Below the pieces are notes generated by a model. The model did no database searches. It was not told the origin of the DNA and was given only the letters and a program-made list of their open reading frames with translations. This document shows, one piece after another, positions 1 to 29,197 of a stretch of 29,197 nt of DNA (position 1 is the first letter of the stretch; every line of letters starts with the position of its first letter). The stretch is taken from the IMG/VR virus record IMGVR_UViG_3300044574_000024, positions 1-29,197 of that record. One strand, written 5' to 3'. This stretch comes from a virus. The position numbers and the translations under genes are program-made.

Positions 1-467
1 TAGGCGGCGAAATCGTCAAAGGCAAGATCGACAAACTCAAGGCTGACTTTCCACAGCACACCTGGTACGAACTGGACGTGATCAATGATCCACTACCAGA
101 CGCGGACGTGTTCATGTGCCGCGACACAATGTTCCACTTTCCGATGCATTTCATCCAGAAGACATTTAGAAACTTTCTGAAGTCCAATATCAAGTATATT
201 CTTGTGTCCTCACATCCCGGAGCATATGACTCGACCCGTCATCGTCTGACTCAGGAACAGGTCACCCAGAATATTCCGCTCACCAAGTTCGGCGACTTCA
301 TGAACATCAATGTGTTCAAGGACCCATTCAACTTTCCAGTACCTCTGGATCGTCTGGACGACACATGCTATCGGATCGCACCTCTTCAGCGTGAACTGGT
401 ACTCTTTGATCGTGAAACGATTGCATCTATTCCGTTTGTGACAGGACCGGATTGGCCGCTACCCTAG
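1..467 (+). CDS. SAM-dependent methyltransferase-like protein (5' end outside window)
   Basis: The reading frame is open from the window edge (first full codon at base 3), so the GTG at 78 is not a convincing start and the N-terminus is missing. About 154 residues remain. The visible part contains ELDVINDPLPDADVFMCRD followed by TMFHFP, which resembles motif IV and the following helix of class I SAM methyltransferases (acidic residue, then a D/N-x-L-P-xAD stretch and a R-D-x-x-F-H-x-P segment). A later ILVSSHPG strand and the PFNFPVPLDR segment fit the C-terminal half of the fold. The glycine-rich SAM-binding loop lies upstream and is not visible, so substrate and activity cannot be judged. 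It is the only protein gene on the plus strand that I accept, and it converges on the minus-strand block with only 7 bases between stop codons. Family assignment moderate, function unknown. Confidence 0.6.
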   Translation, partial: GGEIVKGKIDKLKADFPQHTWYELDVINDPLPDADVFMCRDTMFHFPMHFIQKTFRNFLKSNIKYILVSSHPGAYDSTRHRLTQEQVTQNIPLTKFGDFMNINVFKDPFNFPVPLDRLDDTCYRIAPLQRELVLFDRETIASIPFVTGPDWPLP

Positions 468-512
468 GAGGATATCATGACCCTACATTCCAACATAGCG
501 CGCCTGGTTTAG
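466..512 (+). other. Orphan Shine-Dalgarno and start codon at the convergent junction (possible gene remnant)
   Basis: Directly after the methyltransferase stop codon there is a perfect AGGAGG (466-471), five bases, then ATG (477-479). The ORF that follows has only 11 sense codons and ends at TAG (510-512), while the opposite strand is the 3' end of the PLP enzyme gene. This looks like the preserved start of a downstream plus-strand gene whose body was replaced when the minus-strand cassette was joined here. A tiny real peptide or coincidence is possible. Confidence 0.4.
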
Positions 513-1254
513 CGTGTACCTTAACAAACTCCCACATTTTGGCGTCATATGTGGGTGCTGAAGGAAACGGAGGCTTCTCGCGCGCAGGCTTATCAAAGGG
601 GATGGACGATTTCCAAAGAATCGCTCGTCCCCTTTCTCTGTCTGACATAGTATGTCCTACGGAGACGACATGAGCCTTTGCATTTGGCCATGCAAGCTGA
701 AGAGAACGATTGAGTGTGCCAGATGATCCGACCGTCCAAAACTCTTTCGGCTCCTCAATCGGGAGTGACCGCGCGACCTTTATGATGCTTGCAATCACAG
801 TTTCGTGTTCTAGTCCCAATGGAAACAAAGCGCGATTTAATTGATCTTCGGCCGCATACTCGCGCGCCCGGGCTTGTGTAACGGCTAGCATACCATCTGG
901 AATCCAATGATAGATCGCACCGGCAGCAATGCCTCTCTTCTGATACTCCGTATAACGCTTAGGATCACGCTTTGCCATGAATAGATGCACTTCTTTGCCA
1001 TAGCGATTCGCTACAAACGGAAGAGATATCTGAGCATAACCGGTTGCTGGACATGATCCGAACACTAGTTCCTTGCCAGGATAAGTCTTTACAAAGTAGT
1101 CCAATGATCTTGCTTTTGTTCCCGCACCCAGAAGATCATCACGGACAACCTGAAATCCTTCATGCTCGACAATTACAGGTGCTGGATTTGGATCAGTCCA
1201 GTCCTTTACATACTCTAAATACTCTTCTGCAATATCTTCAGGCCATAGTCCCAT
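475..1254 (-). CDS. PLP-dependent enzyme, fold type II (ACC deaminase / cysteine synthase-like)
   Basis: 259 residues. The segment VVRDDLLGAGTKARSLDYF (about 36-54) matches the catalytic-lysine region of the tryptophan-synthase-beta superfamily, in particular the G-N-K-x-R-K-L-E motif of 1-aminocyclopropane-1-carboxylate deaminase and D-cysteine desulfhydrase; K47 would carry the PLP Schiff base. FGSCPATGYAQISLPFVANRYG (about 65-86) fits the substrate-binding loop and following helix (S-N-H-x-R-Q-x-A in relatives), and TVGSSGTL (about 174-181) fits the phosphate-binding loop. The protein is shorter than the usual 320-340 residues, so the small domain is reduced. Its ATG overlaps the stop of the upstream 59-residue ORF (TAATG), implying translational coupling. 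Substrate unknown; amino-acid lyase, deaminase or a role in a modification pathway are all possible. Confidence 0.65.
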   Translation of the reverse strand: MGLWPEDIAEEYLEYVKDWTDPNPAPVIVEHEGFQVVRDDLLGAGTKARSLDYFVKTYPGKELVFGSCPATGYAQISLPFVANRYGKEVHLFMAKRDPKRYTEYQKRGIAAGAIYHWIPDGMLAVTQARAREYAAEDQLNRALFPLGLEHETVIASIIKVARSLPIEEPKEFWTVGSSGTLNRSLQLAWPNAKAHVVSVGHTMSDRERGRAILWKSSIPFDKPAREKPPFPSAPTYDAKMWEFVKVHAKPGALCWNVGS

Positions 1255-1433
1255 TAGATTTCTTCCTTTAGTTTCCTCTTAATCCATTCCAAGTCTTTCT
1301 GTATTTCGTTCTGAGAATCGGCCAAGACTTTTATTGCATCTAGTAAGATCGATGCCACCTTGAAACTTTTTCCATCATCCTTTTGCATCCATAGGGAGCC
1401 ACTCAAACTTGAAATTTCATCCATATCAACCAT
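1254..1433 (-). CDS. Small hypothetical protein, 59 residues
   Basis: I chose the ATG at 1433 (sequence MVDMDEISSLSG) rather than the longer upstream frame, because that extension would run back into the end of the hydroxylase gene, whose stop is at 1438-1440. The C-terminal half is helical and charged (SQNEIQKDLEWIKRKLKEE), like a short coiled coil. The stop overlaps the start of the PLP enzyme as TAATG, and the gene starts 4 bases after its upstream neighbour, so it is probably translated as part of that operon. No family recognised. Confidence 0.55.
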   Translation of the reverse strand: MVDMDEISSLSGSLWMQKDDGKSFKVASILLDAIKVLADSQNEIQKDLEWIKRKLKEEI

Positions 1434-1437
1434 TGTA

Positions 1438-2652
1438 TTACTTTGCCTCCAACATTTTGATAATATCTGAATTGACAACCACATCGACTACCAAATGAAT
1501 CCGGTCGTCCTTGCCGCCATTTTTGGCCGCATGTGGCTTACGCACGTCCAACACCCAACATTCCCCAGCTTTCATGTTCACGGTGTTAGGTTTGTTTTCA
1601 ATGTCCCAGACGGTAAACTTCACGTCCGGATTTGTGATGATCGGAAAATGAAAGCGCGCAAGCTTACCGATAGCAAGGCCTTGCTCCGGATCGACCTGAT
1701 CCGTGTGTCGCGTAAGTTCTCCGTCGCCACTCTTGAGTTTCATCAGACGAATCCGATGATATTCGGTAGGCGATCCAAAGGTATGACGTAGCAGTTGATA
1801 GACTTCAGGAAAATCGACAATGAGTGTCGTGTCCTGCATCTTGAACACTTCGTCCTTGTGTTCCTCTTTCCATTTGTCATTCATTTCGATAGGTTTCGTC
1901 ATGAACGTCGGATCGGATGTGTATCCACGCAATGAAAACGCCGACCAGGATTTGCCCTTGTTATAGTTTGAGTAGTGATTCTGAAACAGGGAATCCGTGT
2001 CCTTCATCTTCTCGGCAATCTTGGAGACCGCCATGTTGGTCGCGACCGAAAAGGCAGCCACCCGTTTGACGGATACGGTTTCGTATTTCGGAAGGACTGG
2101 AAAGATGCGTTGTGTTTCTTCACCAAACAGAGACTTCTGATTCGAGTCTCGGAACCAGATGTACTGAACTTCCGCAAAGGTCGTGATCTTGGAACCAATC
2201 TTCCGAAACCTTCGGTCGGTCAAGAACTGATTCAAATTTCGGTCGTCTGCCCAGGACACAACCCAGTTGTGCTTGTCATAGTCAAAGATGGTAGGAATCC
2301 AGATCGGTGGTCCTAGAGTATTAATGTTTGATGCGTCGGTCGCGATTCCCGTGGTCACAATATCACCAGGAAGCTTGGTGCCGATCACGATACCGTCATA
2401 GAGTGTGATATCCGTTTTCTTTTTACAGACAGTTCGAATCCATGCCACACGCTTGGCGCCGACCATCATAGGACCTTCGTAATGAAAGGTTCCTTTGTCG
2501 AGGGCGTCGGCAATGGTATTCTTCTTGATCTGGGAGAACGGTGAATCGGAATACGAGTTATAGGCTTCATAAAGTCTTTCGTATTCCTTGAGAAGGGACA
2601 TATCAAATCCCTTCTGCCAGGGCTTCATTTCTTCTTTTACGGCGCTCTTCAT
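1438..2652 (-). CDS. Asp/Asn beta-hydroxylase-like 2OG-Fe(II) oxygenase with unknown N-terminal domain
   Basis: 404 residues from the ATG at 2652, which overlaps the stop of the upstream ORF (TAATG); the frame stays open to 2733 but that would overlap the neighbour. The C-terminal half (about 235-395) has the aspartyl/asparaginyl beta-hydroxylase signature: a SWSAFSLRGY strand, ELTRHTDQ with H316 and D318 as iron ligands, then GECWVLDVRKPH with H374 as third ligand, followed by N-G-G-K-D-D-R-I-H-L where R384 would bind 2-oxoglutarate. The family hydroxylates protein side chains or small molecules. Residues 1 to about 190 are a separate region (YDGIVIGTKLPGD, WIPTIFDYDKHNW, WVVSWADDRN) that I do not recognise. 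Its neighbour is a PLP enzyme, so a joint modification pathway is possible but unproven. Confidence 0.7.
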   Translation of the reverse strand: MKSAVKEEMKPWQKGFDMSLLKEYERLYEAYNSYSDSPFSQIKKNTIADALDKGTFHYEGPMMVGAKRVAWIRTVCKKKTDITLYDGIVIGTKLPGDIVTTGIATDASNINTLGPPIWIPTIFDYDKHNWVVSWADDRNLNQFLTDRRFRKIGSKITTFAEVQYIWFRDSNQKSLFGEETQRIFPVLPKYETVSVKRVAAFSVATNMAVSKIAEKMKDTDSLFQNHYSNYNKGKSWSAFSLRGYTSDPTFMTKPIEMNDKWKEEHKDEVFKMQDTTLIVDFPEVYQLLRHTFGSPTEYHRIRLMKLKSGDGELTRHTDQVDPEQGLAIGKLARFHFPIITNPDVKFTVWDIENKPNTVNMKAGECWVLDVRKPHAAKNGGKDDRIHLVVDVVVNSDIIKMLEAK

Positions 2653-2939
2653 TATAGGAATCTTTCCCCCGTTTCTATATTTGTTGAATATTCCGGAAAA
2701 TGCTTCCACATGACTGCAAGAATCTTCAACCATTCCGGATCGGCAACATGATGATCACACCAAGCGTTCTTGACTTCATGATTTGCAATCAGATAAATGC
2801 AGAGAAGTGCCGCCTCTTTGTTAGACGGCACCTTTTCCAGAATGGCGTCGAATCCTTCAATTTCTTTTGTGGCGTCAAAGAACTTGAATGCCTCGGCGGC
2901 TATCTGAATTATCTCTTTGTGCTTATCCGACACTGGCAT
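2652..2939 (-). CDS. Hypothetical protein, 95 residues
   Basis: The ATG at 2939 is preferred over the upstream start at 2978 because it removes most of the overlap with the deformylase gene (17 bases remain) and has a purine-rich stretch in front (GGAAAGGCAGAAGAA). The protein is mainly helical by appearance (HKEIIQIAAEAFKFFDATKE, AALLCIYLIANHEVKNAWCD) and has a possible HH pair near residue 64. No signal peptide, no known motif. It is coupled to the downstream oxygenase by a TAATG overlap. Confidence 0.55.
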   Translation of the reverse strand: MPVSDKHKEIIQIAAEAFKFFDATKEIEGFDAILEKVPSNKEAALLCIYLIANHEVKNAWCDHHVADPEWLKILAVMWKHFPEYSTNIETGERFL

Positions 2940-3567
2940 GTTGTTTCTTCTGCCTTTCCATCTTGAGCGCCTTTGCATATAGCGTGGATGCTTTTTCTTT
3001 GACCAACTTCCAGGTCAGATTGGAAACCTTGTCCGGAAGAGTCTTGCCGTCCATATGATCATACTCATGCTGAATGATGCGCGCCGTATAGCCAGAGAAC
3101 TCTTCTTCCTTGTGGGCGCCGGTCTCGTCCTGCCAGCGAATGCGAATGCCTAGCGAACGCTCGACGGACACAAAGCAGAACGGAAAGGAAATACAACCTT
3201 CCTTCATCTTCATCGTCTCAGGGGAATAGGCAATGATTTCCGGATTGAAGAAGACCTGATTCTGATTCTCATAGCCGATGCAGAACACGCGAACAGGCAG
3301 ACCAATCTGTACCGCAGACAGACCCACGCCGCCGTATGCTCTCATAGACATGATAAGCGACTGGGCGATGGAGATGGGATGTCCAAATCGAGGATTCTCA
3401 AAGTCAAAAGGCTCGGAAACAGATTCCAACATAGGATCGTTGTCGGGGAGAAGCTTCTGTACCGACCCCTTGTGTGCAAGGGCTTCCGTCTTGATAGTGA
3501 GATTGGTCGGAACTGGGCGACCACCCATTGGCTCTAGGCCTTCAATTTTGATTACTGGATTGGACAT
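2923..3567 (-). CDS. def: Peptide deformylase
   Basis: 214 residues, a metalloenzyme that removes the formyl group from N-terminal methionine of new proteins. All three family motifs are present: GVGLSAVQ (80-87; family G-x-G-L-A-A-x-Q), EGCIS (123-127) with the metal-binding C125, and QHEYDHMDG (166-174) with H167, E168 and H171. Deformylases are known in marine and other T4-like phages, where they may favour particular phage or photosystem proteins. An extended N-terminus of about 30 residues precedes the usual core. The AGGA at about 3577-3580, just after the stop of gene 46, serves as ribosome binding site. The 3' end overlaps the next small ORF by 17 bases. Confidence 0.93.
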   Translation of the reverse strand: MSNPVIKIEGLEPMGGRPVPTNLTIKTEALAHKGSVQKLLPDNDPMLESVSEPFDFENPRFGHPISIAQSLIMSMRAYGGVGLSAVQIGLPVRVFCIGYENQNQVFFNPEIIAYSPETMKMKEGCISFPFCFVSVERSLGIRIRWQDETGAHKEEEFSGYTARIIQHEYDHMDGKTLPDKVSNLTWKLVKEKASTLYAKALKMERQKKQHASVG

Positions 3568-3579
3568 ACTATATTTTCC

Positions 3580-5301
3580 TTATGTTGACATTTGACTGAA
3601 ACTATGGACCTTCTCAAATTTTATGACACTCTTGAACTTGTCGTACAGGAACTCGTTACGATGTGAGATAACAAACAGATTCGTGTTCGCTCCCAACTTC
3701 TTGATGATCTTCAGGAACTCGTCGGTTCCTTGGGAGTCGAGGGATGAGTCGAAGACTTCGTCCATGATGAGCAGGTTGGTATGTACAGAATTCTTGCGGG
3801 CCGCGACCTCACGCCAGGTGAAGAGTAGTGCGAGGTCAATGCGGAGTCTTTCTCCCGCGGAGAAAGAGTTATATGTAAATTTATCTCTATGTCGTGACTT
3901 GATAATCTCTTCGAAATTTTCATCGAGTGTGAAGTTGACATAACAATCCATATCCTGCAAGTGCTTGTTGATCTGTGTATTGATAAGCGGAAGATAGCGT
4001 CGGATTTCGCGAGTCTTGATTCCATCGTCGCGCAGAAGCGTGGCCGCAAAGTCCAGATACTTGCGAGTCTCGATCAGTTCCTCGCGCTCTTTCTTGGTGT
4101 CTGCAATGTCTTGATTGACCTTATCCACAGACACGGAAGGTGTAGCAGTCTGAGTTACCACAGGCGCGTCAAGGTCTTCAAGCTGCTTCTGTAGCTTCTT
4201 TATATATTGCTTGTTGCCTTCGATCCGTGTGTTGTGCTTCACATTCTGCGATTTCAGTTCATCAATTTTTGCAACCTCGACTTGCAGCGCGGCAATCTTC
4301 ACCTCAATATCTGAAATCTTTGTATTGATCTTATCCAACGCATCGTTATACTCTGATACGGTATGTGTATGCTTCCGTACTTCCTCTGCCTTGAAGCCGC
4401 TCTCAATGTCTTGAGAGCATGTCGGACAGTTCTCATTGACCTCATAAAAGGTGATGATCTTGTTTGCAGCGTTTCGCTTTTGATTAATCTGACCGTGCAG
4501 GACCTTGAACTCGGAACGTTTGTTCGTAAGCGCGGCAAGATTCTTTGGAACATCCACGGATAGCTTGAGTTTGTCCAGATTGTTCTGTACGGATAAAGAG
4601 AAGGCCAAGTTGTCTGCTTCCGCTTTGTCAATTTCGGTCTGATAGGACGTCCGACGCGCTTCCTTGTCATCCTTGATTTCCTCAACATGCTTTGATAGCG
4701 TCTTTAGGCGCTCTTCCAAAACCGTCATTGACATGCGATTTGTTTCCAGGGACTCCCTGTTCATCTGAACCTTGCGCTTCAGCACTGCGTTCATGAAAGA
4801 GAATATTTCGATGTCTAGAATCTCCTCGATTACCTCGCGGCGGCGACCCGACTTCAGTCTCATGAATGGGATATACGAATCGGAACCCAGGACAACGATT
4901 TGCGAGAAGGCCTTCAAGTTCATCTTCAGCACATGTGTTTCTAGCCATTTCTGATAATCCTTTATGGCGGCGTCTTGTGCCACCAGGTTGTCATTCTGAT
5001 AAATCTCAAACAGATTAGGCTTGATGCCGCGAATGATCTTGTACGGCACGCCACCGGAAGTCAATTCCAATTCGACTACACAATCCTTGCCATTGATCGA
5101 GTTGACCAGTTCTGGCTTGCCGATGTCCCGAAAAGGCCTGTTGTACAGCGCAAAGGTCAGCGCGTCAATCAGGGTAGACTTGCCGGCACCATTCTCACCT
5201 ACAATGAGAGTGTCGGTTGCCTTCTTCAGATTGATAGTTGTGGGGACTTTGCCGGTGGAAAGGAAGTTCCGCCATTTGATAGTAAGGAAATCAAGTTGCA
5301 T
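3580..5301 (-). CDS. 46: Recombination endonuclease subunit gp46 (Rad50/SbcC-like ATPase)
   Basis: 573 residues from the ATG at 5301 (a TTG two codons upstream is less likely); T4 gp46 is about 560. Walker A GENGAGKST lies near residue 35, the ABC signature SFSAGE near 479 and Walker B LLIMDE near 510, separated by a long coiled-coil region. The coil carries a CPTC zinc-hook motif near residue 292, the hallmark of Rad50-type proteins that dimerise through Zn. With gp47 it processes DNA ends for recombination-dependent replication and, in T4, takes part in host DNA degradation. The start lies 2 bases after the gp47 stop (TGATAATG), so the two subunits are translationally coupled. Confidence 0.95.
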   Translation of the reverse strand: MQLDFLTIKWRNFLSTGKVPTTINLKKATDTLIVGENGAGKSTLIDALTFALYNRPFRDIGKPELVNSINGKDCVVELELTSGGVPYKIIRGIKPNLFEIYQNDNLVAQDAAIKDYQKWLETHVLKMNLKAFSQIVVLGSDSYIPFMRLKSGRRREVIEEILDIEIFSFMNAVLKRKVQMNRESLETNRMSMTVLEERLKTLSKHVEEIKDDKEARRTSYQTEIDKAEADNLAFSLSVQNNLDKLKLSVDVPKNLAALTNKRSEFKVLHGQINQKRNAANKIITFYEVNENCPTCSQDIESGFKAEEVRKHTHTVSEYNDALDKINTKISDIEVKIAALQVEVAKIDELKSQNVKHNTRIEGNKQYIKKLQKQLEDLDAPVVTQTATPSVSVDKVNQDIADTKKEREELIETRKYLDFAATLLRDDGIKTREIRRYLPLINTQINKHLQDMDCYVNFTLDENFEEIIKSRHRDKFTYNSFSAGERLRIDLALLFTWREVAARKNSVHTNLLIMDEVFDSSLDSQGTDEFLKIIKKLGANTNLFVISHRNEFLYDKFKSVIKFEKVHSFSQMST

Positions 5302-5303
5302 TA

Positions 5304-6437
5304 TCAATCATCCGATGCTGAAGAAGTAGAGGTAGAGTTCTCAAGATTGACGGCTTCGACATAGAGTTCGCGAAGGACATTCTTGGTGCGTGTGCCTGTG
5401 ATGCTCTGCGGCAGGGCCGAGTTTGCTTCAAGGCTGTCGATGTACTTATTCAACACCGAGACAGTATCGGTGCTTTCCAGATCATCTAATTCTTCGCCGC
5501 CTTCCAGCGGTACGGTGAAGTCTTCGGCGGTCGTAATTTCGAAAGGTTCCGCGCGCTGTAGAGTGTCCATGAAATCATCATAGAAGTGTGGATCGTTTTT
5601 ATTGACAACCACGACCTTGACATATGTGCCTTTATAAATGCTGGAATCAAAACTCTGCATTGTCTTCTTTGTGTCTTCCAGATTTGCGTCGTCATAGACG
5701 ATCTTGTGGAACATCACATTCGGATTAGGAACAAACTCCAGAATATCTGACTCTGTGTCATAGACATGAAATCCACGAACCTCACCGAAGTCTGCCCATG
5801 TGATCTGATATGTGTTGCCTAGATAGTAGATATGGCCGTCGGTGGACTTGTGATGAAAGTGTCCAGTGAAGACTGTCTTGAAGTCGTCAAAGACTTTTCG
5901 ATTGAAGCCTGCGTCACAGACATTGCCGGCATCCATTTCGAAGCCTGAAATCTCCAAGTGTCCGAAGGCAGTGGTCGCGCCGGTGTTCTTGATGTAGTCC
6001 ATGGTCTTGTGATAGTTGCCTGAGTTGATCCATGGAATGAATGCATAGGGACGCTCAGGATTCTCTTCGGACAGGAAGACATCCTGTGCTTCGGAGAAGA
6101 CTTCCACATTATCATAGCCCCAGAAAATCTGGTTCATGCAATTCACATCGTTTGTGTTCTTGTATGTTACATCATGATTACCTAGAATAATCTTGAAGTT
6201 GATTCCCATTTCTTTCATAGGCTGAAAAAAGCGTTTGTGTACAGCGTCGGCTGTTTTGAAAGCAATAAACTTCCTTCGGTCGACCAGGTCGCCTAAGTGG
6301 ATTACATCTTTGATGTTGTTTTTCTTTAGATACGGAAAGAAAGTACCTTCCCAGAACTTGAAGAAGAACTCGTTGAATACTTCCGAATCTCCTCTTCCAC
6401 CGAAATGTGTGTCGGTCACTAGGCAGCATTTAGTCAT
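5304..6437 (-). CDS. 47: Recombination endonuclease subunit gp47 (Mre11/SbcD-like nuclease)
   Basis: 377 residues (T4 gp47 is about 339). The calcineurin-like phosphoesterase motifs follow in order: VTDTHFGG (near 7), LGDLVDRRK (near 48), LGNHDVTY (near 85), FGHLEISG (near 158) and TGHFHHKS (near 190), supplying the Asp, His and Asn ligands for two Mn ions. Downstream is a capping domain and an acidic C-terminal tail (SLEANSALPQ; NLENSTSTSSASDD) of unknown role. It forms the gp46-gp47 complex, an Mre11-Rad50 analogue. AGGAT about 8 bases before the ATG is the ribosome binding site. Directly followed by gene 46. Confidence 0.95.
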   Translation of the reverse strand: MTKCCLVTDTHFGGRGDSEVFNEFFFKFWEGTFFPYLKKNNIKDVIHLGDLVDRRKFIAFKTADAVHKRFFQPMKEMGINFKIILGNHDVTYKNTNDVNCMNQIFWGYDNVEVFSEAQDVFLSEENPERPYAFIPWINSGNYHKTMDYIKNTGATTAFGHLEISGFEMDAGNVCDAGFNRKVFDDFKTVFTGHFHHKSTDGHIYYLGNTYQITWADFGEVRGFHVYDTESDILEFVPNPNVMFHKIVYDDANLEDTKKTMQSFDSSIYKGTYVKVVVVNKNDPHFYDDFMDTLQRAEPFEITTAEDFTVPLEGGEELDDLESTDTVSVLNKYIDSLEANSALPQSITGTRTKNVLRELYVEAVNLENSTSTSSASDD

Positions 6438-6467
6438 TTGGAATCCTATTGTGAAGTCATCAGTATA

Positions 6468-6680
6468 TCATGTTTCGTCTGGATTGTCAAGGCCAATAGT
6501 TGGTCTCCAACCCGCCTCCACAAGCTTTCGTGCCAGTCGTCTGGCTTCATTGACCTCCTTGAGATAGTAATTGTAAGAGGCCGAGAACTTATCCGGACTT
6601 GATACATGCATGACGGCAAAAAACGAAAACGGCATCATTATTTCCGCTGCCATTTCCACTAAAGCCTCTTCTTTTGTCAT
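6468..6680 (-). CDS. Small hypothetical protein between genes 55 and 47
   Basis: 70 residues. A GGAG sits about 9 bases before the ATG at 6680, supporting translation. The sequence has a hydrophobic patch (EIMMPFSFFAVMH) and a basic helix (EARRLARKLVEAGW), too short to call a membrane segment with confidence. It is 30 bases from gene 47, so probably co-transcribed. No family recognised. Confidence 0.6.
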   Translation of the reverse strand: MTKEEALVEMAAEIMMPFSFFAVMHVSSPDKFSASYNYYLKEVNEARRLARKLVEAGWRPTIGLDNPDET

Positions 6681-6761
6681 TATAATCTCCAGGACGCATG
6701 ATTCCCTATAAACGCATCAGAACCACTTTTCCGTGTCTGATTGTTCAATGAAATCAAATAC

Positions 6762-7361
6762 TTATTTTTTGGTTTTTACGGCTTTTGATGCAGCCAGTCT
6801 CTTTTTCTTCTCGGCGCGCTTGTCTTTCGCCTTTCGTTCATAGTCTTCAATGAATGTGTTGATGTTATCGTAAAGGTCCTGTTGGTGATGTTGATGATCA
6901 CCACCATGAGATGAAGAGGAATCTATTCCTGCCATGATCATCTGATTTTGATGGGACTTGTATGTCACATACTTGTTCTTGTTTTCCCTGTTGATCCTAC
7001 GAATATAGGCATTCCAGGTGACTTGGGAAAAATACGCAAAGGGATTCTTTCCGCGCTTCGGATCAAAGACATGAGCATAGAGAACACAGTTCTCGATTGC
7101 ATCGGAAATCATTTCCTGTCTATAGGGATAGTTGATGAAGTTCATGTGATGGGAAAACTTCTCCGCAATCTTCATGAAGCATTCTCCAATGTAATCAGGA
7201 AGCCTTGGTGATATCTTACCCTCCGCAAGTGCCTTGTCACGCTTTTCATGATAGTCAACAAAGGCTTGATAGAACTTTTTGTTGTCCACATAATGAGCGT
7301 CATCTTTCGAGCGCGGCTTGTTTGTTCTTTTCTTTAACGTCGAAGAATTCGTGACTGGCAT
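6762..7361 (-). CDS. 55: Late-transcription sigma factor gp55
   Basis: 199 residues from the ATG at 7361 (start MPVTNSS); the frame is open to 7451 but that extension covers hairpins and lacks a good ribosome site, while AGGGA precedes 7361. T4 gp55 is 185 residues. The core FYQAFVDYHEKRDKALAEG, then YPYRQEMISDAIENCVLYAH and KGKNPFAYFSQVTWNAYIRRI, corresponds to the sigma region-2-like part: a helix pair that binds the RNA polymerase clamp and reads the -10-like late promoter. In T4 it directs polymerase to TATAAATA with gp33 and the sliding clamp; the (C/A)TAAATA octamers upstream of late genes in this window are its likely targets. The C-terminus is Lys-rich (KKKRLAASKAVKTKK). Confidence 0.88.
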   Translation of the reverse strand: MPVTNSSTLKKRTNKPRSKDDAHYVDNKKFYQAFVDYHEKRDKALAEGKISPRLPDYIGECFMKIAEKFSHHMNFINYPYRQEMISDAIENCVLYAHVFDPKRGKNPFAYFSQVTWNAYIRRINRENKNKYVTYKSHQNQMIMAGIDSSSSHGGDHQHHQQDLYDNINTFIEDYERKAKDKRAEKKKRLAASKAVKTKK

Positions 7362-7373
7362 GTTATTTTTCCC

Positions 7374-7402
7374 TTGACAAGTTTTGAGTCCTCTAGTATA
7401 AT
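7374..7402 (+). promoter_or_regulatory. Exact sigma70 consensus promoter on the plus strand
   Basis: TTGACA at 7374-7379, a spacer of exactly 17 bases, and TATAAT at 7397-7402. It points away from gene 55 and against the flanking genes, which are all on the minus strand. An exact consensus at both hexamers with ideal spacing is unlikely by chance. Transcription would start near 7409. Confidence 0.6.
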
Positions 7403-7408
7403 AAGGCC

Positions 7409-7515
7409 TATACCAAGACATGCTTCGCATGTGTTCGCGCTTCGCGCTCACCGGCCTGGTAAGTAAAACCGGTTACCTTTAGATACCTCTAAGTACCTTA
7501 GTGCAGCGTTTTTTT
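7409..7515 (+). ncRNA. Candidate structured small RNA driven by the 7374 promoter
   Basis: Downstream of the consensus promoter lies a gene-free, hairpin-rich segment: ACATGC-TTC-GCATGT (7418-7432), GCGC-TTC-GCGC (7437-7447), ACCGG/CCGGT (7450-7473) and CTAAG-TAC-CTTAG (7489-7501). It ends in a run of seven T (7509-7515). CGCT (7445-7448) could also pair with AGCG (7505-7508) directly before the T run. That would close a terminator-like multibranch element, though it competes with the GCGC hairpin. The last 18 bases are antisense to the 3' end of the Sm-like gene. Boundaries and existence are inferred; on the minus strand the same bases would be the gene 55 leader. Confidence 0.35.
7474..7500. 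repeat. Three tandem 10-bp iteron-like repeats
   Basis: TACCTTTAGA, TACCTCTAAG and TACCTTAGTG begin at 7474, 7484 and 7494, an exact 10-base period, close to one helical turn. On the minus strand they read AGGTA-N-[CT]TA. The last unit covers the stop codon of the Sm-like gene. The spacing suggests side-by-side protein binding on one DNA face. Confidence 0.45.
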
Positions 7516-8304
7516 ATCGCCCGCAACAATAATGGATGGAACCGTATTTGCAACATCGGCAGCAGAAGGAGAGTTTCCCAAATGCTTATTGGCTTCGCTC
7601 GCGTCCTCAACAAGAGGCTTTCTAGATTTTTCCAATACAGCGGCTATGTAGTCGTCTTCCTCGTCTTCAGCTTTCTTTTGTTGGGGTTGATTATTACCAC
7701 TTAGTCCCCGAACGATCTTTCCAAGTTCCGACTTAGGATCGATTGACTGAAGAGTCTCCTGATGCATTGACAGCGTAATGGAGAATATCATCTTTCGCAT
7801 GATTTCCGAGAAGTAAGTCTTTACTCCTTCCGATGGTTCGAACATCGTAGAAATCTGATCAGCCGAGATATTGAATATCTGATTGCTGGTCACCGCAGTC
7901 GATACCCAAGGCGACAGAAACATTGCAGGAGTCTTCTGTGCACCGGCTGACATATATGTGACCAGAGCCGGATAGTATATAACAAAAATCTTGTCTGAAT
8001 CTTTTTCCGTTCTGAACGCGCGCTCTTTTCTGGCATTGTCTTCAACGACTGCCAAGATTTGGGCGCGCTTTTTTGCGTCCTTTTCGCGCATGACGATATC
8101 TTCCCGTAACTCCTTCTCATGATCCTTCAGTGTGGAAATGAGAGAGACCATCTCTTCCCCATTTCGCATCTTGATGTACATGATCTTGGCAGATGTCGGA
8201 CCAATCGTGCCACGACCTCTGGGATCATGTTCGATTGATTTTTCTTTTTTTCTGACTTTGCTACTTGGGGTTGTTGTTGTCGTCGTCTTCTTTGTTTTTG
8301 CCAT
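7498..8304 (-). CDS. Sm-like (LSm-fold) domain protein of T4-like phages
   Basis: 268 residues from the ATG at 8304 (start MAKTKKTTTTTT), 1 base after the uvsW stop. Residues about 40-170 contain KIMYIKMRNGEEMVSLI, then IFVIYYPALVTYM, a FLSPWVSTA segment and ISTMFEPSEGVKTYF. That order (R/T-G-E-E strand, N/Y-P strand, PW, EP-S) is what I know of a conserved Sm-like family located between uvsW and gene 55 in cyanophages and related T4-types; its function there is not established. Ends are disordered: a Lys/Thr-rich N-terminus and a C-terminus rich in Q, D, E, S and A. A link to RNA binding is inference from the fold. It lies in the uvsY-uvsW-55 operon. Confidence 0.6.
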   Translation of the reverse strand: MAKTKKTTTTTTPSSKVRKKEKSIEHDPRGRGTIGPTSAKIMYIKMRNGEEMVSLISTLKDHEKELREDIVMREKDAKKRAQILAVVEDNARKERAFRTEKDSDKIFVIYYPALVTYMSAGAQKTPAMFLSPWVSTAVTSNQIFNISADQISTMFEPSEGVKTYFSEIMRKMIFSITLSMHQETLQSIDPKSELGKIVRGLSGNNQPQQKKAEDEEDDYIAAVLEKSRKPLVEDASEANKHLGNSPSAADVANTVPSIIVAGDKKTLH

Positions 8305-8305
8305 G

Positions 8306-9904
8306 TTATTCAAATACCTTTGATGCTGGTGGAACTAAATCAAGCTTGTAAATCTTGTATGGAAACTTTTCCTCGACATAAATCTTCAGCCGCTCCTCCA
8401 TGTGTCGATATGTAAAATTAGTTGGTCCCTTGGAAGCTGGACGCAGGTCGTCGGCGATATCAAATAGCGTCGCTGAGTCTTTGGCATCTCCAATACGAAG
8501 TCCGCGGCCGATTGATTGCAGATTTCGTATGCGGGACTTGGAAGGAGACGCAAAAACAACATTATGAAGATTGCGAATATTGATCCCCGTACTAAAAGTT
8601 CCATAAGAAGCCGCAATAATGGAATCATTTTCGGCTTCAACGATTCTACGAACCTCTTCGCGTTCATCGGTGTCTACTCCTCCATGAATGAAATATATCT
8701 TCCTATTCGGCTCGGCGACCTGCATCATGTCGAATAGAAGCTTTCCGTGCGTCTCGACGCGCTGAAAAAGGACGAGCGAATTACCCTTCAGATTCAGCGT
8801 TAACTTTGTGATGAAGCGATTGCGTGACTCGGAAGAAATCAAATATCTGATTTCGTCTTCGTATGTTCCGTCCATCTTCTTGAGTGCCTTGCAGTCCAAA
8901 TCAGGATGCTTCAGGATCATGACCTTGATTGGATGCAGCTTTGCAATATGTCCGGCATCCATTAGTTCCCTGGACGAAATGATCTTCTTTGCATCTCCGA
9001 AGAGACCTTCCAGAACCATCTTGTTGGTTGCGGTGCCGTCGAGTGTTCCAGTCAGACCTGTGCGATGATAGGCGTTGATGCAGGAATTCATGATATGAGA
9101 AAGAGACTTCGCCTTGAATTCATGCGCCTCGTCGCCTAGTACATGCGTGAACTGTTGAAATACTTCGGCTGGTAGTTTGTATATACTCTGCCAGGTGGAA
9201 ACCACGAATTTATCGGTTGATCCTGACTTGCCTCCTGCGACCAAGGACTCCCGGCCACCGTAGATACGCTGAAAATCGCTTTCGGTGAGTATATATTCCC
9301 TGGGTGCTTGCTTGGAAAATATGCACCAATCTCCAACAAGTTGGTCAACAAGTTGAATTCTCGGTACAAGCACAAGTCCCCTAAAACTATCAGCTTTGGA
9401 TCGGTAATACTGGAACAATATGTAAGCGATAAGTGTTTTGCCACTAGCTGTCGGAGATAGTACAAGTGAGCGGCGTTTTCGTAGGCAGTGTTCAACTGCG
9501 TCCAATTGGTCCGACCGAGGAGTAATCCGACTTCCATCAGCGCCGCAGATGTTAAGTCCATCGACAAAACTTTGGAGTGAATCTCTTGTAAGCGCAGAGG
9601 AGTCAGTGCCGAAGAAAAGGTTGCGGCCCCGAACGGTGGAATAACCCCGCCTGGTACCGAATTCCTCAATGATATTTTCCAACAGGCCCGCAGGTAGGAG
9701 AGAATCTCGTTTGCTGTAAAGACGTATTTTTCCATCCCAAGAACCTTTTGACGATTTAGACCATCGTCCGCCAGGCATAAACTGTGCTCCGGGAAGGTCA
9801 AAGGTGTAAAAGTCTGAGAGTTCATGTTTGATTGCTTCCGATGTGTGGATTTTCAAATAAGATGCATTGAGTGGTTCAATGTAAATATCAGGTTGAGAAG
9901 CCAT
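8306..9904 (-). CDS. uvsW: ATP-dependent helicase UvsW
   Basis: 532 residues, an SF2 helicase that in T4 unwinds R-loops and branched DNA and helps switch from origin- to recombination-dependent replication. Walker A SPTASGKT ends with K156 and T157, the DEAH box is at 258-261 (GDEAHEF), motif III TGLTGTLDG near 283, and motif VI QSIGRGLR in the last quarter. The first 120 residues (IKHELSDFYTFDLPGAQFMP and the G-R-x-W-D-G-K-I-R-L segment) match the small N-terminal DNA-binding domain of UvsW. The start overlaps the end of uvsY by 17 bases, as expected for co-translated genes. Confidence 0.94.
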   Translation of the reverse strand: MASQPDIYIEPLNASYLKIHTSEAIKHELSDFYTFDLPGAQFMPGGRWSKSSKGSWDGKIRLYSKRDSLLPAGLLENIIEEFGTRRGYSTVRGRNLFFGTDSSALTRDSLQSFVDGLNICGADGSRITPRSDQLDAVEHCLRKRRSLVLSPTASGKTLIAYILFQYYRSKADSFRGLVLVPRIQLVDQLVGDWCIFSKQAPREYILTESDFQRIYGGRESLVAGGKSGSTDKFVVSTWQSIYKLPAEVFQQFTHVLGDEAHEFKAKSLSHIMNSCINAYHRTGLTGTLDGTATNKMVLEGLFGDAKKIISSRELMDAGHIAKLHPIKVMILKHPDLDCKALKKMDGTYEDEIRYLISSESRNRFITKLTLNLKGNSLVLFQRVETHGKLLFDMMQVAEPNRKIYFIHGGVDTDEREEVRRIVEAENDSIIAASYGTFSTGINIRNLHNVVFASPSKSRIRNLQSIGRGLRIGDAKDSATLFDIADDLRPASKGPTNFTYRHMEERLKIYVEEKFPYKIYKLDLVPPASKVFE

Positions 9905-10388
9905 TGCGTACCTTCTGCCAATCGATGGCTGCTCGAATTTGATATGTTCTGTTTCCGAGTTCTTTGTTGATCAGCTTGCACGCTTCAACGATATCGGTAT
10001 GCTTGTTCACTTTGTTTTGTCCGGCTGTCAGGATCGGATCGATATCTAGAACATCCTGAAGTTGCTTGCCGGTCAAAATCTGTTGATAAGGCTCCCAGCC
10101 GTACTTCTTTTCTTCTTCGCGAGAAATCTTGCCTGAGTAGTATGCAGCACGAATTGACGCCGCCCGTTTTAGAGCGCGTTCGGACTCATGCAGTAGATCG
10201 TTATGAATGACCATGATCTTGAGATACTTGGCGTGAAGTATTCCAACATTGAGAATAATCTCGTCCAGATTGGATGTCGAATAGTCAATACGAACATCTT
10301 CCGACCAGGCATCGACCAGATTGTCGAGCGACATATCCACGATCTGATCTCGCGTAAGAGATGGGGCATTTTCGAAATTTACGGACAT
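9888..10388 (-). CDS. uvsY: Recombination mediator UvsY
   Basis: 166 residues from the ATG at 10388 (MSVNFEN), preferred over an upstream non-ATG start because AGGT precedes it; T4 UvsY is 137. The segment NLVDAWSEDVRIDYSTSNLDEI followed by ILHAKYLKIMVIHNDLL matches the N-terminal helices of UvsY, the mediator that loads UvsX recombinase on gp32-coated single-stranded DNA. The remaining helical part (ALKRAASIRAAYYSGKISRE, AAIDWQKVRNG) is typical. First gene of a recombination operon with a sigma70-like promoter at 10423-10451. No uvsX is visible in this window. Confidence 0.9.
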   Translation of the reverse strand: MSVNFENAPSLTRDQIVDMSLDNLVDAWSEDVRIDYSTSNLDEIILNVGILHAKYLKIMVIHNDLLHESERALKRAASIRAAYYSGKISREEEKKYGWEPYQQILTGKQLQDVLDIDPILTAGQNKVNKHTDIVEACKLINKELGNRTYQIRAAIDWQKVRNGFST

Positions 10389-10400
10389 GATGAGACCTAT

Positions 10401-10456
10401 GTTATACACACTCTGCTAGAAGAGTATAACACACGGATTCCCATTTGTCAAGGGAA
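10401..10456 (-). promoter_or_regulatory. Sigma70-like promoter of the uvsY operon inside two dyads
   Basis: Minus strand: TTGACA (10451 to 10446), 17 bases, TATACT (10428 to 10423). The -10 lies in an inverted repeat, GTTATA at 10401-10406 with TATAAC at 10425-10430 plus inner CTCT/AGAG arms. The -35 is the loop of a second dyad, TTCCC (10438-10442) with GGGAA (10452-10456). Such dyads could be operators, or the second could be a weak terminator for the gene upstream. uvsY starts about 35 bases after the -10. Confidence 0.65.
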
Positions 10457-10463
10457 AGTTTTA

Positions 10464-10976
10464 TTATGGATTATGCAAAGGCACGATATCGAAGTAGTCA
10501 AAACGGAATGTAGCGTCTGCCGTAATCGTCTGTCCGCCGTCGTCTGTGGCAGAGAACTGAACGGAAGACAAGTTCGTCGGAAAGCAGTTACGATACAGAA
10601 TGCGGATCACTGGATTATTCTGTCCGTTAAGGACAGTCAGCGTCGCATCGGAATACAATCCTAAGGTCGACTTGACTGTCTTGTATTCCTGAAACTTGAC
10701 AGGTTTACCCATTCCGCGCAGCCAGTCATGGATATTCTTCCATGAGTTCATGTACTCGTCTATCAGGAATGTAATCGTCAGTGGATCGTACTGGAGTTTA
10801 TCTCCATGACGATATATCTGTGAGAGTGGACTTTCTTGAATAACTTCCGATAGATTCAGACCAGGCAGCGCAACCGACTGACAGAAAAACGACATGTCCG
10901 GAACGCGCGCGAAGTTCAACATGAACTTCGTTGTCTGAAGCAGATTGGAATTGATTGGTTGATTTCTGTATGGCAT
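10464..10976 (-). CDS. Tail-tube-fold structural protein (gp3/gp19/gp54-like)
   Basis: 170 residues. It follows the pattern of the T4 tail tube superfamily: an N-terminal stretch with FMLNFARVPDMSFFCQSVALPG, then QESPLSQIYRHGDKLQYDPL, then TFLIDEYMNSWKNIHDWLRG, and a C-terminal strand set ending TADATFRFDYFDIVPL. The same layout is visible in this window's gp19. By position (between gp23 and uvsY, as for gene 3 in T4-like cyanophages) it may be the tail terminator gp3; a baseplate-tube protein such as gp54 is the other option. The start follows the stop of the His-rich gene by 5 bases. Confidence 0.6.
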   Translation of the reverse strand: MPYRNQPINSNLLQTTKFMLNFARVPDMSFFCQSVALPGLNLSEVIQESPLSQIYRHGDKLQYDPLTITFLIDEYMNSWKNIHDWLRGMGKPVKFQEYKTVKSTLGLYSDATLTVLNGQNNPVIRILYRNCFPTNLSSVQFSATDDGGQTITADATFRFDYFDIVPLHNP

Positions 10977-10981
10977 GATTA

Positions 10982-11899
10982 TTACGCGTGCTTGACCTTA
11001 TAGTCGATCTTGAGATTTCCTGGTCGACCGTCACCTTTCGGCTTTGCGACTCGGGGAGTTCCCACTTCAATTGGGTCCTTCTGAGTCTTTGTATCATGAA
11101 CATGTACATCGCCGTGTTTGGTCGTCGTGATCAGATAGCGCGCCGTACCGTCATGACCTTCGCCTCCAAACTTACCATGACCAGTCGCAGCTTCGTGTGC
11201 GACATGCTTCAGGAGATGCTTGTGCTTGGAATGAATCTCATTGATATGCTTCTGGGCTTCTTCCTTGTGATGATCCTTTTCCTTGTCGGACTTCGCGTGC
11301 TTCATATCTTCCAGATGCTTTGCGACTTTATGAATCTTGTGATGAACCTCTTCGGCTTCCTTGTTGGTCATATGACCGTGCTTGATAGCCTCTGATGTTG
11401 CGTGATGATAGGTTGCTTTCGTCTCGGCCGCTTCAGCCGACATTAGCTGTGAGTCGCCCTTCTTCAGGGAGACGCGATGCTTACCGATACGAACATCTTC
11501 CTTGGAGGTCGCATTCTTTGCGCCATGCTTAAGCCATGTGTCGGACAACGCACCGCGTGACGCGCCTTGGACATGTGCCTTGTCGCCATCTTCGTGTGAC
11601 TTCTTGAATGTGGGATGTTTCTTCATTGACTCGACGGCCTTGGCTGCATGATCGAGTTCATGATGATACGATGCCTTGTATTCCGCTTTCTTGTGACCCC
11701 CGACGAATCCTTCGTGCTGAGCATTCTTGAAATGCAACGGATGCTTCTCGTCGTGTTTGGCCTTCTCGGCTTCATGAACGGCATTCTTTTTCGTGCCGGC
11801 AGTGTGATTCCAAACATGAACAAGAGCGTGTTCATCATCATAGCCGGAACCTTTGGCTTCTTCGATGTACTGCATAGGGGACAGAAACTTGAGTGTCAT
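10982..11899 (-). CDS. His/Lys-rich protein with capsid-targeting-like N-terminus, possible nuclease
   Basis: 305 residues, extremely rich in His, Lys and Ala. The N-terminus MTLKFLSPMQYIEEAKGSG contains I-E-E before A, matching the (L/I)-x-E cleavage rule of T4 gp21 and the short capsid-targeting peptides of T4 internal proteins. In the middle, SKEDVRIGKHRVSLKKGDSQ followed by LMSAEAAETKATYHHA looks like the acidic residue / S-L-K strand of PD-(D/E)XK-type nucleases, but I cannot confirm the fold. The C-terminal part (YLITTTKHGDVHVHDTK) is beta-like. A late octamer ATAAATAC lies 47 bases before the ATG and CGGAGA serves as ribosome site. Inference: a protein packaged in the head and injected; a structural protein is the alternative. 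Confidence 0.5.
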   Translation of the reverse strand: MTLKFLSPMQYIEEAKGSGYDDEHALVHVWNHTAGTKKNAVHEAEKAKHDEKHPLHFKNAQHEGFVGGHKKAEYKASYHHELDHAAKAVESMKKHPTFKKSHEDGDKAHVQGASRGALSDTWLKHGAKNATSKEDVRIGKHRVSLKKGDSQLMSAEAAETKATYHHATSEAIKHGHMTNKEAEEVHHKIHKVAKHLEDMKHAKSDKEKDHHKEEAQKHINEIHSKHKHLLKHVAHEAATGHGKFGGEGHDGTARYLITTTKHGDVHVHDTKTQKDPIEVGTPRVAKPKGDGRPGNLKIDYKVKHA

Positions 11900-11946
11900 G
11901 AGAGTTTTCTCCGAAATGAAAAAAAAGGCCTAGAACGAATGTCGGA

Positions 11947-11954
11947 GTATTTAT
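11947..11954 (-). promoter_or_regulatory. Late promoter octamer upstream of the His/Lys-rich gene
   Basis: ATAAATAC on the minus strand, 47 bases before the ATG at 11899, similar to T4 TATAAATA and the other octamers here. Confidence 0.6.
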
Positions 11955-11966
11955 GTCCGATTTCAT

Positions 11967-11978
11967 CCTTGGCCAAGG
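11967..11978. repeat. Perfect 12-bp palindrome CCTTGGCCAAGG
   Basis: Fully self-complementary, lying between the sigma70-like element at 11985-12013 and the late octamer at 11947-11954, so it could be an operator for the upstream promoter. Nothing else supports a function. Confidence 0.4.
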
Positions 11979-11984
11979 AAGGGC

Positions 11985-12013
11985 AGTATAGCATTTTTTT
12001 TTATAAAAAACAA
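11985..12013 (-). promoter_or_regulatory. Weak sigma70-like promoter upstream of the His/Lys-rich gene
   Basis: Minus strand: TTGTTT (12013 to 12008), 17 bases mostly A/T, TATACT (11990 to 11985). The -10 equals that of the uvsY promoter, while the -35 matches only TTG. In an A/T-rich gap this may be chance. Confidence 0.35.
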
Positions 12014-12039
12014 GAGACAAGAGATTTTTTACCTATGTT

Positions 12040-12648
12040 TTATATAGTGATTCTGGAAACTCTGTAACCTTTGTGGAATCTAGTGGTGTATCGGGCAGTA
12101 CCTAAAAGATTACCTTGATCCAAATTGTTCTCTCTCGCGAACTTCTGGAGATTGGTTATTACTGTGTCGGACCCGTCCGGGTTAAATACACGATAAGTTT
12201 TAGCTAACTTTTCAGCAACGATTCGTTTTTGATTGTCTCCTTGTGTGTGTCCCATCAAGGACTTACTTCGTTTTTCATTTTCAAGTTTTTTTTGTTCGGA
12301 TGTCCTTGCTGCCATTCTCTTTTTCTGGGACTCAGATATCTTCCGTTTGATTTCTTCCGTCATTGATATGTCCGGCATTTTTTGATTGTATCCATTGGGC
12401 CAGATGGTGTTGTGATAAGTTATCCAATGAGTTTCGAGTTCAGTAAGCTGGGCCGGATTATCGGTTTCTGCCAGTACAGTATAATCAAACTTATTTATTC
12501 CATGCTTTCGGATGGCACGATGAAAGTAATAATCTGACCCAAATTTGGATTCAGATAGATGACAGCGTTTACGTTGGTCTGGATGAATGGTTTGTCCGAT
12601 GTAACGTTTTCCGTTTGTTTTGTTGTGATAGCAGTAAATAATGCCCAT
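12040..12648 (-). CDS. GIY-YIG homing endonuclease
   Basis: 202 residues from the ATG at 12648, chosen because AGGAA lies 7 bases upstream; a TTG six codons earlier is less likely. The GIY-YIG domain covers about residues 1-90: IIYCYHNKTNGKRYIGQT carries the two signature tyrosines, the arginines in DQRKR (25-28) supply the catalytic Arg, and ELETHW contains the metal-binding Glu (about 72). Next comes a NUMOD3-like helix (TEEIKRKISESQKKRM) and a C-terminal DNA-recognition module (YRVFNPDGSDTVITNLQKF, HKGYRVSRI). This is a free-standing mobile element just downstream of gp23, with its own sigma70-like promoter. Base composition is more A/T-rich than the neighbours. Confidence 0.9.
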   Translation of the reverse strand: MGIIYCYHNKTNGKRYIGQTIHPDQRKRCHLSESKFGSDYYFHRAIRKHGINKFDYTVLAETDNPAQLTELETHWITYHNTIWPNGYNQKMPDISMTEEIKRKISESQKKRMAARTSEQKKLENEKRSKSLMGHTQGDNQKRIVAEKLAKTYRVFNPDGSDTVITNLQKFARENNLDQGNLLGTARYTTRFHKGYRVSRITI

Positions 12649-12678
12649 ATGATGTTCCTGACTCAAGTTGTTACTAAC

Positions 12679-12707
12679 ATTATATATGAAACAAAATATG
12701 AAATCAA
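12679..12707 (-). promoter_or_regulatory. Sigma70-like promoter of the homing endonuclease
   Basis: Minus strand: TTGATT (12707 to 12702), 17 bases, TATAAT (12684 to 12679), starting right after the gp23 terminator and about 30 bases before the endonuclease ATG. It lets the endonuclease be made early, independently of late capsid transcription. Confidence 0.6.
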
Positions 12708-12709
12708 GT

Positions 12710-12743
12710 AAAAAAAGAGGAGAATCTTTTGGATTCTCCTCTT
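12710..12743 (-). terminator. Rho-independent terminator after gp23
   Basis: Perfect 12-bp stem AAGAGGAGAATC / GATTCTCCTCTT (12715-12743) with a 5-base loop. On the minus strand it is followed by a T run (12716-12710). It lies 31 bases after the gp23 stop and separates abundant capsid mRNA from the endonuclease gene. There is no T run on the other side, so it works on the minus strand only. Confidence 0.9.
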
Positions 12744-12750
12744 AACTGCT

Positions 12751-12776
12751 AACCTATTGATTTATATAGGTTTTTT
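12751..12776 (+). terminator. Weak stem-loop with T run on the plus strand
   Basis: AACCTAT (12751-12757) pairs with ATAGGTT (12766-12772) and runs into six T. It is A/T-rich and could stop plus-strand (antisense) transcription into gp23, but there is no known plus-strand gene to terminate. Confidence 0.3.
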
Positions 12777-14103
12777 ACATTAAATTTGTTACGCGAAAAA
12801 TTCTGTAGTAGATGTTTGCCTGACCAGCTGTGTTACGGTCACCAACCACGCCGTCTCCGTTCGTCGTTGCGAATGGGTTTGCGACCATTCCGTAACGAGT
12901 CTTGAAGCCGATCTTTGGCTGGAAGGTACCGGTATCAACTGCGCGGACCATCTGTAGCGGAACATAAGGGCAGTAGAACAGGCCGGCGTCGTAAGGGGAA
13001 GTACCCTTGTAGCCGACGGTGACGAGTTCGTTACCCGAAGTGGAACCACCGAAGTATGGATCGATGTAGACCTTCAGCTTGCCATGGATCGTACCAGCGA
13101 AGGTAGAACCCGTGTCATCGACATTCAGATCAGCAGACAGGTTGGGTGTGTAGGAAAGCAGGCCAGTCATTGCGAGAGCGGATGCGACATCTGACGAAAC
13201 AATCAGAATGTTGCCCTTACCACGACGGGTTGCCTTTGCGATGGCGTTGCATTCACGCTCAATCTGGAAGATCAAGCCCTTGAACTTTTCAACTGACCAA
13301 CGACCGTTGGAGTCAACGTCAAGGTTGAATGTGCCGTTCGTCTGAACGCCGTACTGAGCGCCGATTGTAGCCGTACGATAGATTGTACGAATGACTTCAC
13401 GGTTGATTTCAGCAAGGATTTCAGTTGACAGAATGTTTGCAAGTTCCGTCTCAGCTTCCAGACCATGGATAGCCTTGAGGTCCTGTGCAAGTTCCATCGT
13501 GTACTCAGCCTTCAGAGCGCGCGACTTAGCGGTTACTGTGACCTTGTCGATGGAGAATGCCATTTCTGCGAATGCGTTGCCGCCGACATCACCAAGCTGT
13601 TCGCCCTGTGCTGTCGTCATACCGTTACCGGTCGTGAAGACAGTGGAGTCTAGCAGGTTAGCTGTAGGATCGGAACCAACTTGAGCAGAGAAGCCCGAAG
13701 TGTTCTGTCCAGCGTTTGTGGACGAGAAGCCAGAGTTAGCTTCGTTGAAGTGTGCTTCTGTACCCGTCCTGGACGTGTAGCGAGAGCGCATTGCAAAGAT
13801 CAGGCCCGTAGGACCTGTCATTGGCTGCACGCCGCAGACATCGTATGCGATCAGGTTAGGAAGTGCGCGACGAACCAAAGAAATAAGGATTGGATCGTAG
13901 TTGTTGATACCTGCACCGGTGCTGTTTGTAGCAACCGCTTCAGATAGGAACCCCTGCTGACGACGATCTTCTGCCTGTGCTTCTTCCTGATTTTCAAGAA
14001 GGATCGCAGTGACGGCCTTTCTATAGGCGTCCTTAATAGGCGACAAATTATCGTGGTCGAGAACTGGGGCCCACTTTGCTGTTAGTTTATCAGATGGAAG
14101 CAT
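12775..14103 (-). CDS. 23: Major capsid protein gp23
   Basis: 442 residues, HK97-fold major head protein of T4-type phages (T4 gp23 is 521). The N-terminal propeptide ends in GFLSEA: cleavage after L-S-E at residue 55 by the gp21 protease, as in T4, would give a mature protein beginning AVATNSTGAG. Conserved stretches include NNYDPILISLVRRALPNLIA, DVCGVQPMTGPTGLIFAMRS, KSRALKAEYTMELAQDLKAI and RGKGNILIVSSDVASAL. The ATG has AAGGAG about 9 bases upstream and a CTAAATAG late octamer 24 bases upstream. A strong terminator follows the stop. Confidence 0.96.
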   Translation of the reverse strand: MLPSDKLTAKWAPVLDHDNLSPIKDAYRKAVTAILLENQEEAQAEDRRQQGFLSEAVATNSTGAGINNYDPILISLVRRALPNLIAYDVCGVQPMTGPTGLIFAMRSRYTSRTGTEAHFNEANSGFSSTNAGQNTSGFSAQVGSDPTANLLDSTVFTTGNGMTTAQGEQLGDVGGNAFAEMAFSIDKVTVTAKSRALKAEYTMELAQDLKAIHGLEAETELANILSTEILAEINREVIRTIYRTATIGAQYGVQTNGTFNLDVDSNGRWSVEKFKGLIFQIERECNAIAKATRRGKGNILIVSSDVASALAMTGLLSYTPNLSADLNVDDTGSTFAGTIHGKLKVYIDPYFGGSTSGNELVTVGYKGTSPYDAGLFYCPYVPLQMVRAVDTGTFQPKIGFKTRYGMVANPFATTNGDGVVGDRNTAGQANIYYRIFRVTNLM

Positions 14104-14127
14104 TTTAGTAATCTCCTTGTGTGCTTT

Positions 14128-14135
14128 CTATTTAG
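14128..14135 (-). promoter_or_regulatory. Late promoter octamer of gp23
   Basis: CTAAATAG on the minus strand, 24 bases before the gp23 ATG. Probable gp55-dependent late promoter. Confidence 0.75.
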
Positions 14136-14162
14136 AAATCTCGGTATTTCTAGAATACCAAA

Positions 14163-15587
14163 TTAGTTTCCAGTATATGTTGGTGACTTCACCTGTCGGC
14201 CAAGCGTGTCAGAATAATGCTGCATTCTTGGAGAGAGAACTGTCTCTACCGCCTCTGTCAGCGTTTGTCCTGTCTTGGCATCCTTTGTCATAGAAGGCTC
14301 GACAGAATCGAGTCCGCTACGATTGCCGGATACGGCTTTCGAACCTGGAGTCATGTAGCTTTCCTTTAGAGTCTGAAGCTTTTCGTGGAATTCATCGGGA
14401 TCATCCGTTGCGATTCCTTCGGCAAGGCCGGCTAGCTTGTCAACTTGTACGTCGGTCAGGCCGCGCGTTACTTCGTTGAAAACTTCGATCTTGCGGGCTT
14501 CAATAAGTTCGTCGCGAAGGGCGACATTGTTATTGAACTCTTCGTCTAGCTTTGCTTCAAGTTCATCAATCTTTGCCGAAAGTTCTTCAATCACGTCCAC
14601 TTTTTCAACTGGAACGTCAATGTGATTTTCGACAAACAGTGTATGCAAGCCGCGGATGAAGTCTTCGGTCAACTCGGAGCGTAGGCCCGACTCGATTGCA
14701 ACTTCATTTTCAGCAACCCACTGCTCGACAACATATCCGAGATAAGAATCAACCTGTTCGGTCAGTTCACCACGGTATGCATCGATTGCTTCTGAAAGCG
14801 CAGCCACATTATGTGCAGTAAAGCGTTCGGCCATGATGCCGGCAACTTCACGAACTGCTGCTTCAAATACTGTCTGAGCGCGGACCTTGAACTCTTCCGA
14901 GAGGCCCTTGCCGCCTGTTTCAAACATGGCGGCCATATGCGAAGGAATGTCTGCGAGTTCGATGGCTTCGTCGATCACTTCTTCTGGAATCAAGTCTTCC
15001 TTCTTGCACTCATCGCCGTCAGGTTCCTTGTGATCATCATCGTCGTCATCATCGTCATCAGAATCGCTATCGTCGCTATCTGAATCATCTTTCTTTGCAA
15101 AAGGATTCTTTTTATCATTATCGTCATCACCTTCTGCGATTTCGTCTTCTTCAGCAAACTCATCTTCGATAATGTCGTCTTCGGCAAAGATTTTCTTGTC
15201 TGTAGGATTGTACTTTTCCTGATCAGGATAACGACCCTGAGGAACCTTGGCCGTACGACCACCGCGAACAGCCTTGGCCGCCGGCGTCTTTTCGTCGTCG
15301 GATGTAGATGAATGACCCAGTTCATCTACTGCGCCCTGATCGGAATTAGGCGAAAGCTTCTGGGCTGGAGCGCCGGCTGATGTATTCTGGCCAGTTGCGC
15401 CTTCGTTGTCTGTCTTCGACAAGTCCTGAATTGCACCGCGTGCTGGACCGTCTGTAGGATTAAGCTTCTGAGGAGGCTCGGAGTAGGCCACTTTCGGACC
15501 TAGATTCTGTGCTTCAGTCAACACGGCGCGTGCAGCTTCAGCGAGTGAGCGTCCACCAGATGTTGGCTTTTTAGTGTCCTTAGTCAT
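14163..15587 (-). CDS. 22: Prohead core scaffolding protein gp22
   Basis: 474 residues, larger than T4 gp22 (269). The C-terminal 250 residues are the helical scaffold (EELSAKIDELEAKLDEEFNN, VTRGLTDVQVDKLAGLAEGI, FHEKLQTLKESY), matching the gp22 family. The N-terminal 220 residues are an added low-complexity region rich in Pro, Gly, Asp and Ser with a long Asp/Ser run. Several (L/I)-x-E motifs (SLAEAA, VLTEAQ, GLSEEF) fit digestion by gp21 during head maturation. The gene has AAAGGAG before the ATG and a late octamer ATAAATAA 31 bases upstream. Confidence 0.88.
   Translation of the reverse strand: MTKDTKKPTSGGRSLAEAARAVLTEAQNLGPKVAYSEPPQKLNPTDGPARGAIQDLSKTDNEGATGQNTSAGAPAQKLSPNSDQGAVDELGHSSTSDDEKTPAAKAVRGGRTAKVPQGRYPDQEKYNPTDKKIFAEDDIIEDEFAEEDEIAEGDDDNDKKNPFAKKDDSDSDDSDSDDDDDDDDDHKEPDGDECKKEDLIPEEVIDEAIELADIPSHMAAMFETGGKGLSEEFKVRAQTVFEAAVREVAGIMAERFTAHNVAALSEAIDAYRGELTEQVDSYLGYVVEQWVAENEVAIESGLRSELTEDFIRGLHTLFVENHIDVPVEKVDVIEELSAKIDELEAKLDEEFNNNVALRDELIEARKIEVFNEVTRGLTDVQVDKLAGLAEGIATDDPDEFHEKLQTLKESYMTPGSKAVSGNRSGLDSVEPSMTKDAKTGQTLTEAVETVLSPRMQHYSDTLGRQVKSPTYTGN
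15031..15090. repeat. Trinucleotide (GAT/GAC) tract in gp22
   Basis: Imperfect run of 3-base units coding Asp and Ser in the gp22 acidic segment. Such tracts change length in units of whole residues. Confidence 0.6.
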
Positions 15588-15618
15588 GTAAAAATGCTCC
15601 TTTACGAGATGAGTAATA

Positions 15619-15626
15619 TTATTTAT
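15619..15626 (-). promoter_or_regulatory. Late promoter octamer of gp22
   Basis: ATAAATAA on the minus strand, overlapping the gp21 stop codon and 31 bases before the gp22 ATG. Confidence 0.65.
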
Positions 15627-16293
15627 GTTTTACGATATTTGACAGGAAATCTTCGAACAGAAGAGACGCGCGCGCTTCGACTTGAGACTTGGACATGATC
15701 TTCAGGGACTTCTTGGTTCCTTCCATCCATTCCTGTAGTTTCTCGTCAAAGTAGAACTCTCGTCCCTCCATGATTCCTCTCACAAAAGCGTCCGGCGCCG
15801 ACGGATCATGAACGACATCGCCGGCAGTCGCAAGCTTGAAATCTCCCTGAACCTGATCTGTTCCGTTCACATTTTTCACTGATCCCAGACCGCGCGAAGA
15901 TGTTCCCATCTTGACTCCACCGTCTATGAATGCTTTCACAATCTTTCCGTTCGGGGTATCCAGAACTTCAGCCGTGCCCCAGTAATCATTTCCATCTTCC
16001 GTCAAATCCGTGATCTTATGTGACACAAGATGTAGATTGATCTTGGGCCCATCCGGATGTCCCAGTTCCCCGACAGCACGACCTGGATTGACATATCCGA
16101 TATTGTACTGACGAACTGCTTCGGACATGACAGACTTGGGATAGATTCGCTTGTTGCCATTCAGGCGATTGGACTGAAGAAAGATTCCATGAATCTTGTA
16201 CTTGCGTCCACCGCCTGGCAAATCTTCGGCCAAGCACTGCATTGCTGGAGTGCCTGACTCAAATCCCATTGTTTCTGTAATCAACTTTGACAT
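15619..16293 (-). CDS. 21: Prohead protease gp21
   Basis: 224 residues (T4 gp21 is 212). Herpes-protease-fold serine protease that cleaves capsid and core proteins after (L/I)-x-E in the prohead. Motifs: AVGELGHPDG with H79, KMGTSSRGLGS with S132/S133 as nucleophile candidates, and DVVHDPSAPDAFV with the conserved Asp. The N-terminal YKIHGIFLQSNRLNGNKRIYP is the typical family start of the fold. It follows the gp68-like ORF by 7 bases and lies directly upstream of its substrate gp22. Confidence 0.94.
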   Translation of the reverse strand: MSKLITETMGFESGTPAMQCLAEDLPGGGRKYKIHGIFLQSNRLNGNKRIYPKSVMSEAVRQYNIGYVNPGRAVGELGHPDGPKINLHLVSHKITDLTEDGNDYWGTAEVLDTPNGKIVKAFIDGGVKMGTSSRGLGSVKNVNGTDQVQGDFKLATAGDVVHDPSAPDAFVRGIMEGREFYFDEKLQEWMEGTKKSLKIMSKSQVEARASLLFEDFLSNIVKHK

Positions 16294-16300
16294 TTTTTCT

Positions 16301-16543
16301 CTATAGTCCTAATGATTTTCTGCGACGCAATGAACGCTTCAGTTTTGTCCTGATGCGGCTCAGTTTTGCCTTTCTCTTGAACTTTGCCTTGCGCGCACCC
16401 ATCTTTCTCTTGCGGCGTTCGGAAGGCTTCATTCGGGTAAGCTTGCCTTTTCGTATCGTATAACCTTTTACTGCGGAGACCTTCCTGCGTCTCTGAACTT
16501 TTCCTTGTCTGACTCGAACCTTGACGACCTTGAGACGACCCAT
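16301..16543 (-). CDS. 68: Basic prohead core protein, gp68-like
   Basis: 80 residues, almost one-third Arg plus Lys, with no acidic run: RVRQGKVQRRRKVSAVKGYT, then LTRMKPSERRKRKMGARKAK, ending RSLRRRKSLGL. Position between the gp67-like gene and gp21 and the family pattern (V-K-G-Y-x-I-R-x-G-K-L-x-R-M, R-R-R-K-S-L-G-L) suggest a gp68-type core protein that would neutralise DNA or acidic scaffold. It has no clear Shine-Dalgarno in front of the ATG at 16543. The frame is open upstream as far as the A run of the gp67-like gene, so it is probably the second half of a frameshift fusion. Confidence 0.6.
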   Translation of the reverse strand: MGRLKVVKVRVRQGKVQRRRKVSAVKGYTIRKGKLTRMKPSERRKRKMGARKAKFKRKAKLSRIRTKLKRSLRRRKSLGL

Positions 16544-16587
16544 TCTCTGCGTATTGCGTTTGCGTCGCTGGGAACGAGCTGTCTCGT

Positions 16588-16845
16588 CTAGGACGTTTTC
16601 TTCACTAACTTTTTTTTTTTATCTTCGTCGGAGACGTCGCCTTGCTTGAGAACCTGAAGGTCTTCTTCCTGATCGTCGATCTTTTCCGAGAAGTAGATCG
16701 CGGCGACATGCTTCTTGCGCTCGTTGAGAGCCTCTTCAGCCAGATCGCCAAGACGATTGTAAATCATTTCCTTGAAGGAGACGCCAAAGTCCGTATCGCC
16801 TTCGACTGATTCCTTGAAGAATGAAAGTAGAGGGTTCGTTGTCAT
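16588..16845 (-). CDS. 67: Prohead core protein, gp67-like
   Basis: 85 residues in the zero frame. The helix FKEMIYNRLGDLAEEALNER followed by KKHVAAIYF, then an acidic segment (KIDDQEEDLQ), resembles T4 gp67 (80 residues: helical N-terminus, acidic C-terminus), a core component of the prohead. The ATG overlaps the upstream stop (TAATG). The C-terminus after the 11-A run (LVKKTS) is short and atypical; shifting by -1 at A-AAA-AAG continues into the gp68-like ORF, giving a fusion of about 181 residues. Confidence 0.65.
   Translation of the reverse strand: MTTNPLLSFFKESVEGDTDFGVSFKEMIYNRLGDLAEEALNERKKHVAAIYFSEKIDDQEEDLQVLKQGDVSDEDKKKKLVKKTS
16609..16615 (-). other. Candidate -1 frameshift site A-AAA-AAG
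   Basis: Within an 11-A run (16610-16620) the gp67-like zero frame reads AAA (16614-16612) and AAG (16611-16609), the same heptamer that drives -1 frameshifting in E. coli dnaX. After the shift, 22 sense codons lead to the gp68-like ATG without a stop. A 6-bp stem-loop (16573-16588, loop ACAG) starts 20 bases downstream, farther than the usual 5-10; no obvious upstream stimulatory Shine-Dalgarno. RNA polymerase slippage on the A run, or a miscounted homopolymer, would give the same product. Confidence 0.6.
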
Positions 16846-17375
16846 TACACATTGTTTCCTGTAGGTAGAATGATATTGAAATCTTTCGGACGCTCGATCT
16901 GTCCCTGATTATAGACCCTTGGGTCTTTCTTGAAATCAATCTGAATTGAATAGCCGGAGTTTGCTCCGAATCCGAGAGTGGTCATAACAACATTTCCAGT
17001 ATGTCCAGGTGCACCTGACACCTGAGGATCAACAACCGTCGTACCACGCAGAGTGTCGATTTCACCTGAACCGGAAAGCAGCAAAAACTGAGTGTTCGTC
17101 GTTGAACCCTGCCATGCCAAATTGGCAATACCGCCTGGTGACAGTGAATATTCGATTCGTGTGATTGCGATATTATATGCCGAGCGAGGATTGCTGTTGC
17201 CGGCCAGAAGTTGGGTACCGTTGGAGGCTGCGGACAGAGCACCGGCAAGACCCCATGTATTGATCTTGATGACCTGGGATTCTTGTCCAGCCGTACCATC
17301 GAACTGACCGGTCAACGTCACGCGGCCGCGACGGGTGGCGTCGATCATGGTAGTGTTTGTGATGATATTAGGCAT
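16845..17375 (-). CDS. Virion structural protein, probable head decoration protein
   Basis: 176 residues, beta-rich, no charged helices: RRGRVTLTGQFDGTAGQESQ, then VIKINTWGLAGAL, NIAITRIEYSLSPGGIANLAW, a TLRGTTVVDPQ turn and TGNVVMTTLGFGANSGYSIQ. The layout resembles abundant small virion proteins of T4-like cyanophages that I know only as structural, probably head-surface proteins. An own late octamer lies 24 bases upstream with AAGGA near the ATG, suggesting high expression. Its stop overlaps the start of the gp67-like gene, so it begins the 67-68-21 transcript. Hoc/Soc-type function is inference. Confidence 0.6.
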   Translation of the reverse strand: MPNIITNTTMIDATRRGRVTLTGQFDGTAGQESQVIKINTWGLAGALSAASNGTQLLAGNSNPRSAYNIAITRIEYSLSPGGIANLAWQGSTTNTQFLLLSGSGEIDTLRGTTVVDPQVSGAPGHTGNVVMTTLGFGANSGYSIQIDFKKDPRVYNQGQIERPKDFNIILPTGNNV

Positions 17376-17399
17376 GTGATCCGGATTCCTTTGTTATTT

Positions 17400-17407
17400 C
17401 TATTTAT
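17400..17407 (-). promoter_or_regulatory. Late promoter octamer of the decoration-like gene
   Basis: ATAAATAG on the minus strand, overlapping the stop codon of the upstream gene and 24 bases before the ATG at 17375. Confidence 0.7.
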
Positions 17408-18239
17408 TCTTTACGGATTTCTTGACTGCGGCCTTCTTGACATTGGACGCAGCCGGCGATTTTGGCTTAGGCTTAGGCTTTGAACCCATAGACTGTCCCG
17501 TCGGGGCGCCCATGTCATTGTTTCCTATATAGTGCTTATGTGCGAACTCTACCATCTTCAGGAACGACGGATTGTCCCTGTTGAGTTTGCGATCAAAGTG
17601 TACCTTGTTTTCCGGATGAGTCAGACGATCATAGGTTGTCAGCAGGGCATGAGCGGTAAGCATGTCAATCTTCATCTTTGAACCATTACGGAAATGTACA
17701 TGTCCAGGTTCGCGATTTGCGACGATTCCTTTGAGATGGGATAGGACTGTCGAGGTATTCTCACCTGTCGGGGAGACGGGCACTGGCTTGCCGACGCCCT
17801 CCTCCAGAACCTCTTCGACGACCTCTTCCGCTACCGTCGCATTGTTCTGGGCGGCGGGAATAGACACATAGCGATCCAGCTTGTCGGAATAGTATAGACC
17901 TACGCGCTGGCCGTTTGGAAAGTTTCGAATGGCTTTGCGACGAAGAAGAATCATGACTGGAAAGCTTCCATTGGTCTTGTTGTTGCTGTCTTCTTCTATT
18001 ACATCTTCCGTCACAAATGCATGAGAAACCCTGCCTTCGTGATGTGCAAGAGTAACTTCTTTGCCGGTATAATGATGACTCCAACGACCATCGGAAACTT
18101 TTTTATATCCATGACCCTTTAGTTTTTCATGTGCTTCGTCCGAGGGATCACCGACATTGAAATCGAGTTCGTCTCGCGCTTTGTTGCGTGAGGCCTCGTC
18201 CAATAATAGTGACTCGCGGAGTTCGGAAAATCTTTTCAT
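17400..18239 (-). CDS. Putative internal or virion protein with capsid-targeting-like N-terminus
   Basis: 279 residues. The N-terminus MKRFSELRESLLLDEA resembles capsid-targeting peptides of T4 internal proteins (MKT-x-QEF-type), with L-D-E before A as a plausible gp21 site at residue 15. A compact segment follows (EKLKGHGYKKVSDGRWSHHY, LAHHEGRVSHAFV), then an E/V-rich linker. Next is HVHFRNGSKMKIDMLTAHAL with the helix RDNPSFLKMVEFAHKHY, a module I have seen only in uncharacterised phage virion proteins. The C-terminal tail is Lys/Pro-rich (KPKPKPKSPAAS). It lies between the portal group and the core genes, starting 4 bases after the neighbouring gene. Function unknown. Confidence 0.5.
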   Translation of the reverse strand: MKRFSELRESLLLDEASRNKARDELDFNVGDPSDEAHEKLKGHGYKKVSDGRWSHHYTGKEVTLAHHEGRVSHAFVTEDVIEEDSNNKTNGSFPVMILLRRKAIRNFPNGQRVGLYYSDKLDRYVSIPAAQNNATVAEEVVEEVLEEGVGKPVPVSPTGENTSTVLSHLKGIVANREPGHVHFRNGSKMKIDMLTAHALLTTYDRLTHPENKVHFDRKLNRDNPSFLKMVEFAHKHYIGNNDMGAPTGQSMGSKPKPKPKSPAASNVKKAAVKKSVKNK

Positions 18240-18243
18240 GGGT

Positions 18244-19230
18244 TTAGCTTGACCAGTAGGCCTCGGATTCGGGGCTTGAGTTGTAGCGTGCTTGGGAATT
18301 TTCGCGAGCAGACTTGCGATCCTTCTTGAACTTCAAAGGGGCGAAACGCAGCTTTGGGTCCGGACGGTACTTGCCAGCCTTTTCAAACGCCTTGATTGCC
18401 TTGTTCTTCTGGGCAATCGTTGCCTGCTTCTTGACGGCCTCATCCAGATCATCGTCCATATAGTGAGTATTGTTAGTCAAGAATGGTTTGGCGCCTCGCG
18501 CGATTCGATAATTGCGTGTTGCAGCCCTATCCAGTCTATCGATCTTTTTTTGATCAGGCTTTTTAGTTGCCACTGGAGTACCATTTAGTCCTTTTGGTCC
18601 ACCAAATCTTTCGGCCGCGCCGGCCTTCTCATGCTTGTCCGCGCGCATTCTCGCAATGCCTTGGCCAGCGACGGCGCGATGAATCTTAGTCAGAAGACTC
18701 TTGCCTTCGTCCACTGATACTTCTTCCTTCGTCAATCTGTCTTTCTGACCTGTAGGCGACCATGTAACTTCATCCAGAGATTCCTCAGACAAATCATCAG
18801 GCTGTCCAAAGTAGGATTCGGCAACCATCTTCTTATATTCATTCAGGGCGCCAGTAACGCGTTCCGAAAGTGCTGCATAGACTGCATCCTTCAGACCCGC
18901 AGATGGCTCGGCGGACTCTAGAATGGAAATGATGTTGAATGTGGTCGAGATATCTTCGCCCATTTTGGAGATGTATTCTCCCTGCTTTGCCTTACGGAAA
19001 GGCTTCTCGCCAGACGCAATACGATCATAGCGACGCTTGGTTGATTGCATTCTTGTCAATTGCTTCTCATCTTCATCACTAAATCCACCGTTTGTTGCGC
19101 GAGCGTCTTGTCCATAGGCGCGTTGATTCTTGTATGCTTCTTTTGCACGACCGGCAGCATTGCGCTTTCCAGCAACGGCACGAACTGCCTTCTTGAGGAA
19201 TCCTTCGTTTAGATTATCTTCATCAGCCAT
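18244..19230 (-). CDS. Internally repeated basic protein, probable prohead core or internal protein
   Basis: 328 residues, Lys/Arg/Ala-rich. Two related blocks are visible: residues about 9-80 (FLKKAVRAVAG ... TKRRYDRIASGEKPF) and about 174-250 (LLTKIHRAVAG ... ATRNYRIARGAKPF). Multiple (L/I)-x-E motifs occur between and around them: NLNEG near residue 8, ISILES, ALSERV, ALNEYK, DLSEES, SLDEVT and DLDEAV, so gp21 could cut the protein into fragments with two similar basic peptides. It sits directly after portal gp20 with a late octamer 30 bases upstream and CGGAGAA near the ATG. Not recognised by family; role as packaged internal peptides is inferred. Confidence 0.5.
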   Translation of the reverse strand: MADEDNLNEGFLKKAVRAVAGKRNAAGRAKEAYKNQRAYGQDARATNGGFSDEDEKQLTRMQSTKRRYDRIASGEKPFRKAKQGEYISKMGEDISTTFNIISILESAEPSAGLKDAVYAALSERVTGALNEYKKMVAESYFGQPDDLSEESLDEVTWSPTGQKDRLTKEEVSVDEGKSLLTKIHRAVAGQGIARMRADKHEKAGAAERFGGPKGLNGTPVATKKPDQKKIDRLDRAATRNYRIARGAKPFLTNNTHYMDDDLDEAVKKQATIAQKNKAIKAFEKAGKYRPDPKLRFAPLKFKKDRKSARENSQARYNSSPESEAYWSS

Positions 19231-19260
19231 TGGTCTAGTTCTCCGTTGTGTTCTTATTGT

Positions 19261-19268
19261 TTATTTAG
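19261..19268 (-). promoter_or_regulatory. Late promoter octamer after gp20
   Basis: CTAAATAA on the minus strand, overlapping the gp20 stop and 30 bases before the ATG at 19230. Confidence 0.65.
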
Positions 19269-20941
19269 CGTGCGCGGAATGCGTCATCCAGAGGCGCACC
19301 AGGTGCCGGCTGGCCGGTAGGCATTCCACCAGGACCTGTCGGAGGTGCTCCCATAGGCGTTCCGGGCTGTCCACCATAACCAGAAGGCGCGCCGAGAGCA
19401 CCAGCACCGCCGGCAGCCATCGGATCAGCCTCCAGCTGATTTGAACCTTCTTCTTCGATTTCCTGATCAATATCCTTCATGTCCTCGTCCGTCTGACGCA
19501 GGATGTTCGTGCGAACCCACTTAATCGAATAATACTTTCCGACATACGGATCGACAAGCTGAAGAACAGCAAGACGATTCTGCATCAGTTCGGACTGCTT
19601 CATTTCCTCAAAGTTGTTGTCACGACGATAGTCATAGCGAAGTTTCTGACGAATATCTTCCCATTCTTCGACGGTACAGATACCCTTCAGAACTAGCTGA
19701 GTCTTCAGGGCCGTATCAAAGAGACCGGAAAACTTGTTACGCAGACGATCAACGAACTTGGAGAACTTGATTTCGTCGCGTGAGATTTCTGTTGTTCGAC
19801 CCATTGAGAAGCCACCAGGATTGGACGACTCCATACGCGAGAACGGAACACCAAGGGCGCGCCATAGCTTCTTCTGGAAGAACTCGACATCCTGGATTTC
19901 TCCGAGATTCTGTCCGCCAGGAAGTGTGGAGATTTCAGTACCCTTACCACCTTCACGACGAGGCAGCCAGAAGTCTTCCTGCATTGACAGAAAGCGTCTA
20001 TCGTCACGAACATCACCTGTGGTTGCATCATAGACAATCTTGTTACGATACTTGGTCATGATATCACGCAGATATTGCTCCGCCTTGTTCTTCGGCAGAT
20101 TACCTACATCGATATAGAATACGCGACGTTCGGGGGCCCGTGCGAGGCGATATACGACGGTCGCATCCTCTAGCATACGGAGTTGATTTAGCGGCTTGAT
20201 AGCCTTATTGAGATATGAGAGAACCATGGCGCGCTTGGAGTCAAGCAGGCCTGAGGTTATATAGATCATCGAGTCAAGTGCAATGCGCGTGCCTAGATTG
20301 GAATATGTTCCCATGATACCACGATCATTGAAGAGGAAGTATTCCGTGATCTTGGAAATCAAGTCCATGCCCGTCTTTGGGTCTTTGGTACGCATTATTT
20401 CACGAATTTTGCGAATTCTGCGCGGATCGACGTAGCGGAGTTCTTTGATTCCGTCCGATGGAGCAGTCTCGTCAATCACCATATGATAGAAGAGACGGCC
20501 GTCAATATACCAACGACGGAAGATTTCATGAGACATATCTTTCCAGTTCAGAAGCTTCTGGATGTTTTCAAACTCTTCGTGAATCTTGTCCTTCGTCGCC
20601 TTCTTCAGTTCGACTTCTCCAAGGTCCAGTTCTACAACAATTCCATCTTCGTCTTCAACGATGGCTTCATTGACGATATCGTCAATGGCACCTTCCATTT
20701 CAGGTTGCATACTCATCTCTCTATAACGAGTGATCAACTCCACTTCGTTACGCGAGACGCCGTCGAGGTCAACATATGTGCCGTAGTAAGAGCCTGTTTG
20801 GACGGTAATAGCACCGTCGTCTTGTTGAGGAGGAGCAAAAGACTTTTCCTTGATCTGACTTGCGTCAAAAGGATTAATCTTTTGCTGTTCCAACTCATCG
20901 TCGGTAATGATATTAAAGCCAAATAGTCTGAACTTTGCCAT
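19265..20941 (-). CDS. 20: Portal vertex protein gp20
   Basis: 558 residues (T4 gp20 is 524). Typical T4-type portal stretches: RYREMSMQPEMEGAIDDIVN, EFENIQKLLNWKDMSHEIFR, RWYIDGRLFYHMVIDE, LRYVDPRRIRKIRE, ARAPERRVFYIDVGNLPKNK, then EQYLRDIMTKYRNKIVYD and EISTLPGGQNLGEIQDVEFF. The dodecameric portal nucleates head assembly and is the DNA channel used by the gp17 motor. The C-terminal 50 residues are an added Gly/Pro/Ala-rich tail. The ribosome site AGGA is rather far (about 12 bases) from the ATG. It follows gp19 by 43 bases. Confidence 0.95.
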   Translation of the reverse strand: MAKFRLFGFNIITDDELEQQKINPFDASQIKEKSFAPPQQDDGAITVQTGSYYGTYVDLDGVSRNEVELITRYREMSMQPEMEGAIDDIVNEAIVEDEDGIVVELDLGEVELKKATKDKIHEEFENIQKLLNWKDMSHEIFRRWYIDGRLFYHMVIDETAPSDGIKELRYVDPRRIRKIREIMRTKDPKTGMDLISKITEYFLFNDRGIMGTYSNLGTRIALDSMIYITSGLLDSKRAMVLSYLNKAIKPLNQLRMLEDATVVYRLARAPERRVFYIDVGNLPKNKAEQYLRDIMTKYRNKIVYDATTGDVRDDRRFLSMQEDFWLPRREGGKGTEISTLPGGQNLGEIQDVEFFQKKLWRALGVPFSRMESSNPGGFSMGRTTEISRDEIKFSKFVDRLRNKFSGLFDTALKTQLVLKGICTVEEWEDIRQKLRYDYRRDNNFEEMKQSELMQNRLAVLQLVDPYVGKYYSIKWVRTNILRQTDEDMKDIDQEIEEEGSNQLEADPMAAGGAGALGAPSGYGGQPGTPMGAPPTGPGGMPTGQPAPGAPLDDAFRAR

Positions 20942-20984
20942 CTAAGTGCGTAATCCTATAATAAAAAATGAGTTCAGTGTATGT

Positions 20985-21539
20985 TTAGCGAATACCGGAC
21001 TTAGTGTCAACCCAGTATTGATACGCTAGTGTTACTGTATATTCTTCTAGCGAGTCGTTCGATCCCCATGAAACATCGATTGGGGATAGATCGACCGGCC
21101 AGCAACCTACGAAGTTGTAGGTCTTAAGAATGTCGCCACCCTTGCCGATCTGATCAACCTTGGCATCTACGCCGTAGGTCAATGAGTTACGAGCATTACC
21201 CTGACGAAGATTCGTCGTATGGGTATTAATGGCAGCCATCCACTGTTCGAAGGCTCTACGAGTCGTAAAGTCTTCGTCGGCATAGATGGTCAGTGTCCAG
21301 TCTGGGAATGTACGATTTCCGGCGATCTTGACTTCGCGGCCCATATACTGAACGGGTACCTGGCCCAGTGTAGAGCCAGGTAGCTGTGATGTATGACAGT
21401 GGAAAGTCAACTGTCGCGAAGCAGTCAGTCCGTCCTGTACCAGACCAGCAGGAAACTGCATGGTGACCTGGAACAGATTTGGACGGGCTCCGTCCAAAGA
21501 CATGTTCGTTCGGAATTGATTGATATCTAATGAAGGCAT
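20985..21539 (-). CDS. 19: Tail tube protein gp19
   Basis: 184 residues (T4 gp19 is 163). The inner tube of the contractile tail: NQFRTNMSLDGARPNLFQVT, then FHCHTSQLPGSTLGQVPVQY, GREVKIAGNRTFPDWTLTIY and ADEDFTTRRAFEQWM. The C-terminal VGCWPVDLSPIDVSWGSNDS followed by TVTLAYQYW closes the beta-barrel as in the family. A late octamer ATAAATAG lies 20 bases upstream and AAGGAG precedes the ATG. It lies between sheath gp18 and portal gp20 as in T4. Confidence 0.93.
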   Translation of the reverse strand: MPSLDINQFRTNMSLDGARPNLFQVTMQFPAGLVQDGLTASRQLTFHCHTSQLPGSTLGQVPVQYMGREVKIAGNRTFPDWTLTIYADEDFTTRRAFEQWMAAINTHTTNLRQGNARNSLTYGVDAKVDQIGKGGDILKTYNFVGCWPVDLSPIDVSWGSNDSLEEYTVTLAYQYWVDTKSGIR

Positions 21540-21559
21540 TTATATTCTCCTTTTACTTT

Positions 21560-21567
21560 CTATTTAT
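21560..21567 (-). promoter_or_regulatory. Late promoter octamer of gp19
   Basis: ATAAATAG on the minus strand, 20 bases before the gp19 ATG. Confidence 0.7.
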
Positions 21568-21582
21568 CTGATCATTCCGAGA

Positions 21583-23508
21583 TTAGCCACCGAAGCGCCC
21601 AATGATTTCATCAAAGACAACGCCGGTTGGGGTTGCAATGAAGTTCAACTGGATGTCGTTGATCGAACGAGCAGGCTTGATGTAGATGTCACCAATGAAC
21701 TGATTCTGATCAATGATCTGCGGTGTATTGTTTGTTTCGTCGCAGACTACGCGATAGTCATAGATTCCGCGCTTTCCGAGAACGTCACGAAGGAACGGTT
21801 CAACAATTCCAACAAAACGAGCGCGAGTAAACTCGTCGTTCAGTTCGAAGAGTGCGTTGCGTGCAGCCTTTGCGATGACCTTTTCGATGTACGAGAACAG
21901 ACGACGGACATTGATATGATCGAATGCCGAGTTCTTGGTCAAGAAGGTCTTGTCACCAAACAACTGAATGCCTTCGCCTGGGAAGGTCGAGACAGGGTTA
22001 ACACCACGACGATAGAGTTCGTCGCGCTGTGCCTTGGTCGGATTCCATGCAAGCTTGATGGCATTCTTGATCAGACCCTTGTTTGGTCCAGCCGGCGAAT
22101 CCCAAGGATTCTGGGTACGCGCCATCAAACCAGCAATGTCGCCGTTCAGAGGAATCCAACGATAGACATTGTTGTAGCGGTCATACATGTACTTCCAGCC
22201 GGAGTCCATGACACCGAAGGCTGAGTGATACATTGGTGTGACATAGTTGATGATGTTGGTCAGTTCGTTGCCTGGCGTTTCGACAACATGAGCAAGCGTT
22301 GGCGAGAATGTCACGATGCAGTCATAGCGAATTTCGGCAATCGACTGGATTGCAAACTGAGCAACCGTGTTGGATGCATCAGCCATCATGATGAACGAAA
22401 CATCCACATCTTCTGGTGTCTGGAACTGAGTAAGTGCCTGAATGATGTTACCATCGGAAGGAGTACCCAGACCACCACCGGACAGATTGTTATATGTCGG
22501 AGCGGTAGGAATGCTGAAGGATGTCTGATTGGCAGTTGCGTGCCAGTTTGTCGCACCAGCGGGATTACCCATCCAGTAGACATACTGAGACTTTTGGAAT
22601 AGAAGCTGCTTGTAGTAGTTTGTCGAACCGTCCTTGTTGACGGCGTCAGAAGCTACGGACGCATATGGATAGGCTTCAAGAACAGTGTTTGCAGTTCCAG
22701 AGAACTTACCGTCACGGTCGACGATTACAATGTGGATTTCGTCGTTCGAACCACCCTGTGCCTCTGTATACTCAGAAGTTCCCGGAGCACCTGGAACAAA
22801 GCGTGAGTATGCCCAACGACGCGAACCAATAGCGACGGTGTTGGCGACATTGAAGGATGCGGTAGCGAATGGCTGAGATACATAGACATTCTTGGAACCG
22901 GTTACATCGTCGATGGCAAGGACTTCAGTCCAGCCAGTGTTTGCGTTACCAGTAAAGTTGATCTGATCGCCGACGGCCAGAGCGCCACCAGCGTCAGTCT
23001 TGACGTTGGCTGAGAAGATGACCATGTTGTTACCGACAGAAATGTTCGCAGTCGCATACAGACGCGACTCAAATGCGTTGCCGGTAGGGCAGAGCGAAAC
23101 GCGCAGCGAGTTACCAAGATCGCCCATATAGCGAGCAGACCATAGGCCGGCGCTGGCAGAACCTGAAGTAATATACTGTGATTCGTAGAAGTTTTCATTA
23201 CGGACAGGCAGACCGGTACCACCGGCCGTTGCGTTCAACGAACCAGAAGCGTTTGCGCGAGCGACCCACAGACCTGACGCATATGAGAGGAATGAGGCAG
23301 CCGTGAACCACGACTTGGCGGTTGCGTCGTTTGGATAGAAGAAGACCTTCTGAAGAGTTGCTTCCGAGTCGATCAAAACTCTTTTTTCGACTGGACCCCA
23401 CTGGAAGTGACCAGCGATTGCGCCCGATGTCTGCGGAATTGCGCGCGCAGTGAGCGTGAAATCGAACTCGTTCACCGTTACTGCTGGCGATAGACTTGGA
23501 ATTGGCAT
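21583..23508 (-). CDS. 18: Tail sheath protein gp18
   Basis: 641 residues (T4 gp18 is 659). Conserved N-terminus VTVNEFDFTLTARAIPQTSG and AIAGHFQWGPVEKRVLIDSE, the QALTQFQTPEDVDVSFIM strand, and the conserved C-terminal domain: GLMARTQNPWDSPAGPNKG, FPGEGIQLFGDKTFLTK, FDHINVRRLFSYIEKVIAKA, then a QFIGDIYIKPARSINDIQLN strand that links neighbouring subunits. Contraction of this sheath drives the tube through the envelope. AGGAG precedes the ATG and a CTAAATAG octamer lies 36 bases upstream. Confidence 0.96.
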   Translation of the reverse strand: MPIPSLSPAVTVNEFDFTLTARAIPQTSGAIAGHFQWGPVEKRVLIDSEATLQKVFFYPNDATAKSWFTAASFLSYASGLWVARANASGSLNATAGGTGLPVRNENFYESQYITSGSASAGLWSARYMGDLGNSLRVSLCPTGNAFESRLYATANISVGNNMVIFSANVKTDAGGALAVGDQINFTGNANTGWTEVLAIDDVTGSKNVYVSQPFATASFNVANTVAIGSRRWAYSRFVPGAPGTSEYTEAQGGSNDEIHIVIVDRDGKFSGTANTVLEAYPYASVASDAVNKDGSTNYYKQLLFQKSQYVYWMGNPAGATNWHATANQTSFSIPTAPTYNNLSGGGLGTPSDGNIIQALTQFQTPEDVDVSFIMMADASNTVAQFAIQSIAEIRYDCIVTFSPTLAHVVETPGNELTNIINYVTPMYHSAFGVMDSGWKYMYDRYNNVYRWIPLNGDIAGLMARTQNPWDSPAGPNKGLIKNAIKLAWNPTKAQRDELYRRGVNPVSTFPGEGIQLFGDKTFLTKNSAFDHINVRRLFSYIEKVIAKAARNALFELNDEFTRARFVGIVEPFLRDVLGKRGIYDYRVVCDETNNTPQIIDQNQFIGDIYIKPARSINDIQLNFIATPTGVVFDEIIGRFGG

Positions 23509-23544
23509 GGATTATTCTCCTTGATAAGCGTAGAATCTCGTCAA

Positions 23545-23552
23545 CTATTTAG
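23545..23552 (-). promoter_or_regulatory. Late promoter octamer of gp18
   Basis: CTAAATAG on the minus strand, in the gap after the gp17 stop and 36 bases before the gp18 ATG. Confidence 0.7.
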
Positions 23553-23577
23553 AGATTCCGGATTCCTACATTTCTCC

Positions 23578-25422
23578 CTATCTCTTAGGCCATAGCTTGC
23601 CCGGTAGCGCAGGATTCTCGCCGTACCAATCAGGGAACTTATGCTTCAACACATCCGATGTATCCATTGAATCTGGAATGTTTGATTCATTATGGACCTT
23701 TACTTTTCGTTCGGGCACACCCTGTCCCTTTTCTGGGATTTTTCTGAGCGTATGTCCGCCATAGTCGTCCAGTTCGTCTTCGTCATCGTCCGTAAAGAAG
23801 CCTGAACCCTCATCGGATTCTTGACCTCGATCCCAGATGCCGAAGAATAGCTGCTCGGATTCATCGATATTCAGATGCTCTTGTTCCAGAACCTTGCGAA
23901 TGTCAAGGGCCGAGTTGCCTTGTGATGCTTCTCGGAAGTATCTCTGGGCCGCAAGCCAAGCAAACTGAACAAGGGCCATAGCTAAGTCATCATGCATTCC
24001 GGGTTCGGACGCAAAGGACTGAAGCGTAGACACAAAGGTCGTGAGTTCCTTGATTGTTTCCGCGTCATTCAGAATCAGCTTGTTTTGCTCAATGAGAGTC
24101 TTGAGATTTGCACAACCCAGACGCTTGGTGGAAGTCGAAGTTTTAATACCATACTGAATGCGCTTCTGGGTGTTTCCGTAACCTCCGGAAACCTGCTGCT
24201 GACCCTTGTTCTTTGGGGCCATCTTCATCAGATTTTCATAGGCGATTTCGTGATGCAGAATGTCCGCAACCTGGGCACCAATGTCATTGATTTCGACCAT
24301 GACGAATGCGTCATTATATTCTGTTCCGATGCGCGCGATCAGCGTCGGAAAGACGAGCGGAGAGATCAGATTGTTGCGATAGCGCAGAACCTGAACATAC
24401 GGAACAGTTGTCACATCGATCACATGAAATGTGGAGTAGTCCAGGCCTTGGCCGTGTGCGACATCTACAACCAAGGCATATGTGTGACCGGTCTTTGGGC
24501 GCTCCCAGATTGCCATGGATTGATCGGGGGTTTCTTCGATGGGTTTAATCCAGGCTAATCGAGCAAGCACATCCCCGTCGATCAAGGTATTGGACGATCC
24601 TAGGAACGAGCATTCGAACTCCTGTTTCCACTGTCGGAGCGATGTGTTTCGAATCGTCTGTGCTTTCCAGCGATCATCTCGTCCAGGTACATCCCACCAG
24701 TTAACTTCTACTGGGAAGTAGTCGGACTCGGAATTCTTGGCATCCATCCACATTCGATAGAACTTGTTCATGCCGTTTGGCGTAGACACAATGAACACTC
24801 TAGTTTTTGCACCAGAAGAAATCGTAGGATAAACCGAGTTGAAGAACTCTTCAGCCACATTGGATGGAATAAATGCGAATTCGTCGAAGAAGATCAGATT
24901 GAATGAGTAACCACGAACGGCGTCTGAAGATGTTGCTGCGGACAGGACCTTCGATCCGTTGCCTAGCTTAATGTCACCTTTGTTCCAGACATCTGCACCA
25001 GGCTGAAGCCACTTGGGCAGCCATTCGTATGCAAGTTGAAGTCTGGACAGAATTTCTCGGGCAGTTGCACCCTTGTTTGCGAGGATGGCTACATTTACAT
25101 TCTTGTTGAAGATGATGTAATGCAGAATCCATGCAACCACACAGGATGTCTTGCCTGTCTGACGAGGAAACTTACAGATGACGAAACGATTATCCGAGAA
25201 GTGTCGCAGCAGGTTTTCCTGATACGGCCAGAGTTCGAAGTTCATCAGACCTTTGTCAACATTGACGATCTTGATATAGTTCTTTGCGAAGTAGACTACA
25301 TCGTCACGGCAGCGCGCATATTCGTCGATTTCCCATTGTGTATAGACATGCTTGTAGCCTGAGCGAACCAGATTCTGGTTGCCTTTGTAGCCTCCACCGG
25401 AAAGTGTTGCTGGACTAGCCAT
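23578..25422 (-). CDS. 17: Terminase large subunit gp17
   Basis: 614 residues (T4 gp17 is 610). ATPase: adenine-binding ELWPYQ near 63, Walker A FPRQTGKT with K91, Walker B NLIFFDEF with D180 and catalytic E181, coupling motif VSTPNG near 212. Nuclease (RNase H fold): YALVVDVAHGQGLD with D320, MVEIND with E377, and MHDDLAMAL with D478/D479. An acidic C-terminal tail (DDDEDELDD) ends in a Lys/Pro-rich stretch. It packages DNA through gp20 and cuts headful ends. The start overlaps the end of gp16 by 8 bases, and a late octamer lies inside gp16. Confidence 0.97.
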   Translation of the reverse strand: MASPATLSGGGYKGNQNLVRSGYKHVYTQWEIDEYARCRDDVVYFAKNYIKIVNVDKGLMNFELWPYQENLLRHFSDNRFVICKFPRQTGKTSCVVAWILHYIIFNKNVNVAILANKGATAREILSRLQLAYEWLPKWLQPGADVWNKGDIKLGNGSKVLSAATSSDAVRGYSFNLIFFDEFAFIPSNVAEEFFNSVYPTISSGAKTRVFIVSTPNGMNKFYRMWMDAKNSESDYFPVEVNWWDVPGRDDRWKAQTIRNTSLRQWKQEFECSFLGSSNTLIDGDVLARLAWIKPIEETPDQSMAIWERPKTGHTYALVVDVAHGQGLDYSTFHVIDVTTVPYVQVLRYRNNLISPLVFPTLIARIGTEYNDAFVMVEINDIGAQVADILHHEIAYENLMKMAPKNKGQQQVSGGYGNTQKRIQYGIKTSTSTKRLGCANLKTLIEQNKLILNDAETIKELTTFVSTLQSFASEPGMHDDLAMALVQFAWLAAQRYFREASQGNSALDIRKVLEQEHLNIDESEQLFFGIWDRGQESDEGSGFFTDDDEDELDDYGGHTLRKIPEKGQGVPERKVKVHNESNIPDSMDTSDVLKHKFPDWYGENPALPGKLWPKR

Positions 25423-25936
25423 TGTTTGCTTCTATAATCCTTTTCTTGGCATCTAGATGATCCATGAGATCGGCCGCAGTTCCTACGAATACAGCCTTCT
25501 CAATGTTTACCTGATTGCCGGTATTGATATTGTCCGACTCCTGCTTGTCGTAGTTCGTCAGACCGGTTGTATTGTTCAACCTATTTATCTCGGCGCGTGT
25601 CTTATGTGTTCCGATAAGTTCCTTCGTCGCTTCGGCTGTCGTTTTTAGCAGATTTGCTAGGACCTCATAGGCGCGGGGTTGCTGAGTGTCGGAAGCAATG
25701 ACCGCCAGTTCTGTCATGGCGTCTTCCGCGACCTTGATGACATTACGCATCTTGCGACGGGCAAAGGCCATATCGTCGTCCTGAGGAGAAACCGGATACG
25801 AATCCTTGACTACAATAGGATCAGGTTCTTTTCTAATCGCGATGGCTGTAGGCTGTCCATTGGTCGTCTTTTGTTGTATCGTATTTCCCGTGACTGGTAC
25901 GCTGATTTCAAGTAGTTCATCCAGAATGTTTTTCAT
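25415..25936 (-). CDS. 16: Terminase small subunit gp16
   Basis: 173 residues (T4 gp16 is 164). The central domain DDDMAFARRKMRNVIKVAED, then AMTELAVIASDTQQPRAYEV and LANLLKTTAEATKELIGTHK, is the coiled-coil oligomerisation region of gp16, with the conserved P-R-A-x-E-V. It recognises or regulates concatemer DNA and stimulates the gp17 ATPase. The start is 13 bases after the gp15 stop; the ribosome site is weak (AAGG about 13 bases away), so coupling with gp15 is likely. Confidence 0.88.
   Translation of the reverse strand: MKNILDELLEISVPVTGNTIQQKTTNGQPTAIAIRKEPDPIVVKDSYPVSPQDDDMAFARRKMRNVIKVAEDAMTELAVIASDTQQPRAYEVLANLLKTTAEATKELIGTHKTRAEINRLNNTTGLTNYDKQESDNINTGNQVNIEKAVFVGTAADLMDHLDAKKRIIEANNG
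25581..25588 (-). promoter_or_regulatory. Late octamer inside gp16, upstream of gp17
   Basis: ATAAATAG on the minus strand within gp16, 158 bases before the gp17 ATG. It codes Glu-Ile-Asn-Arg in gp16, so it could be chance, but an internal promoter would let terminase large subunit be made separately. Confidence 0.35.
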
Positions 25937-25949
25937 AATCTTTCATGCC

Positions 25950-26981
25950 TTATAGGTTAGCGGTTGACGGCCATTCTCTGATGACAGTCGTATATCCATA
26001 GTCGGAATCAGGTGAAGAATTGGCAGGATTTGGTGTTACTGTTATAGTTATGACTTTCTTGTCCGGAATATAGAATGATCCGATGTTTCCGGCCGCATTT
26101 GTGGACACAGACCAGATCTCGGTATTCAACTTAAACGAGCCTCCGAGAACCTTTACCGTCAGACGATTGGTCGGTGAGCCGATCCATTCCAGAACCTGAC
26201 CCACAGCAGACGCGTCTTGCGGATTTTGACCTTGATAGACCAGATCGTCAAACTTATAGGATGCATTGCCGGCGAGGGCGATCATATTCAGAGCAACCTG
26301 ATCGTTCGGAAGCTTGTACTTGGCCGATGAATCATAGATGTTTGAGATGGCCGTCGTGATGACATTCTGGGTAGATGTAGGACCAAAGACCCAGGCCTTC
26401 ATCGTGAACGAAAGCGTCCAGACAATCATGCGCGTTGACTCATAGTCACCTTCATAGTCAATGGACTGATTGACGGCATTCAGTGTAACTGGAATAGTTC
26501 GTGTATCGTCTGGAAAGTCTGACAGAAGATTCAGCGAAAGGGAATACTCAGGTGAGAAGTAGGGTAGAATCTGTTCCACAATCTGATTGCCGTCTTCGAT
26601 ATTGCGTACCAGAATCGAAAGTTCAAAGTTGATGTCGTATGGCGTACCAATATAACGAGAACGCGCACGATTAGAGGTGCCCGGAATAGTGGAGCGATAC
26701 TTGAGATTCGTTTCCTGCTTTCTCATAGGATCATACGCCATGCCGACAATTTCAAACGACATGCGTGGCAAGTTCGTCTGGGTATTACGATTCAGGTCTG
26801 GATCCTGTGCAATCTTGGAAATGAACTTTTCCTTGGGTCCGTATGACAAGGGCACGATCATACGATCCACTTCCGTCGATCTATCTTGACGATAACGAAT
26901 CATGGTAATGTTATTGAACATATTGCCAAATGCGACAACATACTTTCGAATCAGAGCGTTATAGAATGGGGTGCCGAAAAT
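25950..26981 (-). CDS. 15: Tail sheath stabiliser / terminator gp15, apparent ATT start
   Basis: 323 residues are certain from the ATG at 26921. The frame continues upstream as IFGTPFYNALIRKYVVAFGN before MFNNI, which aligns with the N-terminus of T4 gp15 (MFGYFYNSSFRRYATLMGDL), so the conserved start Met corresponds to ATT at 26981. GGAG lies exactly 8 bases before this ATT; no ATG, GTG or TTG occurs in frame between the stop codon at 27018-27020 and 26921. Other family features: RMIVPLSYGPKEKFISKI, YDINFELSILVRNIEDGNQI, VEQILPYFSPEYSLSLNL and RMIVWTLSFTMKAWVFGPTS. gp15 forms the hexamer that ends the tail and binds the neck. Total would be 343 residues (T4 about 272). Confidence 0.85.
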   Translation of the reverse strand: MFGTPFYNALIRKYVVAFGNMFNNITMIRYRQDRSTEVDRMIVPLSYGPKEKFISKIAQDPDLNRNTQTNLPRMSFEIVGMAYDPMRKQETNLKYRSTIPGTSNRARSRYIGTPYDINFELSILVRNIEDGNQIVEQILPYFSPEYSLSLNLLSDFPDDTRTIPVTLNAVNQSIDYEGDYESTRMIVWTLSFTMKAWVFGPTSTQNVITTAISNIYDSSAKYKLPNDQVALNMIALAGNASYKFDDLVYQGQNPQDASAVGQVLEWIGSPTNRLTVKVLGGSFKLNTEIWSVSTNAAGNIGSFYIPDKKVITITVTPNPANSSPDSDYGYTTVIREWPSTANL

Positions 26982-26988
26982 ATTACTT
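26980..26988. repeat. Right-hand copy of a 9-bp direct repeat (endonuclease insert flank)
   Basis: Minus strand AAGTAATAT just before the gp15 start; the same 9 bases occur at 27458-27466 just after the gp14 stop. The two copies bracket the endonuclease ORF. Confidence 0.4.
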
Positions 26989-27017
26989 ACTCCATGTCCA
27001 GGTACCGTCCGGAAGGA

Positions 27018-27470
27018 CTACCTTTTTCGATCCAAGTCTGCGCGCGCGCGCACTTCGGAACCAAAGTTTTCGTGTTGTTTTTTACCTTTTAATGACATAC
27101 TTATTTTATCTTTTCGTTCTTGTGTATAATTTTGATTGGCTATAGCGGATGCTTTTCGTTGATGCGCTCGACCAGATTCCGTCGCAAACCTCCTCTGTTG
27201 AGCCTTAGCCATATTTTGTCTTGCCTCGTCTGAGAGTTTCCGTCCTTTTAGGCTGGTTGATCTTCGATCTTTCGTCTCTTGCGATTGCTTCTTACCAAGC
27301 CGCGACAACCCTATTTTCTTTTTTGATTCTTCGGTATGTTTTTGGCCAAAAAACCAGGCGCCGCCATGATTCCAAGCCTTCTCAATTTGAGTCATGTCTG
27401 GCGGTTCATATTCATACTCCTGGGTCGCGACCTCCAGAAGTTCATCAAGTTTTTTATATATTACTTTCAA
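27018..27470 (-). CDS. NUMOD3-type homing endonuclease relative, probably frameshifted
   Basis: About 150 residues. Repeated NUMOD3-like units are clear: HTEESKKKIGLSRLGKKQSQ, ETKDRRSTSLKGRKLSDEAR and YTQERKDKISMSLKGKKQHE, a DNA-binding module of homing endonucleases. I see no GIY-YIG or HNH catalytic core, so it is a fragment or a DNA-binding remnant. The frame ends at TAG (27018-27020) after a GC-dinucleotide tract (27040-27051). Removing one CG would extend it as RRLGSKKVVLPDGTWTWSK to a TAA at 26983-26985, just before gp15. TTG at 27470 overlaps the gp14 stop and has GGGGG upstream; GTG at 27482 is the other option. It is wedged between genes 14 and 15. Confidence 0.6.
   Translation of the reverse strand: MKVIYKKLDELLEVATQEYEYEPPDMTQIEKAWNHGGAWFFGQKHTEESKKKIGLSRLGKKQSQETKDRRSTSLKGRKLSDEARQNMAKAQQRRFATESGRAHQRKASAIANQNYTQERKDKISMSLKGKKQHENFGSEVRARADLDRKR
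27040..27051. repeat. GC-dinucleotide tract at the endonuclease frame break
   Basis: Twelve bases of alternating G and C, a typical slippage site. One unit fewer would restore a longer reading frame for the endonuclease ORF. Confidence 0.6.
27458..27466. repeat. Left-hand copy of the 9-bp direct repeat
   Basis: Minus strand AAGTAATAT immediately after the gp14 stop codon, matching 26980-26988. Confidence 0.4.
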
Positions 27471-28351
27471 GGTTGCCCCCACGGATTTGTTTCGGTAAAG
27501 TCAGTAATAACATTACCTTCCTGTTGAAGCTGAACATTATCGGATGTGTCGTAGGTTAGGACTGAGTTGCGTGGATCGACATTCGTCAAAGTATACGATG
27601 TTCCAGTTGTTGCACCAATGACATTCTGACCTGGCTGGAATATACCTTTCACATGAATCACATCCAGATTTGCAGTCGATCTTGTCCAGGATGTGACCGT
27701 GCCCTGTGCAGTAGCGGCAGCCAGAGATGCACCCTGATATACAACTTCCGAGAAGGAGTATTCGGATGTTCCTGCACCTACTACGACCGGCAGACGAACC
27801 ATGTATGTGTCCGTGAACTTGACATCATCGATTTCTTCAATGCCAGTAGAGACTTTGTTCTGTGAGAACTTCCACATTTCAGTATAGACTTCCCAGAAGT
27901 ATGGATCGCGACGGCCGAGTTGATAGAAGTTTTTGTCCTTGTCTACGAACTTGATTTCGAACATCTTGCCGAATGTAGGAATCCAGATCAGATCGCCTTC
28001 GCGAGGACGCTGAATCAGATTCTGCGGAACATATCTCATGAAGTGCTTGTTCGTGATGAGTAGATTGGTGCCTTGACGGGCTTCCAGACCAAATTTGGAC
28101 AAGAACTCACCTTCACCTCGATAGTTTTCCACATCCTCGATATACATCGGCATCGCATATGCGCGCTGAAAGTATGCGAGTGGGTCTTCACCGAAGAGCA
28201 TGTCAATCGCATCTTCGGATTCACGCACGATGTAATAGCAGTCGGCCCCGAAGATTTCGATGGCTTCGTTAAGAAGATCATCTACGAGTTGCTGCTCACC
28301 TGTGCGTGATCGCTGTGAGTGAAAGTTGAAATACTTGTTCGTGCCGGCCAT
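27467..28351 (-). CDS. 14: Neck protein gp14
   Basis: 294 residues (T4 gp14 is 256). Family features: KYFNFHSQRSRTGEQQLVDD, LNEAIEIFGADCYYIVRE, LFGEDPLAYFQRAYAMPMYI, then GEGEFLSKFGLEARQGTNLL and DLIWIPTFGKMFEIKFVDKD. With gp13 it forms the neck ring that seals the filled head and joins the tail. The start lies 3 bases after the gp13 stop, so the two are coupled. The C-terminus overlaps the possible start of the downstream endonuclease ORF. Confidence 0.93.
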   Translation of the reverse strand: MAGTNKYFNFHSQRSRTGEQQLVDDLLNEAIEIFGADCYYIVRESEDAIDMLFGEDPLAYFQRAYAMPMYIEDVENYRGEGEFLSKFGLEARQGTNLLITNKHFMRYVPQNLIQRPREGDLIWIPTFGKMFEIKFVDKDKNFYQLGRRDPYFWEVYTEMWKFSQNKVSTGIEEIDDVKFTDTYMVRLPVVVGAGTSEYSFSEVVYQGASLAAATAQGTVTSWTRSTANLDVIHVKGIFQPGQNVIGATTGTSYTLTNVDPRNSVLTYDTSDNVQLQQEGNVITDFTETNPWGQP

Positions 28352-28354
28352 TGA

Positions 28355-29095
28355 TTATCCGATCTGAAACATCGGCGGGAGTTCCATTTCGGACTGAACT
28401 GTTCCCTCGATCTTGTCGATCTCTTGAATAGCTTCGTCGTACAGGACCTGGCCGTTCAGGGTCGTTCCCCCGATCAACTGAATGCCTCCAAACTTCTTGA
28501 GATTCTCACCCCACTGACGCTTGAACAGAGCCGTCGTATACTTCTTGAGCCAACGGTCGTTCCAAATCTTGGTGTTTGTGGTATCGTCAATTGCCACATA
28601 GCAATCGATCACGATGTAGTCTCCGGCAGTGATGTCCGTGCCCCAGTTCGTGTCGAGATAGAGTTTATTGGTCAGACGATTGAAGCGAATAGGAACTTCT
28701 CCAGAAAACAGCATTTCAATGTTGCGTAGGTGTTGCTGGGTCAGGACATAGCCTGTATAGGATGTTGCGTTGTAGTTGTAGATTTCGTTCAGGAATATCT
28801 GATATTTGACATTCCACATGGACAAGGGATTCGACGCCTGAAGAGGCATGATCTTGTTAATGCCCAGAACGAGATCGGATGTAATTGGAACATATCGATT
28901 GGCCACATCGGTCGCGGTGATCTGATATTTGGTATAGGTCGGAAGCACGCCGTCATAGTGATATTCACGGAACCAAGACAATGCTTCGTCGATACGATCC
29001 TCTAGCTGCCAATCATCGACGTTGATTTCGATGACGGGTTGGCCTAGATGGCGCAGACAGTATTGCTTGAGGTCTTCTCGCGATGTGGCTGACAT
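28355..29095 (-). CDS. 13: Neck protein gp13
   Basis: 246 residues (T4 gp13 is 309). REDLKQYCLRHLGQPVIEIN, then VDDWQLEDRIDEALSWFREY, followed by HYDG, is the conserved N-terminus. KYQITATDVANRYVPI and LYLDTNWGTDITAGDYIVID with KIWNDRWLKKYTTALFKRQW complete the family pattern. It binds the portal side of the neck together with gp14. AAGGAAC precedes the ATG and a CTAAATAC octamer lies 23 bases upstream, making it the first gene of a long late operon. Confidence 0.93.
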   Translation of the reverse strand: MSATSREDLKQYCLRHLGQPVIEINVDDWQLEDRIDEALSWFREYHYDGVLPTYTKYQITATDVANRYVPITSDLVLGINKIMPLQASNPLSMWNVKYQIFLNEIYNYNATSYTGYVLTQQHLRNIEMLFSGEVPIRFNRLTNKLYLDTNWGTDITAGDYIVIDCYVAIDDTTNTKIWNDRWLKKYTTALFKRQWGENLKKFGGIQLIGGTTLNGQVLYDEAIQEIDKIEGTVQSEMELPPMFQIG

Positions 29096-29118
29096 TTGTG
29101 ATATGTTCCTTTTATTAT

Positions 29119-29126
29119 GTATTTAG
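29119..29126 (-). promoter_or_regulatory. Late promoter octamer of gp13
   Basis: CTAAATAC on the minus strand, 23 bases before the gp13 ATG. Confidence 0.75.
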
Positions 29127-29151
29127 TGTCATGGTCTAGAATGATTTAGTT

Positions 29152-29197
29152 TTACTGGGCCCAGATTACAGCAAATCCAGCGCCGCCGCGACCGCCG
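29152..29197 (-). CDS. C-terminus of a glycine-rich protein (truncated by window edge)
   Basis: Only 14 residues are visible: GGRGGAGFAVIWAQ then TAA. A glycine-rich segment ending in a short hydrophobic strand is common at the C-terminus of phage tail fibre, whisker or glycine-rich virion proteins. It lies just upstream of gp13, a place where T4 has fibritin (wac). Too little is visible to choose. Confidence 0.5.
   Translation of the reverse strand, partial: GGRGGAGFAVIWAQ

Follow-up and report, generated by a model that had tools for sequence, protein, structure and literature searches.

A poly-A-interrupted, gene 68-like head-core gene in two T4-like phages, probably read by slippage

Introduction

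In a T4-like virus (IMG/VR record IMGVR_UViG_3300044574_000024, positions 1-29,197; the whole of this 29,197-nucleotide stretch is referred to as the window), two short open reading frames (ORFs) ahead of the prohead protease gene are set in different frames around a run of 11 A residues. The locus raises the question of whether these ORFs are two genes or one and, if one, how its second half is read. The T4 core contains about 340 copies of gp67 and about 240 of gp68 (PMC9958956), and the T4 protease gp21 has the cleavage motif L/I-X-E (PMC9026906). A sequence-only reading of the window had proposed that a dnaX-like -1 ribosomal frameshift fuses a gp67-like to a gp68-like core protein. Here we follow up that proposal by comparison with relatives in IMG/VR, among them a sister phage, L002 (IMGVR_UViG_3300032249_000222).

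Results

Reading frames around the A run

On the minus strand of the window the genes are ordered gp20, three small ORFs, the leader ORF and the basic ORF, gp21, gp22 and gp23, with the following features:

20941-19265, minus: gp20
18244-19230, minus: 328-aa ORF directly after gp20, holding the positional gp67-like domain
18778..18912, minus: second gp67-like domain, about residues 107-151 of the 328-aa ORF (own HMM E=2.1e-5; phrog_2088 E=4e-5)
16588..16845, minus: gp67-like leader ORF, 85 aa, C-terminus DKKKKLVKKTS* (HMM, gp67-like domain, E=1.8e-8)
16610..16620, minus: run of 11 A, proposed slippage site (10 A in L002)
16588..16590, minus: zero-frame stop TAG, 19 nt 3' of the A run
16544..16609, minus: linker of 22 codons in the basic-domain frame, VSEENVLDETARSQRRKRNTQR (L002 counterpart VKTEDVIDESARSQRNKRNTQR)
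16583..16591, minus: L-D-E, putative gp21 site, cut before T (I-D-E in L002)
16301..16543, minus: basic gp68-like domain, 80 aa, adjoining gp21
15619..16293, minus: gp21 prohead protease (PF03420 E=7e-35; phrog_207 E=6e-67)

Elsewhere in the window, a GIY-YIG endonuclease ORF (12040-12666; PF01541 E=9e-9), likely a homing endonuclease, lies immediately downstream of gp23, and a NUMOD3-motif ORF (27018-27482; PF07460 E=3e-10), probably a homing endonuclease remnant, sits amid structural genes. A 431-aa phage protein (1438-2733) carries an Aspartyl/asparaginyl beta-hydroxylase domain (PF05118 E=3e-13).

The leader ORF ends in GAC GAA GAT AAA AAA AAA AAG TTA GTG AAG AAA ACG TCC TAG, which places the heptamer A AAA AAG in the zero-frame phase. 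The basic frame is reached by adding one nucleotide to the run or by a -1 shift; after that shift, or with 12 A's, VSEENVLDETARSQRRKRNTQR is open for 22 codons and in frame with the ATG at 16543, whereas a run of 10 or 13 A's would be followed at once by a stop. The run length, the phase of the heptamer and the open codons leading into the ATG, all part of the sequence-only reading, were reproduced on the minus strand. By themselves the 22 open codons are probably unremarkable, as such a stretch would arise by chance about one time in three, and a run of 11 A's is, by itself, slightly unusual for the composition (0.16 expected per window; present in 7 of 100 shuffles). Its codons are more distinctive. 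AAA is a minor lysine codon (190 of 674, or 28%, in the window; 30% in L002), yet in both phages the run opens with three AAA codons; the other two KKK stretches of the window contain AAG, leaving the run as the only one of them to start AAA AAA AAA. Across the window and related DNA, 475 kb in all, the only homopolymers of at least nine residues with 50 open codons on either side were the runs of the window and L002, and both alter the reading frame.

Relatives carry the two ORFs as one gene

When IMG/VR was scanned with the basic domain, 328 relatives were found and the best 80 of these retained; two further scans using other members brought the collection to 234 loci, which comprise 96 distinct sequences. 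Fourteen loci lacking the search motif were left out of the classification that follows. Of the 96 distinct relatives, 69 have the basic domain at the C-terminal end of an unbroken, longer ORF, which in most cases is about 140 aa long and runs from a gp67-like domain at the N-terminus through a gp21-type (L/I)xE site to the basic gp68-like domain. The next-closest relative, L003, is organised in this way, with leader and basic domain in one ORF and no A run. The search for an uninterrupted gene that the sequence-only reading had suggested was thus positive, and its view that the linker is coding and both ORFs contribute to one product is borne out by the relatives.

In the other 27 distinct relatives the basic domain is a stand-alone gene with its own short leader, most often ending in a gp21-like (I/V)xE site such as IIAE/AN or FVSE/AR, and most examples read from these clades have a separate gp67-like ORF beside gp20. 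Three stand-alone genes (L050:2430-2729, L029:3010-3306 and L020:1777-2070) start with MSKTFKQFVSE/AR, MSKTFKQFVNE/AR or MITFKQFISE/AR, N-termini that we take to resemble the capsid-targeting leader of T4 internal proteins.

No run of eight or more A's or T's occurs at the junction in any of the 96 distinct relatives, so the interruption is peculiar to two phages, the window and L002; in L010, from the same contig as L003, eight A's lie well upstream of the junction, within the leader. A scan with the leader recovered only L002 again, and a scan of genome contigs found no relative. Searches of cultured phages by tblastn with the basic domain and the fused proteins, Lys/Arg-rich queries run with the low-complexity filter on, gave nothing or weak matches. 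One weak match, L092 (Pseudoalteromonas phage vB_Psh_XG4), has a 368-aa ORF before gp21 (3272-4375) that ends in a similar basic domain.

A gp67-like profile built from T4, cyanophages and relatives matches the window twice, in the leader and within residues 107-151 of the 328-aa ORF, where the wider limits of the gp67-like stretch come from phrog_2088. A similar arrangement recurs in many relatives, where gp20 is followed by a small gp67-like ORF and the basic protein is led by a second domain of this kind. In searches run alongside T4 controls, phrog_1064 (prohead, T4 gp67 family) matches 16 of 31 fused relatives (best 5.8e-8; L002 E=0.03) and phrog_3503 (head scaffolding protein) matches seven of the 31 (best 1.5e-4; window E=0.036). 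The basic domain lies before gp21 and has a T4 gp68-like C-terminus, although the hhalign match to that of T4 gp68 is weak (P 5e-4). The leader shares the helical domain of the T4 gp67 family; it is not a gene directly after gp20, from which three ORFs separate it. Since relatives carry the basic domain in a single longer ORF, and since the gp67 position after gp20 is separately occupied, the two ORFs are best called, on present sequence comparisons, one gene 68-like gene with an acidic, helical gp67-like leader. Of the gp67-gp68 fusion proposed earlier, the joint product stands, with the leader now seen as a second gp67-like domain and not as gp67 itself; the 328-aa ORF probably represents the positional gp67, enlarged by internal-protein sequence. 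The ORFs 17400-18239 and L050:1969-2430, which lie between gp20 and gene 68, have in common the motif F-P-x-G-x-R-V-x-L-Y-Y, noted by eye, and give weak phrog_696/phrog_4187 matches; they are possibly internal head proteins.

The (L/I)-x-E site noted ahead of the basic domain recurs: 40 of 52 distinct sequences, L002 among them, have it at the junction, and in many of these it stands immediately ahead of A/G-N-V-x-K-M-G-R. Most junctions lacking it have VxE in that place.

A sister phage with a different run length

L002 (91% identical in gp21) and L003 (75%) were reached via gp21 in IMG/VR. In the gp21 tree the window and L002 are sisters (98/96), with L003 next (99/100). Both sisters are interrupted at the same place, with 11 A's in the window and 10 in L002, and hence in a different phase. 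The basic frame of L002 requires the loss of one nucleotide from the run or the gain of two, or a +1 or -2 shift; after a -1 shift it reads AAG TAA, an immediate stop. In both phages the unproductive frames end within a few codons.

Differences between the two phages, counted by codon position, are [2,2,16] in the leader before the run, in its own frame, and, after the run in the basic frame, [5,3,9] in the linker and [11,6,27] in the basic domain. Other frames do not fit this pattern, and the linker is conserved in the basic-domain frame only. These differences, each in its respective frame, indicate that the leader and basic halves are both kept as protein. The strongest evidence at the locus is comparative: the codon-level conservation between window and L002 and the occurrence of the pair as one ORF in relatives.

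This pattern bears on whether the gene has split, with the basic domain now a gene of its own starting at the ATG at 16543. The window does have that ATG, and other clades do have stand-alone basic genes. However, this ATG lines up with the Met inside the K-M-G-R motif that relatives conserve, and L002 has Ser in its place, so that it is unconvincing as a start codon, contrary to the sequence-only reading; the L002 basic frame has no ATG, GTG or TTG ahead of an ATG at codon 59 (counted from 0). The linker upstream is conserved as protein, and the stand-alone versions begin with a short leader of their own that ends in (I/V)xE. The Shine-Dalgarno match at 16543 is weak (-2.9 kcal/mol), as had been claimed, but it does not set this ATG apart from its neighbours, several of which have equal or weaker matches, so it is a thin argument. 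We regard a split as very improbable.

Still less probable, in our judgement, is that a dispensable gene has recently begun to decay or is phase-variable, with a run length that drifts in the population and a basic domain made by a fraction of the genomes. Poly-A tracts mutate fast, the sisters differ in run length, and gp68 is not essential in T4 (PMC9958956); against this stand the strong conservation of the basic domain by codon position and a consensus that is off-frame in both phages.

The counts of 11 and 10 A's are consensus values of assembled virus contigs, so a continuous 12-A gene must be weighed: the window would in truth have 12 A's and L002 either 9 or 12, and the gene would be continuous as in nearly all relatives outside the stand-alone clades. 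Indel errors are commonest in long homopolymers. However, two errors would be required, in two different phages (that in L002 being either -2 or +1), and no other gene of the window appears frame-broken. A length error is unlikely on balance, though it deserves to be taken seriously. Slippage, with some free, truncated leader as its product, would be expected even if the run truly had 12 A's, much as the in-frame 9-A run of Y. pseudotuberculosis tssM3 gives shifts at 15-25%.

Ribosomal frameshifting or slippage of RNA polymerase

The dnaX-like -1 mechanism originally put forward, programmed ribosomal frameshifting on A AAA AAG, is favoured by the correct phase of the heptamer in the window, and ribosomes can also slip on poly-A. 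It fares poorly in L002, where the same shift runs into the stop. RNA folding downstream of the run found no stem at dnaX spacing in the window or in L002, with values near the shuffled expectation (near region z -0.7 and +0.9), and by eye no clear Shine-Dalgarno-like stimulator was seen just upstream of the run in GACGTCTCCGACGAAGAT. Given the difference in phase, the missing start codon in L002 and the absence of any other mid-gene homopolymer of at least nine residues in 475 kb, we consider a conserved dnaX-type -1 site improbable. A ribosomal shift of changing direction may act instead: the window would take a -1 shift and L002 a -2 or +1 shift on its poly-A. Among other phage frameshift genes, relatives are known to shift in different directions (PMC5009743).

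Bacterial RNA polymerase slips on poly-A of such length. Slippage on poly-A explains both run lengths, which a fixed -1 ribosomal shift does not, and, the gene being broken by the run, the basic half is probably made only by slipping on the A's. The junction has sequence features expected of a slippage gene, with at least nine A's at the change of frame (11 and 10) and a downstream frame that is conserved as protein and can be reached by adding or removing A's. The rapid closing of unproductive frames has been described for Thermus dnaX (PMC5009743). We therefore favour, as the probable reading of the sequences, a poly-A-interrupted gene 68 in the window and L002 that is read by slippage, most likely of RNA polymerase.

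As we picture this slippage, RNA polymerase would slip on the run to give mRNAs of mixed A number. Unslipped mRNA would encode the 85-aa leader alone, while mRNA with 12 A's (window), or with 9 or 12 (L002), would encode a full-length precursor, which in the window would be about 181 aa long. The leader would bring the basic domain into the core, and gp21 would then cut the precursor at LDE or IDE, freeing the basic domain inside the prohead. Entry by way of the leader and release by gp21 are suggested by the conserved site and by the clades in which a short leader replaces the gp67-like one.

Discussion

Many environmental T4-like phages can be re-annotated on this basis: in them gene 68 begins with a gp67-like leader, a gp21-type site marks the junction, and gp67 proper adjoins gp20. 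Slippage on poly-A may, beyond this, serve a head-core gene as a switch that tolerates different run lengths and works in either direction, in that 10 or 11 A's would both give free leader and full precursor and so set the ratio of two prohead core proteins; we hold this idea tentatively, at close to even odds. If true, slippage would take over from separate genes in setting the scaffold ratio, and the window and L002 would be T4-like phages in which a head-core gene is recoded by slippage, a case for which no description turned up in the open-access literature that we searched.

Among known systems, E. coli dnaX shares a correctly phased A AAA AAG with the window only; unlike dnaX, the locus has no stimulatory stem at the right spacing, and the shift is unproductive in L002. 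The methyltransferase gene of Campylobacter phage CPt10 is another case: it belongs to a T4-related phage, its frame is broken by poly-A, and transcriptional slippage has been put forward for it; that gene is non-structural, with the break near its end and no comparative evidence quoted (PMC2853527). The nearest parallel in layout is tssM1 of Citrobacter rodentium, in which 11 A's likewise lie just upstream of a zero-frame stop, 28 nt before it, one extra A restores the downstream frame, and a single gene gives two length variants of its protein; its mRNAs carry 10-15 A's each and about 20-25% of the protein is full length (PMC4256274). tssM1 and tssM3 are bacterial secretion genes established by RNA and protein, whereas the gene described here is a phage head-core gene known from sequence. 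Like T4 genes 67 and 68, it lies between gp20 and gp21 and has a gp67-like helical domain, and like T4 gp68 it has a basic tail with a KRR-x-x-LGL-like end. In T4, however, 67 and 68 are two separate, overlapping genes, whereas here the basic protein has a gp67-like domain as its leader and its gene is interrupted by poly-A.
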